From: Agarivorans litoreus
GTDB taxonomy: Bacteria > Pseudomonadota > Gammaproteobacteria > Enterobacterales > Celerinatantimonadaceae
Length of the DNA: 64,000 nt
Direction of reading: 5' to 3'
Assembly: GCF_019649015.1 (NCBI RefSeq)
Contig: NZ_BLPI01000001.1
Span: 2,249,001 to 2,313,000 of the forward strand
Each line of letters begins with the position of its first letter. Positions within the stretch are counted from its first letter, which is position 1. A program made the translations under genes and the position numbers. Below the pieces are notes generated by a model. The model was given only the letters and a program-made list of their open reading frames with translations, was not told the origin of the DNA and ran no database searches. Below, one piece after another: positions 1 to 64,000 of this stretch.

Positions 1-110
1 AGGTGTCGCTCCATGCCAAGGTACTGCCAAAGCACCAACCCTAAAGAGATCAGAAATAGTACCGGGTAATAAATGTCGCGTTGTTGCTGATTCATAGTGT
101 GCTTTAGCAT
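1..110 (-). CDS. Partial membrane protein, N-terminal end only
   Basis: A reading frame on the minus strand begins with ATG at 110 (or in-frame ATG at 95) and stays open to the left edge, so only about 36 N-terminal residues are present. After a short polar start (MNQQQRD) comes one clear hydrophobic stretch rich in Leu, Val and Phe, which reads as a membrane helix with the N terminus in the cytoplasm. No family can be recognised from so short a piece. The next gene (endonuclease I) lies behind it on the same strand, with no obvious terminator between them. Confidence 0.4.
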   Translation of the reverse strand, partial: MLKHTMNQQQRDIYYPVLFLISLGLVLWQYLGMERH

Positions 111-231
111 GGATAGTACAAAAAATTACCATAGTATTATTCACTAAATCCATGCTTTATAAAGGGTTGTACAGCCCATTTATAAGAATCAGTCTATTGG
201 CAAATTCGCGATACTGCACAAATTTAGAGTT

Positions 232-999
232 TTAGCTCTCAACATTTATACAACGCGACGCCAAAATGGGATTGTTGTTTTGTTGAGTTTGCGCAATCAG
301 CGTGGCTCTTTGGCATTCTTGAGCAGTAACCGGATGAAGCTTGTCCCAAGCTTGCATTAACTTGCGTTGACTACTGCTCATGGTAAATCGGCTATAAGTG
401 GCATCCATGTATAAATAGCTGCGTGCTATTGGCCCTCGCGCGGATTCTGGCGGCTGTACTTTACGGTTCTCTATGCGCATATCGCAAGTTCCAAAGCTTG
501 ATGTTTGAGTGCTTAGCATGGCGAAGTTGTAATTAGAGCGCGCCGCATTTACCGCGCCAATAGCCGGATACAGGTTGTACATGTCGGCTTGCATTAAGCG
601 GTATTCGGCATTGGTTTTTTCTGCACAGCGCCTGCCCTTGTAGGCTTTGCCTTTTGAATTGACACATTTGGGGTGGCCTTCACGCCACTCAACAAAGTTG
701 CGGCCAAAGTTCTCTGCTGGCACAACGTGCTCGGTCTCGTAACGCCTTAATCGGTTAAGATATTTGCCGGTAGCAAAACCAGAATTAAGCGTGACATTTT
801 TATTCTCATCAAACTTAGCTTCGCAATACAGTGTTTTACGGGTACTTGGCTCCGCGTATACCTGTTGCAATAAAAGTCGCTTGGCGGTGGTAAATGATTC
901 AATGCTTTGATTGCCATTAGCCAGCGCTAGACAAGGTAAGGAAAGGGCAAATAATAAGGCATAGCCAGCTAAGCTATGTAGGGCTGTTTTTAAGTACAT
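232..999 (-). CDS. endA: Secreted endonuclease I (EndA/Dns family)
   Basis: A periplasmic or extracellular non-specific DNase of the endonuclease I family, about 255 residues. The chosen start (ATG at 999) gives MYLKTALHSLAGYALLF..., a standard Sec signal peptide ending near LALA; an upstream in-frame ATG at 1035 would add a polar extension before the signal and is less likely. The family signature is visible as ETEHVVPAENFG, whose His is the expected catalytic base of the beta-beta-alpha-metal fold, followed by an Asn-containing segment (ARSNYNFAM) that supplies the metal ligand. Several Cys residues fit disulfides of an exported enzyme. Family role: degradation of extracellular DNA for nutrient use and as a barrier to transformation. 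It appears intact and monocistronic. Confidence 0.88.
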   Translation of the reverse strand: MYLKTALHSLAGYALLFALSLPCLALANGNQSIESFTTAKRLLLQQVYAEPSTRKTLYCEAKFDENKNVTLNSGFATGKYLNRLRRYETEHVVPAENFGRNFVEWREGHPKCVNSKGKAYKGRRCAEKTNAEYRLMQADMYNLYPAIGAVNAARSNYNFAMLSTQTSSFGTCDMRIENRKVQPPESARGPIARSYLYMDATYSRFTMSSSQRKLMQAWDKLHPVTAQECQRATLIAQTQQNNNPILASRCINVES

Positions 1000-1120
1000 C
1001 TTAATCTTATAAATAACCGCAAAAAAACAGCCCAAAATTTAGCATGCGGCTAGAGTGTACAGCTAATTATCAATAACTTAGCGAAGAAGCGAGTATGAAT
1101 TGGAAATAGTTAAAGTGCTA

Positions 1121-1157
1121 GTTACCAAAACTACTCGCTGGAATAGTTTTGGTTAAC
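1121..1157. repeat. Intergenic hairpin
   Basis: Arms GTTA-CCAAAACTA (1121-1133) and TAGTTTTGGTTAAC (1144-1157) are complementary apart from one missing base, around a 10-nt loop. The hairpin lies between the minus-strand gene ending at 1187 and the endonuclease gene. There is no T tract on the minus strand, so it is a weak terminator at best. It could be an RNA stability element. Confidence 0.4.
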
Positions 1158-1186
1158 TAGAGGCAGCTAGAATAGGCTCGATCTTT

Positions 1187-1546
1187 TTATTCAGCGTCTT
1201 TATCTAGCTCTTGTTCTGCGCTAGCGATGATATCGTCAAGATCTGAAGATTCTTCCACATCTGGCTTTTCTGGGCGATTGGCAGGTTTAGCCATAATCTC
1301 TAAGTAAAATGACGGCAATTGCTGTTGCTCAGCTTTGTCCATACAAGCGTTAATTTGCGAAACGTGGACCTCTTCTGCTTCTTCTTGAGTTGGTCCGTAC
1401 TTACAATCAAAGGCCCAAAAATCGGCTCCGGCAGGCAAGGTTTTGTTCTTCTCGCGGCGAATATATTTTTTAGCATCATACTTAGCGGCTTCAACAATGC
1501 GCGCCAATTTAAGCTTGGGGTGAGTAAGCGGATAAGTCTTTTTCAT
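1187..1546 (-). CDS. Conserved small protein, DUF6172-like
   Basis: A soluble 119-residue protein starting MKKTYPLTHPKLKLARIVEA. This N terminus (MKKT-PLTHPK) and the later segment KTLPAGADFWAFDCKYG match my memory of the DUF6172 family, which has no known function. The start at 1546 is preferred because AGGA lies seven bases upstream and the conserved N terminus begins there; an upstream in-frame start at 1615 would add 23 residues unlike the family. The C-terminal third is acidic and probably disordered. No catalytic motif is visible. The family name comes from pattern memory, not a search. Confidence 0.7.
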   Translation of the reverse strand: MKKTYPLTHPKLKLARIVEAAKYDAKKYIRREKNKTLPAGADFWAFDCKYGPTQEEAEEVHVSQINACMDKAEQQQLPSFYLEIMAKPANRPEKPDVEESSDLDDIIASAEQELDKDAE

Positions 1547-2022
1547 AATAATCCTAGAAAACTGCCGAAAGTAGCAAAGGGAGGCACACTGTAATGATTC
1601 TAGGCTATAGAGCAAGGTTTAATCGAGATTGTTTGCAAAAGCACAGTGGAAAAGAGTACCAAAGTGATGAAGCCTCTTTGAGTAAGAGGCTTTGAAGCAT
1701 GGATATGACAGTATTATTCGAATTTTTGGAACAGTTCATTGAGGAGTGTTCTAGACCTAAAAACTCAATAAGTGACCGAAAAGAAACCGTTGAAAAATGC
1801 CTGTTTGCCCAACACTTTTACTAAATCTTAGTGGTGCTTCTTGGTTATGAGTATGAAAAAACAGTGACGTTTTTACGCTGCTGTTAGGGCTAAAACATAG
1901 CAATTTTGAAAGGCTTTATCGAGCAAACTTTCAATACTCTCGTTTCCAATGGATACGATAATACCCATTTTTTGTCTTATTTCGCTATGATGGATATAAC
2001 TGTATCGATTTGGTCGTTACGG
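1547..2022. other. Intergenic left edge of the accessory island
   Basis: No convincing gene is present. The stretch holds a hairpin (1670-1692) and a 41-codon frame starting at 1700 (MDMTVLFEFLEQ...) with no recognisable family, probably debris. Many short interrupted frames fit decayed accessory DNA leading into the hipBA remnant. Confidence 0.5.
1670..1692. terminator. Hairpin, possible terminator
   Basis: Arms AAGCCTCTT and AAGAGGCTT form a perfect 9-bp stem around a 5-nt loop (TGAGT). There is no long T tract on either side, so intrinsic termination is uncertain. It lies upstream of the minus-strand gene at 1187-1546 and before the hipB remnant. Confidence 0.35.
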
Positions 2023-2313
2023 ATGAATTTTACCTTACTTGATGATACCGATGTAAGCCAAGCCTATGCTGCTTATTTACGGGAGTTACGCCAGCGGGCA
2101 AAAATGTCTCTATCAGCATAGGCAGAGCGAAGTTGCGTACCTGCGGCCACCATTAAGAATTTTGAACCGACTGGGCAAATTTCATTTCGCCAATTGTTGT
2201 TGCTTTGGCAGACACTTGACTCGCTAGGTAGGCTCTATTAACTCACACAAGCTAACAAAGTGCGCGCCACTATGCCCTCTAGTATTGATGAGGTGCTAAA
2301 AGATGAGTTTTAA
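2023..2313 (+). pseudogene. Decayed HipB-type XRE antitoxin
   Basis: One frame reads as an HTH antitoxin from ATG 2023 (MNFTLLDDTDVSQAYAAYLR...) to TAA 2311, but carries two in-frame stops: TAG at 2119-2121 and TAA at about 2239-2241. After the first stop the frame still encodes AERSCVPAATIKNFE and then GQISFRQLLLLWQTLDSL, the helix-turn-helix region of HipB-like proteins; after the second it reads LTQANKVRAT and ends KDEF. Reading-frame conservation across the stops is the evidence for a recent pseudogene. It overlaps the start of the hipA remnant, as in intact modules. Confidence 0.8.
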
Positions 2314-2539
2314 CCCCATTCAAAAACTCGCCGTAACCCGTACCTTAAGCTCAAGTGAGCAGGTAGGCATAGGGGGCTTAGCTCAGAACCGGCAAGTTAT
2401 TGAAGAGGTAGCAGAAGCACTCAGCTAATTTACTTATCTCGCGCAGCAATAAGGAATCAGTAAAATAACAGTGTCTGCGATTGCTAAGACATTGGATCAG
2501 CGCAAACAGGAAAATGTAGCGCTTTTTAAACAATTATAA
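2303..2539 (+). pseudogene. Collapsed HipA toxin, N and C termini fused by internal deletion
   Basis: Starting at ATG 2303 the frame encodes a HipA N terminus (MSFNPIQKLAVTRTLSSSEQ...GLAQNRQ), then passes directly into what looks like the C terminus (VIEEVAEALS, stop, FTYLAQQ, stop, GISKITVSAIAKTLDQRKQ), ending at TAA 2537. A full HipA is about 400-440 residues; this is about 78 codons, so most of the kinase core, including the catalytic loop, is gone. Two further in-frame stops (2426 and about 2450) confirm inactivity. Assignment of the C-terminal part is from pattern memory. A complete but different hipBA pair follows 2.5 kb downstream. Confidence 0.75.
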
Positions 2540-2551
2540 AAAGGGACAACA

Positions 2552-3556
2552 ATGAAGCTCGGTCGTAACGATCCTTGCCATTGTGGCAGTGGTAAAAAAT
2601 TTAAGCGTTGTTGTATGAGCAGCGTTTCCAAGCAACATGCCCAAACCTTTGATGATGTCGAAGGCATGCAGGCAATGAACCCAAATTTGAGTCTTGATGA
2701 ACTCAACGCTGCTTTACAACACAAAGTGCAGGATCGCAATAATCAACCTCATCCCGATTTTTGTGGTGTGACGCCAACGCAAATGGCCAATTGGCTTTAT
2801 GCGCCTTTTGATGAGTTACAGTGGGTGACAACTAGTACACCAGATGAGCTTTTAGCCAGCCCTGTGATGCGCTATTTAGCCCTCATTCTTGATGAGGCTA
2901 TGGCGCAAGAAGGCTCATTTAAAGCCACAAGCAAAGGCAACTTGCCGGCTAAGTTGGTCAAACAGGCCAGTGAATTATTGCCTAAGTTTGCCGTTTCTCA
3001 GTTCTCAAAAACTATTAACATCAGCGAGTTTTCGGGCAGTAACGAAGATAAATTTAATGCCTTGCACTACACCCGAGTACTGGCTGAAATTAGTGGTATT
3101 ATTTATCGGCGCAGTGGCCGCTACCATGTAAAAAAATCAGCGCAAAAGCAGTATCAGGCTTTAGGTATTCAGGCATTTTTCAAACCTATGTTAGAAGCCG
3201 CAATCGGCAAATATAACTGGGGCTATTTAGATAGCTTTGAATACGATGTCGATTTGCGTACCTTTTGGCTGTTTATGTTGTGGCGCATTCAGATCCACAA
3301 CAGCGTTGAACAGCTGGTTAAAGAGGTTATGACGGCGTTCCCTGATCTGCTACAGGCATTCCCCACTGACGATTACTTCTCGCCAGAAAGAAACTTAAGC
3401 ATATTAATTGAATCACGATTTATTGCGCGATTTTTACAGTTTTGGGGATTTGTGACCATTGATCCAAGACGTTATTTAAACATTGAGCCTGTCGGTAGAA
3501 CGGTACAGGTGCTGCCTTTGTTAAAACAAACCTTTCAATTCACAATAAATACATAG
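2552..3556 (+). CDS. SEC-C zinc-motif protein of unknown function
   Basis: A 334-residue protein opening with MKLGRNDPCHCGSGKKFKRCC, a textbook SEC-C motif (CxCx8CC) that binds zinc, as at the C terminus of SecA. The remaining 300 residues are mostly helical and hydrophobic, have no signal peptide or transmembrane helix, and match nothing I recognise; Trp/Phe-rich stretches such as RTFWLFMLWRIQIH are notable. A good RBS (AAGGGA) lies nine bases upstream. The next gene starts ten bases after the stop, so the two are probably cotranscribed. In many proteins SEC-C is an accessory nucleic-acid or protein-binding module; the role of this one is unknown. Its place inside a defence-type island makes an antiviral role worth testing. 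Confidence 0.75.
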   Translation: MKLGRNDPCHCGSGKKFKRCCMSSVSKQHAQTFDDVEGMQAMNPNLSLDELNAALQHKVQDRNNQPHPDFCGVTPTQMANWLYAPFDELQWVTTSTPDELLASPVMRYLALILDEAMAQEGSFKATSKGNLPAKLVKQASELLPKFAVSQFSKTINISEFSGSNEDKFNALHYTRVLAEISGIIYRRSGRYHVKKSAQKQYQALGIQAFFKPMLEAAIGKYNWGYLDSFEYDVDLRTFWLFMLWRIQIHNSVEQLVKEVMTAFPDLLQAFPTDDYFSPERNLSILIESRFIARFLQFWGFVTIDPRRYLNIEPVGRTVQVLPLLKQTFQFTINT

Positions 3557-3566
3557 CAAGGTCATC

Positions 3567-4685
3567 GTGAGCGAATATCAATACTATAAATTCGAGCGTC
3601 TGGATGGGTATTTAGATGCTAAAGCGCGTCAAGCACTCAGAGCCATTTCAAGCCGTGCCGAGATCAGCGCTACGTCCTTTCAGGTGTATTACACCTACAG
3701 TGATCTAAAGGCAGAGCCTTTTGAGCTGATGTTAAAATACTTCGATATCGGTTTTTACTATGCCGATTGGGGCTCAATTGAAGCCTACATCAAGCTACCA
3801 GCCGGAACGCTACCAGATGCGTTACTCGGCTTTTCAATAGATGGGCTTCATGTACATGAAAATGATGAGTGGCAATTGCTGATTTTTTCTATCGAGGAGT
3901 ATGACGAATATTTTGACGATGAGCATGCCGACGACTTTTTCCAGCATTTAGCGGCTTTACGCAGTGGGTTAATGCAAGGGGATTGGCGCCTTGTGTACTT
4001 TATGTGGCTAAAAGCGTTTGATTGTAATGATGAAATTGAGCGAGTGCCGTTGATTCAATTCGATTTTGAGCACCTCAGTGACGAGGCGCAGGCCTTTGTG
4101 GCACTGTATGATATTCCTTTAGCATTGGTTAAGGCACTCGCCATGGTGCTGAACGCACAACCCAGCCATCAAGCCAAACAAGCCCAGTTTCAGTTTGATA
4201 CGTGGCTAAACAATCTCACGGAAGTTGAGAAAGACACGCTATTACGCGCGCTGTTTGAGCAAGGCCAGTTAACCCGTCACCAAGCTTTAGCGCTGACGCG
4301 AAAAGAACCTGCCAACACAGACGAGATCTATCAATACTGGTTAACCCCCGAGGTAATTTCCCTTTTCATCGAGCAAGCGCAAAGCCAATTACAGCAAGAG
4401 CAAGCCGCAGCTCTCGCAAAAAAATTAGCCATCGAAAAAGCAGAAAAAGAAAAAGCGTTGACGGATGTTTACAATCGGCGTCAGCACTACTGGCAGCAAG
4501 CACAAGAGCAAGCTGATCGAACCTGTGCTAGTGGTTACGATGCGGCATCACGCTATCTGCATCAGCTGTTTGAGGCCTATCAGTTCAAAGCGGATGAAGC
4601 GGCGTTTGAACAACGCTTTAAGCGCTTTGTTGTGGCGAATAATAGCCGTAAAGCGCTGTTAAATCGCTTGAGTGATTTGCTTTAA
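3567..4685 (+). CDS. Conserved protein of unknown function, partner of the SEC-C gene
   Basis: A 372-residue protein with a GTG start ten bases after the SEC-C gene. The N terminus (YQYYKFERLDGYLD, then RAEISATSFQVYYTYSDLKAEP) resembles a widespread bacterial family of unknown function that I know only from its opening motif. The middle is acidic (EEYDEYFDDEHADDF), and residues about 275-310 are a charged Ala/Glu/Lys/Gln-rich coiled coil. No catalytic motif, signal peptide or membrane segment is seen. The tight spacing suggests it acts with the upstream SEC-C protein. It is followed by a non-coding stretch that carries the hipBA operators. Confidence 0.65.
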   Translation: MSEYQYYKFERLDGYLDAKARQALRAISSRAEISATSFQVYYTYSDLKAEPFELMLKYFDIGFYYADWGSIEAYIKLPAGTLPDALLGFSIDGLHVHENDEWQLLIFSIEEYDEYFDDEHADDFFQHLAALRSGLMQGDWRLVYFMWLKAFDCNDEIERVPLIQFDFEHLSDEAQAFVALYDIPLALVKALAMVLNAQPSHQAKQAQFQFDTWLNNLTEVEKDTLLRALFEQGQLTRHQALALTRKEPANTDEIYQYWLTPEVISLFIEQAQSQLQQEQAAALAKKLAIEKAEKEKALTDVYNRRQHYWQQAQEQADRTCASGYDAASRYLHQLFEAYQFKADEAAFEQRFKRFVVANNSRKALLNRLSDLL

Positions 4686-4790
4686 ATGTGGGGCTATAGG
4701 CTGGCCAAATAATGTTAACAACAAACAGGTTGAGGGTTGGTTGAAAGCTTATAAGCCCACCCTTAGGTCTACAGATTGTTACCTATCAAG

Positions 4791-4910
4791 TCACTTTGTG
4801 TAGACCTCTAAGCGCTGCATTTCCCCGTTCGGTAAAACGCATAGACGAGTTCTCAACTTGCATTTCACACTTTTACGCACATAAACGTGTGATTTAGTGG
4901 CCTTTGGCAT
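4791..4910 (-). CDS. Possible 39-residue basic protein
   Basis: A minus-strand frame MPKATKSHVYVRKSVKCKLR... of 39 residues, basic, with two Cys, preceded by AAGG about ten bases before ATG. It sits alone in the gap upstream of hipBA. Nothing in it is recognised. It could be chance or a remnant. Confidence 0.22.
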   Translation of the reverse strand: MPKATKSHVYVRKSVKCKLRTRLCVLPNGEMQRLEVYTK

Positions 4911-4982
4911 TCACATCATCGCCTTGGCCAACGCGCAAACTAAACCTAAAAGTAGGATATAAATCCAATTATATTGAGTCAA

Positions 4983-5000
4983 GTGGGAATACAGTCCCAC
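4983..5000 (+). promoter_or_regulatory. HipB-type operator, distal copy
   Basis: GTGGGAATACAGTCCCAC is an inverted repeat with perfect 6-bp arms (GTGGGA / TCCCAC) around ATACAG. It matches the two promoter-proximal copies (GGGAATATAGTCC), so it is a third binding site for the same dimeric repressor, about 50 bases further upstream. Confidence 0.7.
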
Positions 5001-5033
5001 ATTTTTAGTGTTAGAGTTGTTTGAGTATCATGC

Positions 5034-5079
5034 TTGGACTATATTCCCATTAATGACTAAATAATGGGAATATAGTCCC
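5034..5079 (+). promoter_or_regulatory. hipBA promoter flanked by two inverted operators
   Basis: A perfect 17-bp inverted repeat (GGACTATATTCCCATTA at 5036-5052, its complement at 5062-5078) surrounds a 9-nt spacer. Each arm is itself an operator of the form GGGA-N6-TCC. A plausible sigma70 pair is TTGGAC (5034) and TAAATA (5058), 18 bases apart, so RNA polymerase and repressor would compete. The antitoxin ATG follows 14 bases after the second arm. This arrangement fits autoregulation by the HipB-like antitoxin, as in E. coli hipBA, although the site sequence differs. Confidence 0.72.
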
Positions 5080-5092
5080 TTAGGTTGGTGGT

Positions 5093-5398
5093 ATGGCTAA
5101 GCGTGATTTACACAATGTACTGTTTCCAAAGCAGCGCAAAATTCTGACGCATTTTGGTGAGGACTTGCTGTTGGCCATGAAGCGACGAGGTTTTACAAAA
5201 AAGCTGCTGTGTGAACGTACTGGCTTTGATCATAAAACCGTGAACAAAGTCTTCGCAGGTGATCCGGGCGTTGCCATAGGCACTTACTTAAAAGTGATGG
5301 CCGTTCTAGGCATGGAAAGCAACTTTGCAGAAATGGCCGCTCATGATGAAGTGGGTATCAAGCTGCAAAACATAAAATTGCTGGAAGGTTCAAGATGA
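5093..5398 (+). CDS. HipB-like XRE antitoxin
   Basis: A 101-residue helix-turn-helix protein. The HTH core spans about residues 20-60 (GEDLLLAMKRRGFTKKLLCERTGFDHKTVNKVFAGDP). The gene directly precedes and overlaps a HipA-like kinase by four bases (ATGA), the usual antitoxin-first order. Three copies of a palindrome lie immediately upstream. Known role of the family: neutralise the HipA kinase by complex formation and repress the operon, more strongly with toxin bound. It is only distantly related to E. coli HipB. The N terminus (MAKRDLHNVLFPKQRKIL) resembles solitary phage-type regulators, so the assignment rests largely on context. Confidence 0.85.
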   Translation: MAKRDLHNVLFPKQRKILTHFGEDLLLAMKRRGFTKKLLCERTGFDHKTVNKVFAGDPGVAIGTYLKVMAVLGMESNFAEMAAHDEVGIKLQNIKLLEGSR

Positions 5399-6660
5399 GC
5401 CGTGAAATCGTCGAAGTCTATGCAGACTGGCAGCCAATTGAAGCGCCTTTGCTAATTGGGCAGCTTGCTTACAGTGATTCAAGCCGAGGTGGCGTGTTTA
5501 GTTTTGCCTACGATAAAGCATTTTTAACCTCAGCCTATCGTTTGCAAATTGATCCAATCCTGACGCTTCACTCCGGTGAACTCTACAACGATGAAGCTGA
5601 CAAAAACTTTCGCGCATTTCTCGATTCATCGCCTGATAGATGGGGACGTATTTTAATGCAGCGGCGTGCAGCGATTGAAGCGCGCAAAGGCATTCGAGCA
5701 ACAAGTCGATTAAACGAGTTGGATTACCTGCTGGGCGTTCATGACTCTTACCGGATGGGGGGGATTCGATTTAAGCGAGCAGGCTCGAATGCTTTCTTAG
5801 ATGACAACTCTGAGTTTGCTGCGCCGCCAATGGCGTCTTTGCGAGAGCTAGAGCACGCAGCCATGCAGATTGAAAAAGACGATAACATCGACAGTGACGA
5901 GTATTACCGCTGGTTGAAAATGCTGATTTCTCCAGGCTCATCATTAGGCGGTGCAAGGCCCAAGGCTTGTGTGACAGATGAACAAGGCCACTTGTGGATT
6001 GCCAAGTTTCCCAACTTAAATGATACCCATGACGTGGGGGCGTGGGAGATGGTCTGTTATGAGTTGGCTCTGGCGGCAGGTGTTGAGATGTTTCCAAGTG
6101 AGATCAGGCAGTTTTCCTCTGGGCATCATACCTTTTTAACAAAACGGTTTGATCGCGATGGCGAAAATCGGCTGCATTTTTCATCGGCCATGACACAGCT
6201 TCGCTATTTTGGAAACGAAAAGTATGATGGTGAACAATCTCAAGGTGCCAGCTACCTAGAAATTGCTGAATTTATTTCCAATTGTGGTGCACAAACAAAA
6301 GCGGATTTAGCACAGTTATGGCGCCGTATCGTGTTTAATATTGCGGTGTCCAACACAGATGATCACCTGCGTAACCATGGGTTTTTATTAACAAAGAAGG
6401 GTTGGAAGTTATCACCCGCTTATGATTTAAACCCGATAGTGGATAAGCACGGCCTGCATCTGAATATTACCGATGCAGACAACGCTTTAGACTACCAATT
6501 AGCCTTTGGCGTGAAAGACTTCTTCCGATTATCTCAAACCCAAGCCACGCAAATTTACGATGAAGTATTAAAGGCGGTTAAGCAGTGGCAAATCGTTGCT
6601 AAGCGGCTAGGCATCAGCCGAGCCGAGCAAGCCATGAAACAATCGGCGTTTAACGTTTAA
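5395..6660 (+). CDS. HipA-like serine/threonine kinase toxin
   Basis: A 421-residue toxin of the HipA family. The N-terminal HipA_N region (about 10-110) is followed by the Ser/Gly loop SPGSSLGGARPKA (about 179-191), which contains the autophosphorylatable serine region. Then come the ATP-site Lys (WIAKFP), the catalytic loop NTDDHLRNHGF (Asp about 322) and the metal-binding SPAYDLNP (Asp about 344). All kinase elements are present, so it should be active. HipA of E. coli phosphorylates glutamyl-tRNA synthetase; the target here is unknown. It overlaps the antitoxin by four bases. Length and motifs are normal for the family. It lies 2.8 kb from the remains of a second hipBA pair. Confidence 0.92.
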   Translation: MSREIVEVYADWQPIEAPLLIGQLAYSDSSRGGVFSFAYDKAFLTSAYRLQIDPILTLHSGELYNDEADKNFRAFLDSSPDRWGRILMQRRAAIEARKGIRATSRLNELDYLLGVHDSYRMGGIRFKRAGSNAFLDDNSEFAAPPMASLRELEHAAMQIEKDDNIDSDEYYRWLKMLISPGSSLGGARPKACVTDEQGHLWIAKFPNLNDTHDVGAWEMVCYELALAAGVEMFPSEIRQFSSGHHTFLTKRFDRDGENRLHFSSAMTQLRYFGNEKYDGEQSQGASYLEIAEFISNCGAQTKADLAQLWRRIVFNIAVSNTDDHLRNHGFLLTKKGWKLSPAYDLNPIVDKHGLHLNITDADNALDYQLAFGVKDFFRLSQTQATQIYDEVLKAVKQWQIVAKRLGISRAEQAMKQSAFNV

Positions 6661-6662
6661 TG

Positions 6663-6752
6663 AGTAAGTGAACCAACAGTCAACATAAATGGCTAGCGAG
6701 GTTTGAACTCCATTACAGACAAGACCGCTAGATTACAGGTGGCGCACTTACT
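6663..6752. other. Nested inverted repeats with cloverleaf-like potential
   Basis: Between hipA and the next gene, AGTAAGTG (6663-6670) pairs with CACTTACT (6745-6752). Inside it CTAGCG-A-GGT (6693-6702) pairs with ACCGCTAG (6724-6731) with one bulge. The minus strand also reads GGAGTTCAAACC, reminiscent of a tRNA T arm, but its stem pairs poorly and no anticodon arm can be drawn. It could be a tRNA remnant used as an attachment site, an mRNA structure that ends the hipA transcript, or a regulator site for the following operon. Confidence 0.35.
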
Positions 6753-6928
6753 GTCCACAGGGATTGTTGTTGTCCGAAACGGAAAATATCTTTGCGCCAT
6801 TATCAGCAGTTGATAAGATGTTCGGCTTATGTATAAGCGTACAGTCTTTTTATTGGCCAAGCGCTGTTTTATCTGCTTGCTGGGAACCTAGTGAGCAAAC
6901 TGTTCGAGTAAGCTATGTGAGTGAAGCA

Positions 6929-7261
6929 ATGAAAAACGCAAAACAATCGCGCTGCGTGATTGGGATTAAAGGGCAAACGCCCGACCCCGATTACCCCGTT
7001 GATATCTGGTTCGATTCGCTTAAATCGGTAGCTAATGTGCTGTCGAAAGAAAACCAGCAGTTGTTAAAAGTAATTGCCGAGCAACAGCCGCAATCGGTGA
7101 CTGAGCTGGCAATGCTTACGGGCCGTGCGGTCAGTAATGTGTCGAGAACACTTAAGACATTAGATGGTTTGGGCATAGTGTGTTTAACGCGTGTATCTGG
7201 GCAAGTGAAACCAACTATAAAATTTCGCTCCTTTGTTGTGGTAGGAGATTATTGTGAGTAA
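6929..7261 (+). CDS. MarR-like HTH regulator (HVO_A0114-type)
   Basis: A 110-residue predicted DNA-binding protein from ATG 6929. The opening IGIKGQTPDPDYPVDIWFDSL is characteristic of the HVO_A0114 group. A winged helix-turn-helix follows (LLKVIAEQQPQSVTELAMLTGRAVSNVSRTLKTLDGLGIV). An in-frame ATG at 6764 would add 55 residues that look unrelated to the family, so the later start is preferred. The stop overlaps the GTG of the methyltransferase by eight bases, so it heads the restriction-modification operon and probably controls it. Relatives of this group also serve as antitoxins next to DUF6516-type toxins; no such toxin is present here. Base composition matches the host, unlike the next gene. 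Confidence 0.72.
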   Translation: MKNAKQSRCVIGIKGQTPDPDYPVDIWFDSLKSVANVLSKENQQLLKVIAEQQPQSVTELAMLTGRAVSNVSRTLKTLDGLGIVCLTRVSGQVKPTIKFRSFVVVGDYCE

Positions 7262-8339
7262 TGTAATTTTTTCTTTTTTTTCAGGTTCAGGATTTCTTGA
7301 TTTGGGTTTTGAAAAAGCTGGTTTTGAAATTGTATTTGTAAATGAAGTAGAAAATCAGTTTATTAAGGCTTATGAGTTTAGCCGAAAAACAATGGGGCAT
7401 AGTGAGCCAAAATATGGTTATCAAGCTAATTCAATCGAAGATTATTTGAATAATGAAGATGAAGGGTATCTGAACGATAGTGTCAATAATGAAAGCCGTA
7501 TAGGTAATCTCGTAGGTTTTATTGGGGGGCCGCCTTGCCCTGATTTTTCTGTTGGAGGGAAAAATGCTGGTAAAACTGGAGAAAATGGTAAATTATCAAG
7601 ATCCTACGTAGAGTGTATTAAAAAATATAAGCCAGATTGGTTCGTTTTTGAAAACGTGAAAGGCCTATGGAGAACTAAAAAGCATAGGGAGTTCTATGAT
7701 GAACTTAAAAAAGAATTAAGTGATTCTGGTTATGATTTAAATGATCGTTTGATTAATTCGTTGGAGTTTGGTGTTCCTCAAGATAGAGACCGGATAATAC
7801 TTTTTGGTGTCAAAAAAAATATTCATGAAAAAATAGATAAAGACTTTTTTTGGGAGAGATATATGAAGTACCCAAATAAGTCTGCATTTTCCTACAAATG
7901 GCCGGAAAAAAGTCCATTTGGAGAAGCTTTTAAAGCACCAAGTGACCTTCCTTTGGAGCTTACAGTTGAATATTGGTTTAATAAAAATAAAGTTCATCTA
8001 CATCCAAATAAGGATCATCATTTTACACCAAGAGCTGGATTAGCAAAGTTTCTAGTTATTGATGAAGGTGATACATCAAAAAAGTCTTATAAGAGGCTTC
8101 ATCGTTTTCGATACTCACCAACAGCCGCATACGGTAATAATGAAGTTCATCTGCATCCAACTAAGGCTAGAAGAATATCAGCTGCGGAAGCTATGGCTAT
8201 TCAGTCTTTACCTTGTGATTTCGAACTTCCAAGTTCAATGACTTTAAGTGCGATGTTTAAAACAATTGGAAATGGTGTTCCTTATCTCTTTTCATATGGC
8301 ATTGCTAAAACAATTCAGGATTATCTGAAGGATGAGTAG
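7254..8339 (+). CDS. DNA (cytosine-5) methyltransferase
   Basis: A 361-residue C5 methyltransferase starting at GTG 7254. Motif I is FSGSGFLDLGFEKAGF (AdoMet binding), motif IV GGPPCPDFS with nucleophile Cys about 95, motif VI FENVKG, motif VIII QDRDRII, motif X GNGVPYLF. Target recognition should lie in about residues 195-300 (FFWERYMKYPNK... to PTAAYGNN...). The gene is markedly AT-rich (17 of 60 bases GC in 7681-7740), unlike the nuclease gene downstream. It sits between the HTH regulator (8-bp overlap) and the AAA+ gene (adjacent). Its job is presumably to protect host DNA from the McrBC-like nuclease; the recognition sequence cannot be read from the sequence. Confidence 0.95.
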   Translation: MSNVIFSFFSGSGFLDLGFEKAGFEIVFVNEVENQFIKAYEFSRKTMGHSEPKYGYQANSIEDYLNNEDEGYLNDSVNNESRIGNLVGFIGGPPCPDFSVGGKNAGKTGENGKLSRSYVECIKKYKPDWFVFENVKGLWRTKKHREFYDELKKELSDSGYDLNDRLINSLEFGVPQDRDRIILFGVKKNIHEKIDKDFFWERYMKYPNKSAFSYKWPEKSPFGEAFKAPSDLPLELTVEYWFNKNKVHLHPNKDHHFTPRAGLAKFLVIDEGDTSKKSYKRLHRFRYSPTAAYGNNEVHLHPTKARRISAAEAMAIQSLPCDFELPSSMTLSAMFKTIGNGVPYLFSYGIAKTIQDYLKDE

Positions 8340-10061
8340 ATGAAAATTGAAGATGCGTTAAGCAAATCAAGAACATGGATAGATCAACTTGTTGGTAACG
8401 AGTTGCAATATATAACAGGAAGAAATACTTCAATTATTACTCGTGTTGATTGGGAAGGTGAGGGGAAATTATTTGTTGGGCGCGGCGACAAAGAAATATC
8501 TATTAATTTTAAACGAGTTGAAGATGCAATTAAAATTTTAATAAATGGCCAAATAGTTCATTTTGACACCATTCTTCGATCGGGTAGCAATGACAGAACT
8601 GTCATTGAGACAATTATTGCGAATTTCCCACCTGTGGGATTTATGCTGCCAAATAAAGGAAGAAATAAACGTAAAAACAAAGTATTGCAGTGGTTAAATA
8701 AAGAAATTCATCCACTTGGTAATATTATGGATATAAGTGCAGATGAGTTCGCCGAACTGTCCTTAAGTATTGGTGAAATAAAAAAAGCACAGGCCTTATC
8801 CAAACCCTTCCTCCTTCTAGCCGGCATCTCTGGTACAGGTAAAACCCGCTTTGTGCGTGAGCAAGCAAAAACTTCAATGCAGTTTGCTGAAACTTATTGT
8901 TTAACCTCAGTGCGCCCCGACTGGCATGAGCCGAGTGATTTGCTTGGTTATATTTCTCGCCTCGCAAAAGACGGCGAAGCTGAATACATCACTACCGATG
9001 TATTGCAATTTATCGCCAAAGCATGGCGTGCTATTGCTGATAGCGGCTTAACCATTGAGGTGCAAGAGAGCGAAGACCAAGGTAAGTGTTTAGTGGTAAT
9101 AGGTGAACGTGATGCACTTGAGCGGATACTTCCTTTCTGGTTGTGTTTGGATGAAATGAACCTTGCCCCTGTTGAGCAGTATTTTGCTGATTATTTGTCG
9201 GTGCTGGAAACCCGCGAATGGCGTTGGACAGACGATAGCTTTACCTACAGCAGTGATGCGTTATTAAAACCTGCCACCATTAATGAAGTCGCTGATATAG
9301 AAAAGCTACGCGGAGCGCTAGGCTTTGATGATGCGAAATACAACGAGCTGTGGGCACATATTTGCCAATATGGTTTAGGTATTCCGTTTAACCTGCTAGT
9401 AGCGGGCACAGTGAATATGGATGAAACCACTCATGGCTTTTCACGCAAAGTGATTGACCGAGCGCTGAGCTTTGATTTTGGTGCGTTTTTCCCAAATAAC
9501 TTTGATGAGTTTGCTGATTTTGGAACTCCAACAAGTTGCAATAAGCGCCTTAGCTATCCTATTTGGTCAAACGCCAGCAAAATAGATTTAGCCAATACCT
9601 TTGATGCGGATGGCTCTAAAACAATTGCGTTTTTATCGGCAGTCAACACAGTGCTAAAAAATACACCGTTTGAGTTGGCGTTTCGTGCGCTCAATGAGCT
9701 GCTCCTCGCAGTTGCCAGCAGCCAACCACAAGATGAACTGACCCTAAAAGCCGTATGGGACGACTTTATGATGTGCAAGGTTCTGCCGCGTATAGAAGGC
9801 GATACCGATAAACTGACTACATCAAATCGCAAGGATTTGCTGGAAGAACTTAGCGCTGAGCTTTCAGACCAGTTAGCCCCTATTTGGCAAGCAGAACAAG
9901 CCGATAAGAATCAACGCCCTGACTTATATCGCGAGAAAATCGTGGCCGATGGTGCTACTGATGAGGAGAAAGTACTTCGTATACCTTGCCGTTCAAAAGC
10001 TAAGTTGAAGTGGATGATCGATCGATTAGACAGCGCCACCTTTACCAGTTTCTGGCCTTAA
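8340..10061 (+). CDS. McrB-like AAA+ ATPase subunit of restriction complex
   Basis: A 573-residue AAA+ motor. Walker A GISGTGKTRF lies at about 162-171, Walker B with the McrB hallmark WLCLDEMNLAPVEQYF at about 268-283, and a sensor segment GTVNMDETTHGFSRKVIDRA at about 357-376. McrB proteins use GTP or ATP to translocate DNA and drive a McrC nuclease. Residues 1 to about 147 form a separate N-terminal domain, expected to read the DNA target; this part is AT-rich like the methyltransferase, whereas DNA from about 8780 onward is near 50% GC. It is adjacent to the methyltransferase (stop then ATG) and 85 bases before the nuclease gene. In LlaJI-type systems the equivalent protein pairs with a PD-(D/E)XK partner and cognate C5 methylases. 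Confidence 0.9.
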   Translation: MKIEDALSKSRTWIDQLVGNELQYITGRNTSIITRVDWEGEGKLFVGRGDKEISINFKRVEDAIKILINGQIVHFDTILRSGSNDRTVIETIIANFPPVGFMLPNKGRNKRKNKVLQWLNKEIHPLGNIMDISADEFAELSLSIGEIKKAQALSKPFLLLAGISGTGKTRFVREQAKTSMQFAETYCLTSVRPDWHEPSDLLGYISRLAKDGEAEYITTDVLQFIAKAWRAIADSGLTIEVQESEDQGKCLVVIGERDALERILPFWLCLDEMNLAPVEQYFADYLSVLETREWRWTDDSFTYSSDALLKPATINEVADIEKLRGALGFDDAKYNELWAHICQYGLGIPFNLLVAGTVNMDETTHGFSRKVIDRALSFDFGAFFPNNFDEFADFGTPTSCNKRLSYPIWSNASKIDLANTFDADGSKTIAFLSAVNTVLKNTPFELAFRALNELLLAVASSQPQDELTLKAVWDDFMMCKVLPRIEGDTDKLTTSNRKDLLEELSAELSDQLAPIWQAEQADKNQRPDLYREKIVADGATDEEKVLRIPCRSKAKLKWMIDRLDSATFTSFWP

Positions 10062-10146
10062 TGAGTCGGTGCTGTTTGATGCCTTCTGCAATGAATGCAA
10101 CCCATAAGCAGAACCCGTACAGTGATGGTGTAAGGAGTGCTAGGGA

Positions 10147-12765
10147 ATGCCTGAGTTAATACGATTACAAACCCCCGACTTTGAGTTTTCTGTCTGGGCG
10201 AATGATATTAGCCAGCGGTTGAGCGTGTACCAGAATACAATGGCGCACAGGGCGAGCGCTAATGATGTACAACCTAGCTACGAATTGCGCTTTGCGCCTG
10301 CGGCGCAGCTGAGCAATGCTATTGAGCCGCAAGGGCTTGTTGCAGATGGTTTGGTACCAAGTGGGTTAGATGAAAGTGACTTAGCCGACAACGACCTTGT
10401 TGCCAATAGCTTAGCGAAACACGCTGAGCTGACATTAAATTCCCCGCTGTTTTTTGAGAATACTCAGTACCAGTTTGAGTGGGTCTTTTTTAGTGAAGTC
10501 ACTAATGCGCGGTTAACCCATCGCAGCCAAAGTGTGAATGAGGCATTTCGTTTTGCCCCCGAAGTACAAACCGCAAGGGGCGTGGTGCCTGCACGTTTAA
10601 CCGGCACCATTAATACCGGCAATGATGTGGGCTGGTTGCGTTTACCGCTCACTTTTGAACTTAATGGCAAAACACAGACTCAGCACATTGCCTTTGAAGT
10701 GCTACCAACTAAAATGGCCCTGCACCAAGACTTGCCCGCCATGTATCAAGCGATTGATACTGTATTCCCTCATTGGCGTTTTAGTTTGGTCGAAAAAACC
10801 GAGCAAAATGTTGCGCGAAGTACAAAGCGTATTCACTTTCCTTTAGTGTGGCTTGAAAACTTTAGAGAGCTAAGAAAGCGTTTTGAAAGTGGCTTAAAGG
10901 TGGTATGTGCCGCACCGCATAGCCGTTTGCAGCCGACGGTTGCCAATATTAAAGCGGCCAAATTAAAAGGCCGTTTGCCTCATAAGTTAGCCGAGCAAGT
11001 AAAGCAAGACTTTGCGAATGGCCAGTACGATAAACGCTACGCGGTCGAAAAAAAGCAACTGAGTGTCGACACCCCAGAAAACCGCTTTATCAAAATGGCG
11101 GTGAGTAAAAGCAAGCGGCAATTAGCGGAGTTTGAACAAAAGCTAAGGCAAAGTAACCAAGCACTAGAGCGCCCACGTTTATCAGAATCCTTCATTGATG
11201 AAGTACACAGTTGGCAGCCGCCGCTACAAAAAGTATTAGGCCAAAGTTTTTTAAAAGAGGTGGGTGCATACACAGGGTTAAGTCGTGAGTCTTTAGTGCT
11301 ACAGCAAAAAACCGGTTACAGCGCGGTGTATCGCGTTTGGCAGGAGCTGAAATTTTATTTAGATGTGTTTGGCAATCAGTCGAGCATTTCAATGAAGTCA
11401 GTGGCTGAGATTTATGAAATCTGGTGTTTTTTGTGTTTGAAACAGATTTTAGAGCAGGATCTCGGCTTTAAGTTGGTGGAAAATGGTGCAGCAGAGTTAA
11501 AGCAGAATGACTTTTTCGAGTACAGCTTTAAAGAAGATGGCATGCGCGGTGCGTTTCGATTTAAGCGTGCTGATGGAGTGACGGCAAGATTAGCTCATGA
11601 ACCGATTTTTAATAAAGCGGGTAAAATACGCTCGTATCTAGTGAGCCAAAAGCCAGATATTGTGTTGGAAGTGACACTGCCTAAAAGCGCCGATTTAACA
11701 AAAGCAGACTCATCAGAAGAAAAGCAGTTTATTTGGCTGTTTGATGCCAAGTATCGCATTAAAACCGAGAAAAACCGCTTTGATGACTGCAATGAAGATA
11801 TCGAAAGTACCGATTACGTACCAGACGATGCCATCAATCAGATGCATCGTTATCGGGACGCTTTGATCCGCCTGTCTGAGTATCCATCCAGCTCAACGGC
11901 TGGCCAACCCACCAAAAAAAGCCGCCCAGTTTTTGGTGCGTTTGCTTTATATCCTGGTTTTTTTGACCAAGCCACAACACCAAACCCCTACGCAACCGCA
12001 ATAGAAGAAGTGGGTATTGGCGCATTTGCCCTCTTACCTAGTCAAAATAAGCCTAGCCAAAATGAGCCTAGTCAAAACGAACTTAGTCAAACTGATCCTA
12101 CCCAGACTAAGAGCAGTTATTCCGGCCATCAATGGTTGCTAGAGTTCTTGCAAGCGCAAATTGGCACAGCTCCGAACGCACAAACAGGGCAAAACAATGA
12201 AGCCATGTATCCCGTGGCTGGCATGGCGGAAAAGCTCTACGTGCAAGAAGCCGCACGCATACCGTATTACGGCATGCGCCAAATGCTGTACCCAGACCTT
12301 ACGTTTACTGCCGCGTTGGGGCCTCAAAAAGGCCGTAATAAACGCTATCTGGAAAACTTCGAAAATGGTGTTGCTCAGTGGTATCACATAAAAGTAGCGG
12401 CAATTAAACAGCTCGAAAATAATGTTGGGTCACATCATATTGCTGAGGAGATCCGCTATTTAGCGTTAGCAACGCCATCAACTCAGCATGTGGGCACTAA
12501 AGAGATAGCAAAGGTTTGGCCTGTGAAACGGGTTGCGATTTTGCCACGTAACTCCATCACTGCCGTACAGGCTGGAAAGGAAGTTGATTCACCAGAGCCC
12601 TATTACCTTTTTCAATTAGGTAAGCCATTGGCTCTCCAGGTGGCGGTGACTCATGTTCCGCTACGAAATTTTAGTCATTCGATGAAACTCACAACCTTGA
12701 CTCGCTTAGAGAGCGTGACAAAGTTTGTTGAAGTAGATGAAGTGTACCGAGAGGCGATGGTGTGA
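10147..12765 (+). CDS. DUF2357/PD-(D/E)XK nuclease, McrC-like partner
   Basis: An 872-residue protein with an N-terminal DUF2357-like region (about 1-330, ending in VDTPENRFIKMAV, a conserved signature of this group) and a PD-(D/E)XK nuclease core: KPDIVLEV (Asp about 504) and WLFDAKYRI (Asp about 533, Lys about 535). Both catalytic elements are present. A Q/N/S/P-rich tandem repeat at about residues 631-655 and a C-terminal domain with ALGPQKGRNKRYLENF follow. It is larger than E. coli McrC (about 350 residues), resembling R2-type subunits of LlaJI-like systems. Together with the upstream ATPase it should cut unmodified DNA. It is the last gene of the operon; the HepT gene downstream is on the other strand. 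Confidence 0.85.
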   Translation: MPELIRLQTPDFEFSVWANDISQRLSVYQNTMAHRASANDVQPSYELRFAPAAQLSNAIEPQGLVADGLVPSGLDESDLADNDLVANSLAKHAELTLNSPLFFENTQYQFEWVFFSEVTNARLTHRSQSVNEAFRFAPEVQTARGVVPARLTGTINTGNDVGWLRLPLTFELNGKTQTQHIAFEVLPTKMALHQDLPAMYQAIDTVFPHWRFSLVEKTEQNVARSTKRIHFPLVWLENFRELRKRFESGLKVVCAAPHSRLQPTVANIKAAKLKGRLPHKLAEQVKQDFANGQYDKRYAVEKKQLSVDTPENRFIKMAVSKSKRQLAEFEQKLRQSNQALERPRLSESFIDEVHSWQPPLQKVLGQSFLKEVGAYTGLSRESLVLQQKTGYSAVYRVWQELKFYLDVFGNQSSISMKSVAEIYEIWCFLCLKQILEQDLGFKLVENGAAELKQNDFFEYSFKEDGMRGAFRFKRADGVTARLAHEPIFNKAGKIRSYLVSQKPDIVLEVTLPKSADLTKADSSEEKQFIWLFDAKYRIKTEKNRFDDCNEDIESTDYVPDDAINQMHRYRDALIRLSEYPSSSTAGQPTKKSRPVFGAFALYPGFFDQATTPNPYATAIEEVGIGAFALLPSQNKPSQNEPSQNELSQTDPTQTKSSYSGHQWLLEFLQAQIGTAPNAQTGQNNEAMYPVAGMAEKLYVQEAARIPYYGMRQMLYPDLTFTAALGPQKGRNKRYLENFENGVAQWYHIKVAAIKQLENNVGSHHIAEEIRYLALATPSTQHVGTKEIAKVWPVKRVAILPRNSITAVQAGKEVDSPEPYYLFQLGKPLALQVAVTHVPLRNFSHSMKLTTLTRLESVTKFVEVDEVYREAMV
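12037..12111 (+). repeat. 15-bp tandem repeat, five units, in the nuclease gene
   Basis: Five consecutive 15-bp units close to CCTAGYCAAAAYGAG encode PSQNK, PSQNE, PSQNE, LSQTD and PTQTK. The multiple-of-three unit allows copy-number change without a frameshift. It forms a flexible linker after the nuclease core. Confidence 0.85.
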
Positions 12766-12850
12766 ATGGCACACGACTCCTTGTTATGAAAGGGAAGATC
12801 TAGACTGTGTAGCTCGTTAAACAGGAAGTTATCTTCCGATTTGATAGGAA

Positions 12851-13255
12851 TTAAAGCCGCTTAATACGCTCACAAAAGTCGCTGAAGTCACTCAAGCGAT
12901 GTTCAACTACGTGGATGACTATGTCGAGGTTTAGCGTTTGGTAGTAATGAATGGCTATGTTGCGTAGCCCCAGCATTTTTTGCAAACTTTCTGATAGCGG
13001 CAACGGCAATAAACCGGCTCTGGCTAATAGCGCAAAGCTGTCGCGGCTATGTTGAGGAATGCCTGTTTGTTGCTGTTTATTGATGATGTTGGCTAAATCT
13101 ATACATGCTTCGCAGGCGCGTTGCAGGTTTAAGATTACCGAGTCTTGCCGTGTATCGTCTTGCTTAAAGTTGTTACCCGCTTCTTGGTATACCTTTGTAA
13201 TACGTTGCAAGCAACGCTCTACGGTAACAAGCTTATTAATTATGGGGTCATTCAT
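12851..13255 (-). CDS. hepT: HepT-like HEPN ribonuclease toxin
   Basis: A 134-residue all-helical HEPN (DUF86) protein. The RX4HXY active site is complete: RNIAIHYY, with Arg about 98, His 103 and Tyr 105. Family role: an RNase toxin silenced by polyadenylylation of the Tyr by its MntA nucleotidyltransferase partner. Its start overlaps the end of the mntA remnant by eight bases, the standard mntA-hepT order. The toxin frame is intact although the antitoxin gene is broken, which is unexpected. The last residues (SDFSDFCERIKRL) are as in relatives. It is convergent with the nuclease gene. Confidence 0.88.
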   Translation of the reverse strand: MNDPIINKLVTVERCLQRITKVYQEAGNNFKQDDTRQDSVILNLQRACEACIDLANIINKQQQTGIPQHSRDSFALLARAGLLPLPLSESLQKMLGLRNIAIHYYQTLNLDIVIHVVEHRLSDFSDFCERIKRL

Positions 13256-13638
13256 TATGGTAAGACTTTAGAATGTCTGCACGCTCTTGATTAAGCTTTT
13301 GATACATGGCCATTACTTGCATCTCGAAGCGTGTTTTCTCGGGTTTTTCTCCCCACAGTAGCTGCCCTTTATAAATGATTTGGTGCTGCAATACGGTAGA
13401 GGCCGAGAGTAAATCTATAAGGTCTACATCTTTGCCAAGTTTTATGGCCAGTTCTTCTTGCAGGTCGAAGCGTTGAATGGGGTCGAGTTTTTGGGTAACA
13501 ATAGCGCGAGGTCGATGTCACTTTGCGCCGTAGCGCTATTGTTAGCTTGGGAGCCAAATAGATATAACAAACGCGTTTGCGGTAAGGCCGTTATACTAAC
13601 TTGCTTAGCGCTTGATGTTCTGTTGAATTTGGCTCCAT
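13248..13638 (-). pseudogene. mntA: MntA-like nucleotidyltransferase antitoxin, two frameshifts
   Basis: Reading the minus strand from ATG 13638 gives MEPNSTEHQALSKLV then a stop. A second frame, entered near 13600, gives ALPQTRLLYLFGSQANNSATAQSDIDLALLLPK with the nucleotidyltransferase GS...DID signature. A third, entered at a five-base A run (minus strand; 13488-13492), gives KLDPIQRFDLQEELAIKLG to the TGA at 13250-13248. Adding one base at each junction restores about 130 residues, the usual MntA length. The conserved catalytic motif and overlap with hepT leave no doubt about identity. Either both lesions are real (dead antitoxin) or they are base-calling errors at short runs. Confidence 0.8.
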
Positions 13639-13644
13639 GGCTGC

Positions 13645-14505
13645 TTATTCCAAATTCTGGATCTGCTCGCGCATTTGCTCAATTAACACTTTAAGCTCTA
13701 CCGCGGCTTGAGTGATCTCGGCGTTAATCGATTTAGACGCTAGGGTATTCGCTTCTCGGTTAAACTCTTGCATCATAAAATCGAGGCGTCGTCCGCAGGC
13801 GCCGCCTTTTTTAAGGATTTTTTGCGTTTCGCTTACGTGTGAATCAAGGCGATCTAGCTCTTCAGCTACATCAATTTTTTGCGCTACCATAATCATTTCT
13901 TGCTCGATGCGCTGCGGGTCTAGCTCGTCAATCACATCGGCTAGGCGGGTTTTTAAGCGCTCGCGCTGCCATTGCATTACTGCTGGCATTTGCTCGCGTA
14001 CAAAGGCCACTTGCTCGGTAATTTTATCAAGGCGGGTGGTAATCATCACCGCGGTATTTGCCCCTTCGCTGGCGCGGCTTTCGATAAATGCCGTTAGCGC
14101 TTCTTGCCAGCCAGCGAGTAGCTCTTTGCTAATGGCGTCGGCGTCTTGCTCTGGGGTTTCCATTACGCCAGGCCAGCGCAGTATATCTACTGGGTTAATT
14201 TGCCCGCCCGCTTGCTGCTGTACCCATTCGGCATTTTGAATAAGTTGTTCGGCAAGGGTTTTATTTAACTGCAGTTCGCCACGGTTGGCTTGGTCGGCCT
14301 CAAAACGTAGGTTGCACTCTACTTTACCGCGCTGTAGGGCCTTGCGGATTTTGTCACGCAGCACTGGCTCTAGGGAGCGAAACTGTTCTGGCATGCGCCA
14401 GTAAGTTTCTAGGTAACGTTGGTTTACGCTGCGAATTTCCCATGTTGCACTGCCCCAATCGCCTTTAAGTTGGTGGCGTGCGTAGCCTGTCATGCTGTGG
14501 ATCAT
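13645..14505 (-). CDS. yicC: YicC/YloC family endoribonuclease
   Basis: A 286-residue full-length YicC protein starting MIHSMTGYARHQL, the family hallmark (M-SMTGY/FA), and ending in the conserved C-terminal half GACGRRLDFMMQEFNREANTLASKS with the helical tail. E. coli YicC is an endoribonuclease that affects small-RNA turnover and stationary-phase survival. It is divergent from rph, the usual arrangement in gammaproteobacteria. The mntA remnant begins only six bases after the yicC stop, so the accessory island abuts the 3' end of this conserved gene. Confidence 0.96.
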   Translation of the reverse strand: MIHSMTGYARHQLKGDWGSATWEIRSVNQRYLETYWRMPEQFRSLEPVLRDKIRKALQRGKVECNLRFEADQANRGELQLNKTLAEQLIQNAEWVQQQAGGQINPVDILRWPGVMETPEQDADAISKELLAGWQEALTAFIESRASEGANTAVMITTRLDKITEQVAFVREQMPAVMQWQRERLKTRLADVIDELDPQRIEQEMIMVAQKIDVAEELDRLDSHVSETQKILKKGGACGRRLDFMMQEFNREANTLASKSINAEITQAAVELKVLIEQMREQIQNLE

Positions 14506-14569
14506 AGTTGAATGCCCTTAATAAATTTGCTCGATTATAGCGGCTATTGCTTGCTTAGTCAGTCTAGGC

Positions 14570-14599
14570 GTGACCAAGTGCGATAAAAGCCTATATAAT
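14570..14599 (+). promoter_or_regulatory. Probable sigma70 promoter of rph-pyrE
   Basis: GTGACC (14570-14575) and a consensus TATAAT (14594-14599) are 18 bases apart. The rph ATG lies 32 bases after the -10 box. It is in the yicC-rph divergent gap. Confidence 0.6.
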
Positions 14600-14631
14600 A
14601 GCCGCGAATTTTAAATTACAGGGTTATTACC

Positions 14632-15348
14632 ATGCGTCCGAACGGAAGAGCTGTTGAACAAATGCGTCCAATTACTATTACTCGAAACTACACGGCGCAC
14701 GCCGAGGGTTCTGTTTTGGTCGAGTTTGGCGATACTAAAGTGCTATGTAATGCCTCGGTAGACGATGGTGTGCCACGTTTCTTAAAAGGTAAAGGCCAAG
14801 GTTGGATTACCGCTGAATATGGCATGTTGCCGCGCTCTACCCATAGCCGTATGGGCCGTGAAGCTGCTCGTGGTAAGCAGAGTGGTCGTACTCAAGAAAT
14901 CCAACGTTTAATTGGTCGCTCACTACGTGCTGCGGTTGATTTAGAAGCGCTTGGCGAATACACCATTGTAGTGGATTGTGACGTTATTCAAGCCGATGGC
15001 GGCACGCGTACTGCGGCTATTACTGGTGCTTGCGTAGCCTTGCAAGATGCTATTTGGTGGATGATGGAACAGAAGAAGCTAAAAGTGAGCCCTCTTAAGC
15101 AACTTATTGCGGCTGTATCTGTTGGCGTGGTTGATGGCAAAGTAGTGTGTGACCTTGAATACACCGAAGACAGCGTAGCCGAAACCGACATGAACGTTGT
15201 TATGTGTGAAGACGGCAATATGATTGAAGTGCAAGGCACTGCAGAGGGCGCACCGTTTAGCCATGAAGAACTATTAGAAATGCTGGCCTTTGCTAAAGAG
15301 GGTATTAGCCAAATTAATGCTGCCCAGCGCGAAGCCCTAGCTAAGTAA
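14632..15348 (+). CDS. rph: Ribonuclease PH
   Basis: A 238-residue phosphorolytic 3'-5' exoribonuclease that trims tRNA 3' ends. It opens with [20 protein letters not shown], and the phosphate-binding region [25 protein letters not shown] is intact, as is the catalytic [19 protein letters not shown]. Length equals the family norm (E. coli K-12 carries a frameshifted copy; this one is full). It is followed after 13 bases by pyrE with the purine-rich spacer GAGAGAGAAA as RBS, so the two are cotranscribed, the known rph-pyrE operon. Confidence 0.98.
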
Positions 15349-15361
15349 TTGAGAGAGAAAA

Positions 15362-16006
15362 ATGAAAGCTTATCAACGTGAGTTTATTGAATTTGCTTTA
15401 GCCAAAGGCGTATTAAAGTTTGGCGAATTTACCTTAAAGTCTGGCCGTACTAGCCCGTACTTCTTTAATGCTGGTTTGTTTAATACAGGCCGAGATTTAA
15501 ACCGCTTAGGCAAGTTTTATGCTGCGGCGCTACAAGACTCAAATATTGATTATGACTTGGTGTTTGGCCCAGCGTACAAAGGTATTCCTATCGCAACCAC
15601 CACGGTTGTAGCCTTAGATGAGCACCATGGTAAAGATGTGCCTTACTGCTTTAATCGCAAAGAAGCTAAAACTCATGGCGAAGGCGGCAGCTTGGTAGGT
15701 TCTGAGTTGGCTGGCAAAGTGATGTTGGTGGATGACGTAATTACTGCTGGCACTGCGATTCGTGAATCGATGGACATTATTAATGCCCACAACGCTGAAT
15801 TAGCAGGCGTGCTTATTGCCTTAGATCGCCAAGAGAAAGGTAAAGGCGAGCTGTCGGCAATTCAAGAAGTTGAACGCGATTACAACGCTACGGTTATTTC
15901 GATTGTTAAGTTGGCAGATTTAATCACCTACTTAGAAGAACAGGGCGATAATCAAACTGCACTAGAGGCAGTGAGCGCTTATCGCGAGCAATACGGCATT
16001 GCTTAG
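15362..16006 (+). CDS. pyrE: Orotate phosphoribosyltransferase
   Basis: A 214-residue enzyme of pyrimidine synthesis converting orotate and PRPP to OMP. The PRPP motif [17 protein letters not shown] is complete, and the N-terminal [23 protein letters not shown] and the flexible loop HGEGGSLVG match the enterobacterial enzyme. It is the second gene of the rph operon, ending in a strong intrinsic terminator. In E. coli pyrE is controlled by UTP-sensitive attenuation in front of the gene; the spacer here (13 bases) is too short for such a hairpin, so control must differ. Confidence 0.98.
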
Positions 16007-16026
16007 CATTTATAATATCTAAACCT

Positions 16027-16054
16027 AAGGCGGCTTTTTTAAGTCGCCTTTTTT
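16027..16054 (+). terminator. Intrinsic terminator after pyrE
   Basis: AAGGCGGCTT and AAGTCGCCTT form a 10-bp stem with one G-T pair and a TTTT loop, followed by a T tract, 20 bases after the pyrE stop. Confidence 0.85.
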
Positions 16055-16188
16055 GTACCTAAAATACGTTAATTGTCATTAGCGTATTGGTGGTTTTGTT
16101 TTTAAAGGCTAGAGTGGCGTGGTTTGGGGCTTAATACCCCATTTATTAGGATATTTGCATGTAATTCAGAGAACTAAGGAAGTCTCAT

Positions 16189-16367
16189 GTCTGTTGATCT
16201 TTGGTGTTGAAATTTTGTTCGCTTATCCGAACCCTTCGGGCAGCATTTCTTAGCCATTTACTCAGCGTTAGCGAGTGATTATTAAGCCCACTTAACTGCA
16301 CACTCACTGCCTTGCCTAAATGGCTAATAAATTGCTGCAAAAACCATCAGCAAAGATCAACAGACCC
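16189..16367. mobile_element. MITE-like foldback element, copy 1
   Basis: About 179 bp bounded by inverted GTCTGTTGATCTTTG and CAAAGATCAACAGACCC. A second copy lies at 59362-59618 in opposite orientation and shares nearly the whole sequence. Inside are long imperfect inverted arms (TTAGCCATTTA / TAAATGGCTAA and flanks), so the whole element can fold on itself. It encodes nothing. The right end is followed by TA; the left end has lost or changed the outer GG. Features fit a non-autonomous transposable element. Confidence 0.8.
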
Positions 16368-16412
16368 TAATCATCTAAAAGTAATGTGCAGCACTTTGGC
16401 AGCAGCAATACC

Positions 16413-16550
16413 ATGATGATTCAAAATAATGCTACTTTGCTTAAAGCGCAGGGGGTAAATGGCCAGCGTGCTAATGCTGGTGGTATTATCGCTGCGGGTA
16501 GTTGCGATGATTTACCAAACAACAGCAGTTATCATTTGCTGTTTAGCTAA
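16413..16550 (+). pseudogene. Possible 3' fragment of a gene of unknown family
   Basis: Directly after the MITE a frame is open from 16371 to TAA 16550 (QHFGSSNTMMIQNNATLLKA...AAGSCDDLPNNSSYHLLFS). It has a Gly/Asn/Ser-rich, secreted-protein look and no family that I recognise. ATG at 16413 has no good RBS. It may be the tail of a gene cut by the element, but no matching 5' part is seen on the other side. Confidence 0.28.
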
Positions 16551-16563
16551 GCTAGAGACAAGC

Positions 16564-17241
16564 TTAGTGATTTTCGCTTTCCCGTTCCGAAAGGCGCGTG
16601 CCCACTAGGCTAGCCACTAATATTGCCATGTAAAACTGCCCTAGCACGGCTTCACTGTAGGTGAAGAAACGGGTAATAGGGGTGTTGGGAGTGATTTCGC
16701 CATAACCTAAGGTGGTGAGCGTAACAAAGCTAAAGTAAATAAAGTCAGTCATTTGAGTGCTCCAGTGCTCCTTAGGTACCCCATTAAATGCATCGGTTAA
16801 CCAAAAATTTAAGATGGTGTATAAATGTGCCCAGCTAAGCCCAATCAATAAGAAAATACAAACAGCGCCCACAATTTTGTTGCTGTCTATGCCGCCTGTG
16901 AACAGTACCTGCTTTAATGCTGTCCAGGAGGTTAATACTAAATAACACAGTACAATACAAAGGTATAAGCTCACTAAGCCTTCGGCTTCAAACCAGTAGC
17001 TGAAAAAGGCCAATATGGTGGTGGTGAATAAAAAGCCTATCCCTGTTAAATACCAAAGGCGCTTTCCTTTGGCTTGCCATATTCCTGCCCCCAGTACTAA
17101 AACCATAGCAACTTGTAGAAATCTGAGGCCATCGCCCTGCCGGAACTGATCTAAGCAGGCGGCTAAAAAAATATAACCCACCAATGCAATGGTGAGAAAA
17201 TAGAAGTTATTTTTGTCGCTCCAGTTTATAAGATTTTTCAT
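16564..17241 (-). CDS. Potassium-channel-type membrane protein
   Basis: A 225-residue integral membrane protein with about six hydrophobic helices. The last two flank a pore loop containing TLTTLGYGEITP, the canonical K+ selectivity filter (T-x-GYG). No RCK/TrkA-N domain follows, so it is a simple ion_trans_2-type channel without a cytosolic regulator. Helices 1-4 are not an S4-type charged sensor, so voltage gating is not indicated. Likely role: K+ conductance or osmotic balance in the inner membrane. It is monocistronic. Confidence 0.85.
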   Translation of the reverse strand: MKNLINWSDKNNFYFLTIALVGYIFLAACLDQFRQGDGLRFLQVAMVLVLGAGIWQAKGKRLWYLTGIGFLFTTTILAFFSYWFEAEGLVSLYLCIVLCYLVLTSWTALKQVLFTGGIDSNKIVGAVCIFLLIGLSWAHLYTILNFWLTDAFNGVPKEHWSTQMTDFIYFSFVTLTTLGYGEITPNTPITRFFTYSEAVLGQFYMAILVASLVGTRLSERESENH

Positions 17242-17458
17242 TTAGCTAACCTATATCAATGGTTTGGTTAATAAGTTAGCAAATTTAGTGACGAACTGCT
17301 TATTAATTATTGTGTAGATTAAAGCTTGTTATTAATCGCAACTTTGAAATTTGGTAGCTACTTAGCTTGATGTAAATCAAGCCAAGATCGCTTAGCTAAA
17401 ACAGAGGAAATATCAGCTTCTACACTGTAATTATCACCAGATAGTCGGGAGAGTTGCT

Positions 17459-17914
17459 ATGCGATTTAATCAACTAAAACTGTTGTTGGAACATTTTGTA
17501 TCGTGCCGACAAGCTATGACGGCGTTATACCGGCGGCTAGAATTAAACAGCGACGCTGAGCGAGTACGCATGTTGTTGGCTTATTTGCAGCATCAAGAGC
17601 GGGAAAATGCCGAGCATTTACAGGCATTTATTAGTCAAGCCAAGCCCGATTTATTAGATACTTGGACAGATATTCGCTTAGAGCAAAACTTGCAGGAGTA
17701 CATGGCTAAACTGAGCAAGCCAGCGGATATTACCGTTGATGATGTAAGCCATTTAGCTTTGGAATTGAGTGAGCAGTCCTTAAGCTTATTGCGCTTAGCT
17801 AAAGATGAGTTAACCATGTTAGGGGCGAGGCAGTTTTTAGCTAACTTGATTGAACACCAAGAAAAACGCCAACAGCAAATGGTGCATGCCACTCATCGCT
17901 TAGATGATATCTAA
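17459..17914 (+). CDS. Small helical-bundle protein of unknown function
   Basis: A 151-residue, all-helical, soluble protein. Two segments carry spaced Glu/His residues: LQHQERENAEHLQAF (about 42-56) and LIEHQEKRQQQMVHATHR (about 129-146). The pattern recalls four-helix ferritin-like or hemerythrin-like proteins with E-x-x-H metal ligands, but this is a structural guess. The start ATG at 17459 has GGAGAG nine bases upstream. It is followed by a bidirectional terminator shared with mscS. I cannot assign a family. Confidence 0.65.
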   Translation: MRFNQLKLLLEHFVSCRQAMTALYRRLELNSDAERVRMLLAYLQHQERENAEHLQAFISQAKPDLLDTWTDIRLEQNLQEYMAKLSKPADITVDDVSHLALELSEQSLSLLRLAKDELTMLGARQFLANLIEHQEKRQQQMVHATHRLDDI

Positions 17915-17929
17915 ACCAATTAACGACAA

Positions 17930-17957
17930 AAAAAGCACAGCGTTGGCTGTGCTTTTT
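17930..17957. terminator. Bidirectional terminator between convergent genes
   Basis: AAAAAGCACAGC and GCTGTGCTTTTT form a perfect 12-bp stem around GTTG, with A/T tails on both sides. It serves the helical-bundle gene on plus and mscS on minus. Confidence 0.9.
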
Positions 17958-17976
17958 GTTGGTGCAATGCAGCGTA

Positions 17977-18807
17977 TTAGCTGGCCACTTTATCCAAGTG
18001 AACGTCCATTTGTGGGAATGGAATTTCGATGCCAGCGTTATCTAGAGCAACTTTAATGTTTTCGTTTAGGTCAAAGTATACACCCCAGTAATCGGCGCTA
18101 TTCACCCAAGGGCGAACCACTAGGTTTACCGAGCTATCAGCAAGTTCTTTTACACCAATTGTGATGTCTTGATCTTTTAATACACGCGGGTCCGCTTCGC
18201 ATACTTCGCGTAAAATCGCTTTTGTTTGAGCAAGGTCTGAATTGTAACTTACCCCTACCACCAAATCCACGCGGCGGGTAGGATGGGTAGAATAGTTAAC
18301 AATGTTACCGCCTAATACCGCGCCGTTTGGTACCACAATTTGTTTGTTGTCGGGCGTTTTTAACACGGTGGTGAAAATTTGCACTGAAGCTACCGAACCC
18401 GCTGTACCGGCAATCTCTACGTAGTCACCAGCTTTAAATGGGCGGAAACCAATAATCAGTACGCCTGCCGCAAAGTTAGACAATGAGCCTTGCAAGGCCA
18501 AACCAACGGCCAAGCCAGCGGCACCAATAATGGCAACAAATGAAGCGGTTTGAATACCAATACGTGATAGTGCTGCAATAATCACAAAGGCAATAATGAT
18601 GTATTTCACCATTGAGCCAACAAAGTGACTAATCGTTGTATCTAAATTACGGGCGTTCATTAGTTTTTCGACGCTTGATGCCATTATGCGCGCAACGATC
18701 ATACCAACAAACAAAATAGCGATCGCAGCAGCAATATTGATTGCGTACTCTATTAGCAGGTCTTGGTTGTTCTCAAACCAACTGGTACCTTCGGTAAATA
18801 CGTCCAT
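17977..18807 (-). CDS. mscS: Small-conductance mechanosensitive channel MscS
   Basis: A 276-residue MscS-type channel, close to the length of E. coli MscS (286). There are three transmembrane helices. TM3 is the pore helix GIQTASFVAIIGAAGLAVGLALQGSLSNFAAGVLII, with the typical Gly/Ala packing. The beta domain starts with FRPFKAGDYVEI and is followed by the signature VPNGAVLGGNIVNYS. The cytosolic vestibule ends FPQMDVHLDK. It releases solutes on hypo-osmotic shock in the inner membrane. It is a single gene ending at the shared terminator. Confidence 0.96.
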   Translation of the reverse strand: MDVFTEGTSWFENNQDLLIEYAINIAAAIAILFVGMIVARIMASSVEKLMNARNLDTTISHFVGSMVKYIIIAFVIIAALSRIGIQTASFVAIIGAAGLAVGLALQGSLSNFAAGVLIIGFRPFKAGDYVEIAGTAGSVASVQIFTTVLKTPDNKQIVVPNGAVLGGNIVNYSTHPTRRVDLVVGVSYNSDLAQTKAILREVCEADPRVLKDQDITIGVKELADSSVNLVVRPWVNSADYWGVYFDLNENIKVALDNAGIEIPFPQMDVHLDKVAS

Positions 18808-18930
18808 GTGTTAAGCCTTTTTATGGAGTGAAATAAGCTACAAATTTAGCAGCTTTTTTAATACAAACAAGTGTCTAGATTTTTTACAGAAAGTATTAGG
18901 CCTGCGGAAGGATTAACAGGCCTTAAGAGT

Positions 18931-19524
18931 TTAGCTTTGGAGCAGCTGTTGCTTTAAAAATCCCCAATGGATGTCGAACTGCGCGGTAGGTTCTAGCTTA
19001 AATTCACTGCGCACGTATTGGCTAATACGTCCTTCGGTATAGGCCAGTAACAAGGTAGCTAGGCTGTTTTCTTCAATTAAGAAGCCTTGTCCTTCACGTA
19101 GCCTACGCTCGCGCAATACTTGTTTTAGTTGCACTTCAATTTTGTCGAACAAAATACTGACTCTGGCGCGCAAACGCTCGTGTTCACCTTGTAAGGCATC
19201 GCCAGTTAAAATTCGGCTTAAGCCGGGATTGCGCTCGGCAAAACCTAGTAATAGCATGAGTATGTGCTGGCAGCGATTTAAGGTGTCTTTTTGTTCTTCT
19301 TGAATCAGATTAATACGTGATAGCAAGGTTTCTTCGATAAATTCTATTAAGCCTTCAAACATCCTAGCTTTGCTGGGAAAGTGACGATACAAGGCAGCTT
19401 CTGATACGCCTACTTCTTTGGCTAGGCTAGCAGTGGTGATGCGTTGCCCGTGGCTGGTTTCTAACATGCGCGCTAGCGCCTGTAGAATTTGTTCGCGGCG
19501 ATTGCTTTTTGGTTTTCCCGCCAT
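18931..19524 (-). CDS. slmA: Nucleoid occlusion factor SlmA
   Basis: A 197-residue TetR-fold protein. The N-terminal HTH reads [35 protein letters not shown], as in SlmA of E. coli and Vibrio, and the C-terminal dimer domain is conserved through [13 protein letters not shown]. It binds SBS sites over the chromosome and blocks FtsZ assembly at the nucleoid. It sits in the conserved coaBC-dut-slmA order, 51 bases after dut. The start [14 protein letters not shown] fits the family. Confidence 0.96.
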
Positions 19525-19575
19525 GGTTATGGTAATCCTTTTTATTAGTCTATTAGCGTACTACTTGAGAGCCAT

Positions 19576-20031
19576 TTACTTGGTACCGGAATGGCCAAAT
19601 CCACCTTCACCGCGTTGGCTAGCGGCAAAATCTTCTACTATCTCGAAGCTAGCTTGTACCACGGGCACAAATACTAACTGGGCGATGCGCTCGCCGGGTT
19701 CGATGGTAAAAGTCGTTTGTCCGCGGTTCCAACAAGACACCATTAATTGCCCTTGGTAGTCGGAATCGATCAGTCCAACTAGGTTACCCAGAACAATGCC
19801 GTGCTTATGGCCAAGGCCAGAGCGCGGTAAAATGGTGGCAGCAAGAGTAGGATCGGCAATATGAATCGCTAAGCCAGTAGGAATTAGCTCGGTTTGGCCC
19901 GGGGCTAATGTGATGGCTTGGCCTAAGCAGGCGCGTAAATCCATACCTGCTGAGCCTGGTGTCGCGTATTCTGGCATTGGAAAAGTAGTGCCAATTCTTT
20001 GGTCTAGTATTTTTAGTGCTATTTGTTTCAT
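19576..20031 (-). CDS. dut: dUTP diphosphatase
   Basis: A 151-residue trimeric dUTPase that makes dUMP for thymidylate and keeps uracil out of DNA. All five motifs are present, including [10 protein letters not shown] (1), [11 protein letters not shown] (2), [10 protein letters not shown] (3), [10 protein letters not shown] (4) and the C-terminal [10 protein letters not shown] (5) that closes over the active site. It starts 13 bases after the coaBC stop, so it is cotranscribed with coaBC. Confidence 0.98.
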
Positions 20032-20044
20032 TTTTTTGTTTTGA

Positions 20045-21253
20045 TTATTGTGCAGCGTACTGCTTGGCGATTAATGCCATTAATTGTTGTGCCAATTCTG
20101 ATTTATCAGCGAGGTCTAATTGCTGATGGCCAGTTGGCCAAAATACCGATAGGGCATTTTGTTCACTATTAAAGCCTTGTTCGGGCTTTGATACGTCGTT
20201 GGCGGCGATCATGTCTAGATTTTTCCGCGCCATTTTATCTTGTGCGTAATGCGCTACATCTTGTGTTTCTGCAGCAAAACCCACGGTAAAGGGCTTATTC
20301 GCTAAACCAGCAATGGTGGCTACAATATCTGGGTTTTTCACCAAACGTAACTGCATTTCGTCGCTGTCATCGGTTTTCTTTATTTTTTGCTCGGCAACAT
20401 CGGCCACGCGATAATCGGCGACGGCCGCACAAGCGATGAAAATATCACAGCTTGCGACTTGCTTTAGTGTTGCGTCGAGCATTTGCTGGGCAGTATTTAC
20501 CGCCACCTTAGTTACGCCTGCTGGTGTACTTAAGTTCACCGGGCCTGAAACTACTGTAACCTTGGCGCCAAGTTGTTCAGCTGCTGCGGCTAAAGCAAAG
20601 CCCATTTTACCGGAGCTGTGATTGCTTATATAACGCACCGGATCAATCGCTTCACGAGTAGGGCCAGCGGTAATCATCACATTTACGTCTTTTAGTAGCG
20701 CTGGGGCTTTGGGAGCAAAAAACTCTTTAATGTGAGTGAGCAGTTGAGCGGGCTCAAGCATCCTACCTGGGCCTACATCGCCACAAGCTTGCTCGCCTTG
20801 GGCTGGGCCCCATATTTGCACTTGGCGTTGCCTAAGCTGGCTTAAATTAGCCTGAGTAGCGGCTGCTTGGTACATTTGTTGGTTCATTGCTGGCGCAATA
20901 GCAATGGGAGCGGCAGTTGCTAGCATTAATGTGCTTACTAATTCGTCAGCTAAACCATGGGTATATTTGGCAATACTATTTGCGGTGGCTGGTGCCATTA
21001 ATACTAAATCTGGCCATTTGGCGTAGGCGATGTGACCCATGGATGCTTCTTGAGCGGGATCGACCACTTCTAAGCCTACTGGTTCGCCAGATACTGCTTG
21101 TAGCGTTAAGGGAGTAATAAAGTGGGTGGCGTGTTTGGTCATTACCACTTTTACTTCGGCGCCCTGCTCTTTTAGACGACGCACTAACTCTGGCATTTTG
21201 TATGCCGCAATCCCGCCTGTAATCGCGAGTAGGATCTTCTTTCCCGTTAACAT
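20045..21253 (-). CDS. coaBC: Phosphopantothenoylcysteine synthetase/decarboxylase
   Basis: A 402-residue bifunctional flavoprotein of coenzyme A synthesis. The N-terminal CoaC half begins [25 protein letters not shown] and carries APAMNQQMY and the [10 protein letters not shown] loop with active-site Cys. The C-terminal CoaB half carries [26 protein letters not shown] and the KIKK segment that binds CTP/phosphopantothenate. It heads the minus-strand coaBC-dut-slmA operon and is divergent from radC across about 127 bases. Confidence 0.98.
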
Positions 21254-21380
21254 GCTGATACCGCTTCGATAAACTCAGTTTGATATCGGCAAGCCTATCA
21301 CAAAACTTAAGATCTCCGCACACACAAGCCAGCAGTTTCGACTACGCTTATTTTTATTGATTCATTAGTTACTAGAACCT

Positions 21381-22055
21381 ATGGCAATTTGTGATTGGCC
21401 GGCCGAACAGCGGCCAAGAGAAAAGCTATTAAATAGTGGTGCCCAAAGTTTAAGTGATGCTGAATTACTGGCAATTTTTTTGCGGGTAGGATGTGCCGGA
21501 TTAGATGCGGTGAGTTTAGCCCAGCACTTATTAGCCCAATTTGGATCCTTGCGCGCGGTGTTAGCAGCCGATCATCAACAGTTTTGTGCTGAAAAAGGTT
21601 TGGGTAGTGCAAAATTTGCACAGTTACATGCCTCGATAGAAATGAGTCGGCGTTATTTGTTGGCCGATATCAGTGAAAATAGCGTGTTAGATAGTGCCGA
21701 ATCGGCAAAAAACTACCTTTCTATGGAATTATCTCACCAACAACGCGAAGTATTTGCAATATTGCTATTGGATAATCAGCATCGAGTGTTACAATTCGCG
21801 CCGCTATTTTTCGGAACGATTGATGCCGCCAGTGTTTATCCACGGGTGGTGGTACAGCGAGTATTAGAAAAAAATGCTGCTGCAGTAATATTTGCCCATA
21901 ATCACCCCTCGGGTGTGGCAGAGCCAAGTTTGGCTGATAAGCAAATTACTACCAAATTAATCAAGGCCTTAGCGCTGATTGATGTGCGAGTTTTAGACCA
22001 TGTTGTAGTCGGCTGTGGAGAGACTGTGTCTTTCGCCGAGCGCGGTTGGATCTGA
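21381..22055 (+). CDS. radC: RadC/YicR family JAB1-MPN protein
   Basis: A 224-residue RadC protein. The N-terminal helix-hairpin-helix region ([26 protein letters not shown]) is followed by the MPN domain with metal site [18 protein letters not shown] and the upstream Glu. Its biochemical role is unsettled despite the DNA-repair name. Conserved position: coaBC is divergent on the left and rpmB-rpmG follow on the right. The start [17 protein letters not shown] is the family start. Confidence 0.95.
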
Positions 22056-22073
22056 TCTTTGTTCAATTTTTAG

Positions 22074-22102
22074 TTGATCTAGGGTTCTATTTCCTGTATA
22101 AA
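22074..22102 (+). promoter_or_regulatory. Sigma70 promoter of rpmB-rpmG
   Basis: TTGATC (22074-22079), a 17-base spacer, then TATAAA (22097-22102) followed by AT and the GC-rich GCGGCC discriminator typical of stringently controlled ribosomal-protein promoters. The rpmB ATG is 87 bases further on, leaving an untranslated leader. Confidence 0.7.
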
Positions 22103-22188
22103 ATGCGGCCTTTCTGTCGTCCCGGGCGACGGCCTAACGGGGCATGAACAGATGCTCGAGCAGAAGTACATATTTGGAGAAGACTGAC

Positions 22189-22425
22189 ATGTCTAGAGTA
22201 TGCCAAGTTACTGGTAAGAAACCAGCTGTTGGTAACAACGTATCGCACGCAAAAAACCGCACTCGTCGTCGTTTTTTGCCTAACCTTCAATCTCACCGTT
22301 TTTGGGTTGAGACTGAGAAACGTTTTGTTAAATTACGCGTATCAACTAAAGGTATGCGCATCATCGACAAAAAAGGTATCGACGCTGTTTTAGCTGAGAT
22401 GCGTGGTCGTGGTGAGAAGGTATAA
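22189..22425 (+). CDS. rpmB: 50S ribosomal protein L28
   Basis: A 78-residue L28 beginning [21 protein letters not shown], an exact family start. An in-frame upstream ATG at 22144 would add 15 non-conserved residues and is rejected; TTGGAGAAG lies seven bases before ATG 22189. The rest ([16 protein letters not shown]) binds 23S rRNA. It is the first gene of the rpmB-rpmG pair, 11 bases apart. There is no zinc Cys set in this form. Confidence 0.99.
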
Positions 22426-22436
22426 GGAACTAAGAA

Positions 22437-22604
22437 ATGGCTAAAGGTATTCGCGAGAAAATTCGTTTGAACTCATCAGCTGGCACTGGTCACTTCTACA
22501 CCACTGATAAGAACAAACGTAACATGCCTGAAAAAATGGAGATCAAAAAATTTGATCCTGTTGTTCGTAAGCACGTTATGTACAAAGAAGGCAAAATCAA
22601 ATAG
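22437..22604 (+). CDS. rpmG: 50S ribosomal protein L33
   Basis: A 55-residue L33 starting [20 protein letters not shown] and ending YKEGKIK. It lacks the CxxC pairs of the zinc-binding paralogue, so it is the zinc-independent form. AAGGAACTAAGAA provides the RBS. It follows rpmB by 11 bases and ends before a strong terminator. It is the second gene of a two-gene ribosomal operon. Confidence 0.98.
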
Positions 22605-22626
22605 ATTTTGGCTTTAATGAATCAAG

Positions 22627-22654
22627 AAGCTCAGCTTAGGCTGGGCTTTTTTTT
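22627..22654 (+). terminator. Intrinsic terminator of rpmB-rpmG
   Basis: AAGCTCAGC pairs with GCTGGGCTT (one G-T) around TTAG, followed by eight T residues, 22 bases after rpmG. Confidence 0.9.
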
Positions 22655-22744
22655 GCCTGTTTTTTAGTGGCTACACCCACCTAGTGCCCTTTACTCACCA
22701 AAGACTTCCCGCTTATGATGACTCCTATCTAAAGGAGACTCTCA

Positions 22745-23212
22745 ATGAAAATGAGCCGCAGAGGCTGGAATAACATCATTATATTTGCTGTTGCCTCGAT
22801 GATTTTGATTTTCAAATATGTGGAAATGAATGAACAAGCAGCGCCCGATGCTCAAATGGCTGTTGGCCAGTTATTGCCGCAAGGCGCGACCATATTGCGC
22901 GTAGAGTTACCGGGTGTGGTGATTGAACGTGTTGGTACTCAATGGCGCAGTGAGCCGCCTATAGAGCGCTCGGTGGCAGTTATTGATGCATGGTTACATA
23001 TTAAGCTAGAACCTTGGCAGGATGCTTTAGGTGGCGCAGCAACGAGCCGTAGCATTATGGTTTACTTAGCCAATTCTGCCGTGCCGCTCGAGCTTACTTT
23101 ATTTAGCTTAGGCGAGCAGCACTGGCTTACCAACTGGCAAGGTCAACTTTTGTCTGTGGATAGCGATAGCTACCATGCTTTATTTCCTACTATGAGTTCA
23201 CCCGATGCCTGA
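22745..23212 (+). CDS. Single-span membrane protein upstream of mutM
   Basis: A 155-residue protein with a short basic N terminus ([10 protein letters not shown]), one transmembrane helix ([16 protein letters not shown]) and a roughly 125-residue domain probably outside the inner membrane. No motif is recognised. Its end overlaps mutM by eight bases, so the two are translated together. Relatives before mutM exist in this order as I recall, but I know no function. AAAGGAGA lies before ATG 22745. Confidence 0.75.
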
Positions 23213-24017
23213 ATTACCAGAGGTAGAAACCAGCCGCCGCGGGATTAGCCCACATATCGAAAAGCAAGTAATTAGCGAAATAGTGGTTCGCCAGCCTAAA
23301 TTACGTTGGCCTGTGCCGGAGTTAATCCAATGCTGTGTGGGTTTAGCTATTTTGTCGGTAACGCGGCGGGCTAAGTATTTGCTGCTGGAAACAGAGGCTG
23401 GCCACATCATTATTCATTTGGGCATGTCGGGTAGTTTGCGAATTGTTGAGCAAGGCCTTGTGGCCGAAAAACATGACCATGTAGATATAGTATTGGCTAA
23501 CGGAAAAGTGCTTAGGCTTAACGATCCTCGCCGTTTTGGCTGTGTATTGTTTAGTCAGTTACCTATCGAGCAGCATAATTTGTTGGTTAATTTGGGGCCT
23601 GAGCCCTTACATGATGAGTTCTCAGCTAAGTATTTAATTGAGCAAGCCAGCAAGCGCAGTGTGGCGATTAAACAATTTATTATGGATAACAAAGTGGTCG
23701 TGGGCGTAGGTAATATCTATGCGAACGAAGCTTTGTTTAGAACGGGCATCCACCCTAAACGTGCCGCTAACAAAGTGAGTAAAGTGCGCCTAGAATTGCT
23801 AACCGACAATATTAAACAAGTGTTGGCGGAAGCCATTGAACAAGGTGGCACTAGCCTTAAAGATTTTACCAATGCCGATGGCAAGCCTGGCTACTTTAAG
23901 CAAACCTTAGCGGTATATGGCAGAGAAGGCGAAGCTTGTGATACTTGCGGGGAGTTGATTAAGGCATTGCGCATTGGTCAGCGCAATACCTTCTTTTGCC
24001 CGCACTGTCAGTGCTAG
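23205..24017 (+). CDS. mutM: Formamidopyrimidine-DNA glycosylase
   Basis: A 270-residue base-excision enzyme removing 8-oxoguanine and FaPy. After Met removal the catalytic Pro is at position 2 with Glu3 (MPELPEVE). The helix-two-turn-helix has [14 protein letters not shown], and the C-terminal zinc finger is CDTC...CPHC. The lyase Lys is present in [15 protein letters not shown]. It overlaps the preceding membrane-protein gene by eight bases and is convergent with coaD, with only five bases between stops. Confidence 0.98.
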
Positions 24018-24022
24018 CTTTT

Positions 24023-24897
<875 letters not shown>

Positions 24898-25608
24898 ATG
24901 GATAGCGAGCAAATAGCCTGGCCCTGTGAGTTGAGCAGCGAAACCAAGTTGCAATTGACTGCTATTTCACGCAGCGTCAACTCAAACAACGCCAACTTAC
25001 CTGCCAACCACTGGCTGATGGATGGGGTCTACTACTTACGGCAAGGCATGCTCACGGTCACCCTGACTTCAGACAGTGACAAGCAATATTTGAGCACGGT
25101 GGTGGCCAAAGATGATTGGTTTGGCGTGTTGGCCATCGACCGGGCCGACCCCTTGGTAGTGGCTATCGTTGAGGTGGCGCCAAGCAGTTATTGGTTTTTC
25201 CCTGCCGCCAGCATTGATAAGTTGGCCAAAGGCAACGCCGAGATTTACAAATGGCTGTACTTCGCCGCCTGCCAGTTTCAACCGCGGCTGCTGGGGGCGG
25301 TGATATCGGAGCACCATAGTCGCCGCACCCGAGTGGTCTATGTTTTGCTCGAGCTTAGCGCGCGCCAAACCACTATCAGCGGTGCTTTGCCCCAGCTTAA
25401 GGTATCGCAGCAAAAGCTCAGTGAGATCTGCTGCTTAACTCGGCCGCGGCTCAATGAGGTGCTTAAGGCGCTGCAGCAACAAGGGCTGATAGTAGTGCAG
25501 CGCGGCGCCATCCAATTGCTTGATTTAGCCGCTTTGGAGCGTGAAATTAGTCAGCTTTATTTTTCGCTAAGTGACTCTAATCCATCCTTTTTTCCAACCG
25601 CAAAATAA
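24898..25608 (+). CDS. Crp/Fnr-family transcription regulator
   Basis: A 236-residue protein with an N-terminal cyclic-nucleotide-binding-like barrel (about 30-130: WLMDGVYYLRQGMLTVTLTSDSDKQ) and a C-terminal HTH (VSQQKLSEICCLTRPRLNEVLKALQQQGLIVV, about 180-210). It lacks the Cys set of FNR and the R-S/T cAMP-contact signature, so the ligand is unknown. The TATAAT at 24863 is the likely -10 box. It converges on and overlaps by 32 bases the 3' end of the HAMP-PAS gene. It is probably a regulator of the adjacent signalling operon, by context only. Confidence 0.82.
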   Translation: MDSEQIAWPCELSSETKLQLTAISRSVNSNNANLPANHWLMDGVYYLRQGMLTVTLTSDSDKQYLSTVVAKDDWFGVLAIDRADPLVVAIVEVAPSSYWFFPAASIDKLAKGNAEIYKWLYFAACQFQPRLLGAVISEHHSRRTRVVYVLLELSARQTTISGALPQLKVSQQKLSEICCLTRPRLNEVLKALQQQGLIVVQRGAIQLLDLAALEREISQLYFSLSDSNPSFFPTAK

Positions 25609-26962
25609 ACACCGCTCCTTCGCTGTCGCCCTTGGCTGTCAATAAGGGGTGGGCGAAAACTTGGGCATAGCGGGTTTGCAGTGGCTGGCTGCAGCTACGT
25701 AGCTGTGCGTATACGTTCAGCTCTTGTTGCTGCAATACTCGATGCAACCACTTCTCGACGCTGTGCTCGGCATGGTCAACGCAAGTCACCAACAGCGCCA
25801 AGTGTTTATTGCACAGAGTCTTGGGGTCCATTTTTAGCCAATTTGCGGCAGCCTGATTGGCAAAGCTGACTAATCCATTGCTTTGCACTGTGATGATCAC
25901 TTCGCCAATCGAACTCAGCAGCAGTGAGGAGAACTGATTTTGGCTGTAGGCTTGGCGATAGAGGCGGTTGATGTTCTTGGCCAGCAGGCCAAGCTCATCC
26001 TGGCGATCTTCTTTGAGTGGCCGCTCTTCGGGATCGCTGCTCTGGCTGAGCTGCAACTGTTGGCTGATCTCGGTCAGCGGTTGGGTGAATTGGCGGCGCA
26101 CAATTCTCACTAACACTAAACTGAGTACCGTAATCCCCAATAGTTGCGGTACCACCCACAGCAGTGGAGTGGCTAAGCTTTGTAGTTCGCGCTCAAAATT
26201 AATCACGAAATCGTGCGGGGTCCGTTCGCCATGGCCAAGGTGGATGGCATAGTGGGCCTCAATCTCGTGTTCAAAGTACTTGGCGGCAATGGGCTCGGTG
26301 CGCCAGCCTTTTTGAAAGCTGGCCTTAAGTCTGATTGCTGACTCGGTGTTGTATTGAATGCGAAACTGGTGGCCTAAGTCATCGCTGAGTTGATTGAGCA
26401 TGCGCTCGTCAAAGGCGCGCACCACGTAGGCATGGCCATTGTGTGCGGCTTCGCCGGTACTATTGCTGATTGGCATTCGAACATAGATAAAAACCATCTG
26501 GTCGAGGTAAATGGCGCCGCTATCGGGTCGCTGCGAGTCGATGGCTGGATGCGGCTGCAGTAACAACTCGAACAACAAATTTTGTTCGCCCTTGCTGAGC
26601 AGACTGGTGCCATGCAGATAGTAGCCCTGGCGGTCGGTGACCAGCACCGCCGATAATTGGGTGTAGCTAAGACTGGCCTTTTGCATCTTTCGCAGCACAA
26701 AATCCAGGTTGGCGTTTTCCACATATAGGTAGGTGTCGTCGGCTAGGGCGTAGCTCACCGCTAGCTGACGCAGTGCATCAAACTGATTGGCCACCAGCTT
26801 TTCGGCAATCACCTCCAAGCGGGATATCTGACGCTGTTCCCAGTGTTGCTTTTCACTTTCTATAAACAGCCAAGAACTGGCGCTAACCAAAACAAACATT
26901 AGGCCGATGCTGAGTAGCACCATGCCAATCAGCCGTTTTTCGATACTCTGTGCTAATTTCAT
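25577..26962 (-). CDS. Membrane sensor with CHASE-like, HAMP and PAS domains, no output domain
   Basis: About 461 residues from ATG 26962. There are two transmembrane helices (about 8-30 and 265-285) around a periplasmic domain of some 230 residues resembling CHASE4/dCache sensors. A HAMP follows (VRRQFTQPLTEISQQL), and then a PAS domain (SSIGEVIITVQSNGLVSFANQAAANWLKMD) ends the protein. No kinase, GGDEF, EAL or methyl-accepting region follows. ATG 26962 overlaps the TGA of the hybrid kinase gene by four bases, so it is translationally coupled and probably modulates that kinase. An upstream in-frame start at 26992 is disfavoured. Confidence 0.82.
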   Translation of the reverse strand: MKLAQSIEKRLIGMVLLSIGLMFVLVSASSWLFIESEKQHWEQRQISRLEVIAEKLVANQFDALRQLAVSYALADDTYLYVENANLDFVLRKMQKASLSYTQLSAVLVTDRQGYYLHGTSLLSKGEQNLLFELLLQPHPAIDSQRPDSGAIYLDQMVFIYVRMPISNSTGEAAHNGHAYVVRAFDERMLNQLSDDLGHQFRIQYNTESAIRLKASFQKGWRTEPIAAKYFEHEIEAHYAIHLGHGERTPHDFVINFERELQSLATPLLWVVPQLLGITVLSLVLVRIVRRQFTQPLTEISQQLQLSQSSDPEERPLKEDRQDELGLLAKNINRLYRQAYSQNQFSSLLLSSIGEVIITVQSNGLVSFANQAAANWLKMDPKTLCNKHLALLVTCVDHAEHSVEKWLHRVLQQQELNVYAQLRSCSQPLQTRYAQVFAHPLLTAKGDSEGAVFILRLEKRMD

Positions 26963-29900
26963 TGGTCTTGCTCCCGCTGTGCTGCTAACCACTGCTTGGC
27001 GGCTTGGCTAAGTTGTTGAATACCGTAAATTAGTTGCTGTGCGCTCGCTTCGGGCACTGCTCGCCCGGCCTGCCCTTGCTGCTCGAAGTACGCGGCCAGC
27101 TCGGCCAGTTGTTCGGCGCCTAGGTAGCGCAAGCTACCCTTGATGCGGTGGGCAAGGTTTTTCAGCTGGGTTCCACAACCCTGACTCAAGACCTGTTGGA
27201 GTTCGTCGATATCGACTTGGCTTCGTTCAACAAAGACTTGCAGGATTTCTTCGGCTAGCAATGGGTCATCACCGCACATCTCCATCAGGTGAGCATGGTT
27301 GAGCTTAGCCTCCTCGGCGGTCCCACTGCACGGGCTGGGCGACTCAAGCTGCGTTGCATCTTGTTGCTGCCACGTTTGCTGTAAGTCTTGGTAGATCTCT
27401 TCTGCGGCTAGCCTAGAGTCTATTTGCTCCAGCGCATCTATCTCTGCTTGAGTCGCCAGAAAGCGCTCCTCGGCGCAGGCGAAGTCATGAGCATAGAGGC
27501 TGCAACCAAGTCGCTCGGCGGTCTGTTGCAGTTTGCTTTCCAACACATCGATGGGGCAAGGCTTGGAGATATAGTCGTTAAAGCCAGCGGCTAGGCACTT
27601 CTCGGCGGCGCCGCTTAGAGCATCGGCGGTTATCGCTATCAGATAAGGACTGTTTTCTTCAGCACTGAGCTGCTCGGCTAGGCTATAGCCATCCATTTCT
27701 GGCATATGGCAGTCGGAGAGCACTAGGTCATAGCGCTGTTGCTGGTGCATCTGCAGCGCCTGTAGACCGTTTTCGGCCACATCGGCCTCGATGCCTAAGC
27801 GACGCAACTGTCCTTGAATCACCTTGCGGTTAACTGCGTTATCTTCGGCAAACAGCACTCGGAGTTGGCTCAAATCATACTGTAGGGGTAGCTCCAGCAG
27901 CGGGTTTGCCAGATCGAACTCAGGCTGAGTCTGAGCCTGCAGTTGCAGCTCAAAGCTAAACAGGCTGCCCATGTCTTGGATTGACTGCACCTGGATTTCG
28001 CTAGCCATGGTGGCGATGATTTCCTTGCAGATGCTCAGGCCTAAGCCGCTCCCGCCGAATTTGCGGGTGGTATCGCCCTCCGCCTGTACGAAAGGGTCAA
28101 ACAGGCTGGCCAGTTTGTCTGGGGCAATGCCAATGCCGGAGTCGCGAACCGCGAACAGGATTCGGTCAGCTTCACCTTCACTACCCTTCTCTAGGCAGCT
28201 AAGCTGAATATCAACGAAGCCGTGTTGAGTGAATTTGAGAGCATTCGACACCAGATTGTTTAATACCTGAGCCAAGCGGGTGGGGTCTCCTAGATAGATA
28301 TCGCTAAGCTGGGGATCAATCTGATAGTGCAGGCTGAGTTGCTGGTGTTTGGCGCGGTGGCGGTAATTATCAACCACTCCCTGCACCAGGCTGCTGAGAT
28401 TGAGTGGAATATGCTCCAGGCTCAGCTTGTCGGCGTCCATCTTGGAGAAATCCAACACATCGTTGAGTAGCGCCATTAAATTGCGGGCCGATCCGTTTAG
28501 GGTGCCAAGTAAATCTTGCTGCTCGTGGCTGAGCTGGGTGCAAGACAAGGCTTCGGCCATGCCCAACACGCCGTTCATTGGAGTGCGGATCTCGTGGCTC
28601 ATGCGCGCCAGAAAATCGGTCTTGGCTTTGGCGGACAATTCAGCCTGAGCTTTGGCCTGCTGGGCTTGGTCTAAAGCTTGGCGAATGGTGCGTTCGGTCT
28701 GGCGACGTTTACGTTGTTGCTGTTGATAGAGCAGAAATACCAGTAGTAGCACCCCAGCCAGCGCGGCTCCTGCAACACTCAAACGCTGGTAAATTTGATC
28801 AATCTGCTGCTCGACCTGTTGATTGTTAAAGCGCTCAACCCAAGACTGACGTAGCTCTGCCAACGGTTGTTCGCCTAGCGAGTTCAGGCCCATGTCCAAC
28901 AGCGATACCAGTTGCGCCATCTTTTTGCTAGTGGCGAAGCGCAGTAGCAGCGTCTCGCTGTAGGGAGCGATTGGCTCTACCTCTAACTCGCTATCTTCTA
29001 GGCTGTTAACCAGGAGGCTGTTAACCAAGTAGTTACCCACGTAGGCATCCACTTGGCCCTGCTTGACCGCTTGCACTGCGGCGTTTGGGTTTTCGAACAC
29101 CTGCAACTCGGCTTGGGGCAGTAACTGACGGAGTAGTTCGCTTTCGTGATAGCCGCGAATCACCGCCAGCTTAGCCTGCGCTAAATCAGCCAACTGGTCA
29201 AAACCCTGAAGACTGACAATGGCTGATTGGGCGTCGTCATAGGCAACGCTAAACTGCAGCTGCTCCAAGCGTTCACTAGTCTTGTAAACGTTGGGCAGCA
29301 GGTCTAGGCTACCCCCTTTTACCGCCTGCATGGCGGCGTCAAAGCTGCCGATTTCGCGCGGCACAAAATGCAGGCCGGTTTTGCTGCCGATTAGCTCAAG
29401 AATGTCCACCACATAGCCATCAATCATGCCCTGTTGATTGATGGTATAAGGTTGCCAGCCCTTACCGACAATGCCGTACTCCAAGACCGGATGATCGATG
29501 ATGAAGTGTTGCTTGGTCAAACTCAGTTGCGGCAGATAACTCCCGCTGATAGGAGAGAACTGACCATTCTGTTGGCCCATGCTTTGTTGCCAAGCTTGGT
29601 CGATGAAGTGGACGGGTAAGGTGCGAATACCGGTGTTGATGTCCAACATCAACTCGCGGCGCTCGGGTAGTACTGCTGCCCGCAGCGCGTTGTCATAGGC
29701 TGGTGCGGGAATTGGTTGGTAGTCACCGCTCATGTTGTGCTGATGCAGGATACTTTCCAACAAGGCTGGGGCATTACTGTAGAGCAAATCGAAGCGCTGC
29801 TGTTCAACTGCTAGGGCTAAGTCCTCAATCACCTCCACTGAGTAGTAACGCTCTAGATCTGTCGGTAGTTGCTGCTCTATCAACTGATGGACACCCAATT

Positions 29901-30414
29901 TGGGTCTGGCGGGCAATTCACCGGCGCGGCGATACAGCACCGATGTGCTGTTGATGTAGGGAATGCTAAACAAGTTTTGGGTATGTTTGGCCGAGCTGTA
30001 AAAGCTGGTGGCGATGATGTCGACTCGTTGCTCGCTGAGTGCCGCAAAGGCCTGTTCTGCCGGAATCAGCTTAAATGACAGCTGATAGTTAAAGTTGCGT
30101 CCCCATTGTTGCCAATAGTTGATCAAGTAACGGCGCAGCGCAGCAGCGGCCTGCTGGGTGTTGCGTTGACTAGAGCTTAATTCTGGCAGGCCTATCACCA
30201 GTTTTCGTGAATAATCCAAGTGCAGCGGCAGTTGGCGCTTGGGCAAACTTGGCGTGTCTGTGTATAAGGACTCGGCTTGACCGATTGGCTCGAGGGGCTC
30301 TGGCTCTACGCTAATATCAGCGATGGTATTGGCGACGGATGGAGCAAAGCTGACCGCCAAGGTGCTACCAAGTAGCAGCAAGACTAGGCCAAGTAGTTTG
30401 TAGTTGGTTTGCAT
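26959..30414 (-). CDS. BvgS/EvgS-type hybrid sensor histidine kinase (VieS-like)
   Basis: A 1151-residue phosphorelay kinase. A signal peptide (residues 1-29) precedes two tandem periplasmic solute-binding (SBP_bac_3) domains at about 65-290 and 315-530. A transmembrane helix lies at about 548-565. HisKA carries MSHEIRTPMNG with His about 607; HATPase_c has DSGIGIAPDKL and GGSGLGLSICKEI; the receiver has LSDCHMPEMDG with Asp about 901; the C-terminal Hpt has LAHRIKGSLRYLGA with His about 1089. All phosphotransfer residues are present. It is divergent from the REC-TPR and REC-EAL genes and coupled to the HAMP-PAS gene. The set parallels VieS-VieA-VieB of Vibrio cholerae, where the kinase feeds a c-di-GMP phosphodiesterase. 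The ligand is unknown. Confidence 0.93.
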   Translation of the reverse strand: MQTNYKLLGLVLLLLGSTLAVSFAPSVANTIADISVEPEPLEPIGQAESLYTDTPSLPKRQLPLHLDYSRKLVIGLPELSSSQRNTQQAAAALRRYLINYWQQWGRNFNYQLSFKLIPAEQAFAALSEQRVDIIATSFYSSAKHTQNLFSIPYINSTSVLYRRAGELPARPKLGVHQLIEQQLPTDLERYYSVEVIEDLALAVEQQRFDLLYSNAPALLESILHQHNMSGDYQPIPAPAYDNALRAAVLPERRELMLDINTGIRTLPVHFIDQAWQQSMGQQNGQFSPISGSYLPQLSLTKQHFIIDHPVLEYGIVGKGWQPYTINQQGMIDGYVVDILELIGSKTGLHFVPREIGSFDAAMQAVKGGSLDLLPNVYKTSERLEQLQFSVAYDDAQSAIVSLQGFDQLADLAQAKLAVIRGYHESELLRQLLPQAELQVFENPNAAVQAVKQGQVDAYVGNYLVNSLLVNSLEDSELEVEPIAPYSETLLLRFATSKKMAQLVSLLDMGLNSLGEQPLAELRQSWVERFNNQQVEQQIDQIYQRLSVAGAALAGVLLLVFLLYQQQQRKRRQTERTIRQALDQAQQAKAQAELSAKAKTDFLARMSHEIRTPMNGVLGMAEALSCTQLSHEQQDLLGTLNGSARNLMALLNDVLDFSKMDADKLSLEHIPLNLSSLVQGVVDNYRHRAKHQQLSLHYQIDPQLSDIYLGDPTRLAQVLNNLVSNALKFTQHGFVDIQLSCLEKGSEGEADRILFAVRDSGIGIAPDKLASLFDPFVQAEGDTTRKFGGSGLGLSICKEIIATMASEIQVQSIQDMGSLFSFELQLQAQTQPEFDLANPLLELPLQYDLSQLRVLFAEDNAVNRKVIQGQLRRLGIEADVAENGLQALQMHQQQRYDLVLSDCHMPEMDGYSLAEQLSAEENSPYLIAITADALSGAAEKCLAAGFNDYISKPCPIDVLESKLQQTAERLGCSLYAHDFACAEERFLATQAEIDALEQIDSRLAAEEIYQDLQQTWQQQDATQLESPSPCSGTAEEAKLNHAHLMEMCGDDPLLAEEILQVFVERSQVDIDELQQVLSQGCGTQLKNLAHRIKGSLRYLGAEQLAELAAYFEQQGQAGRAVPEASAQQLIYGIQQLSQAAKQWLAAQREQDQ

Positions 30415-30470
30415 CGGATAACCCTGTTCAAAAGCACCAGTGCATTCTATGGTGATTTTTTGTACAACTC

Positions 30471-30486
30471 TGTTCTCTGGGGAACA
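30471..30486. promoter_or_regulatory. Inverted repeat in the divergent vie-like promoter region
   Basis: TGTTC-TCTGGG-GAACA lies midway between the two divergent starts (30414 and 30547). A dimeric regulator binding here could control both directions. No regulator is assigned. Confidence 0.45.
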
Positions 30487-30546
30487 GACAGGTGATGAAA
30501 ATTAGATAAAAATTTGAGGTGAGTTTTTCAGCAGCCGAGTAAAAAG

Positions 30547-32208
30547 ATGCCTAGCTTCGACCCACAACGTCCCGCACTGATCATCGATGATTGCCCAATG
30601 TATCGCACCGCCGCCCGTGGCATGTTGCAAAAACTGGGTGTCTCTTCTGAACTAATTTTTTTCGCCAAGGATGCTCCTTCGGCCTTGGAACAATGTCGTA
30701 ACCGTCGTTTTCAACTGGTGTTGTGTGACTACAACTTGGGTGAGGGAGCTAATGGCCATCAGTTGATCGACGAGTTGCGCCATAGTGCGCTGCTGGCCGC
30801 CGATTGTGTATTGGCGATCGTGACTGCCGATGCCTCGGCCGAAGTGGTTCGCGGCTTCGCCGAGCTGCAGCCCGACGGTTACTTGGTTAAGCCGCTCAAC
30901 TTTAGCAACTTGTCCAAGCGCTTACCGACAATTGCTCACAAAAAGCTGAGTCTGGCGCGGGTTCATCAGGCGATGGCGCAGCAGGACTACCATATGGCGC
31001 TGCACCTCGTAGACAACTTGGTCATTGGCGGAAGTGAGTTCAGCCTGTCAGCATTATTGATTAAGGCCGAGGCCTTGATGCACTTGGGCGAGTATGAGCA
31101 AGCGCGTAATCAATTGGTTGGCCTCAACCTAGATGCAGAGAAAGGTCAGGTTAACTTGTTGTTGGCTGAGTTAAGCCTGCGCCAGAAACAATACCCGCTA
31201 GCTGAAGCGTTGCTGCTGAAGCTGGAAAACGACCCGATGCTGTGTGCCTTGGCCAAGGAGAAAATGGCCATCAAGTTGCTGCGCCAGCAGCGGGTGGCTG
31301 AAGCTTATGCCAAGCTGGAGGAAGCGCTGGCGCACAGCCCCAAGAATACTCAGCGACAGATCTTCAAAGCCCAGCTGGCGATGGCCAACTTTGAGCTACC
31401 GGCCGCAGCTCTGAGTATTAACGCCGCCCTGCACCTCGCTCGCCACTCCTTTCGCGAGACGCTAAGCTTGCATCAGCAAGTGGCCCAACTAACCCTAGAT
31501 CTAGCTCAGTTCAGCGAAGACAACGGTCAGCAAAGTAGCTTGCAGCGACGCTTCGCCGAACAGTGTCGCCGGTTGCGTGGCCGCTTTCAGCGCAAAGACT
31601 ATAAACCGCTGGAGCTATTGATGTTGGCCAGAAGCAATGGCATTCAAGGTTACATTGGTAAAGCCCGACAGATGCTGGCTGACTACCACTCGTGGTTGGA
31701 GCAGCAGGAACAGCACCAGCCCTCAGTACTAGAGGACTTGGAGCTAGCCAAGGTTTATCAGTTGCTGAGCTTTCCGCAGGAGTACAAAGCGCAATTGCGG
31801 GTGGCCCAGCATAGCTTGTTGAAGTTGTCCGATAGCGACCAAAGTTTGATGCTCCAGCGCTATCTGTCTAAGTGGCAGGAGCGCGTTGACGGTATGCAAG
31901 CCAAGGCTAATCGGCTCAAGGAGCAAAGTCAGCGTGCTTATCGCGATCAGAATTTCGAGCGGGCCACCGGTTTGCTGGTGCAAGCGCTAGAGTTAAACCG
32001 CAGCGATTTGGAGATCCCGGCACGCTTAACCACCTGCTTGACCAAGGCCTGGCCACTGGGTTGGAGCAAGAGTGAGGTGATTGAATTGGCGCTGCGCTGT
32101 CGAGAGTTGCTCAAGGGCAGCAGTCTTTCCAGCCAACCTCGCTATCAAACTAGCTCGCGCGCGCTATCTGGACAGCTACAAGTTCAAGAACTCGAAACCA
32201 GCAACTAG
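30547..32208 (+). CDS. Response-regulator receiver with TPR domain (VieB-like)
   Basis: A 553-residue soluble protein. The REC domain occupies about 8-125, with acidic pair DD near 13-14, phospho-acceptor Asp about 61 (LCDYNLGEG) and Lys in YLVKPLN. The rest is helical repeats of TPR type, e.g. ALMHLGEYEQARNQLVGL and AYAKLEEALAHSPKN. No DNA-binding output is present. In V. cholerae, VieB has this REC-TPR layout and inhibits VieS phosphotransfer; a like role is inferred. The next gene starts eight bases after the stop. The GC-rich codon choice (36 of 60 bases GC in 31321-31380) differs from the flanking LPS genes. Confidence 0.85.
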   Translation: MPSFDPQRPALIIDDCPMYRTAARGMLQKLGVSSELIFFAKDAPSALEQCRNRRFQLVLCDYNLGEGANGHQLIDELRHSALLAADCVLAIVTADASAEVVRGFAELQPDGYLVKPLNFSNLSKRLPTIAHKKLSLARVHQAMAQQDYHMALHLVDNLVIGGSEFSLSALLIKAEALMHLGEYEQARNQLVGLNLDAEKGQVNLLLAELSLRQKQYPLAEALLLKLENDPMLCALAKEKMAIKLLRQQRVAEAYAKLEEALAHSPKNTQRQIFKAQLAMANFELPAAALSINAALHLARHSFRETLSLHQQVAQLTLDLAQFSEDNGQQSSLQRRFAEQCRRLRGRFQRKDYKPLELLMLARSNGIQGYIGKARQMLADYHSWLEQQEQHQPSVLEDLELAKVYQLLSFPQEYKAQLRVAQHSLLKLSDSDQSLMLQRYLSKWQERVDGMQAKANRLKEQSQRAYRDQNFERATGLLVQALELNRSDLEIPARLTTCLTKAWPLGWSKSEVIELALRCRELLKGSSLSSQPRYQTSSRALSGQLQVQELETSN

Positions 32209-32216
32209 GGGTCACT

Positions 32217-33452
32217 ATGACATATTCTGCGAAACAACAAACAGCGATTCGGGTGCTCGTGGTTGAGGACGACCCCTTTCAGCAAAGGCTAATGAAGAGC
32301 CTGTTGAGTTCCATGGACGGGGTGCAATGTGAGGTTGCCGATAATGGTCTGAGGGCTGTGGCCCAGCTTAGTCAGCAGCCAGAACCAGACTTCATCTTCT
32401 GCGATTTACATATGCCGGAGATGGACGGGGTGGAGTTTATTCGCTCACTGGCCAAGCGTAGCCTGGGTTCCCACTTGGTACTGAGTAGCAGTGCCGAAGA
32501 TGACGTGGTTACCGCGGTAAAGTCGATGGCCAGCGGCTACGGCTTGAAGGACTTGAGCGTGTTAAGCAAGCCGGTGCGTAAGCAGCAGTTGCAGGCTCTG
32601 ATGGATGATTTGTTAGCTAAGCCCAAAGCTAAAATAACGGCCAGTCTTAAACACAGCCTTAAGCCGTGCTTTAGCGATCAACAGTTGCAGCAGGCCCTGT
32701 ATGACGGGGAGTTTCAGGCCTATTATCAGCCCCACATCGATGCTAAAACCGGTATGCTGGTCGGTGCCGAGGCGCTGGTGCGTTGGCAACACCAAGGCCA
32801 GCTTTATATGCCCAATGCCTTTTTGTCGCGCTTGCTAGAGTTGGGCCAAGGTCACCAATTGACCAAGCAGGTATTGACTCAGGCCGTTGCCAGTTGTGCT
32901 AAGTGGCAAAATGAGCTGGATCAGGCCTATGTCAGTGTCAATGTGACCCCCAGCGATTTGATGGACCTGCGCTTTGCTGACTTTGTCGCTAAGCTCTTGG
33001 AGCAGCATCAACTTCCGGCCCACCGACTGGTCTTGGAAGTTACCGAGAACGAGATCTATCCACAAATGGCCAAGGCTTTGGACAGCCTGAGCCGCTTGCG
33101 GCTGCTGGGCGTTGGCCTAGCGGTGGATGATTTTGGCACCGGCCATTCGTCGATGATGCAGCTTTGCACCAGCCCCTTCACTGAGCTGAAGATCGACCAG
33201 CTGTTTATCCGGCGTATGCTCAGTGATCGCAAATGTGCGGCAGTAGTGCGGGCCTCGCTGGCTTTGGCTGAAAGCCTAGGGATCCGCAGTGTGGCCGAGG
33301 GGGTGGAAGATCAGCAGCTGGCTGATACCTTGGAAGAGTGGGGCTGCGATGGCCTACAAGGCTATTGCTACGCCAAGGCCATGGCCTTACCGGACTTTAT
33401 TACTTGGGCCAAAGCCGAGGCTCAGCTTGCCAAGGACATTGCCGGAGCTTGA
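32217..33452 (+). CDS. REC-EAL c-di-GMP phosphodiesterase (VieA-like, no HTH)
   Basis: A 411-residue response regulator. The receiver domain has VVEDDPFQ and CDLHMPEMDG with Asp about 63. The EAL domain starts at about 150, with GAEALVRW (EAL Glu about 185), EVTENEI, LAVDDFGTGHSS, ELKIDQLFI, AEGVED and LQGYCYAKAM; every metal and catalytic position of active EAL enzymes is visible. It should hydrolyse c-di-GMP to pGpG when signalled. V. cholerae VieA carries a C-terminal LuxR-type HTH that is missing here. It is cotranscribed with the REC-TPR gene. Confidence 0.92.
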   Translation: MTYSAKQQTAIRVLVVEDDPFQQRLMKSLLSSMDGVQCEVADNGLRAVAQLSQQPEPDFIFCDLHMPEMDGVEFIRSLAKRSLGSHLVLSSSAEDDVVTAVKSMASGYGLKDLSVLSKPVRKQQLQALMDDLLAKPKAKITASLKHSLKPCFSDQQLQQALYDGEFQAYYQPHIDAKTGMLVGAEALVRWQHQGQLYMPNAFLSRLLELGQGHQLTKQVLTQAVASCAKWQNELDQAYVSVNVTPSDLMDLRFADFVAKLLEQHQLPAHRLVLEVTENEIYPQMAKALDSLSRLRLLGVGLAVDDFGTGHSSMMQLCTSPFTELKIDQLFIRRMLSDRKCAAVVRASLALAESLGIRSVAEGVEDQQLADTLEEWGCDGLQGYCYAKAMALPDFITWAKAEAQLAKDIAGA

Positions 33453-33529
33453 GGTGAATCAACAGATAAAAGATGCATTTAATCAGCAGATTGGTCACAA
33501 TGCGCAGGCTTAATTATAGAGATGAATAT

Positions 33530-34573
33530 ATGCAAAAATTGTTGGTAGTGCGAAACGATAAAATTGGCGACTTTATGCTGGCGTGGCCAAGTTTTGCCTT
33601 ACTTAAAAACTCTCTACCTAATTGCGAAATTAGTGCTTTAGTTCCTAGCTATACCGCTCCTCTGGCAGAGCTTTGCCCTTGGATTGATAAGGTAATTATT
33701 GATTGCGGGGCTGATGGTGATGCTGGCGAGCAAGCTGCACTACTTAATGAGGTGAAGCAACAGCACTTTGATGGTTATTTGTGCCTGTTCTCGACCATGC
33801 GTAACGCTTGGTTAGGTGCACGCGCCGGTATTAAATTACGCTGTGCACCCGCCACTAAGCTCGCTCAGTTTTTGTATAATCACCGAGTAAAGCAACGCCG
33901 CTCTCAATCTCGAAAACCTGAATTTGAATACAACTTAGAACTTACCCGCGCTTTTTTAACTAAGTTGCAAGTCAACCCGATAGAGCCTAGTCCTCCTTAT
34001 TTGCAGTTTAGCGCTGAGCAAATTGCTAAACGTAAACAGGCTGAGTTTGCCGAGTTGGATGATAAATCCTTAGCCATGGTGCATATCGGCAGCGGTGGCT
34101 CGGCCAATAACTTAAGCATTGAGCAGTATTTTAGCTTGATTGATTGTCTGGCTAAGCTTAAGCCCGAGTTACACTTTGTGATTACTGCAGGGCCTGGTGA
34201 GTTAATCGCCGCCCAAGAGTTGGTAAACCAGTTAGATACTGCAGAGGTGTCTAGTCAGCTATATTATTCAGAAGATGGTTTAAAAACCTTTTGTGAAGTG
34301 CTGGCCTGTGCAAGTTTATTTATTGCGGGGTCTACCGGGCCTTTGCACATTGCTGGCGCTTTGGATGTGCCAACCGTGGGCTTTTTCCCCAGTCGTCGCA
34401 GTGCTACACCTTTGCGTTGGCAACCGCTTAATAGCAAGGGGCGTCATATTTCTTTTTCACCGCCAGCAGGTGAACTCACGCAAGAAGATATGAGTTTGAT
34501 AAATGTGAGTGACTCGGCGGTTAAAATTAATTTGTGGTGGCAAAAGCTGCAGACAAAACAAGTAGCAGAATAA
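33530..34573 (+). CDS. GT9 heptosyltransferase-like protein
   Basis: A 347-residue GT-B enzyme from ATG 33530, chosen because MQKLLVVRNDKIGDFMLAWPSF is the family start (VVRNDKIGD); upstream starts at 33473 or within would add a non-conserved tail. The acceptor side has D in KIGD, and the C-terminal ADP-heptose site is GSTGPLHIAGALDVPTVGFF. It probably transfers heptose or a related sugar to the LPS core. It overlaps nothing, and the next GT9 gene starts four bases after its stop. Substrate is not readable; unlike WaaC and WaaF it has no clear orthologue that I recognise. Confidence 0.85.
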   Translation: MQKLLVVRNDKIGDFMLAWPSFALLKNSLPNCEISALVPSYTAPLAELCPWIDKVIIDCGADGDAGEQAALLNEVKQQHFDGYLCLFSTMRNAWLGARAGIKLRCAPATKLAQFLYNHRVKQRRSQSRKPEFEYNLELTRAFLTKLQVNPIEPSPPYLQFSAEQIAKRKQAEFAELDDKSLAMVHIGSGGSANNLSIEQYFSLIDCLAKLKPELHFVITAGPGELIAAQELVNQLDTAEVSSQLYYSEDGLKTFCEVLACASLFIAGSTGPLHIAGALDVPTVGFFPSRRSATPLRWQPLNSKGRHISFSPPAGELTQEDMSLINVSDSAVKINLWWQKLQTKQVAE

Positions 34574-34577
34574 AACG

Positions 34578-35651
34578 ATGAGCGTAAGAAAAAAGATAAA
34601 AACGGCACTGCGAAAGTTTGACGGAAAGCGCAGAGAGAAATCGATTGGTTTGGAGGTTTGGTTTCTTAAATTTCTGGGCGGTAGAAACGGTAGAACTAAG
34701 CGTTTGCTTAAGCCTACAGAGGTGAAACGTGTTTTAATTATTCGCAACAACAAACGCATAGGAAATATGTTTTTTTTATTGCCCTTTGTTAACCAAGTTA
34801 AAGCGCTGTATCCCGATGCTGAGGTTGAGCTAATACTTAGTGATCCTTGGCAGGGCTCGATATTTGAAAACCTAGGGTTGGCTAAAGTCCATTTCTCTCA
34901 GTTTGGTTTGAAAACCATTCCGCAGTTTTTTCGGGTAATGAGGCAACTAAAGCAACAGCCCTATGATTTGGCTCTAGTGCCTTATGGTGGGTCAAGTGAT
35001 CGGATTGTCGCGTCGATGATTGAAAGCAAAAATGTTATTGCCTTTAACGGTTCGGCTAATGCAGCTATTTGTAGCCATACGTTTAAATATCAAGGCCGCT
35101 ACCAACACTTTGCACTTAGCTGTATGGAGCTTTTAGAGCAACTGCATAATGCTGAGCCCACTGAATATTTTGGACGACTAGTATTGAGTGACGCTGAGCA
35201 GCAAGAAGCGCTTAAGCAATTGCAGACTTTGTTGGGCGAATGCCAAGCAAAACCAAGTTTGGCGTATTTTCGTGGCGCGCGTGGCGCTAAGGTGATTGCC
35301 GATAAAGACTGGCAGGCTTTGTTAGCTAAGTTTAAGCAGCACTATGCTGGCGAAGTGAACCTTATTGAGATACTGAGCCCTGATGTAACAGAGCCACTGG
35401 CAGAAGCAGATTTCACCTATTCTAATGGTGATTTAAGAAAGTTAGCGGCATTTTTACAGCAAGTACCGTTGTTTTTCTGTGGTGATACAGGCCCCTTACA
35501 CCTTGCAAGCTCTGCTGGTGCCTATTGCGTAGGTTTGTTTACGGTAACCAACGTAGCGCAATATGGCTGCCTAGGTGAACACGCAGTTAATGTGACTGAT
35601 TTGGCTGCTATTGATGCAGGCAAATTGTTGGAAGAACTTAAACTTAAGTAA
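34578..35651 (+). CDS. Second GT9-family glycosyltransferase
   Basis: A 357-residue GT-B protein with a 45-residue basic N-terminal extension before VKRVLIIRNNKRIGNMFFLLPF. Here the usual D of the K-x-GD motif is replaced by N (KRIGN), a change at a position normally conserved for catalysis. The C-terminal donor region is FFCGDTGPLHLASSAGAYCVGLF. It starts four bases after the previous GT9, so the two are coupled. The basic extension may hold it at the membrane. Donor and acceptor are unknown. Confidence 0.8.
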   Translation: MSVRKKIKTALRKFDGKRREKSIGLEVWFLKFLGGRNGRTKRLLKPTEVKRVLIIRNNKRIGNMFFLLPFVNQVKALYPDAEVELILSDPWQGSIFENLGLAKVHFSQFGLKTIPQFFRVMRQLKQQPYDLALVPYGGSSDRIVASMIESKNVIAFNGSANAAICSHTFKYQGRYQHFALSCMELLEQLHNAEPTEYFGRLVLSDAEQQEALKQLQTLLGECQAKPSLAYFRGARGAKVIADKDWQALLAKFKQHYAGEVNLIEILSPDVTEPLAEADFTYSNGDLRKLAAFLQQVPLFFCGDTGPLHLASSAGAYCVGLFTVTNVAQYGCLGEHAVNVTDLAAIDAGKLLEELKLK

Positions 35652-35653
35652 GT

Positions 35654-36433
35654 TTACTTTTTGTAGTGGCTGTCGTTTTCTCGTGCCCATAAATCGGCGT
35701 ATTTAACAAAGGTTGAATGCGCTGATAACAGGGCTATCAAAAAGCCGGCTTTACCATCTAAAAAACCGCGTTTAAGTAAATACATTTTGGCAAAACAACC
35801 TATGGCGTGCATTACGCCTTGCCCCAATGTTGCACGTTTCCCTCTGGCTTCGCGTTGATCTGCCCAAGCTTTGGCATAACCCGCTGATTTGACTAAGTAG
35901 TGCTCTATGTTTTTGTAGGAGTAATGCAAGATATCACCGTCTAGCTCTGCCACTTGGCAATTCTCCGGCACTATTACAGACTCGTGCACTAAGTTATCGT
36001 TGTAGCCAGTGAGTTCTCGTGGATAAAGGCGAATGTGTCGGTAGTACCAGCCAGAGTGCTTTAAAAAGCGGCCAAATACCCAAGTAAGTTCATTAAGATT
36101 AAATACGGTGTTATTCGGCGGGTTTTCAAGCATTTTTTGGATATTTTGGCGCAGAGTGTCATCAATACGTTCATCGGCATCTACTGCCAAGATCCAATCG
36201 CTGTTTGCATAACTTTGGGCCAGTTGCTTTTGTTTACCAAAGCCCGGCCACTTAGCATTGCTATAAACATCTTTAGTATATTGTTTGGCAAGGGCTACGG
36301 TACTGTCGGTGCTGCCAGAGTCAACAACTACTATTTGGTCCACCCAAGTTAAGCTTTCTAAGCAATCTTTTAGACTGTCTTGCTCATTTTTAGTAATGAT
36401 TATTGCGCTAATGCTAGCTTGGCGTGCACTCAT
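35654..36433 (-). CDS. waaE: LPS core glycosyltransferase, GT2 (WaaE/KdtX-like)
   Basis: A 259-residue GT-A enzyme opening with ISAIIITKNEQDSLKDCLESL, with donor DxD region AVDADERID (about 92-100) and the conserved HYSYKNIEHYLVKSAGYAKAWADQR block of the WaaE/KdtX group, which adds beta-glucose to heptose I of the core. It overlaps the upstream OpsX-like gene by four bases (stop/start), so they act in one operon, and converges on the GT9 gene with two bases between. Confidence 0.82.
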   Translation of the reverse strand: MSARQASISAIIITKNEQDSLKDCLESLTWVDQIVVVDSGSTDSTVALAKQYTKDVYSNAKWPGFGKQKQLAQSYANSDWILAVDADERIDDTLRQNIQKMLENPPNNTVFNLNELTWVFGRFLKHSGWYYRHIRLYPRELTGYNDNLVHESVIVPENCQVAELDGDILHYSYKNIEHYLVKSAGYAKAWADQREARGKRATLGQGVMHAIGCFAKMYLLKRGFLDGKAGFLIALLSAHSTFVKYADLWARENDSHYKK

Positions 36434-37479
36434 AATAGTTGCTCTTTTTTAATTAATTCAAACATCTCAATAACGGCATCGAGCGTAATATGTTGCATAG
36501 CCTTTGGGTCTTTTACTCGGCTGCGCCAACTAAGTTGCTCGGCAGGTTTACCTTGCTCTTGTTCGATTAGCTGTTGCCAAACACTCACTACGTAGTTTCG
36601 GTAATGATAAGGCCCGGTGCGTTGCGGGTTGTGGTGAGCATACAGCCCTAAAACGGGTGTATTTACCGCTACCGCCATGTGGGCTGGGCCAGTATCTGGT
36701 GATATTAGCAGATCTGCTTGGGCAATCAGTGCCCAAAGCTGGCTTAAGCTGGTTTTTCCACAAAGGTTGTTTAATTTTCCTTGGCAAGCTTGGTTAATTT
36801 GCTCGCTTAGAGCCACTTCATTGCTAGCTGGGCTGCCGATTAAGCTCACATGGTAACCCTGCTTAAGCGCGTATTGGGCGATGCCTGCATAACCTTGTAA
36901 GGTCCAATTTTTATAGGCTTTGCTAGCGGCCGGACAGATCACGATTTGTTTACCAGAACTGCCTAGCAATTGTTTGGCAGTTTGTTGGTCTGCTTGAGAA
37001 AGTGGAACCTGCCAACTTGGAGTTTGAATATCTACTCCCAGTGGTAATAGAAACTGTAAAAAACCATCTAAGACATGAGCAGAATTAGCCGCCGCAATTT
37101 TCTCGTTAGTAAATAGCCATTGGCCATCTTTAGCGCGGCTCTTGTCAAAACCAATTCTACGCTTTGCGCGAATGCAGCAGCTTAACAAGCTGGCGCGCAG
37201 TGCTGCTTGCATATGTAGCAATACATCAAATTGTTGGTTCTTAAGCTCTCGTTTAATGGCGAGCATGCCTTTCAAGCCATCTTTTTTATTGTATATAACC
37301 AGTTTTATATCACTGACGGCCGCTAATAGCTGTGCTTCTGCCTTGCCGCAAATCCAGGTGATGTCGCTATTTGGGTAATGTTGTTGCAGTTGCTGTATTA
37401 CTGCGAGGGCATTACATACGTCGCCAATGGCAGAGAGGCGTAATACGCAGATTTTTAAGGTAGCTGATTTGCTGTTCAT
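36430..37479 (-). CDS. Heptosyltransferase I-like GT9 (OpsX/WaaC type)
   Basis: A 349-residue GT9 enzyme with KICVLRLSAIGDVCNALAVIQQL at the N terminus and the segment DVLLHMQAALRAS...KRRIGFDKSRAKDGQWLF, which I associate with OpsX of Haemophilus and Vibrio, the enzyme placing heptose I on Kdo. The donor site is SPDTGPAHMAVAVNTPVLGLY. It is translationally coupled to the WaaE-like gene. It is a better candidate for heptosyltransferase I than the two plus-strand GT9 genes. It is divergent from kdkA. Confidence 0.85.
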   Translation of the reverse strand: MNSKSATLKICVLRLSAIGDVCNALAVIQQLQQHYPNSDITWICGKAEAQLLAAVSDIKLVIYNKKDGLKGMLAIKRELKNQQFDVLLHMQAALRASLLSCCIRAKRRIGFDKSRAKDGQWLFTNEKIAAANSAHVLDGFLQFLLPLGVDIQTPSWQVPLSQADQQTAKQLLGSSGKQIVICPAASKAYKNWTLQGYAGIAQYALKQGYHVSLIGSPASNEVALSEQINQACQGKLNNLCGKTSLSQLWALIAQADLLISPDTGPAHMAVAVNTPVLGLYAHHNPQRTGPYHYRNYVVSVWQQLIEQEQGKPAEQLSWRSRVKDPKAMQHITLDAVIEMFELIKKEQLL

Positions 37480-37568
37480 TTTGACAAAAGTGGCGGATTT
37501 TCTTAAGTATTATGCTTTTTGCTGCGTGCGTTGTAAAATTGCTGTGATTTGTTTCACAAGCGATAACT

Positions 37569-38288
37569 ATGCAAATAGAAAAACAAAAAACTGCTGACGG
37601 CTGGCTATTTTATAACCCAGATATATGGCGGCAAGTTAGTGACGCTTATTTTGAGCCACGTCATTGGCAGCAAAATAGAGCTGTAGTTGGCCAAGCAATG
37701 GGGCGAGGTAAAACGCTGTTTTTTCGTTTTGAGCATCGTGAGTTTGTATTACGCCATTATCACCGCGGTGGTTTAATCTCAAAGTTAAGCAATGACCGAT
37801 ATATCTACTCCAGTTTACAAAGTAGTCGTGTGTGGAAAGAATTTTCATTATTGATGAAATTACAAACCTTAGGTTTGCCCGCTCCAGTGCCAGTGGCCGG
37901 CAGAGTAAAACGTAAAGGATTTAGTTTTCAAGCGGATTTGATTTTAGAGCGGATTAGTGGCGCTAAAGATCTTGCTAAGTTACTTAGCGAGCGTCGGTTA
38001 TCATTAGCCTTGTGGCAAAAAATTGCAGAGACTATCGCCCAATTTCATCAAGCGGGGGTTTATCATGCTGATTTAAACCTGCGGAATATTATGGTTGATG
38101 ATCAGCAGCAGGTTTGGCTTATTGATTTCGATAATGGCCGCATTTGTCGCCCGCGTAAAAAATGGCAGCAAGCCAATATCGCTCGTTTATACCGCTCTCT
38201 AGAGAAAGAGCAAGCCAAACCAGGGTATTGCCATTGGTTAGAGTCTGACTGGCAGCATTTTTTAACTAGCTATCAGCAGGCGCTTTAA
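37569..38288 (+). CDS. kdkA: 3-deoxy-D-manno-octulosonic acid kinase
   Basis: A 239-residue kinase with the protein-kinase-like catalytic loop YHADLNLRNIMVDD and metal site LIDFDNG. It phosphorylates the 4-OH of Kdo after a single Kdo has been added to lipid A. Organisms with KdkA generally have a monofunctional WaaA. The N-terminal part (GRGKTLFFRFEHREFVLRHYHRGG) matches the family. It converges with waaA, overlapping four bases at the stops. Confidence 0.94.
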   Translation: MQIEKQKTADGWLFYNPDIWRQVSDAYFEPRHWQQNRAVVGQAMGRGKTLFFRFEHREFVLRHYHRGGLISKLSNDRYIYSSLQSSRVWKEFSLLMKLQTLGLPAPVPVAGRVKRKGFSFQADLILERISGAKDLAKLLSERRLSLALWQKIAETIAQFHQAGVYHADLNLRNIMVDDQQQVWLIDFDNGRICRPRKKWQQANIARLYRSLEKEQAKPGYCHWLESDWQHFLTSYQQAL

Positions 38289-39541
38289 GGGGTTAAGGCA
38301 GATATACTGCGTGTTAACGCACCTTGGTTTTGTTTTACAATTGTTAAACCCGCGTCACCCGCTTTGCGGCGCTCTTCCTGGTTTGCCAACCACGCTTTAA
38401 GCCAGTTGGCCAGTTGTTCTGTATCAGCGCTTAGTTTAAGTGCGCCTGATGCCTGTAATTGTTGGCTAATGTCTGAGAAATTAAAATCATGTTCGCCCGC
38501 CACACAAGGCAAGCCCATGGCGGCTGCTTCTAAGTAATTATGTCCGCCAATGGGTACTAATGACCCCCCGATAAATGCGGCATCGGCACAGCCATACATC
38601 AACAGCATCTCGCCCATAGTGTCGGCTAAATAAACCGCGTTTTTTGCGCTGGGGCTTTGTTGTTTGCTGCGACGTGCGCAATCAAAGCCGCTGCCTGCGA
38701 TTAATTCGGCCACTTGATCGAAGCGCTCTGGGTGTCGCGGCACTAATATTAATACGCTGTCGGGAAGCTGCTTGCGTACTTTTTGCATTACCTCAAGTAT
38801 TTTCTCGTCTTCGCCTTTATGGGTGCTTGCGGCAATCCATACTAAGCGCTCACCAAACAAACTCGACCTAAGTTGCTTTGCTTGTTGCTGTATATTTTTG
38901 GTATCGGGTAGGTCGTATTTTATAGAACCCGTTACCACTAAGTTGGCTGCCGCAACTCCCAATTGATTAAAGCGCTGTGCGTCATCTTGATGTTGTGCTA
39001 ATACCAAATTGAGCTTGTTATAAAGGTTTTGAGCAAAACCTTTAAATCGCATATATCCCCTGCACGAGCGTTCAGACATTCGAGCGTTTATTAGCGATAC
39101 CGGGATCTGCTTTTTGTGACACAAGCTTAACCAGTTTGGCCACAATTCGGTTTCCATAATCCATAGCTTTTTAGGTCGGTGAAGATGCAGAAAGCAGCAA
39201 ATACAAGGCCATAAATCAAAGGGCGCATAACGATGAGTAACTAAGTCACCAAGTTTTTGTTTAACCTGTTCAGCCCCGGTGGCCGTGGTGGTGGTGAGTA
39301 GAATGTTTAACTCTGGCTGTTGTTGTTTTATTTGAGTAATTAGTGGAATAGCAGCCAATACTTCGCCTACCGATACCGCATGAAACCACAGGTCCACCTT
39401 CGCCACTTTTTGGCTAAGCCCAAAATGTTCCAACCAGCGTTTGCCTACCGAAGGTTTACCCGCTCGTGGCCAATAGAGTTTGTACAGGGCTAAGGGAAGT
39501 ACTAAAACGAGTAGTAGTTGGTATAAGAAAAAGACGATCAC
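38285..39541 (-). CDS. waaA: Kdo transferase
   Basis: A 418-residue GT30 enzyme that attaches Kdo to lipid A precursor. An N-terminal membrane anchor (MIVFFLYQLLLVLVLPLAL) comes first, then the acceptor-side VSVGEVLAAIPLI with catalytic Glu, and the C-terminal CMP-Kdo site FIGGSLVPIGGHNYLEAAAMG. Presence of kdkA next door suggests that only one Kdo is transferred (known correlation). In many relatives waaA adjoins coaD; here they are separated. Confidence 0.96.
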   Translation of the reverse strand: MIVFFLYQLLLVLVLPLALYKLYWPRAGKPSVGKRWLEHFGLSQKVAKVDLWFHAVSVGEVLAAIPLITQIKQQQPELNILLTTTTATGAEQVKQKLGDLVTHRYAPFDLWPCICCFLHLHRPKKLWIMETELWPNWLSLCHKKQIPVSLINARMSERSCRGYMRFKGFAQNLYNKLNLVLAQHQDDAQRFNQLGVAAANLVVTGSIKYDLPDTKNIQQQAKQLRSSLFGERLVWIAASTHKGEDEKILEVMQKVRKQLPDSVLILVPRHPERFDQVAELIAGSGFDCARRSKQQSPSAKNAVYLADTMGEMLLMYGCADAAFIGGSLVPIGGHNYLEAAAMGLPCVAGEHDFNFSDISQQLQASGALKLSADTEQLANWLKAWLANQEERRKAGDAGLTIVKQNQGALTRSISALTP

Positions 39542-39651
39542 ATTCTGGTTAACATAGAGAGTAATGCAGCGAGTTTAGCACCTAAATACGGCGAAAGGTT
39601 AGTAGTTTGCTTTTAAGCTGTTAATATTGCCTTGGAAGAGAATTGTATAAA

Positions 39652-40662
39652 GTGAACAAAGTGAAAGTCATTATTATTCGAGCCGGGGCCTTAGGCGATA
39701 CGGTTTTTGCAACCGCAATTGTCGATGCTTTATATTCTCAATTTGGAGATGCTCTTGCAGTTGATTGGTTAGGAACTCCCTTAGCAAAAGGTTTGTTTGC
39801 TGAGGATCCGTTGATTAAAAATGTGTTTTCTTTGAGAAGACGTAAATTACCTATTTGCTTAAGTAAAGAGAAGCGCGCAATTGTTAATCATTCGAAGAAG
39901 CAACCTTATGATTTGCTGATTAACTTGGAGCATTCTGCTCGTTTTCATTCACTGTTTAAGTCAATTAAGGCAACACAAAAACTCAATGTAGCTGACGTAG
40001 ATAAAAGCAAAGCGTTGGGGCCGCATGCGGTAGACAATATGCTTTCTGTATTTTCGGGTACTGACTATCAATATAAACACGCTAAGCCGCGTTTAGTTGG
40101 CTCGAGTTTAGACAAAATAGCCGATAAGTTTAACCTGCCTGACAGCTATATAGTTTTGCATGCCGCTAATAGCCACTCTGATAAACAAGACTACCGTAGT
40201 TATAGAGCTTGGCCTATTGAGCAGTGGTTGCTGTTAGCTAAGCAGCTTCTCGATTCTTGCCATGTGGTATTAGTTGGCACCGCTGAAGAAGCAAAAGGTC
40301 TTGCGCCACTTACGGCCTTAAAGCATAAAAACCTGCATAACTTAGTGGGTAATACAAACTTAGCTGAGCTTATAGGTGTATTGGGAAATGCCAGAGCGGT
40401 TGTGACTACCGACACGGGGCCATCGCACATTGCGGCGGCGGCTGGCGCTCCTACTTTAGCCTTGTTCGGTCCAAGTGATCCTAATGAAACCGGGCCATAT
40501 TCCTGTAAAGCTAACCATGTAAGCGTTGTTAGCTTGCAATTAGATTGCTCACCTTGCTCTTTTACCCCTCGATTTAAGCAGTGCCAACACAATAATTGTA
40601 TGAAGCAATTGCCAGTAGAACGGGTGCTGTCTCAGCTTAGCTCAATGATGAATAACATTTAA
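39652..40662 (+). CDS. GT9 heptosyltransferase-like protein
   Basis: A 336-residue GT9 protein. GTG 39652 is preferred over TTG 39643 because GGAAGAG lies 11 bases before it and the sequence VKVIIIRAGALGDTVFATAIVDAL begins soon after. The GALGDTVF motif carries the conserved Asp, and the donor site reads TTDTGPSHIAAAAGAPTLALFGPSDPNETGPY. A Cys-rich tail (CSPCSFTPRFKQCQHNNC) resembles the WaaF/WaaQ C terminus. A core heptosyltransferase III/IV role is possible. The next gene starts after four bases. Confidence 0.85.
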   Translation: MNKVKVIIIRAGALGDTVFATAIVDALYSQFGDALAVDWLGTPLAKGLFAEDPLIKNVFSLRRRKLPICLSKEKRAIVNHSKKQPYDLLINLEHSARFHSLFKSIKATQKLNVADVDKSKALGPHAVDNMLSVFSGTDYQYKHAKPRLVGSSLDKIADKFNLPDSYIVLHAANSHSDKQDYRSYRAWPIEQWLLLAKQLLDSCHVVLVGTAEEAKGLAPLTALKHKNLHNLVGNTNLAELIGVLGNARAVVTTDTGPSHIAAAAGAPTLALFGPSDPNETGPYSCKANHVSVVSLQLDCSPCSFTPRFKQCQHNNCMKQLPVERVLSQLSSMMNNI

Positions 40663-40666
40663 CATT

Positions 40667-41482
40667 ATGAATATTACGGTAATAGTTCGAGTTTATAACC
40701 GACTTGATGATCTAGCATGCTGCTTACAGGTAATAAATCAGCTTTGGCAGCAAAATAATTACCATGTAGTGTTGGTAAGTAACGGTAAAAACGCGGGCTA
40801 CGTTGTTTCTGAAGAACTTGAAAAATATGCTAACGTGCACGTTTGCCTTGAAGAAAATGCTGGTCACCTGAAGGGAAATAGTCAGCTACTGCAGGCCGCT
40901 ATACCTTATATTGCAGACGATAGTGAGTACACCGTTATTTTGGAGGCCGATACTTGGTTGCTTGATGATTCGCTAATTACTCGATACTGCAGGAAAATGA
41001 GTAATCAGGCCGCGGTTTGGTCGAGTGCTAGCTGGATATCGAATGTTTGGAGTGTTGGTCTAGATTTTGCGATTATCTCAAGTGACTATTTACGTGCGAA
41101 TCCCAAGCTAGTTGATTATGGTGAGCACCCTGAGAAAACCGTATGTAATTATTTACTAGAAGATCATCAGCGCTTTTTGTTCATAAAAGAGAATATGCCT
41201 GTTCACCCGAGTAAGCTTTTCCGAACGTTATACCCTAAATGTAATTACCGTTTTAATAGCTTTATTCGTTCTAAAATGGTGACTCACCATATTGAAGAGC
41301 TTGACGGAGGCTTAGCAGAAAAAAAGCGCCTTGCGAACTTGTGCCTGGATGATGACTTCTTCCCTGTAAATCAAACTCAAAGCCGTTTTCTATTTAGGCT
41401 AAAATGTCGGCTGATTGCTTTATTGGTGGTGGTTTTACCGCAATCTAGTTGGTTTAAGCCTAAGCGTCGTTGGCAAGGTTAA
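40667..41482 (+). CDS. GT2-like glycosyltransferase, unusual
   Basis: A 271-residue protein starting MNITVIVRVYNRLDDLACCLQVI, a GT-A nucleotide fold. The donor metal motif appears as LEADTWLLDD (ExD rather than DxD). Later parts (VWSSASWISNVWSV, CNYLLEDHQRFLF) are not familiar. It is coupled to the preceding GT9 gene and overlaps the 3' end of waaF on the other strand by four bases. Probably an outer-core sugar transferase; substrate unknown. Confidence 0.72.
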   Translation: MNITVIVRVYNRLDDLACCLQVINQLWQQNNYHVVLVSNGKNAGYVVSEELEKYANVHVCLEENAGHLKGNSQLLQAAIPYIADDSEYTVILEADTWLLDDSLITRYCRKMSNQAAVWSSASWISNVWSVGLDFAIISSDYLRANPKLVDYGEHPEKTVCNYLLEDHQRFLFIKENMPVHPSKLFRTLYPKCNYRFNSFIRSKMVTHHIEELDGGLAEKKRLANLCLDDDFFPVNQTQSRFLFRLKCRLIALLVVVLPQSSWFKPKRRWQG

Positions 41483-42510
41483 GGCAATAACTCATCCATT
41501 GCATGAATTGCTCTACCAGCAGACAGTTCGGTTAAACACTTTAGGTGGCCAAACTGACAAGTCTTTTTAAAACACGGGCGACAATCGATATCAGTATGCA
41601 AGATAGCGGCATGTTTGGTTAGTGGTGGTGTGTATTTTGGTGAAGACGAACCATAAACGGCGATTAACGGTAACTCTAGCGCTGCGGCGATGTGCATTAA
41701 ACCTGAGTCATTACTTACCGCCAAAGTCGCTAGCGCCATTAAATCGATAGCTTCAGCTAACTTAGTTTTTCCTGCAAGGTTGTGGCAGTACTGTTGCTGC
41801 TCTTGGGGGACGTGGCTAATGATTTGCGCTCCCACGGCTTGATCTTTATCTGAGCCAAAAATCCATACTTGACCTTTGCGCTCGCTAATCCAGTGGGCTG
41901 CCACTTGGGCGTAGTGTTGCTCTGGCCAGCGCTTTGCAGGACCAAATTCTGCGCCAGGGCACAAGGCTAATATTGGCTGTTCTGTGTTTAATGCAAGCTG
42001 AGTTAAAGCCTCTTGCTGATTTGCTTGGTTGGCTTGTAGCTGAGGGTGCAGATAAGCGGGTAGATCAGCTGCTGATTGCATCGACGTTTTAGGGTGAGCC
42101 AAGGAAACATAACGCTCCACCATTAGTGGGAATTTTTGTTTGTTGCTGCGCAAATCGTTAAGCAGACCATAGCGGCTTTCCCCTTTCCAACCAGTACGTT
42201 GCTTAATGCCGGCAAACCAAGGGATTAGTGCGGACTTTAATGAGTTAGGTTGGGTAATGGCCCAATCATAGCGGTTTTGTTTTAGCTCGCGGGCTAGCTT
42301 CCAACGTGTTGCAAGTTGCAAATCACCGTGGCCTAAGGGCATACGCAGCGCATTGTCTACTTCGGGCATCCGCTCCAGCATGGGGCGACACCAATCTGGT
42401 GCTAATACGTCCAACTGCGCCTTGGGGTGCAGTTGTTTAAGGGTTTTGTACAAGCTTTGCGACATTACCATATCGCCTACCCAAGATGGGCCTACCACCA
42501 AAATTTTCAT
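41479..42510 (-). CDS. waaF: Lipopolysaccharide heptosyltransferase II
   Basis: A 343-residue GT9 enzyme from ATG 42510, with MKILVVGPSWVGDMVMSQSLYKTL (catalytic Asp in VGD) and donor site SNDSGLMHIAAALELPLIAVYGSSSPKYTPPL, both hallmarks of WaaF, plus the C-terminal CRPCFKKTC-x6-C cluster. It adds heptose II to heptose I. A TTG codon two codons upstream is also open, but ATG matches the family start. It is separated from hldD by an intrinsic terminator. Confidence 0.94.
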   Translation of the reverse strand: MKILVVGPSWVGDMVMSQSLYKTLKQLHPKAQLDVLAPDWCRPMLERMPEVDNALRMPLGHGDLQLATRWKLARELKQNRYDWAITQPNSLKSALIPWFAGIKQRTGWKGESRYGLLNDLRSNKQKFPLMVERYVSLAHPKTSMQSAADLPAYLHPQLQANQANQQEALTQLALNTEQPILALCPGAEFGPAKRWPEQHYAQVAAHWISERKGQVWIFGSDKDQAVGAQIISHVPQEQQQYCHNLAGKTKLAEAIDLMALATLAVSNDSGLMHIAAALELPLIAVYGSSSPKYTPPLTKHAAILHTDIDCRPCFKKTCQFGHLKCLTELSAGRAIHAMDELLP

Positions 42511-42522
42511 TAACAACCTATG

Positions 42523-42547
42523 TTAAAAAAGGGGCTTGTCGCCCCTT
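42523..42547 (-). terminator. Intrinsic terminator after hldD
   Basis: On the minus strand AAGGGGC-GACAA-GCCCCTT is followed by TTTTAACA (a run of six T in all). It lies 12 bases after the hldD stop and just before waaF, so the two genes have at least partly separate transcripts. Confidence 0.85.
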
Positions 42548-42559
42548 GAGTATTTTTTA

Positions 42560-43516
42560 TTACTTGTTTAGCCAGGCCATGTATTCTGCTACCCCTTGGG
42601 CAACGTCTTTAAATGGTTCTGCATAACCGGCTGCGCGTAGCTTGTCGATATTTGCTTGGGTAAAGCTTTGATAACGACCTTTTAGGTGATCTGGGAATGG
42701 AATGTACTCAATTTCACCTTTTTGGTGATAGTTGATTACCGCTTCCGCCACCGCTCGAAAAGGTTCTGCTTGGCCTGTACCTAGGTTGAAAATACCGCTT
42801 TGGTCCGGGTTTTTCCAAAACCATAGGTTTACTTTTACCACGTCGCCAACGTAAACAAAGTCTCGGCTTTGTCCGCCGTTGCCATAGCCGTCATAACCTT
42901 CAAATAATTTAGGGTTTTGCCCATCATTTACTTGGTTATTTAGGTGGAAAGCCACACTGGCCATGCTGCCTTTGTGTTGCTCGCGAGGGCCATATACGTT
43001 GAAGTAACGAAAGCCAACTACTTGAGAGTCAATTTCGGGTAACAAACGGCGCACGTAATTATCAAACTGTAGTTTTGAATAACCATATACATTAAGTGGG
43101 CCTTCGTATTGCTTTTCTTCTTTGAAAATCTCTGTGTCACCATAAGTGGCAGCAGACGAGGCATATAAGAACGGAATGCGACGGTCTAAGCAGTAATGCA
43201 ATAGCTCTTTTGAGTACTCGTAGTTGTTTTCCATCATGTACTTGCCGTCCCACTCAGTGGTGGCAGAGCAAGCGCCCTCATGGAAAATGGCTTCAATTTT
43301 TTGGCCGTATTCAGCGCCAATATCTTCGCCAGAAACAATACGAGCTATGAAGTCGTCTTTATCGAGGTAGTCAGCGATTTCTAGGTCAACTAAATTGACG
43401 AATTTGGTGCCGTCTTTGAGGTCGTCAACCACAATGATGTCATTATGGCCTTGTTCATTGAGACTTTTTACAATGTTTGCGCCAATAAAGCCCGCGCCAC
43501 CTGTTACGATAATCAT
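42560..43516 (-). CDS. hldD: ADP-glyceromanno-heptose 6-epimerase
   Basis: A 318-residue short-chain dehydrogenase-type epimerase converting ADP-D,D-heptose to ADP-L,D-heptose, the donor for WaaC/OpsX and WaaF. NADP site [15 protein letters not shown], catalytic Ser in [10 protein letters not shown], and YGYSKLQFD with the Tyr-x3-Lys pair. The end [11 protein letters not shown] is as in the family. Upstream there is a divergent gap of 156 bases to the TetR gene. Confidence 0.98.
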
Positions 43517-43672
43517 AATACTGCCATTCCAAAAATTGCCGTTAATCTAAGGATTTTATGCTGTGGCGAGGGGAATAGCAATTGTGCTTCCAGTTGAATC
43601 TAGCCAATAAAAACTGGATTTTGGCAGCGTTTGCAGGTATCAACGTAATATCATTGAGAACTTTTTAGCCAA

Positions 43673-44317
43673 ATGAAAACTAAAGACAAAATAATTCATA
43701 CTTCTCTCAAACTCTTCAACGAGCGCGGCGAAAGACAAATCACAACCAATCATATCGCCGCCGAGCTGGGCATTAGCCCCGGAAATCTTTACTACCATTT
43801 TAGTAACAAACAAGAAATTATCCGCAGCATTTTCGATTTATACGTGGCTCAGTTAGAAAGCAGTTTTCGTCCTCATGCTGATCAACGATTACGCCTAGAA
43901 CACTTAACGCAGTACCTAGATGCCAGCTTTGAGCTAATGTGGCGTTTTCGTTTTATGTACGCCAACTTGTTAGAACTGTTGGCGCGAGATGCTGAACTAG
44001 AACAGAAATACCAAGCCTTACAGTTAGAACTGGCTAATTGGAGCCGAGATATTCTTTTTCAGTTACGCGAGAGTCGCTTTATAAGTGGTGATGATGCAAC
44101 AATGGTAGAGTTAGCCGACAGTGTTAAGTTTATTATTGGTGCTTGGATTGGCTACCAAAGCGCTCAGTTAAAAGGTGGGGAAATCACTAAACCTCGCTTG
44201 TATCAAGGGGTGCTTAAAATCTTGTTTACCCTGCGCCCATACTTTACTGAGGAGTCGCAAAACATCTATCAAGATTTGCATCAACATTATGTAAAATGTG
44301 CTGAACGCAGTGAATAG
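43673..44317 (+). CDS. TetR-family regulator
   Basis: A 214-residue regulator with HTH residues ITTNHIAAELGISPGNLYYHFSNKQEIIRSIF (about 24-55). The ligand domain is aromatic-rich (ELMWRFRFMYANLLELLARD). It sits between hldD (divergent) and kbl-tdh (downstream, 82 bases, same strand), and may act on threonine catabolism or on membrane lipids; this is context only. The NLYYHF motif is the usual recognition helix of this family. Confidence 0.88.
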   Translation: MKTKDKIIHTSLKLFNERGERQITTNHIAAELGISPGNLYYHFSNKQEIIRSIFDLYVAQLESSFRPHADQRLRLEHLTQYLDASFELMWRFRFMYANLLELLARDAELEQKYQALQLELANWSRDILFQLRESRFISGDDATMVELADSVKFIIGAWIGYQSAQLKGGEITKPRLYQGVLKILFTLRPYFTEESQNIYQDLHQHYVKCAERSE

Positions 44318-44399
44318 TTTTTAATTTAGATTTAAGGCTGTATTTGCCAAATAAAACACTATAATTCAGCTATTATTCTGGATTTTAATAGGGTTTGCC

Positions 44400-45593
44400 A
44401 TGACAGCCGCTTTCTCAGCACACATTTCTCAGCTCTTACAACAAGTAAAAGATGACGGTTTATATAAGCATGAGCGAGTTATCAACTCGCAGCAGCAAGC
44501 CGCTATCGCTGTAGAACAAGGCCAAGTTGTTAACTTTTGTGCTAACAATTACTTGGGCTTAGCCAATTCCCCCGCTCTTATTGAGGCAGCCAAATCGGGT
44601 TTAGATAGCCACGGCTTTGGTGCTGCTTCGGTGCGTTTTATTTGTGGTACTCAAGATATTCACAAACGCTTAGAGCAAGGCTTGAGTGAGTTTCTGGGTA
44701 TGGAAGATACGATTTTGTATTCTTCTTGCTTTGATGCCAACGCTGGGCTTTTTGAAACCTTATTGGGTCCAGAGGATGCGATTATCTCTGATGCACTAAA
44801 CCATGCTTCGATTATTGATGGTGTTCGTTTATGCAAAGCAAAGCGTTTTCGTTATGCCAACAATGATTTAGCAGAGCTTGAGCAATGCTTAAAAGCCGCC
44901 GATGAAGCAGGAGCGCGTTTTAAGCTGATTGCCACCGATGGTGTATTCTCTATGGATGGCGTAATTGCTAACTTGCCAGGCATTTGTGATTTAGCTGATA
45001 AGTACGATGCCATGGTAATGGTTGATGATTCTCACGCTGTTGGCTTTGTTGGTGAACATGGCCGTGGCACCCATGAGTACCATCAAGTAATGGACAGAGT
45101 GGATATTATTACTGGCACCTTAGGTAAAGCTATGGGCGGTGCTTCAGGTGGTTTTACTTCAGCTAAAAAAGAAGTGATTGATTGGTTGCGCCAACGCTCT
45201 CGTCCTTACCTCTTCTCTAACTCCCTCGCCCCGGCCATTGTTAGTGCGTCTCTTAAAGTATTGGAATTACTCGCTGGAGGTGATGCTCTGCGTAAACAGC
45301 TGTGGGATAACGTCGAATACTTCAGAACTGAGATGAGCCAAGCGGGCTTTACTTTAGCGGGCGCCGACCATGCCATCATTCCTGTGATGTTAGGTGACGC
45401 GAAACTGGCAAGCACCTTTGCCGACAAATTACTTGAGCGCGGTATTTACGTGATTGGTTTTTCTTTCCCTGTGGTACCTAAAGACCAAGCAAGGATCCGT
45501 ACGCAAATTTCGGCCGCGCATACACGCGAGCAACTAGAACATGCCGTTTCAGCCTTTACAGAAGTAGGTAAAGAGTTGGGGGTGATTGAATGA
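44400..45593 (+). CDS. kbl: Glycine C-acetyltransferase (2-amino-3-ketobutyrate CoA ligase)
   Basis: A 397-residue PLP enzyme splitting 2-amino-3-ketobutyrate with CoA into glycine and acetyl-CoA. The Schiff-base Lys lies in [15 protein letters not shown], with [12 protein letters not shown] as the PLP-ring/Asp motif and [10 protein letters not shown] near the N terminus. TATAAT at 44360-44365 may be its -10 box. It overlaps tdh by four bases (ATGA), the standard kbl-tdh operon. Confidence 0.98.
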
Positions 45594-46621
45594 GCATTAA
45601 AGCCTTAGCAAAGTTAAAAACAGAGCCTGGGATTTGGATGACCCAAGTCGACATGCCAGAGCTTGGTCACAACGACCTTCTGATTAAAATAAACAAAACC
45701 GCTATTTGCGGTACCGATGTGCACATCTACAACTGGGATGAATGGTCACAAAAAACCATTCCAGTGCCTATGGTGATAGGCCATGAGTATGCAGGAGAAG
45801 TGGTGGATATTGGCCAAGAAGTACGTGGCTTTTCGGTGGGTGATAGAGTCTCTGGCGAAGGGCACATTACCTGTGGTCATTGCCGTAACTGCCGGGGTGG
45901 GCGTACCCATTTGTGCCGCAATACTGTTGGAGTTGGCGTAAATCGTACTGGCTGCTTTTCAGAATACTTGGTTATTCCTGCAGTTAACGCTTTTAAACTA
46001 CCCGACGAAATTAGTGACGACTTAGCCGCTATCTTTGACCCCTTTGGTAATGCTGTACACAGTGCCCTCTCGTTTGATTTAGTGGGCGAAGATGTATTGA
46101 TTACCGGCGCCGGCCCCATTGGTGTAATGGCTGCGGCCATTTGTAAGCATGTTGGTGCGCGCCATGTGGTGGTAACTGATGTAAATGACTACCGCTTGGA
46201 TCTAGCCCAAAAAATGGGGGCAACTCGGGTAGTCAATGTTGCCAAGCAATCGTTGAAAGATACCATGAACGAACTCAACATGACCGAGGGCTTTGATGTA
46301 GGCCTAGAAATGTCTGGTGTGCCCAGCGCTTTTAGCTCTATGTTAGAGCTGATGAATCATGGCGGTAAGGTCGCAATGTTGGGCATTCCACCCAGCGATA
46401 TGGGTATTGATTGGAGCCAAGTTATTTTTAAAGGCTTGGTGATTAAAGGTATCTATGGCCGAGAGATGTTTGAAACATGGTATAAAATGGCATCTTTGGT
46501 ACAATCTGGCCTCGATTTAAGCCCAATCATTACGCATCATTATAGTGTTGACGATTTTCAGCAAGGTTTTGATGCGATGCGCTCAGGACAAAGTGGCAAG
46601 GTTATTTTGGATTGGCGTTAG
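45590..46621 (+). CDS. tdh: L-threonine 3-dehydrogenase
   Basis: A 343-residue zinc medium-chain dehydrogenase oxidising threonine with NAD to 2-amino-3-ketobutyrate, the substrate of Kbl. Catalytic zinc site: Cys in [15 protein letters not shown] and the GHEYAGEVV pair; structural zinc [15 protein letters not shown]; Rossmann motif [12 protein letters not shown]. It is fully intact and translationally coupled to kbl. No Lrp-type site could be picked out by eye. Confidence 0.98.
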
Positions 46622-46669
46622 TAAAAAAATTATTATTTGTAGTAAGCGATAATAACCTGGATATGAGAT

Positions 46670-47422
46670 ATGGATATACACCCTACAGCGATTATATCGC
46701 CTAAAGCGACCCTTGGTAATAATGTTACTGTTGGCCCATTTTCGATCGTTCATGATAATGTTGAAATTGCAGATAATGTGGTGATTGAATCTCACTGTGA
46801 ATTGGGTGTTAGAAATCAACGAACGGGTGATAAACCCTTAGTGGTTGGCAGCAATTCTCATATTCGCTCTCATAGTGTTTTGTATGCGGCCTCGAGCTTT
46901 GGAAGTAATTTCGTAACAGGGCATAGGGTTACCATTAGAGAGAACACTTCTGCAGGTAAAAATTTTCAAGTTGGTACCTTAGGCGACATCCAAGGTGATT
47001 GTGTGATAGGAGATTATGTGCGTTTTCATAGTAATGTGCATATTGGTCAACACTCTATTGTCGGCAATTTTGTATGGATCTTCCCTTATGTGGTTTTAAC
47101 CAATGATCCCCATCCCCCAAGTAACGTAATGCAAGGCGTAACTGTAGAAGACTTTGCTGTGATTGCCACTATGAGTGTGATTCTTCCAGGAGTGAAAATC
47201 GCAGGAGGCTGTTTGGTTGCTGCTCACTCTTCGGTTAACCGAAATACTAAAGCGAATACTATTTATGCCGGTTCACCTGCAAAAGCAGTAGGTGAAACGT
47301 CAAAGATTCGTTTAAAAGATGGCTCTAGGAGACCCGCTTACCCTTGGCCAAAGCATTTTAAGCGTGGTTACCCAGAAGAAGCCATTAAAATTTTGGAGAG
47401 TATCGCCAGTGACAATGCCTAA
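46670..47422 (+). CDS. Left-handed beta-helix acyltransferase
   Basis: A 250-residue hexapeptide-repeat enzyme (MDIHPTAIISPKATLGNNVTVGPFSIV...; repeats run to about residue 200) with the loop VLTNDPHPP carrying the catalytic-type His, ending with a helical tail. Such enzymes N- or O-acylate sugar nucleotides. Followed by a MaoC hydratase (8-bp overlap) and FdtA/FdtB homologues, so the likely acceptor is a dTDP-3-amino-3,6-dideoxyhexose. Members of this fold normally use acetyl-CoA; the neighbour hints at a different acyl group. FdtC/QdtC would be the nearest named function, but sequence identity cannot be judged here. Confidence 0.82.
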   Translation: MDIHPTAIISPKATLGNNVTVGPFSIVHDNVEIADNVVIESHCELGVRNQRTGDKPLVVGSNSHIRSHSVLYAASSFGSNFVTGHRVTIRENTSAGKNFQVGTLGDIQGDCVIGDYVRFHSNVHIGQHSIVGNFVWIFPYVVLTNDPHPPSNVMQGVTVEDFAVIATMSVILPGVKIAGGCLVAAHSSVNRNTKANTIYAGSPAKAVGETSKIRLKDGSRRPAYPWPKHFKRGYPEEAIKILESIASDNA

Positions 47423-47852
47423 CCAGCAGCCGACCAAAAAAAAATATACTTTGGAGGAGTTAATCGAAGGGATGAGTGCTGAATTAACTCAAGTTATTGC
47501 GGCAGAGGACACCTTGCAATTCGCTGATTTATCTGGAGATTGTAACCCTGTTCATCTAGATGAAAACTATGCTGCGAACTCAAGATATAAGAAGCGTATA
47601 GCTCATGGTTTGCATGGGGCAAGTTTTTTTTCAGCTCTATTTGGTACTCAATTACCAGGCGAAGGCTGTGTGTACGCATCACAAAATCTGCAGTTTAAGA
47701 GGCCTGTATATGTAGGTGATACGGTTACGGCAAAAGTGACAATTCGTAAGATTGATCGTGTGAAAAAGATTGTGAGTTTTGAAACCAAATGCTTTGTCAA
47801 AAACAAAGTCGTAATTGATGGTTCCGCGGATATTTTTATGCCTCAAAAGTAA
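47415..47852 (+). CDS. MaoC/PhaJ-like (R)-enoyl-CoA hydratase
   Basis: A 145-residue hot-dog protein. The hydratase-2 motif is clear: FADLSGDCNPVHLDENYAANSRYKKRIAHGLHG, giving the catalytic Asp and His of R-specific hydratases. ATG 47415 overlaps the acyltransferase stop by eight bases, so it is part of the sugar operon. An ORF reading from 47319 is only an upstream extension. Known chemistry: hydration of trans-2-enoyl-CoA (e.g. crotonyl-CoA) to (R)-3-hydroxyacyl-CoA. In this setting it plausibly makes the acyl donor for the neighbouring acyltransferase. Confidence 0.88.
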   Translation: MPNQQPTKKKYTLEELIEGMSAELTQVIAAEDTLQFADLSGDCNPVHLDENYAANSRYKKRIAHGLHGASFFSALFGTQLPGEGCVYASQNLQFKRPVYVGDTVTAKVTIRKIDRVKKIVSFETKCFVKNKVVIDGSADIFMPQK

Positions 47853-47902
47853 CCTCATAATAATTTAATTGGAATAAATTACTTAAAAGCAGAGCACTAA
47901 CA

Positions 47903-48307
47903 TTGAGCTTAATAAAAGTACTAAATTTTAAACCTTTAGGCGATGAACGTGGAGATTTAGTTGCTCTAGAGGAACTTGTCGATATTCCTTTTGTTATGAA
48001 GCGAGTTTATTACGTGTTTCGCACGGAGCGAGGAGTATCTCGAGGGTTTCACGCGCATAGAAATCTCAAGCAAGTGGCCGTTTGTGTTACGGGTAGCTGT
48101 GAGTTCGTGCTTGATGACGGAGAAAACCGAGAAACAATTACTTTAGATAGTTCGACAAAAGGTATTTTGATTGAAGGCATCGTTTGGCGTGAAATGCATA
48201 ACTTTTCTGATGACTGTGTCTTAATGGTCATTGCTAGCGAACATTATGATGAAGCTGACTACATCCGTAGTTACGATGATTTTTTAGAGATAGTTAACGC
48301 AGGCTAA
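47903..48307 (+). CDS. dTDP-4-keto-6-deoxyglucose 3,4-ketoisomerase (FdtA/QdtA-like)
   Basis: A 134-residue cupin (WxcM-like), TTG start at 47903. The motif GVSRGFHAHRNLKQVAVCVTGSCEFVLDDG contains the paired His residues of FdtA/QdtA ketoisomerases. It moves the keto group from C4 to C3, giving the substrate of a 3-aminotransferase. The C-4 epimer made (Fuc or Qui series) cannot be decided from sequence by eye. It is followed by the matching aminotransferase. Confidence 0.9.
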   Translation: MSLIKVLNFKPLGDERGDLVALEELVDIPFVMKRVYYVFRTERGVSRGFHAHRNLKQVAVCVTGSCEFVLDDGENRETITLDSSTKGILIEGIVWREMHNFSDDCVLMVIASEHYDEADYIRSYDDFLEIVNAG

Positions 48308-48344
48308 AGTTTTGCCTGTTGATTGCAAAATAATGGTGATTTAA

Positions 48345-49451
48345 GTGGTTGATTTTTTAAACTTGCAGACTGTGAATGCTCAATACGCTGAACAGTTAAA
48401 ACAGGCTTGTGCAAGAGTTATTGATTCCGGCTGGTATTTGCAAGGTAATGAACTCGTTGATTTTGAGAATGCGTTTGCTAATTATTGTGGCTGTAAGCAC
48501 GCTGTTGGTGTTGCAAATGGTTTAGACGCTCTAACTTTAGTGCTAAGAGCTTGGATCGAAATGGGCTGGCTGAAAGAAGGGGACGAAGTAATAGTGCCAG
48601 CTAACACTTATATTGCCTCGGTGTTGGCTATCACAGAAAGTCGTCTTACTCCTGTTTTTGTTGAACCAGACCCTCTCACTTTTAACTTATCACTAGAAAA
48701 TGTATCAGAAGCCATTACTCCTCGTAGCAAGGTAATTATGGCTGTTCATTTGTACGGCCAGTTAGCTCCAATGCCAGAGCTGGTAACATTAGCCAAACAA
48801 CATGATCTTTTAGTGTTAGAAGATTCTGCTCAAGCTCATGGCGCTATGGTCGATGACAAAAAAGCTGGTGCTTGGGGGGATGCTAGTGGGTTTAGCTTTT
48901 ATCCTGGTAAAAACTTGGGAGCATTGGGTGATGGTGGCGCTGTTACTACTAATAATGATGAGTTAGCCAATGTATTGAGGGCGCTACGAAACTATGGCTC
49001 CCATCAAAAGTACCTGAATAAATATAAAGGAATGAATAGTCGCTTAGATGAAATACAAGCAGCAATGTTAAGTGTTAAGTTGGCTCATCTTGACGATGAA
49101 ATTGCAGCTAGGCGCAGTGTAGCAAGTTACTATCGTGAGCATATAGAAAACCCATTGGTCACCTTACCTGTTTGTGATGATGAGTCCTCGCATGTGTGGC
49201 ATTTATTTGTGATTCGTTGCGATAATAGGGAGCGGTTACAGGCTCACTTAGCGAGCAAAGGGGTTCAAAGTTTGATTCATTACCCAACTCCTCCTCATCA
49301 ACAAGATGCTTATGCGGAGTTTAATCACCTGTCTTTTCCTTTAACCGAATCTATTCATCAGCAGGTGTTGTCGTTACCAATGGGAGCAACTCTATCTCGA
49401 GACGATTTGAAATTGGTAGTAAATGCAGTAAACAGCTTTTCTTTAATTTAA
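48345..49451 (+). CDS. DegT/DnrJ-type sugar 3-aminotransferase (FdtB/QdtB-like)
   Basis: A 368-residue PLP enzyme, GTG start. The Schiff-base Lys is in [17 protein letters not shown], the PLP-phosphate segment is [11 protein letters not shown] and the C-terminal [10 protein letters not shown]...HLFVIR layout is conserved. It should transfer an amino group to C3 of dTDP-3-keto-6-deoxyhexose, giving Fuc3N or Qui3N. RmlA and RmlB, needed upstream, are not in the window. Confidence 0.92.
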
Positions 49452-49493
49452 GAATAAGTGCATCTCTTTTTTATTCGGTAGGTTATATCAGCT

Positions 49494-50420
49494 TTGGAAA
49501 AACGAATTAAAAAAATATCAATTATTACATTAACTTATAATAATTGGCGTTTACTTGAACAGGCATTTTTATCATTGAGTACTCAAGAGTTACCGAAAGG
49601 TGTCTTTATAGAGTACTTTGTTGTAGATGATGGCAGTATCGACTTTAATGTCAATGCTATTGAGACTATGGCAGAACAGTATGGCATCGATAAAAAGTAT
49701 ACATTTAGTATCAAACAAAATTCTGAGAATATAGGTACTGTGGCAAGCTTTAATCGGGCAATAAAAAGCAGTAATGGTGATCTCATCATTCCACTGGCTG
49801 GTGACGATAGTCTTGCTAACGATACGGTGATAAAAGATATTACTAACTACTTTGATTTTAATGATGCACTCTTACTAACGGGCCTCCGGATTCCTGTTGT
49901 TGATGGTGTGCCGTATAAAGAAAAAGTGATGCCAGAATGTAAATATCATTATATGTTTGAGCAAAGCAACCAAGCTTCACTTTATAAGCAGTTGTGTTTA
50001 AAAAATAATATTATTTCAGGTGCGTCGACTTATTATCACCGTGATGTATTTAATATTGTTGGAATGTTTGATGAATCGTATCGATTAATGGAAGATTTCC
50101 CGTTTTATGTAAGCTCGATTTCTAAAGGAATTAAAATACATTTACTCAAAAAGCCTACACTTCTGTATAGTACTCATGGCCTTAGCAATCAGAGCACCGT
50201 CAACCCTTTACTTCAGAAAGATCATGTTCGACTGATGAAAAACATAATAAGCCAGCGTGACTTTAGTTATTATGAACTAAGATGTTTATATTTCAATGAG
50301 GTGCTCGATAGCTTTGAACGTAAGTCTCTGTTTAATATGATTAAATATATAGATTGCTTACTACTTAGGAGGTATGGATCCCTAAAAAAATCGATAATAA
50401 AAAGAGTCGTCTCTAAATAG
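49494..50420 (+). CDS. GT2 glycosyltransferase
   Basis: A 308-residue GT-A enzyme, TTG start at 49494 with TAGG about ten bases upstream. N-terminal ISIITLTYNNWRLLEQAFLSL, first Asp in VVDDGSIDFN, donor motif PLAGDDSLANDT, and a later acid-rich base region LMEDFPFYV. Very AT-rich (12 of 60 bases GC in 49501-49560). It likely transfers the deoxyaminosugar or a partner sugar to an O-chain or outer core. Its stop touches the 3' end of the next (minus) gene. Confidence 0.85.
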   Translation: MEKRIKKISIITLTYNNWRLLEQAFLSLSTQELPKGVFIEYFVVDDGSIDFNVNAIETMAEQYGIDKKYTFSIKQNSENIGTVASFNRAIKSSNGDLIIPLAGDDSLANDTVIKDITNYFDFNDALLLTGLRIPVVDGVPYKEKVMPECKYHYMFEQSNQASLYKQLCLKNNIISGASTYYHRDVFNIVGMFDESYRLMEDFPFYVSSISKGIKIHLLKKPTLLYSTHGLSNQSTVNPLLQKDHVRLMKNIISQRDFSYYELRCLYFNEVLDSFERKSLFNMIKYIDCLLLRRYGSLKKSIIKRVVSK

Positions 50421-51230
50421 TTATTTATATTTTTTATGAGAAGAGGAAAATGACTCTAAACGTTTACGTAAACTGTAAATAATACTTCTATTAAATAAAG
50501 TGTTTAGCCAACTTATGTTGGTGATGATAAGCTTGGTACAAGTACTTCTTATATACTTGTTGCTTAGAGCCTTAGCGTACTTATTTAATAATTCTTTTTT
50601 GCTCACTTCAAAACTTTTATTAATGTTCCCACCACTATTATGTAGTAAATGGAAGTCAATTACATAAGATCTTAAGCCTAATATTTCAGCAATAATACAC
50701 ATGTCTGTTCCGTATAGGTGAAAACCTGATAGGTCTTTAGAAATAGATAGTGCGGATTCTTTTTTTACAATTATAAAATTTTCATCCAAGCTTTTAACTT
50801 GTGCAGGGAAGTTTCCAACATTAATATTTTCACCATGCGGATCGCTAATACGCATGGCATAGTGTTTAAAGTCAATATATCCAGCATTACCGCACAAGCC
50901 CCAATTGGGATCTATTTGGTCTAGCTCTCTCAATTCGCTTTCAAGTTTTTCTTTATCATCAAAGTTTAAAAGAATATCTTGGTGACAAAGAATAATGTAA
51001 TTAGCATCGGAGTGAGTAAGAAACTTCCTAATTGCTTGATAGGCATCTAATTTATTACTTTTACTATTATCAGCATAAATGAATTGCGTATTTTCTTCAG
51101 AAAAGCCAACCGATGCAAAAGACTTTAACATGCCCTGGTATTCGGAGAGGTCGGTAACTAGGGTGCATACTGCAAATTGGTAGTTATGCTTAATTTGGTC
51201 AATTTCTTTAGCGTTCACTGGATTACTCAT
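50421..51230 (-). CDS. Glycosyltransferase-like protein, AT-rich
   Basis: A 269-residue protein with a GT-A-like layout: FAVCTLVTDLSEYQGMLKSF, the segment YADNSKSNKLDAYQAIRKF, then CHQDILLNFDD replacing DxD, and FHLYGTDMCIIAEILG. ATG 51230 (MSNPVNAKEID) is preferred over a TTG six codons earlier. It belongs to a group of surface-polysaccharide transferases that is poorly defined; acceptor and donor are unknown. It forms a minus-strand run with the two GT2 genes behind it. Confidence 0.68.
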   Translation of the reverse strand: MSNPVNAKEIDQIKHNYQFAVCTLVTDLSEYQGMLKSFASVGFSEENTQFIYADNSKSNKLDAYQAIRKFLTHSDANYIILCHQDILLNFDDKEKLESELRELDQIDPNWGLCGNAGYIDFKHYAMRISDPHGENINVGNFPAQVKSLDENFIIVKKESALSISKDLSGFHLYGTDMCIIAEILGLRSYVIDFHLLHNSGGNINKSFEVSKKELLNKYAKALSNKYIRSTCTKLIITNISWLNTLFNRSIIYSLRKRLESFSSSHKKYK

Positions 51231-51258
51231 GACATATTCTGTAGGCAATTATTTAGGT

Positions 51259-52083
51259 TTAATCTAGGTACTTATCTATGCCATTTTCACAATAGTATAG
51301 TTTTTTGGCGGTGTTTTCTTTGATAATTCGAAGATTGATATTAACGTCGGCACGCCGCTCTTGGTGGTGTAAATGATAAACAGGAATCACAAATTTTACG
51401 CTTTTCTCATGAATGCCTTTGCCGTTAAAGCGCCAACCAAGATCGTCATCTTCCCCGCCAACACCAGGTAAGTCTTCGTTGTAACCATTTATTTTCAGCA
51501 TGTCTTTTCTAGCTACGGACCAGTTGCAGCCAACAATGGTTAAATATTTTGCTTGCTGTCTTTTGTGTAATAACTTAGAGCGAAAGCCTATTTCATAGTT
51601 TTTGGTGTGGTCAAATAGAAGCGGAATACCTAACAAGGTATAAATCAAACGATTCTCTAATAGCGAGAGTAGTTGAGGCTTTTTTCTTAGCCAAGCAGAG
51701 ACTACAGGCCCTAAATGCACTCGCCTTCCTGTGCATACTCTGTTTTTCTCGCGCTGCAAAAGGTGCTCTTCTACGTAGTGGCTATGAGGTAGGCAGTCAC
51801 CGTCTAAAAACATAAGGTAATCGCTTTTGGCTGCTGCTATCGCCCTGTTGACTGCTTTGGTTTTACGAAAGCCAATATCTTCTTGGCTTAAATGCTGAAT
51901 TGGAAAATTAAAGCCTTGTTGGCTTAGGTAATTCTGCACAGCTTCACTTTCACAATCTTCAGCAATTATCACTTCAAATTGCTTTTCTGTTTGTTGGCTT
52001 AAAGCGTATAAAATGGCATTTAAAGCCTCAACGTCTTTATAGATTGAAATAATCACACTTGCTTTGGGTGAAGAATGACTCAT
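51259..52083 (-). CDS. GT2 glycosyltransferase
   Basis: A 274-residue GT-A enzyme with ASVIISIYKDVEALNAILYALSQQ, donor site MFLDGDCLPHSHYV, and the late catalytic region GYNEDLPGVGGEDDDLGWRF (ED motif of galactosyl/galactosaminyl-type GT27 C domains). Its start overlaps the stop of the WbbL-like gene by four bases (ATGA). Likely an LPS outer-core or O-chain transferase. Confidence 0.88.
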   Translation of the reverse strand: MSHSSPKASVIISIYKDVEALNAILYALSQQTEKQFEVIIAEDCESEAVQNYLSQQGFNFPIQHLSQEDIGFRKTKAVNRAIAAAKSDYLMFLDGDCLPHSHYVEEHLLQREKNRVCTGRRVHLGPVVSAWLRKKPQLLSLLENRLIYTLLGIPLLFDHTKNYEIGFRSKLLHKRQQAKYLTIVGCNWSVARKDMLKINGYNEDLPGVGGEDDDLGWRFNGKGIHEKSVKFVIPVYHLHHQERRADVNINLRIIKENTAKKLYYCENGIDKYLD

Positions 52084-52985
52084 TGGTTACCTTGCTTATA
52101 TCTTAGTGACTGGTTTTTGGGACAGCCTTTTAATAAGAATTTTAGAAGTGGCCTTCTGTTAGGTTTTGTTATGGCTCGTTTGCACTCTTTCAATAAGTAT
52201 ACACTTTTGATTATGCTTCTTGAGTAAACTGGGTAGTGTTTGCGCAGTAATCGCCAAAATGAAATGTAAAACTCTTTTTCAATCGCGAGATCTCGTTCGG
52301 TGCTTCCACCACCTAAATGAATCACTTTGGCGTTATTTAATAGGTAGATGGGTTTGTTTTTTTTGTGCAAACGAATCGCAAAATCTTCTTCTTCACAGTA
52401 TAGGAAGTACTCAGTATCGTAACCACCTAGCTGTTCAAAATCGCTACGCCTAAAAAACATGGTAGCCCCGCTAACAACCGGTACCGCAATTGGATGTTGG
52501 TAATGCGTTTTACGTTTGGGGTAGTTAGCGGGCTTAAATATTCTTAGTAACGAGGCACCAAGTAGCTTATTGGCAACAGTGGGGATGTATTCAAATGAAG
52601 CTGTACGCTGGTTTTCTTCGCTATAAATTGTGGGGCTGCATAATGCGGTGTCTGGGTGTTGTTCCATGAACAGAAACATTGCATCTAAGCTGCCTGGAAG
52701 AACGCGTGTATCATTGTTTAGAAAAAAAATATATTGCCCCTGACAGTAAGCAAAGCCAGACATATTCCCGCCTGAAAAACCTAGGTTAAACTCATTTTTC
52801 ACTAACTTGGCCCAAGGATAAGCGCCAATATTTGATTCTAGGTTTTGTAAGTCGTCATTGCGGGAGGCATTGTCTACAACAATGGCTTCAAATGATACTG
52901 TTGGCTTACTGTCTGTAATCGATTTTAAGCAATCAAGAGTGTGTGCGCTTGAGTTGTAATTGATCATTACAATCGAAATGTTCAT
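52080..52985 (-). CDS. GT2 glycosyltransferase, WbbL/rhamnosyltransferase-like
   Basis: A 301-residue GT-A enzyme with ISIVMINYNSSAHTLDCLKSI, VVDNASRNDD, NLGFSGGNMSGF, donor motif FLNNDTRVLPG and base region YDTEYFLYCEEEDFAIRL. This set of motifs is typical of WbbL-type rhamnosyltransferases; the sugar cannot be settled from sequence. It is first of a three-gene minus-strand run downstream of the GT4-deacetylase fusion gene. Confidence 0.9.
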   Translation of the reverse strand: MNISIVMINYNSSAHTLDCLKSITDSKPTVSFEAIVVDNASRNDDLQNLESNIGAYPWAKLVKNEFNLGFSGGNMSGFAYCQGQYIFFLNNDTRVLPGSLDAMFLFMEQHPDTALCSPTIYSEENQRTASFEYIPTVANKLLGASLLRIFKPANYPKRKTHYQHPIAVPVVSGATMFFRRSDFEQLGGYDTEYFLYCEEEDFAIRLHKKNKPIYLLNNAKVIHLGGGSTERDLAIEKEFYISFWRLLRKHYPVYSRSIIKSVYLLKECKRAITKPNRRPLLKFLLKGCPKNQSLRYKQGNQ

Positions 52986-53045
52986 ACAGTTAGCCTAAAT
53001 TTAGAAAAGGGATTTTAAGAGAAATAGCTATGGAATTCATTTGCA

Positions 53046-54827
53046 TTAGCGTTTTATACACTTTTTATAAGTATAGTCCCCTTTGATTTTCCGCCACAAT
53101 CCAAACTTGGTGGTGCTGGGGAACATTACAATTCGGCGAATTTGTTGTAGATCTTGGTGCATGCCGATTGGCCCTGAATCAGTAGCTACTGTAAAAGTAT
53201 AGCCAGCTTGCTTGGCCAGCTGTTTGGTTTGTTGATTGTGATTTCCGTAAGGGTAAGCAAAGGTGGTTAGCTCTCTGCCCAATAGGTTTTCTAGCTCAGC
53301 TTTGTTTTGTTCGATCTCTTTTTGCTGCTCATTTTCATCTAGCTCTGCCAGTTTTGGGTGGTTGAGTGTATGTCCACCGATTTCAACATAGCCACTTTGA
53401 TCAATGTCGCGCATAGTTTGATGGCTCATTAGCTCAAAACGTTGGTCTGGTTTAGTGGGGTGCTGAACATCCCAGCGGTTGTGATCGGTGCCTGTTACTG
53501 CGTAAATAACCGCTTTGAACTGATATTTTTTCAGCAGTGGTAATAACAAGTCGAAGTTATCCTGGTAACCATCGTCAAAGGTGAGAATAATGTAGCGCTT
53601 ACCATGATTAAAGCGATGCTCTAAACCGATGCTGGCTAATTCACTAAACGTGATGGGAGTTAAACCCATGCGTTTAATGGTTTGAAAATGTTCTTCTAAA
53701 CGCGCAACGGTAACGTAGGTGCCATAGGCTCCACTTTGGCTATCATCTTGGGTAACTCGGTGATACATGATGATAGGTACTTCACGTTGTTTGGTATAAA
53801 CGTAAGCGCTTTGGTAGGTCTGTAAAAGCTTTTGGCAAACCGCATCTAGGTCGTATTCGGCTTTTATTGCGTTGATTAATTGCTCGCTTACTTGATGTTG
53901 TTCGTTAAAGCTTGCCAATTGCTTTGCTAGTTGTGGGTAATCTATGTCTAACTCTGTTTTTCCGTCATCGGCAACGTCGCCAAAGTTACTAGCAAGGGCT
54001 GCGGGCAGGTTTTCTGTAGTTATGAAGCCGAGTGCTTTGGCTTCACCCACTGCAAATACCGGCTTTTTACATAATAACGCTTCCATGGCCACTCGACCCG
54101 CACCAATAATGAGATCTGCTTGGGCAATGGTAGAGCGAATGTTGTCGCTGTATCCGCAAAATTCCACCTTATCTTCAAACTCAACAAAGCGAGTATCTAC
54201 TTTGCTGCCGCTAATGATTTGTACTTGGTTGGTGTCTAAATCAATGCACTGTTTGAGTAATTGATAAACTAACTCGCCTTTGGGGCCGGTTAATCGACCA
54301 ATGATTTGGATGACAGGTTTACTGTTGTTGGCGGCAGGCAGTGGAAAGAACTGTTGGCTATCAACGCCATTGCGAATCACGCTTACTTGCTCGCTGGGCA
54401 CGCCTAGGTCACGAATAATTTGCTGGGCGATGTTTTCACATACTGCAACAGCGTGATAACCCAGTGCGTGAAACTTTTTGCGCGAGCGGTGCACTGGTTG
54501 GCGACCGTGCACACTGGTCACCATTGGCGTATTGGTTAGTTTGCAGGCGATATAAGAAGACCATCCAGAAGCACGGCTATGTGCATGTACCAGTTGAATT
54601 TTATATCGAAGAATTAAGTAGATAAGATACAATACGTGCCATACTCTGCGAGGCAGGCTACGTTTGTTAAAGCGCAAGCGAAAGTGCTTGCCTTGATGTG
54701 GGCAGCTTAAGGTATCTGATACATAACATACTTGATGACCTCGTTGAGTGAGTCGATCGCCAACTTGGGTGGCGTAGACTTCGGCTCCAGTCACTTCGAG
54801 TTGTGATAGAGCCATCAAAATATTCAT
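53046..54827 (-). CDS. GT4 glycosyltransferase fused to NodB polysaccharide deacetylase
   Basis: A 593-residue two-domain protein. Residues about 1-345 form a GT-B enzyme of GT4 type (VTGAEVYATQVGDRL; IIGRLTGPKGELVYQLL; ADLIIGAGRVAMEALLCKKPVFAVG). Residues about 350-593 form a carbohydrate esterase 4 deacetylase: IILTFDDGYQDNFDLLLPLL (metal Asp pair), IGGHTLNHPKLAEL (His pair) and FAYPYGNHN. Both active sites look complete, so one chain may add an N-acetylhexosamine and remove its acetyl group, giving a free amine in the LPS core. No signal peptide is seen, so it acts in the cytoplasm. Confidence 0.92.
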   Translation of the reverse strand: MNILMALSQLEVTGAEVYATQVGDRLTQRGHQVCYVSDTLSCPHQGKHFRLRFNKRSLPRRVWHVLYLIYLILRYKIQLVHAHSRASGWSSYIACKLTNTPMVTSVHGRQPVHRSRKKFHALGYHAVAVCENIAQQIIRDLGVPSEQVSVIRNGVDSQQFFPLPAANNSKPVIQIIGRLTGPKGELVYQLLKQCIDLDTNQVQIISGSKVDTRFVEFEDKVEFCGYSDNIRSTIAQADLIIGAGRVAMEALLCKKPVFAVGEAKALGFITTENLPAALASNFGDVADDGKTELDIDYPQLAKQLASFNEQHQVSEQLINAIKAEYDLDAVCQKLLQTYQSAYVYTKQREVPIIMYHRVTQDDSQSGAYGTYVTVARLEEHFQTIKRMGLTPITFSELASIGLEHRFNHGKRYIILTFDDGYQDNFDLLLPLLKKYQFKAVIYAVTGTDHNRWDVQHPTKPDQRFELMSHQTMRDIDQSGYVEIGGHTLNHPKLAELDENEQQKEIEQNKAELENLLGRELTTFAYPYGNHNQQTKQLAKQAGYTFTVATDSGPIGMHQDLQQIRRIVMFPSTTKFGLWRKIKGDYTYKKCIKR

Positions 54828-54958
54828 AAATATGATAGACCTTGCTGCAATTTGGTAACATATTCTACAGAAGTGACTTGGCTACGCCTAGTGATAGTAT
54901 CAAGGTCTATAAAGGCTTAATAATTGAGAACAAATGTGAAGGGTGGCCGTTTATTATT

Positions 54959-57900
54959 GTGAGTAATTCATTAATAAGAGTCTGTTCACTGATTAAAGTG
55001 TTAAAGCCAATCTTACCGCTCATTTTGTTAAGCTTGGCGATGGTCTCGTTAAAGGCCGAAGCGCGTACTGCTCGGGTACTAATGCTTAACTCTTATCCTG
55101 CCGGTTTACAATGGGATGCTAGCTTCGATAGAGGACTGCGCCAACAAGTCGGTAATCGCTCGGTGTGGTTGTATAATCACCGAATACAGCCAAGCCCTTC
55201 GCAAGATCCAAGTTATCGTTTAGCCCAATTCGATTTGCTCAATGAGATCATTCTTTATTACCAATTTGATTTAGTGGTGACTGTGGGCGAGCAAGCCTTA
55301 CACACTGCTTTAGCCCTGCAAGATGAAGCGATACTTCAAGCGCCAATTGTGGCTGCTGGTGCTGATTTATCAGCTTATATGGGACCTAGAGAACGGCGTA
55401 TAACGGGCATTCATGAGCAGCTACCAATGCGTGAAAATCTGCTGTTGATCCGTCAGTTGATCCCTGATTTGGAAGCTATTCACCTATTGGCAGGCGATAG
55501 TCTATCTAGCAAGGGTATTGTGAAAGAGTTTGTGCAGCTGGCCGAGCAATTTGCGATTCCTTATACCCTATGGCAAGAGCAAGATTATGAAGAAGTAAAA
55601 GCAAAGACCTCGCTGTTAAGTGCCAAGCAAGCCGTATTGTTAGGAGCGTTGCAACAATCACAAATTGGCAATACTCAGCTCACAGAGCAAGCTATTCAGT
55701 CTCTATCTATGGTATCACGAGCACCTATTTATAGTTTATGGGAGCATGCAATCGGTAATGGTGCTGTGGGTGGTTTTGTTAGCTTACCTCAGCCTCTTGG
55801 ACAGGCGATCGGTGACACCGTGTTGCAAGTGTTACAAGGCACCGATGTGCGTGACATTGCTATTAGTGCTCGTGGTCCTCAAACCTATTTATTTGATAAC
55901 AAGCAGCTAGTCCGTTGGAAAGTACCGCGCGCTAACTTGGCAGAAAATAGTCGTTTTCTTAACCAGCAAGCTTATAAAACGCTGCCGCAGCGTTATCAAG
56001 GGGCATTGTTGGTTGGCATTACTTTCTTGCTGGCGAGTTTGCTTTTGTATGCCCAGTGGCGAGCATTAACCCGAACCAAGCTAGAACTGTTTGAACAGGG
56101 TGAGCAGTTAGACTCGGTATTTGTGTTTACCGAGCAAGCCAGCGCATTGTTAGATGAGAATGGTCATGTAAAACTGTTAAATCAAGCCTTAATGGATTTG
56201 CTTGGCGAGCGAGCTAATTACATTATTGGTAATTCTTTGCTTGATAGTGATATGTGGCAACATCAAGAACCTGTAAAACAGCAATTGAGAGATGCTATCG
56301 CGAAAAGTTTAGCCGGCGAAAAAGTTAGATTTCAGGCTGAATTAAACCTTAATGGTCGTAAGGTACTTTATGATTTTGCGCTAAGTCCACAAAGTGCTAC
56401 CAAGGGGATTGTTGAACAAGTATTGTTGGAGCTGCGGGACTTAGAGTTAATTCAGCTAGAGCATCGTCAGCTTAAACAAAGCGAACAACACTATCGTTTG
56501 TTGTTTGAACAAAGCCCAGCCCTATTGATGCTAGTGAATCGTTTAGGGGTAATTGTTTGCTGTAATCAAGTAGCGGCTAAACATCTTGGTATGGATAAAA
56601 AACAGCTTGAGTTGTCTCAGCTGCGTAGTTTGTATGCCGAGCAATTACAGCAGATGTCCTTGTTAGAGTATCTCCAAGGCATTGGCAGTAGCAAAGTTAC
56701 CCGACAAATTGCCTATAAAACGGGTGACAATCAGCAACTTTGGTTTAAAGAATCTTTTGTTCGGATGGCCGAAGAAGACTTGTACATGTTGGTATGTGAG
56801 GACATTACAGCCACGCGTAATTTAGCTGAAGAATTAGATTTTTATGCCAATTTTGACTTGCTCACAGGCATCTATAATCGAGGGTTTTTTGAGCGACGAT
56901 TAGAATTGTTGCTTAATTCTTCGCAGTCTGGTGAGCAGCTGCACGCCTTGCTCTTTATCGATTTAGCCCAATTTAAAGTAATTAACGATACCTTTGGTCA
57001 TGGTTCGGGTGATCAGGCCTTGAAGCAGGTCGCCGGAGTATTGGAACAAATGATCCCAGAGTCTGCCGTAGTGGCACGTTTGGGCAGTGATGAGTTTGCC
57101 ATTTTGCTTGAAGATAGCTCGCAACAGGGCTGCTTAGATTTTGCTAACTTGGTGATTGACCGACTAAATGATACTCACTACGTCCGTGATGAACGAATGT
57201 TCAGCTTTGGTTGTAGTATCGGCGTAACCCTATTCCAGCAGCAACAGGGCTCTTCACAAGAGGTATTGGCACAAGCTGATAACGCATGTTTCACAGCTAA
57301 ATCTTTAGGCCGTAGCCGCGTTTATTTATATCAAATGGACGATCAGATGTTGCTTGAGCGCCAAGGGCAGATGGAATGGGTAACCCGTATCCAAAAAGCG
57401 CTGCGTGAAGAACGATTCTTACTATACGCGCAAGCTATTGTGCCGGTTAAACCGAGTGAGAGTGATTACCTTCACTACGAAGTACTATTAAGAATGATCG
57501 ACGAAGAAGGCCGAGTTGTGCCTCCTGGGGCGTTTCTACCCGCGGCAGAAAACTACAACCTTGCCGATCAAATTGACCGAGTTGTAATTCAAAAAACATT
57601 GCAGTGGTTATCTGAAAATCCCGGGCATTTAACTCGTCTTAACATGTGTTCGATGAATCTGTCTGGGCAATCGCTAGGTAGCTCAGAGTTTGTTGCGTGG
57701 TTATTGCAAACGCTGGAAGATAGTGCGCTACCAATGAATAAGCTCTGTTTTGAGACAACCGAAACCGTGGCTATTGCGAACTTGGATGTTGCCACCGAGT
57801 TCTTTAATAAAGTGCGTAAATTGGGTTGTAAAATTGCACTTGATGATTTTGGTTCGGGTTTATCCTCTTTCGGCTATTTGAAAAACTTGCCGATCGATTA

Positions 57901-58126
57901 CCTCAAAATCGACGGTATTTTCATTCGTGACTTAGCAAGCGATCAGATGGATGCCGCGATTGTAAGAAGCATTAATCAGATGTCCCATGTGATGGGTAAG
58001 AAGACCATTGCTGAGTTTGTTGAGAACGAAGCCATTAACAAGGTTTTGGCTGATATTGGTGTTGATTATGCTCAGGGGTATCACTTTGGCAAGCCGGTTC
58101 CTATTGAGATGCTGGTTTTGAACTAA
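54959..58126 (+). CDS. Periplasmic-sensor PAS-PAS-GGDEF-EAL protein
   Basis: About 1055 residues from GTG 54959; an ATG at 54842 is open but gives a 39-residue tail before a normal signal-anchor ([18 protein letters not shown]). A periplasmic ABC-substrate-binding-like domain (about 40-340 of this start) is followed by a membrane helix, two PAS-like domains, GGDEF and EAL. The cyclase signature is GSDEF instead of GGDEF, so synthesis of c-di-GMP may be weak or absent. The EAL has [43 protein letters not shown] and QGYHFGKP, consistent with activity. Probably a ligand-controlled phosphodiesterase. It is divergent from the GT4-deacetylase gene. Confidence 0.88.
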
Positions 58127-58170
58127 GTATTATTTGTTACACTTGTTTTATTTCTATTTGGAGCCCCGCC

Positions 58171-58929
58171 TTGGATAGCCTGCAGCCGCGCTTATATTGT
58201 GAGCCAACCGCCGACAATGACTATGCCAATAAGCTAATAGAGCGTTTCGCCATGCAGCGCTGTGAACAGTTGCCTGAAACTGGTTTTTGTTTGGTGCTTG
58301 ATGGTGAGAGTTTAGCCTTGCGCTACTGTGATGAGGCTAAATTGGGCGACGTTAAAGTCGATTTTCTAGCCGGGCGGGTTGCCCACCGTCGTCAATATGG
58401 TGGTGCGGAAGCGGTGAGTAAAGCGGTTGGCGTAAAAAAAGGTCAGCGCCCCAGTGTTATAGATGGCACGGCGGGTTTAGGCCGAGATGCTTTTGTATTG
58501 GCTAATCTTGGCTGTGAGGTCACCATGTTAGAGCGCTCCCCTTGGGTGGCAGCCTTACTTGATGACGGATTGCGGCGTGCCAGAGCAGACGCCGACATTG
58601 GCTCTTGGGTTACAGAGCGAATGCGCTTGATATACGCAAGCAGTATTGATGATCTAGCTCATCAACAATTACAGGCCGACGTGGTTTATTTAGACCCCAT
58701 GTATCCTCACCGGAAAAAATCTGCACAAGTAAAAAAAGAAATGCGAGTTTTTCAGCTACTGGTAGGCGCAGACTTAGATGCAGACTTGTTGTTGGAGCAA
58801 GCATTGAAAGTTGCAAAAAAACGGGTAGTGGTTAAAAGACCAAATTATGCAGAACCTCTAGCAGGTAAAGTTGCCCATAATCATTTAAGTACTAAAACTC
58901 ACCGCTTCGATATTTATTCCCTTATTTAA
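58171..58929 (+). CDS. rsmJ: 16S rRNA (guanine1516-N2)-methyltransferase
   Basis: A 252-residue AdoMet enzyme (RsmJ/YhiQ). TTG start with GGAG seven bases before. The AdoMet loop is [20 protein letters not shown] and the catalytic motif [15 protein letters not shown] (DPMYP variant of NPPY), both family hallmarks. It modifies G1516 in the 30S subunit. It is 44 bases after the GGDEF-EAL gene and probably has its own promoter. A hairpin follows the stop. Confidence 0.95.
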
Positions 58930-58959
58930 GTCATGCTTTGTTAGTTACCCTGTAACTAT

Positions 58960-58987
58960 CTTGGGGCGACCACGCTGTCACCCCAAG
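58960..58987 (+). terminator. Hairpin after rsmJ
   Basis: CTTGGGG-C-GAC and GTC-A-CCCCAAG form an almost perfect stem with one mismatch and a 6-nt loop. There is no strong T tract, so termination may be partial. Confidence 0.6.
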
Positions 58988-59128
58988 ATAATCGGTTTAT
59001 CTGTTGATATTGCTCAACTTTCTTAAGGAATTCGAAGCTGTTTTTAACTGAATATAATTGATTGTTTAGGTTAATTATTTTTAAAAAACAGGGGCTTATC
59101 ATTGCTTAGAGGTAAATGATTCGATTCC

Positions 59129-59142
59129 TTGATCTAGATCAC
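59129..59142 (+). promoter_or_regulatory. FNR-like box
   Basis: TTGATCTAGATCAC matches TTGAT-N4-ATCAA at nine of ten specified positions. It lies 175 bases before an orphan terminator on the same strand, with no reading frame between. A good -10 box at the usual class II spacing (about 59165) is not evident, which weakens the case. Confidence 0.35.
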
Positions 59143-59149
59143 GGATGCA

Positions 59150-59331
59150 TCTAATTTAAGTGAGCTTGATCTAGTTTCTTGTGATTGACTGGGAAAATGC
59201 TTGCATCAAGAAAACGCTATCATTACTCTATTTCCATCGTTCCAAGGATTGGCGCGATATCGAAAGAAATAAGATCTGACCTTTGTTGACCGACAGAAAA
59301 ATTGGAGAAGCCATTGCTTCTCCTTTTTTTT
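59150..59331 (+). ncRNA. Candidate small RNA ending at an orphan terminator
   Basis: No coding frame explains the strong terminator at 59304-59331. An FNR-like box lies upstream. Start point and identity are guesses, and the sequence is not a recognised sRNA family. The transcript could instead be a long rsmJ 3' end. Confidence 0.25.
59304..59331 (+). terminator. Strong intrinsic terminator without an upstream gene
   Basis: GGAGAAGC-CATT-GCTTCTCC is a perfect 8-bp stem followed by eight T residues. The nearest plus-strand gene (rsmJ) ended 375 bases earlier and has its own hairpin. Confidence 0.85.
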
Positions 59332-59361
59332 CGCCTGCAATTTGTAGGGAGGTTGTTACTA

Positions 59362-59618
59362 GGGTCTGTTGATCTTTGCTGATGGTTTTTGCAGCAATTT
59401 ATTAGCCATTTAGACAAGGCAATGAGTGTGCAGTTAAGTGGGCTTAATAATCACTCGCTAACGCTGAGTAAATGGCTAAGAAATGCTGCCCGAAGGGTTC
59501 GGATAAGCAAACTTTACTCTTTGTTAAGCCCTTCTAGCCCACTAGGCTTCTAAGTGCTCGCCGCGATTAAAGCCCGCTTATCTCGAACAAAATTTCAACA
59601 CCAAAGATCAACAGACCC
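59362..59618. mobile_element. MITE-like foldback element, copy 2
   Basis: 257 bp with perfect terminal repeats GGGTCTGTTGATCTTTG / CAAAGATCAACAGACCC, flanked by TA on both sides (59360-59361 and 59619-59620), as expected for a TA target duplication. It is inverted relative to the copy at 16189-16367 and carries about 78 extra bases in one arm (from TTTACTCTTTG to TTATCTCGAA). It codes for nothing. The right end touches the stop codon of the GNAT gene. Confidence 0.85.
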
Positions 59619-60025
59619 TAAAGCGCTTTCGCCATTTTTACGTACGCAACACCGTGTTTATCAAAGGCTTCGCTAGTTACCAAAAAGCCTAAACCTTGAT
59701 AAAAACCTATAGCGCTGCAACGTGCGTCAAACCAAAAACTGGTTAATGGTTTACCCGCTTGTTGCTCAACCAAGTAGTTGAGCATTTCGCTCCCGTAACC
59801 TTTCCCTTGGTGCTCGGGCAAACAGGCAAATTTACGCAGCCGAATCTCGTTTCCACTAGTAAATAACGAAGCCACCATGATGAGTTGGCCATTAAGGTAA
59901 GCACCATAGTGCTCACCTGTGTCATCTTCAGGTACTCGACAAAAAGCTAAATCATGGCTTGGCCATAGTACTTGTTGGCGAATTACTAGGGTTTGTTCAG
60001 CGCTAATTGTGTGAATGTCTATCAT
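59618..60025 (-). CDS. GNAT N-acetyltransferase
   Basis: A 135-residue acetyltransferase from ATG 60025 (MIDIHTISAEQTLVIRQQVLWP). The acetyl-CoA loop is LPEHQGKGYGSEMLNYLVEQ (Q/R-x-x-G-x-G), and the C-terminal AIGFYQGLGF is the usual motif B. ATG overlaps the fabV TGA by four bases, so it is coupled to fabV. The substrate is unknown. Its TAG stop ends exactly at the MITE terminus; the inferred pre-insertion site also gives TAG, so the element left the protein unchanged. Confidence 0.9.
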   Translation of the reverse strand: MIDIHTISAEQTLVIRQQVLWPSHDLAFCRVPEDDTGEHYGAYLNGQLIMVASLFTSGNEIRLRKFACLPEHQGKGYGSEMLNYLVEQQAGKPLTSFWFDARCSAIGFYQGLGFLVTSEAFDKHGVAYVKMAKAL

Positions 60026-61215
60026 GGTTTGAGCTTGCTTAAAGCTTCTACATCGCAAGCTTGCTGATAGTCTACCCCAGCTACTGCAAAGCCATTTAGT
60101 CGTAAAAACGCTGTTTTGTAACCGTCAAAATCGGTGGTTTGCTTGAAGTTATCTGCTGTAATCGTAGGGTAACGTAAGTCTATTTGCTGTTGCACCTGTG
60201 GACTTAGCTCTAGGTCGTCAATACGTAGTTGATTTAACGTGTCTAAATGAACTTGACCATCTTGTGGGTAGAGGTGTTGGCTAAATAGCCGATAAGCCTG
60301 CTCAATGCATTCTTCGTGGCTGCCTTGCTCTTTCATTACTTTGTACAGTAAAGCTATGTAGGGCGACATTACTGGGATATAGACACTGGCTTTCGTTACC
60401 AAGGCTTTACATACACAAGCGTAGGCATGGCCGCTTACCTGCGTTTGTAGCTGTTTATCCAGCTCTTGTGCAGTGACATGTAGGTGCTGTTTAGCTCGGC
60501 CAATGGTGCCATCGCGATAAATTGCCGCGGTGCGTTCTGGTCCTACGTAGGAATAAGCAATGGTATTGCAGCCTTGGGCTAGTACACCGGCTTGTTGCAG
60601 TGCATCTATCCAGTTTCGCCACTCATCGCCGCCCATGACTTTAGTGGTGGCTTCCACTTCTGCGGCATTGGCCAATTCTACAGTTTGTGGTTCTAGCTGT
60701 TCGGTTTCTAGGTTAATGCTTAAGCCATGTAGTGGCGCGTCGGTGGTTTTTAGTACTGATTGCCATTGGCCAGATTCGGTTTTGCGCTTACCCGTAGCCA
60801 AACTGTAAATCACCAAATCTACTTTGCCGCCAAACTCTTGCTTAATGTACTCAATAACTTGGCTGCGCATAGCCGGATCAAAAGCATCGCCAATGAAGTT
60901 TTTGGCGATTAAACCCTGTTCCTCGGCAAGCTCTCTACAATAGATATTATTGTACCAGCCGGCACTGCCTAAGCCTTTTTCATTAGGGCCGCGCTCGAAG
61001 GATACGCCAATGGTATCGGCTCCTCCTGCTAAGGCTAAACTCAAGCGAGAGGCTAAACCAAAGCCAGAAGACGCTCCCAAAATTAGCACTTTTTTGGCGC
61101 CGTTTATTGGCGCTTGTTGCTGTATATATTCTGCTTGTTGTTGCAGATAGGCTTTACAACCTGACGGATGACAATTGCGAGCGATATTGCCAGTGAGTTG
61201 TGGAGAAATAAGCAT
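60022..61215 (-). CDS. fabV: Trans-2-enoyl-ACP/CoA reductase FabV
   Basis: A 397-residue NADH-dependent enoyl reductase, the triclosan-resistant type found in Vibrio and Pseudomonas. ATG 61215 is chosen: GGAG lies eight bases before and MLISPQLTGNIARNCHPSGC aligns with the family start; upstream ATGs (61227, 61245) add unconserved residues. Cofactor site VLILGASSGFGLASRLSLA, and the Tyr-x8-Lys active site in YIALLYKVMK. It completes each fatty-acid elongation round. It is coupled to the GNAT gene. Confidence 0.97.
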   Translation of the reverse strand: MLISPQLTGNIARNCHPSGCKAYLQQQAEYIQQQAPINGAKKVLILGASSGFGLASRLSLALAGGADTIGVSFERGPNEKGLGSAGWYNNIYCRELAEEQGLIAKNFIGDAFDPAMRSQVIEYIKQEFGGKVDLVIYSLATGKRKTESGQWQSVLKTTDAPLHGLSINLETEQLEPQTVELANAAEVEATTKVMGGDEWRNWIDALQQAGVLAQGCNTIAYSYVGPERTAAIYRDGTIGRAKQHLHVTAQELDKQLQTQVSGHAYACVCKALVTKASVYIPVMSPYIALLYKVMKEQGSHEECIEQAYRLFSQHLYPQDGQVHLDTLNQLRIDDLELSPQVQQQIDLRYPTITADNFKQTTDFDGYKTAFLRLNGFAVAGVDYQQACDVEALSKLKP

Positions 61216-61303
61216 GGTCGACTCCATGAAAAAGTAATGCAACAAGTGTAATGGATGACTTAAACCAGTAAGTTACACCATATCAAGCTAACGCTCGAAT
61301 GCT

Positions 61304-62947
61304 TTATGGCTGTTGATTAATTGCTACTAACTTGGATTTACGTTTACGCTGGGCTTTTTGTTGGTACATGGTCATATCAGCTCGGTAAAACAACTGCTCT
61401 GCGTCTTGGCAATCGTCGGTGCTGGCGCTGCCAAAGCTAATGCCACTTTGCGCGGTGCCATTTAGTTGGATGATTTTGTCGGCAATGGCCAGTTTTTCGT
61501 CAATCTCACTGCAAGATAAGGTGTCGGAAAAGGCCGCAAACTCATCGCCGCCAATGCGGTAAAGCTTCACTTGGTCGCTAAGCACCATGTTGAGCGCTTC
61601 AGCCACTAACTTAATTAGCTTGTCGCCTTCTTGGTGGCCAGCATGGTCATTAATGCTTTTTAGATAATCAATGTCGACTAAGGCGAGGCTGGTGTGATGC
61701 TCTTCATCAAATTTAATGTTGCTTACATACTCGTTAAAGGCATAGCGGTTTTTTAAGCCAGTTAGGGCATCTAAACGTGCAGCATCGCGCTCTTCACTCA
61801 GCTGCTTAGCGACTAATAAGGACTCTAAGGTGAGTCGCTTAAATTTGTAGTGCAACGCCAGTGACATGAACAAAGTACTAAAAATACAGCTCAGTAGAAT
61901 GGATAAGTCGGCCGCCAACAAGGTGGTGGTGTTTTTAGGCACAACGGCCATTGCTAACAGTAATGCGGGTATTAGTAATAGCAGGGTTGATAGTATGAAA
62001 AGCTGCGCCTGCTTCGAGCCTTGACGCCAGCATTGTAAAGCACTAGAAAGCGCTAATACCACCCACAGTAAGATCACGCAGTAGACCAAAACTACCGCCC
62101 AATTTACCCAAATAACAGCAACCGGAATACTGAGTAAACACAGTGCAATTAGGTAGCGACTTGCTAGCCACAGCTTCGGTGCATATTGCTGCAAACTGAG
62201 AAAACGGCAGTAAAACAACACACTAAAGATTGGAATCAATAGCACGGGTAATAGGTGTACCTGAGTAATGCGTAGATGCAATAAGTGCGCAGCAACATGG
62301 AAAACCAAGGCTAAAGCTAGAGTAATGGAAAATAAGTAGCCGCTGAAGTAGGCAAATACGCGATCTTGCTGCACTAGGCCAACTGCACCGTTGTAGATGG
62401 CCAAAATCAGTAAACCGCCTAAGCACAAGGTAATCACACTCGCTCGCCAGTGGTATAGCTGGCTCATGGCCGATTTGTGACCAAAGCTGAGCTGCGGTTG
62501 TTCGGTATAATATTGACTAGAAATGCGGGTAATCAGCCAGTATCCACCTAAACTGGGTGTATCAATGTGGCGGGCATAGCTAAATAAGTACTCATAAGGA
62601 TGTAGGTAACCACTGCTAAGATGGCGTATTTGGTTACCTTCTGAATAAAGGTAGTAATCAATGTTTTCGATAATTGGGCCGTCTACGCTGGCTATCCATT
62701 GATTTGGTTGAGAGATATTTATCTTTTTTACTAGCCAATAGCTGCCGCCACTAAGTTTTACCCGATCAACTTGGCTAAGTTTATTTAGCCAGCTGGGTAT
62801 ATCGCTATAGCGGTGCGGTAATACTTGTTGGTCTTCTGCTAAGTAGATTTGCTGTGAACTGGCATTCAAATCGGCAGCAATTGCAGGCTTATAACAGGCC
62901 AAATATAAAGTTAGCGCTAAGCTAATAAAAAATCTAAAAGCAGACAT
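61304..62947 (-). CDS. Membrane diguanylate cyclase with 7TMR-DISM sensor
   Basis: A 547-residue protein. Signal peptide (MSAFRFFISLALTLYLA), then a periplasmic beta-sandwich of about 130 residues (7TMR-DISMED2-like: SGGSYWLVKKINI), seven or more membrane helices (about 165-370) and a GGDEF domain (about 390-540) with LDALTGLKNRYAFNEY, LVDIDYLKSINDHAGHQEGD and an intact YRIGGDEF. It should make c-di-GMP in response to a periplasmic, possibly carbohydrate, ligand. No RxxD inhibitory site is obvious. It stands alone between fabV and the dehydrogenase. Confidence 0.92.
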   Translation of the reverse strand: MSAFRFFISLALTLYLACYKPAIAADLNASSQQIYLAEDQQVLPHRYSDIPSWLNKLSQVDRVKLSGGSYWLVKKINISQPNQWIASVDGPIIENIDYYLYSEGNQIRHLSSGYLHPYEYLFSYARHIDTPSLGGYWLITRISSQYYTEQPQLSFGHKSAMSQLYHWRASVITLCLGGLLILAIYNGAVGLVQQDRVFAYFSGYLFSITLALALVFHVAAHLLHLRITQVHLLPVLLIPIFSVLFYCRFLSLQQYAPKLWLASRYLIALCLLSIPVAVIWVNWAVVLVYCVILLWVVLALSSALQCWRQGSKQAQLFILSTLLLLIPALLLAMAVVPKNTTTLLAADLSILLSCIFSTLFMSLALHYKFKRLTLESLLVAKQLSEERDAARLDALTGLKNRYAFNEYVSNIKFDEEHHTSLALVDIDYLKSINDHAGHQEGDKLIKLVAEALNMVLSDQVKLYRIGGDEFAAFSDTLSCSEIDEKLAIADKIIQLNGTAQSGISFGSASTDDCQDAEQLFYRADMTMYQQKAQRKRKSKLVAINQQP

Positions 62948-63080
62948 AAGCGTTTGTATCGTTCATCCTTGTTTCAACAAAGCTGCAAATAGCATAGAGC
63001 AAACTACCGATAATGATAAGCTTTGTTGGCAATAGTTGGATGCTAACATATTTATTGATTTTTTAGTCACTTAAATGAAA

Positions 63081-63110
63081 AAAGCCCCATGGCGTTTAAC
63101 CACAGGGCTT
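63081..63110. terminator. Terminator after the dehydrogenase gene
   Basis: AAGCCC (with CATGG) and CCA/CAGGGCTT form an imperfect stem; on the minus strand it is followed by a T run, about 20 bases after the stop at 63133. Confidence 0.7.
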
Positions 63111-63132
63111 GTTTTGTAGCGTTTTTAAGGGT

Positions 63133-64000
63133 TTAGCTACCCACTCCACACTCCATGCAGGCATCAATCATTTCTGGACCAAGGTGCAACTTAGCGTTTA
63201 GGTCGCGTAATGCTGTACGCACGCCCTCTTCAATCACGGGGTGATAAAACGGCATATCCAGCATTTGTGAAACCGTCATTTTAGCTTGATGCGCCCAAGC
63301 TAATAAGTGAGCTAAGTGTTCGGCATTTGGACCGATAATTTCTGCTCCCAAAAAGCGGCCTGTGCCTTGCTCACCGTATAAGTGGGCAATACCTTTGTTT
63401 ACTAACATCACTCGACTGCGGCCTTGATTTTCAAAGCTTACTTCGCCAACTTCAAAGCAACCACAAGAGCCTAAGCGTTTTTCTATATCGCGGTAGCTTT
63501 CGCCCACCATAGCAATTTGCGGATCGCTAAATACTGCGGCGATAGGCGTGCGACGTAAACCAGCGCGAACTTCTTTACAACGTCCGGCGTTATCGCCAGC
63601 AATTTTGCCTTGGTCGGCGGCCTCGTGCAGTAGAGGGATCTGGTTGCTAGCGTCACCAGCAATAAAAATATGGTTTATCGATGTTTGCAAAGTGTAGTGG
63701 TCGGCAACCGGCACACCGCGTTCATCAAGCTGAATATCCAGCTTATCTAAACCCAGTTTATCGGTATTAGGTCTGCGCCCGGTGGCAGCAACTAGATAGT
63801 CAACTTCAGTTTCAACCCTGGTACCTTGTTTATCGATATAGCGAAGCTTGACCCCATTTTCACTACGCTCAATTAACTCAACCTTAGCGTCTGAATCTAA
63901 ATAAAACTCTTCGGCGTAAGCGGTGTTGGCATAGTCAGTTAAGGCTGGGTCGGTAAGTGGGCCAACTGCGCCACCCACACCAAACATCAGTACTTTTACA
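63133..64000 (-). CDS. Dihydrolipoyl dehydrogenase-like flavoprotein, partial
   Basis: The C-terminal 289 residues of a class I pyridine nucleotide-disulfide oxidoreductase; the frame stays open to the right edge (VKVLMFGVGG...), so the FAD site and redox Cys pair lie outside. Visible parts are VAATGRRPNTDKLGL, the second FAD motif IFIAGDAS and the dimer domain with catalytic His-Glu in HPVIEEGVRTAL. The tail ends CMECGVGS, two Cys not typical of LpdA of the pyruvate dehydrogenase complex. It is thus a variant Lpd, and its complex is uncertain. The true start is not in the window. Confidence 0.88.
   Translation of the reverse strand, partial: VKVLMFGVGGAVGPLTDPALTDYANTAYAEEFYLDSDAKVELIERSENGVKLRYIDKQGTRVETEVDYLVAATGRRPNTDKLGLDKLDIQLDERGVPVADHYTLQTSINHIFIAGDASNQIPLLHEAADQGKIAGDNAGRCKEVRAGLRRTPIAAVFSDPQIAMVGESYRDIEKRLGSCGCFEVGEVSFENQGRSRVMLVNKGIAHLYGEQGTGRFLGAEIIGPNAEHLAHLLAWAHQAKMTVSQMLDMPFYHPVIEEGVRTALRDLNAKLHLGPEMIDACMECGVGS

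Follow-up and report, generated by a model that had tools for sequence, protein, structure and literature searches.

Joint exchange of a cytosine methylase and a predicted target-reading domain in a McrBC-type restriction operon of Agarivorans litoreus

The window analysed here, a 64-kb stretch of an Agarivorans litoreus contig, contains a restriction operon on the plus strand. The operon is flanked by HipB-like and HipA-like genes (5093–6660, plus strand; Pfam HipA_C, 8e-54), which have 88–91% DNA identity to their counterparts in two related operons at this chromosomal site, L003 and L041. A helix–turn–helix (HTH) regulator of the HVO_A0114 family (6764–7261; Pfam, 5e-19) has an uncertain start, the conserved ATG at 6929 being the start of its homologue in the related operon L001; its DNA is 91% identical to that of L001 over 6929–7161 and 88% identical to that of L003 over 6781–7164. 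The next gene encodes a C5-cytosine methyltransferase (7254–8339; Pfam DNA_methylase, 9e-52; PADLOC MTase_II, 3e-165), in which the motifs GGPPCPDFS, ENV, QDRDR and GNGVP are intact in alignment. It is followed by an AAA+ ATPase gene (8340–10061), composed of an N-terminal predicted target-reading domain (the reader; residues 1–152, 8340–8795) and a McrB-like motor (8796–10061) that is kept in related operons. The methylase and the reader are the two parts of the cassette discussed below.

The motor carries the Walker A motif GISGTGKT and the stretch TVNMDETTHGFSRKVIDR, with the NxD signature NMD. This signature is the mark of one branch of McrB-like GTPases (PMC11090510), and the ATPase belongs to this McrBC-type NxD branch. 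Downstream of the motor lies its McrBC-type partner, a McrC-like nuclease (10147–12765, plus strand) with DUF2357 (Pfam, 1e-59) and PD-(D/E)xK (PDDEXK_7, 8e-38) domains. The Pfam scan gave no match to RE_LlaJI (PF09563) in the nuclease, which in this feature differs from that of LlaJI, and none to MrcB_N (PF12102) in the ATPase (P0003), which lacks the reader of Type IV McrBC. The cognate C5 methylase within the operon (7254–8339) is a feature of LlaJI-like Type II restriction–modification (RM) systems.

The methylase gene and the first 152 ATPase codons (7254–8795) have a G+C content of 0.344, and 0.23–0.26 at third codon positions (GC3). The G+C and GC3 values are 0.445 and 0.436 in the HTH gene, 0.343 and 0.227 in the methylase, 0.346 and 0.257 in the reader (8340–8795), 0.458 and 0.430 in the AAA core, and 0.461 and 0.453 in the nuclease. 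Since the break is present at third codon positions, it does not merely reflect amino-acid make-up. Only 111 of 6246 windows of the same length in the 64 kb are as AT-rich as the cassette, and the segments that reach or approach this level are located at the cassette itself and near 50 kb, in a glycosyltransferase region. The initial annotation had contrasted an AT-rich methylase and ATPase N-terminus with a G+C-richer remainder, as these values bear out, and its counts (17 of 60 G+C in 7681–7740 and 30 of 60 in 9301–9360) are exact.

A scan of genome contigs and an order-wide genome search yielded 36 related operons, or 37 including that of the window. From 8796 through the end of the nuclease (12765), the window has 83.8–83.9% DNA identity to L001 and L002; identity to L039 is 85.9% from 8796, but falls to 71.6% in the final 950 bases, in the last part of the nuclease. 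At the protein level, the AAA core of the window is 82–90% identical to those of L001, L002 and L039 (89–90% in the front block of the motor) and the nuclease 81–84%, whereas the readers show 3–5% identity and the methylases 22–26%. L001 and L002 are closer still to each other, with 97.3% DNA identity in motor and nuclease and 93–97% in the flanks, and yet their readers, of 359 and 194 amino acids, have 6% identity and no alignment, and their methylases belong to different families (26% identity). Cassette exchange is proven on the chassis common to L001, L002, L039 and the window. Mantel tests on the 17 operons with a methylase showed that reader similarity follows methylase similarity (r = 0.50, P = 0.0002), and that neither follows that of the core (reader, r = −0.12, P = 0.95; methylase, r = 0.02, P = 0.33), whereas core and nuclease agree closely (r = 0.78, P = 0.0002). 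Reader and methylase travel together, independently of the motor. These comparisons support the proposal in the initial annotation that methylase and reader were swapped jointly while motor and nuclease were kept; in place of uniform divergence over the operon, which would have spoken against it, the alignments show a sharp loss of identity in the cassette. Relatives of the motor were absent from plasmids by protein search, from E. coli genomes by DNA search, and from viral contigs searched with patterns from the window's own ATPase, and a class-wide sample of 369 genomes returned only the window's own match.

The edges of the exchanged segment were mapped by blastn of the window against related operons. 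On the left, DNA homology to six of them stops between 7161 and 7179, namely at 7161 in L001 and L039, at 7164 in L003, and at 7179 in L040, L041 and L044. This edge falls within the HTH gene, at its 3' end, and thus not at the methylase start (7254), where the cassette had been placed initially. On the right, homology restarts at 8795–8797, mostly at 8796, which is ATPase codon 153 (L001, L002, L003, L039, L041 and L044), and at 8777 in L040. The border between reader and motor, placed initially at 8780, lies at 8796. Within the cassette, operons with a different reader gave no DNA match to the window. A special crossover site at 8796 was considered and rejected: conservation between same-position codons is 0.69 in the first 15 core codons, compared with 0.53–0.74 in the rest of the AAA front. 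As there is no extra conservation at 8796, the sharp edge reflects a limit of homology rather than a site of cutting, and crossovers can fall anywhere in 8796–9512.

It turns out that an AT-rich reader is the rule in this family. Its G+C content is lower than that of the core in 36 of the 37 operons and its GC3 in all 37 (the window included), and low-G+C readers occur in loci of 36–58% G+C, methylase-less ones among them. Since nearly all relatives show the same pattern, composition can on its own neither establish a swap nor date it; the break is a standing property of the gene family and by itself no sign of a recent swap. The swap that the initial annotation read from the break is confirmed by the related operons, but its recency gains nothing from composition. 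Whether AT-richness is simply intrinsic to reader and methylase genes, and so uninformative on transfer, we regard as an even question; such a property accounts for the composition, but not for the loss of homology at the edges. It is far less plausible, and in our view very improbable, that reader and methylase were never exchanged and evolved in place, much faster than motor and nuclease. Readers are indeed the most divergent part everywhere, but L001 and L002, with nearly identical motors and nucleases and unrelated cassettes, refute this explanation unless that pair of contigs is misassembled. Moreover, the window's types of reader and methylase recur in L004 and L005 with a motor core of only about 60% identity, and other operons carry readers that Pfam distinguishes as MrcB_N and BpuJI_N.

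A further explanation is that operons that were already mosaic replace each other as a whole at this site, with no swap of the cassette itself in the window's lineage. The HipBA flank joins the window to L003 and L041, and the downstream yicC side is common to the window, L003, L040 and L044; L040 belongs to the window's own genus. Compared with the window, L003, L040 and L041 have a different reader, a different methylase content and also a different nuclease (36–38% identity), and share with it only the flanks and the AAA front, as whole-operon replacement would have it. The front of the motor (8796–9512, plus strand; 72–86% DNA identity to same-site Type IV relatives) alone stays close in DNA, or as far as 9811 in L003. 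Identity is 85.6% in L040 (8777–9512), 81.3% in L041 (8796–9512) and 71.7% in L044 (8795–9512), and near 9512 there is a second junction, beyond which the rest of motor and nuclease differ in the same-site Type IV relatives. That the AAA front is retained at 81–86% in L040 and L041 argues that the exchange was not of the whole operon, and L001, L002, L039 and the window display cassette exchange on one chassis, though not at the window's site. We therefore consider whole-operon replacement possible but rather unlikely. Since the same-site relatives have a different nuclease as well, the most recent event in the lineage of the window may have been a replacement larger than the cassette, involving most of the operon. 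The AAA front, about 720 bp long, is a plausible homology arm for recombination.

The reader types found in this family divide the operons by methylase content. The MrcB_N family occurs in 15 operons, none of which has a C5 methylase, and the assignment was made by Pfam, all 12 methylase-less readers scanned giving a match; readers of other kinds are found in 22 operons, of which 17 encode one or two C5 methylases (Fisher's exact test against the MrcB_N operons, P = 3e-6). L014 combines a BpuJI_N reader with two methylases, and two methylases are also found in L012 and L043. BpuJI_N serves target recognition in BpuJI, a Type IIS enzyme. MrcB_N (DUF3578) is the methylcytosine-binding domain of E. 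coli McrB (PMC11090510), and LlaJI, whose site is asymmetric, uses two methylases (PMC1459862). On the motor tree we counted 11 changes between Type IV-like and RM-like operons (mean with shuffled labels, 11.0), an approximate figure given that several forks are open or unsupported and that the motor gene is itself mosaic. Close neighbours of opposite kind are L007 and L008, with 79% DNA identity from the start of the core to the end of the nuclease, and L003 as compared with L001, L002, L039 and the window. Exchange of the cassette can thus convert a Type IV system, which depends on methylation, into one of the RM kind.

The AlphaFold2 model of the reader (pLDDT 87, pTM 0.83) consists of an N-terminal helix, a four-strand small barrel (SH3/Sm-like) and three helices with a two-strand wing. 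The order of secondary structures fits a winged helix, and the putative recognition helix is covered by GSGSSRNQPETILANLP, the most conserved stretch of the reader family. The best VIA structural neighbours are winged-helix regulators at Z 5–7 (7.3 for Fur and 6.0 for ZitR), values within the range that unrelated folds give and therefore possibly due to chance. Foldseek with the model gave nothing below E 0.001, and the reader profile found no solved relative in the PDB; the sole match to the ATPase there, TOR2, was judged to be a chance one. Given such weak fold matches, and given that the SH3/Sm-like barrel is also a common protein-binding fold, the domain could instead serve protein–protein contacts or regulation. 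We consider this unlikely, since the domain adjoins, on each of four unrelated machines, methylases of a single family that share a conserved recognition block, sits where known specificity domains do (MrcB_N, BpuJI_N and, in LlaJI, the B3 domain), and has a winged-helix-like part in which conservation peaks at the putative recognition helix. The N-terminus of McrB and R1.LlaJI are known specificity determinants (PMC1459862, PMC7680126). DNA binding is the function that we infer for the reader.

A candidate target is suggested by the methylase. On plasmids of Moraxella, Nostoc and Geobacillus, methylases 38–58% identical to that of the window adjoin enzymes of the Cfr10I/Bse634I family, and Cfr10I, Bse634I and BsrFI recognize RCCGGY (PMC2413257). 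The Geobacillus plasmid, pBsrF30, comes from strain CPW16, and RCCGGY methylation measured in this strain was matched to BsrFI (PMC8112702). The recognition region is 50–52% identical between the window's methylase and those beside the Cfr10I/BsrFI enzymes, with a nearly invariant SPTAAYGNNEVHLHP block, and a gene of the Cfr10I family lies inside one reader locus, L064. As the recognition block matches, RCCGGY is the predicted site and our best guess for the target of both methylase and reader, judged from sequence. RCCGGY is not depleted in the 64-kb window (41 sites seen, 43.9 expected), and the reader profile revealed no homology to Cfr10I-family enzymes.

A profile of the window's reader identified homologues in viral contigs, phages and two order-level genomes, and wherever the contig permits a check a methylase of the window's family (41–58% identity) adjoins the reader. 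Machines of four kinds carry this reader type: the McrBC type (the window, L004 and L005); the LlaJI type, with RE_LlaJI (PF09563) present (L055); Menshen (NsnABC), in L053, L059, L060, L067 and the Vibrio phages L9-1 and 10N.286.55.E6_PE002, the last of which has its system annotated as Menshen; and a GHKL ATPase with an Mrr-type helicase, beside which the reader is free-standing (L052/L065, L054, L064 and the minus strand of L004). In L053 the PADLOC NsnA model covers only residue 222 onward, so that the reader is an added N-terminal part, whereas in L067 it is a separate gene of 135 amino acids. In L004 a single methylase is flanked by two machines, both of which have a reader of their own. 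A search for papers on Menshen under the gene names NsnA and NsnB found none. By a wider reading, to which we incline slightly, methylase and small reader constitute a portable cassette that serves at least four unrelated restriction machines with RCCGGY as its constant target, and exchange in the McrBC slot repeatedly switches the chassis between cutting methylated and unmethylated DNA.

Based on these results, we interpret the operon, with a probability of about 0.8, as an RM system built on a McrBC-type machine, in which methylase and reader form a cassette of some 1.6 kb that is exchanged as a unit and is bordered by the HTH gene and the AAA motor, both conserved. In the proposed mechanism, the methylase would mark and protect host sites, predicted to be RCCGGY, and the N-terminal domain of the ATPase would dock the AAA+ ring on the same site when it is unmethylated in incoming DNA. 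The motor would then move on DNA and drive its DUF2357/PD-(D/E)xK partner, which would cut. Homologous recombination in the HTH and AAA flanks would replace methylase and reader at once, and could also bring in a 5mC reader without a methylase, giving a Type IV system. Because methylase and reader are adjacent, one recombination would change both, and specificity would change without exposing the host to its own nuclease through a reader lacking matching protection. The model draws on LlaJI and on PcaI, systems that restrict unmethylated DNA and whose specificity is, or is thought to be, set by the McrB-like subunit (PMC1459862, PMC8989522).

Several known systems resemble this operon in part. 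RM systems of the LlaJI/BsuMI type likewise have a C5 methylase beside a McrB-like AAA+ protein whose N-terminal half sets specificity, and a PD-(D/E)xK partner (PMC1459862); however, LlaJI has two methylases, an asymmetric site and a RE_LlaJI nuclease, with a B3 reader in H. pylori, whereas the window combines a single methylase with another kind of reader and a DUF2357/PDDEXK_7 nuclease. PcaI of Pectobacterium is similar to the window in its one C5 methylase, McrB-like subunit and DUF2357 nuclease. Its McrB-like subunit carries an unrelated DNA-binding domain, and the system restricts DNA that is unmethylated; it differs in having a Dcm-like methylase and the target CCNGG, and the accessible text describes no cassette exchange (PMC8989522). 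The methylase-associated NxD GTPases of the CoCoNuT paper share with the window the NxD signature (NMD in the window), a DUF2357 McrC and frequent methylase neighbours, and that paper defers the methylase-associated McrBC branches to a later publication; its accessible text does not describe the exchange or its edges (PMC11090510). Type IV McrBC with MrcB_N (DUF3578) has the same motor and nuclease families, but the window lacks MrcB_N and has a methylase. In Type I systems, too, recognition modules recombine on a conserved machine (PMC12707154), but there one HsdS subunit serves both methylase and nuclease, whereas in the window the reader is part of the motor protein and the methylase, encoded by a gene of its own, has to be transferred with it. 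McrB homologues with unrelated N-terminal domains (MrcB_N, YTH, EVE and B3) are already established (PMC7680126, PMC12707154). As far as the open-access literature shows, four points appear to be new, although an earlier description elsewhere is possible: edges defined to the base, reader and methylase moving jointly, repeated conversion between the Type IV and RM forms, and the presence of one pair on four machines.

The operon provides a base-level view of how a McrBC-type defence changes its target without losing its machine, a process previously inferred mainly from distant homologues with unrelated N-terminal domains, together with a testable account of conversion between Type IV and RM systems. 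Should the first C of the predicted site be the base that the methylase modifies, the product would resemble the RmC target of McrBC, and gaining the methylase while losing the 5mC reader in one step would then avoid self-attack. The small domain (about 140 amino acids), with RCCGGY as its predicted target, is found on several motors, so that transplants of the reader between machines, and prediction of targets from the neighbouring methylase, become direct experiments.

The DNA comparison with the Type IV-like relatives L040, L041 and L044 revealed that identity falls at position 9512 of the window, within the motor gene, and that the nuclease has likewise been exchanged in these three loci relative to the window. 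Position 9512 is a second mosaic junction. In the window, the nuclease gene contains a 15-bp tandem repeat (4.3 copies, 12037-12100), which encodes PSQNE-type repeats in the protein. The nuclease of the related operon L039 (8896-11546) and the HipA of L041 (5549-6798) are each broken into two overlapping reading frames, possibly by frameshifts or assembly errors.

The reader, the target-reading N-terminal domain of the ATPase, has homologues on several machines. In Photobacterium sanctipauli, a McrBC-type and a Mrr-helicase-type machine bearing the same reader type flank a single methylase (L004, 5962-13619), and a third reader (L063), with a different methylase, is located around 6 kb beyond. 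On a viral contig (L064, 6001-8356), a GHKL/Mrr-helicase system has a reader that is closely followed by a Cfr10I-family endonuclease gene.

The second AT-rich stretch of the window (49494-52985) consists of glycosyltransferase genes belonging to a surface polysaccharide cluster. Upstream of the hipB-like gene, three inverted repeats resembling GGGAATAnAGTCCC (4980-5085) are probably operators. In the related operons L002 (4110-5414) and L008 (1941-3563), the methylase N-terminus carries a fused HVO_A0114 HTH, and this fusion suggests that the HVO_A0114 HTH regulates the operon.

Follow-up and report, generated by a model that had tools for sequence, protein, structure and literature searches.

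The window, a stretch of 64,000 nucleotides from Agarivorans litoreus, carries a MaoC/PhaJ-type hydratase gene between a gene for a beta-helix acyltransferase and genes for FdtA/FdtB-type enzymes (Table 1). An earlier reading of the sequence alone (hereafter the sequence-only reading) had described this arrangement with its 8-bp overlap, and both the open reading frames and the Pfam assignments agree with it. The hydratase frame is already open from position 47319, and the ATG at 47415, which gives the overlap exactly, is a sensible start.

Table 1. Features of the acyltransferase-hydratase cluster, in positions of the window.
Feature	Position	Strand	Basis
QdtC-like left-handed beta-helix sugar N-acyltransferase	46670..47422	+	Hexapep 3.4e-21; QdtC 3fs8 1.3e-57
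MaoC/PhaJ-type enoyl-CoA hydratase, sugar-locus clade	47415..47852	+	MaoC_dehydratas PF01575 7.1e-22
Overlap of 8 bp, acyltransferase end and hydratase start	47415..47422	+	sequence
FdtA/QdtA-type dTDP-4-keto-6-deoxyglucose 3,4-ketoisomerase	47903..48307	+	FdtA PF05523 1.2e-47
FdtB/QdtB-type DegT aminotransferase	48345..49451	+	PF01041 1.7e-110
GT2 glycosyltransferase; candidate transferase of the acylated sugar	49494..50420	+	PF00535; role inferred
Remainder of the cassette: family-less protein, two GT2-type genes, flanking GT4 and polysaccharide deacetylase gene	50421..54827	-	

Upstream of the cluster, waaA-like, heptosyltransferase-like, hldD-like and kbl-tdh-like genes make up an LPS-core region. 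An O-antigen operon is not supported as the setting: the cluster lies in the LPS-core region and is flanked by LPS-core genes. Neither wzx nor wzy was identified among the genes at 46670-54827, one of which encodes a protein without a family. Six sister genomes share tdh at 92-99% identity, but in none of them (0/6) is the acyltransferase-hydratase-FdtA set found downstream of it. Different genes are present there between tdh and the GT4-deacetylase gene, the far flank not being found in one of these genomes. The cluster is an exchangeable cassette of the LPS-core locus; the exchangeable segment extends from 46622 to 53045 of the window, between tdh and the GT4-deacetylase gene.

All enzymes of the dTDP-Fuc3N/Qui3N pathway (RmlA, RmlB, 3,4-ketoisomerase and aminotransferase) are present in the genome. 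RmlA and RmlB, which match the E. coli O103 enzymes at 73%, are encoded together with RmlC/RmlD-like genes (rmlBACD) 1.56 Mb away from the cluster, and therefore dTDP-4-keto-6-deoxyglucose should be available. The ketoisomerase scored higher against FdtA (2pa7, 158.7 bits, 7e-46) than against QdtA (4zu7, 123.7 bits), and the best solved relative of the aminotransferase was 5u1z (2.1e-123), ahead of QdtB (3frk, 4e-101). The DxRG motif of the ketoisomerase is also present in the E. coli O5 enzyme, and the FdtA motif, when tried as a discriminator between Fuc3N and Qui3N, did not separate the two. With regard to its C4 configuration, the sugar would be either Fuc3N or Qui3N.

The best solved relatives of the hydratase are PhaJ1 (5cpg, 8.9e-27) and PhaJ (1iq6, 4.2e-26). 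Its structure model, for which the alignments were rebuilt without E. coli rows, reached a pLDDT of 93.3 and matched the fold of PhaJ 1iq6 best (TMt 0.96, rmsd 0.8). The catalytic pair D42/H47 (D31 and H36 in PhaJ) and S73 (PhaJ S62) are all invariant, as are N44, H64 and G65. Although fold and catalytic residues are held in common with PhaJ, an (R)-specific enoyl-CoA hydratase, the window enzyme differs from it in belonging to a separate clade, in its sugar-locus context, in a phenylalanine in place of L65 and in a genome that lacks a PHA synthase. A role in PHA supply was rejected because the genome encodes no PhaC, a search for PhaC_N giving zero matches. The residues F72, F76, C85 and Y99 mark the clade; F76, which corresponds to PhaJ L65, occurs in 97% of clade members versus 4% of the hydratases outside. 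L65 lines the acyl pocket of PhaJ, and F76 may point to a tight pocket with a C4 preference. The genome's second MaoC protein (226 aa, L040:7264-7944) is encoded outside any sugar locus.

A genome-wide scan was carried out with the window hydratase and with a relative from another family (L034), which is flanked by a PglD-like acyltransferase and an aminotransferase. The scan returned 80 loci. Matches above approximately 50% identity were nearly all located in amino-sugar loci, whereas matches of lower identity were not. In a tree of 95 rows, for which labels were assigned from identity and neighbouring genes checked later, 40 rows including the window grouped into a single clade on a long stem, supported at 100/100. 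Directly upstream of the hydratase, 32 of the 38 clade members scanned encode a hexapeptide acyltransferase and one (1/38) a GNAT enzyme; with L059 added, a sugar N-acyltransferase of the QdtC-like, PglD/VioB-like or GNAT kind occupies this position in 34 of the 40 rows, one of which (L174) duplicates another (L042). The remaining six rows comprise L052, with a transposase, L055, a short contig with an aminotransferase fragment upstream, the fusion L064, and L066, L069 and L073. These last three constitute an Arcobacter-type subclade (L066:10001-10396, L069:10001-10396, L073:6862-7260) with a pyridine-nucleotide-disulphide oxidoreductase and a permease as neighbours and no sugar genes. Downstream of the clade hydratases mostly DegT genes are found, but also FdtA, NeuB and glycosyltransferases. 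Gene orders include rmlBA-fdtA-acyltransferase-MaoC-fdtB and PglC-PglD-MaoC-PglE-PglF as well as NeuB loci, so that the partnered pathways are those of Fuc3N/Qui3N, QuiNAc4N, Qui4N and NeuB-type sugars, each of which is a known carrier of 3-hydroxybutanoyl. A Sulfurospirillum locus (L043) contains two hydratase copies, at 4999-5397 and 10001-10408. Outside the clade, related hydratases neighbour riboflavin kinase/FAD synthetase, acyl-CoA dehydrogenase and HAD proteins, and no acyltransferase markers were detected within the fetched flanks.

In L064:6329-7564, hydratase and GNAT domain are fused in one open reading frame (PF13527, 28.4 bits versus a cut-off of 25), within a single MAG contig that also encodes a 4,6-dehydratase-like protein, DegT, NeuB and a UDP-GlcNAc 2-epimerase. 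The pair was rare in samples drawn across the class and across the order, where the acyltransferase occurred also without the hydratase, and another genus of the same order gave no match. Close clade members were absent from the phage and plasmid collections (best matches 35% and 49%), and viral contigs gave matches of only 46%. The sequence-only reading had named co-occurrence of this MaoC group with FdtA/FdtB in other genomes as a check, and this check came out strongly positive. Since the acyltransferase-hydratase pair recurs across several phyla, its adjacency is confirmed to be more than chance.

Hydratases of this type are also found in E. coli, of which 5,426 complete genomes were surveyed by DNA searches of limited sensitivity, and other serogroups may carry the hydratase as well. 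In the O5 cluster, the sugar of which is Qui3NAc, a ketoisomerase, a 154-residue acyltransferase and DegT are encoded without a hydratase. The O49 cluster (6 genomes) contains vioA, a VioB/PglD-like acyltransferase and a hydratase (L183:5133-7324), the latter assigned from its neighbours and 52% identity, outside the tree; from its gene content, this locus predicts a putative 3-hydroxyacyl group on Qui4N. Three genomes carry an rfbA-fdtA-acyltransferase-MaoC-DegT-wzx locus away from galF-gnd. In six, a prophage carries a PglD-like acyltransferase paired with the hydratase immediately after a gene for tail-fibre assembly (L122:8304-9399; L125:8304-9399), a spot where a lysogenic-conversion cassette would sit. 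In two strains (L185:4863-5333, L186:4625-5071), the beta-helix acyltransferase of a ketoisomerase-DegT operon is annotated as incomplete. In the O123/O186 cluster (10 genomes), a clade hydratase follows a GNAT gene, and the published structure of the O123 O-antigen has N-[(S)-3-hydroxybutanoyl]-D-alanyl on Qui4N (PMC10609480, citing Perepelov 2010).

A rival view starts from the acyltransferase of the window. Its closest solved relative is QdtC, which uses acetyl-CoA as donor; QdtC and FdtC, the N-acetyltransferases of dTDP-Qui3N and dTDP-Fuc3N, likewise combine a beta-helix acyltransferase with FdtA/QdtA and FdtB/QdtB, but with an acetyl donor, unlike what is proposed here, and we know of no hydratase partner for them. 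The window enzyme could accordingly be an ordinary N-acetyltransferase making Fuc3NAc or Qui3NAc, with the hydratase incidental or serving something else. QdtC-like acyltransferases without a hydratase do exist (L173, L175, L176, L177), and the fdtACDB and qdtACDB modules of A. baumannii are listed as makers of N-acetyl sugars (PMC9676051). The order of these modules resembles that of the hydratase-bearing loci, and the D gene may be the hydratase, which would conflict with the listed N-acetyl products (PMC9676051); this assignment is suggested only by the way the genes are arranged in related Acinetobacter loci (L048, L050). Nevertheless, we regard simple N-acetylation as improbable, given that the adjacency recurs with three unrelated kinds of acyltransferase and as a fusion, that the hydratase clade is sharply bounded, and that the O123 structure contains 3-hydroxybutanoyl (PMC10609480). 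In an acyltransferase tree, the window enzyme fell among 13 other hydratase-partnered acyltransferases, and residues H148, T167 and Y199 differ between partnered and unpartnered enzymes, the latter numbering five and the tree separating the groups uncleanly. A pocket argument from the acyltransferase model was dropped owing to its poor pLDDT (56.8).

The anthrose operon of Bacillus anthracis is comparable: an enoyl-CoA hydratase gene lies beside an aminotransferase and an acyltransferase gene there, and a 3-hydroxyacyl amino sugar is made. That hydratase belongs to a different family from the window's, and the group on anthrose is 3-hydroxy-3-methylbutyryl. The window hydratase might likewise act on another short enoyl-CoA, for instance converting 3-methylcrotonyl-CoA to the 3-hydroxy-3-methylbutyryl derivative, or yield a mixture whose composition varies with how the cells are grown, as in the Shewanella MR-4 capsule, where Qui4N carries 3-hydroxy-3-methylbutyryl or 3-hydroxybutyryl depending on the medium (PMC3210612). 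This is very unlikely in our view: O123 has the plain 3-hydroxybutanoyl group (PMC10609480), and F76 suggests a tight pocket.

The configuration of the group is less clear than had been assumed. The nearest solved relatives of the hydratase are (R)-hydratases, and the sequence-only reading had predicted (R)-3-hydroxybutyryl-CoA; the O123 group, however, is (S) (PMC10609480). This is at odds with an enzyme that acts simply as an (R)-hydratase, and it is a warning that makes the predicted (R)-specificity doubtful. We tentatively suggest, though with considerable doubt, that the clade holds hot-dog-fold hydratases that give an (S)-3-hydroxybutyryl thioester, the reverse of their (R)-specific relatives, and that serve sugar N-acyltransferases as dedicated, mobile partners, with O123 as the structural witness. 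A reversed hydratase that dehydrates (R)-3-hydroxybutyryl-CoA, another hydratase then giving the (S) form for the transferase, would reconcile the (S) group of O123 (PMC10609480) with an (R)-hydratase fold, but is extremely improbable: no second hydratase is conserved in the hydratase-bearing loci, and both the fusion and the close coupling with the acyltransferase point to direct supply.

The FdhC pathway of E. coli O103 likewise combines rmlBA, fdtA, an acyltransferase and fdtB and makes a 3-hydroxybutanoyl product; unlike the window, its acyltransferase is a GNAT enzyme rather than a hexapeptide protein, and the O103 cluster has no hydratase. The 3-hydroxybutanoyl on its Fuc3N is the (R) form (Liu et al. 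2010, cited in PMC4869667 and PMC3726653). Because O103 makes this sugar without a hydratase, the enzyme is not generally needed for 3-hydroxybutanoyl sugars, and for the same reason we hypothesize that, instead of being essential in every case, it may supply the donor in CoA-bound form or as one particular enantiomer.

Taken together, our preferred reading, to which we assign a probability of roughly 74%, is that RmlA, RmlB, FdtA and FdtB would make dTDP-Fuc3N or dTDP-Qui3N, while, next to the acyltransferase, the hydratase would form 3-hydroxybutyryl-CoA from a short 2-enoyl-CoA (most likely crotonyl-CoA). The acyltransferase would place the 3-hydroxyacyl group on the 3-amino position of the nucleotide sugar, and a glycosyltransferase encoded in the cassette would attach the acylated sugar to the core or outer core of the LPS. 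Reaction direction, substrate, hand-over of the donor, C4 configuration and acyl enantiomer are the steps we infer. A 3-hydroxyacyl sugar, most likely 3-hydroxybutanoyl, made with a dedicated hydratase probably describes the locus and has strong comparative support, short of proof: the co-occurrence, the fusion and O123 speak for this part of the sequence-only reading, and O103 without a hydratase and the closeness of the acyltransferase to QdtC speak against it.

Among the sugars reported to bear 3-hydroxybutanoyl are Fuc3N, Qui3N, QuiNAc4N, Leg and Pse (PMC9676051, PMC3726653). Amino sugars of this kind and their transferases have been described before, as has at least one island dedicated to acyl supply (PMC3927599). 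The viosamine island of P. syringae has its own VioS, VioR and ACP for 3-hydroxybutyryl, plus VioB (PMC3927599). It resembles the window in a dedicated local 3-hydroxybutyryl supply for an amino sugar, but follows a synthase/reductase/ACP route instead of employing a hydratase. Given this island and the enoyl-CoA hydratase of the anthrose operon, the earlier statement that no pathway was known with a dedicated hydratase for this step is too strong as far as dedicated acyl supply is concerned. In the literature searched, which was incomplete, we came across no paper in which MaoC and these sugar names occur together, and no account of a clade of hydratases dedicated to partnering sugar acyltransferases in several classes of sugar.

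For bacterial amino sugars that carry 3-hydroxybutyryl, the transferases are in most cases all that is assigned, and the origin of the group is usually not specified; a dedicated hydratase would be a source of the donor. The conflict between (S) and (R) poses a sharp enzymological question. A simple annotation rule would follow: where a sugar acyltransferase gene is followed by a hydratase of this clade, a 3-hydroxyacyl group would be predicted instead of acetyl. This rule would bear on genome-based serotype and structure prediction, for example for E. coli O49 and the A. baumannii fdtACDB and qdtACDB modules.
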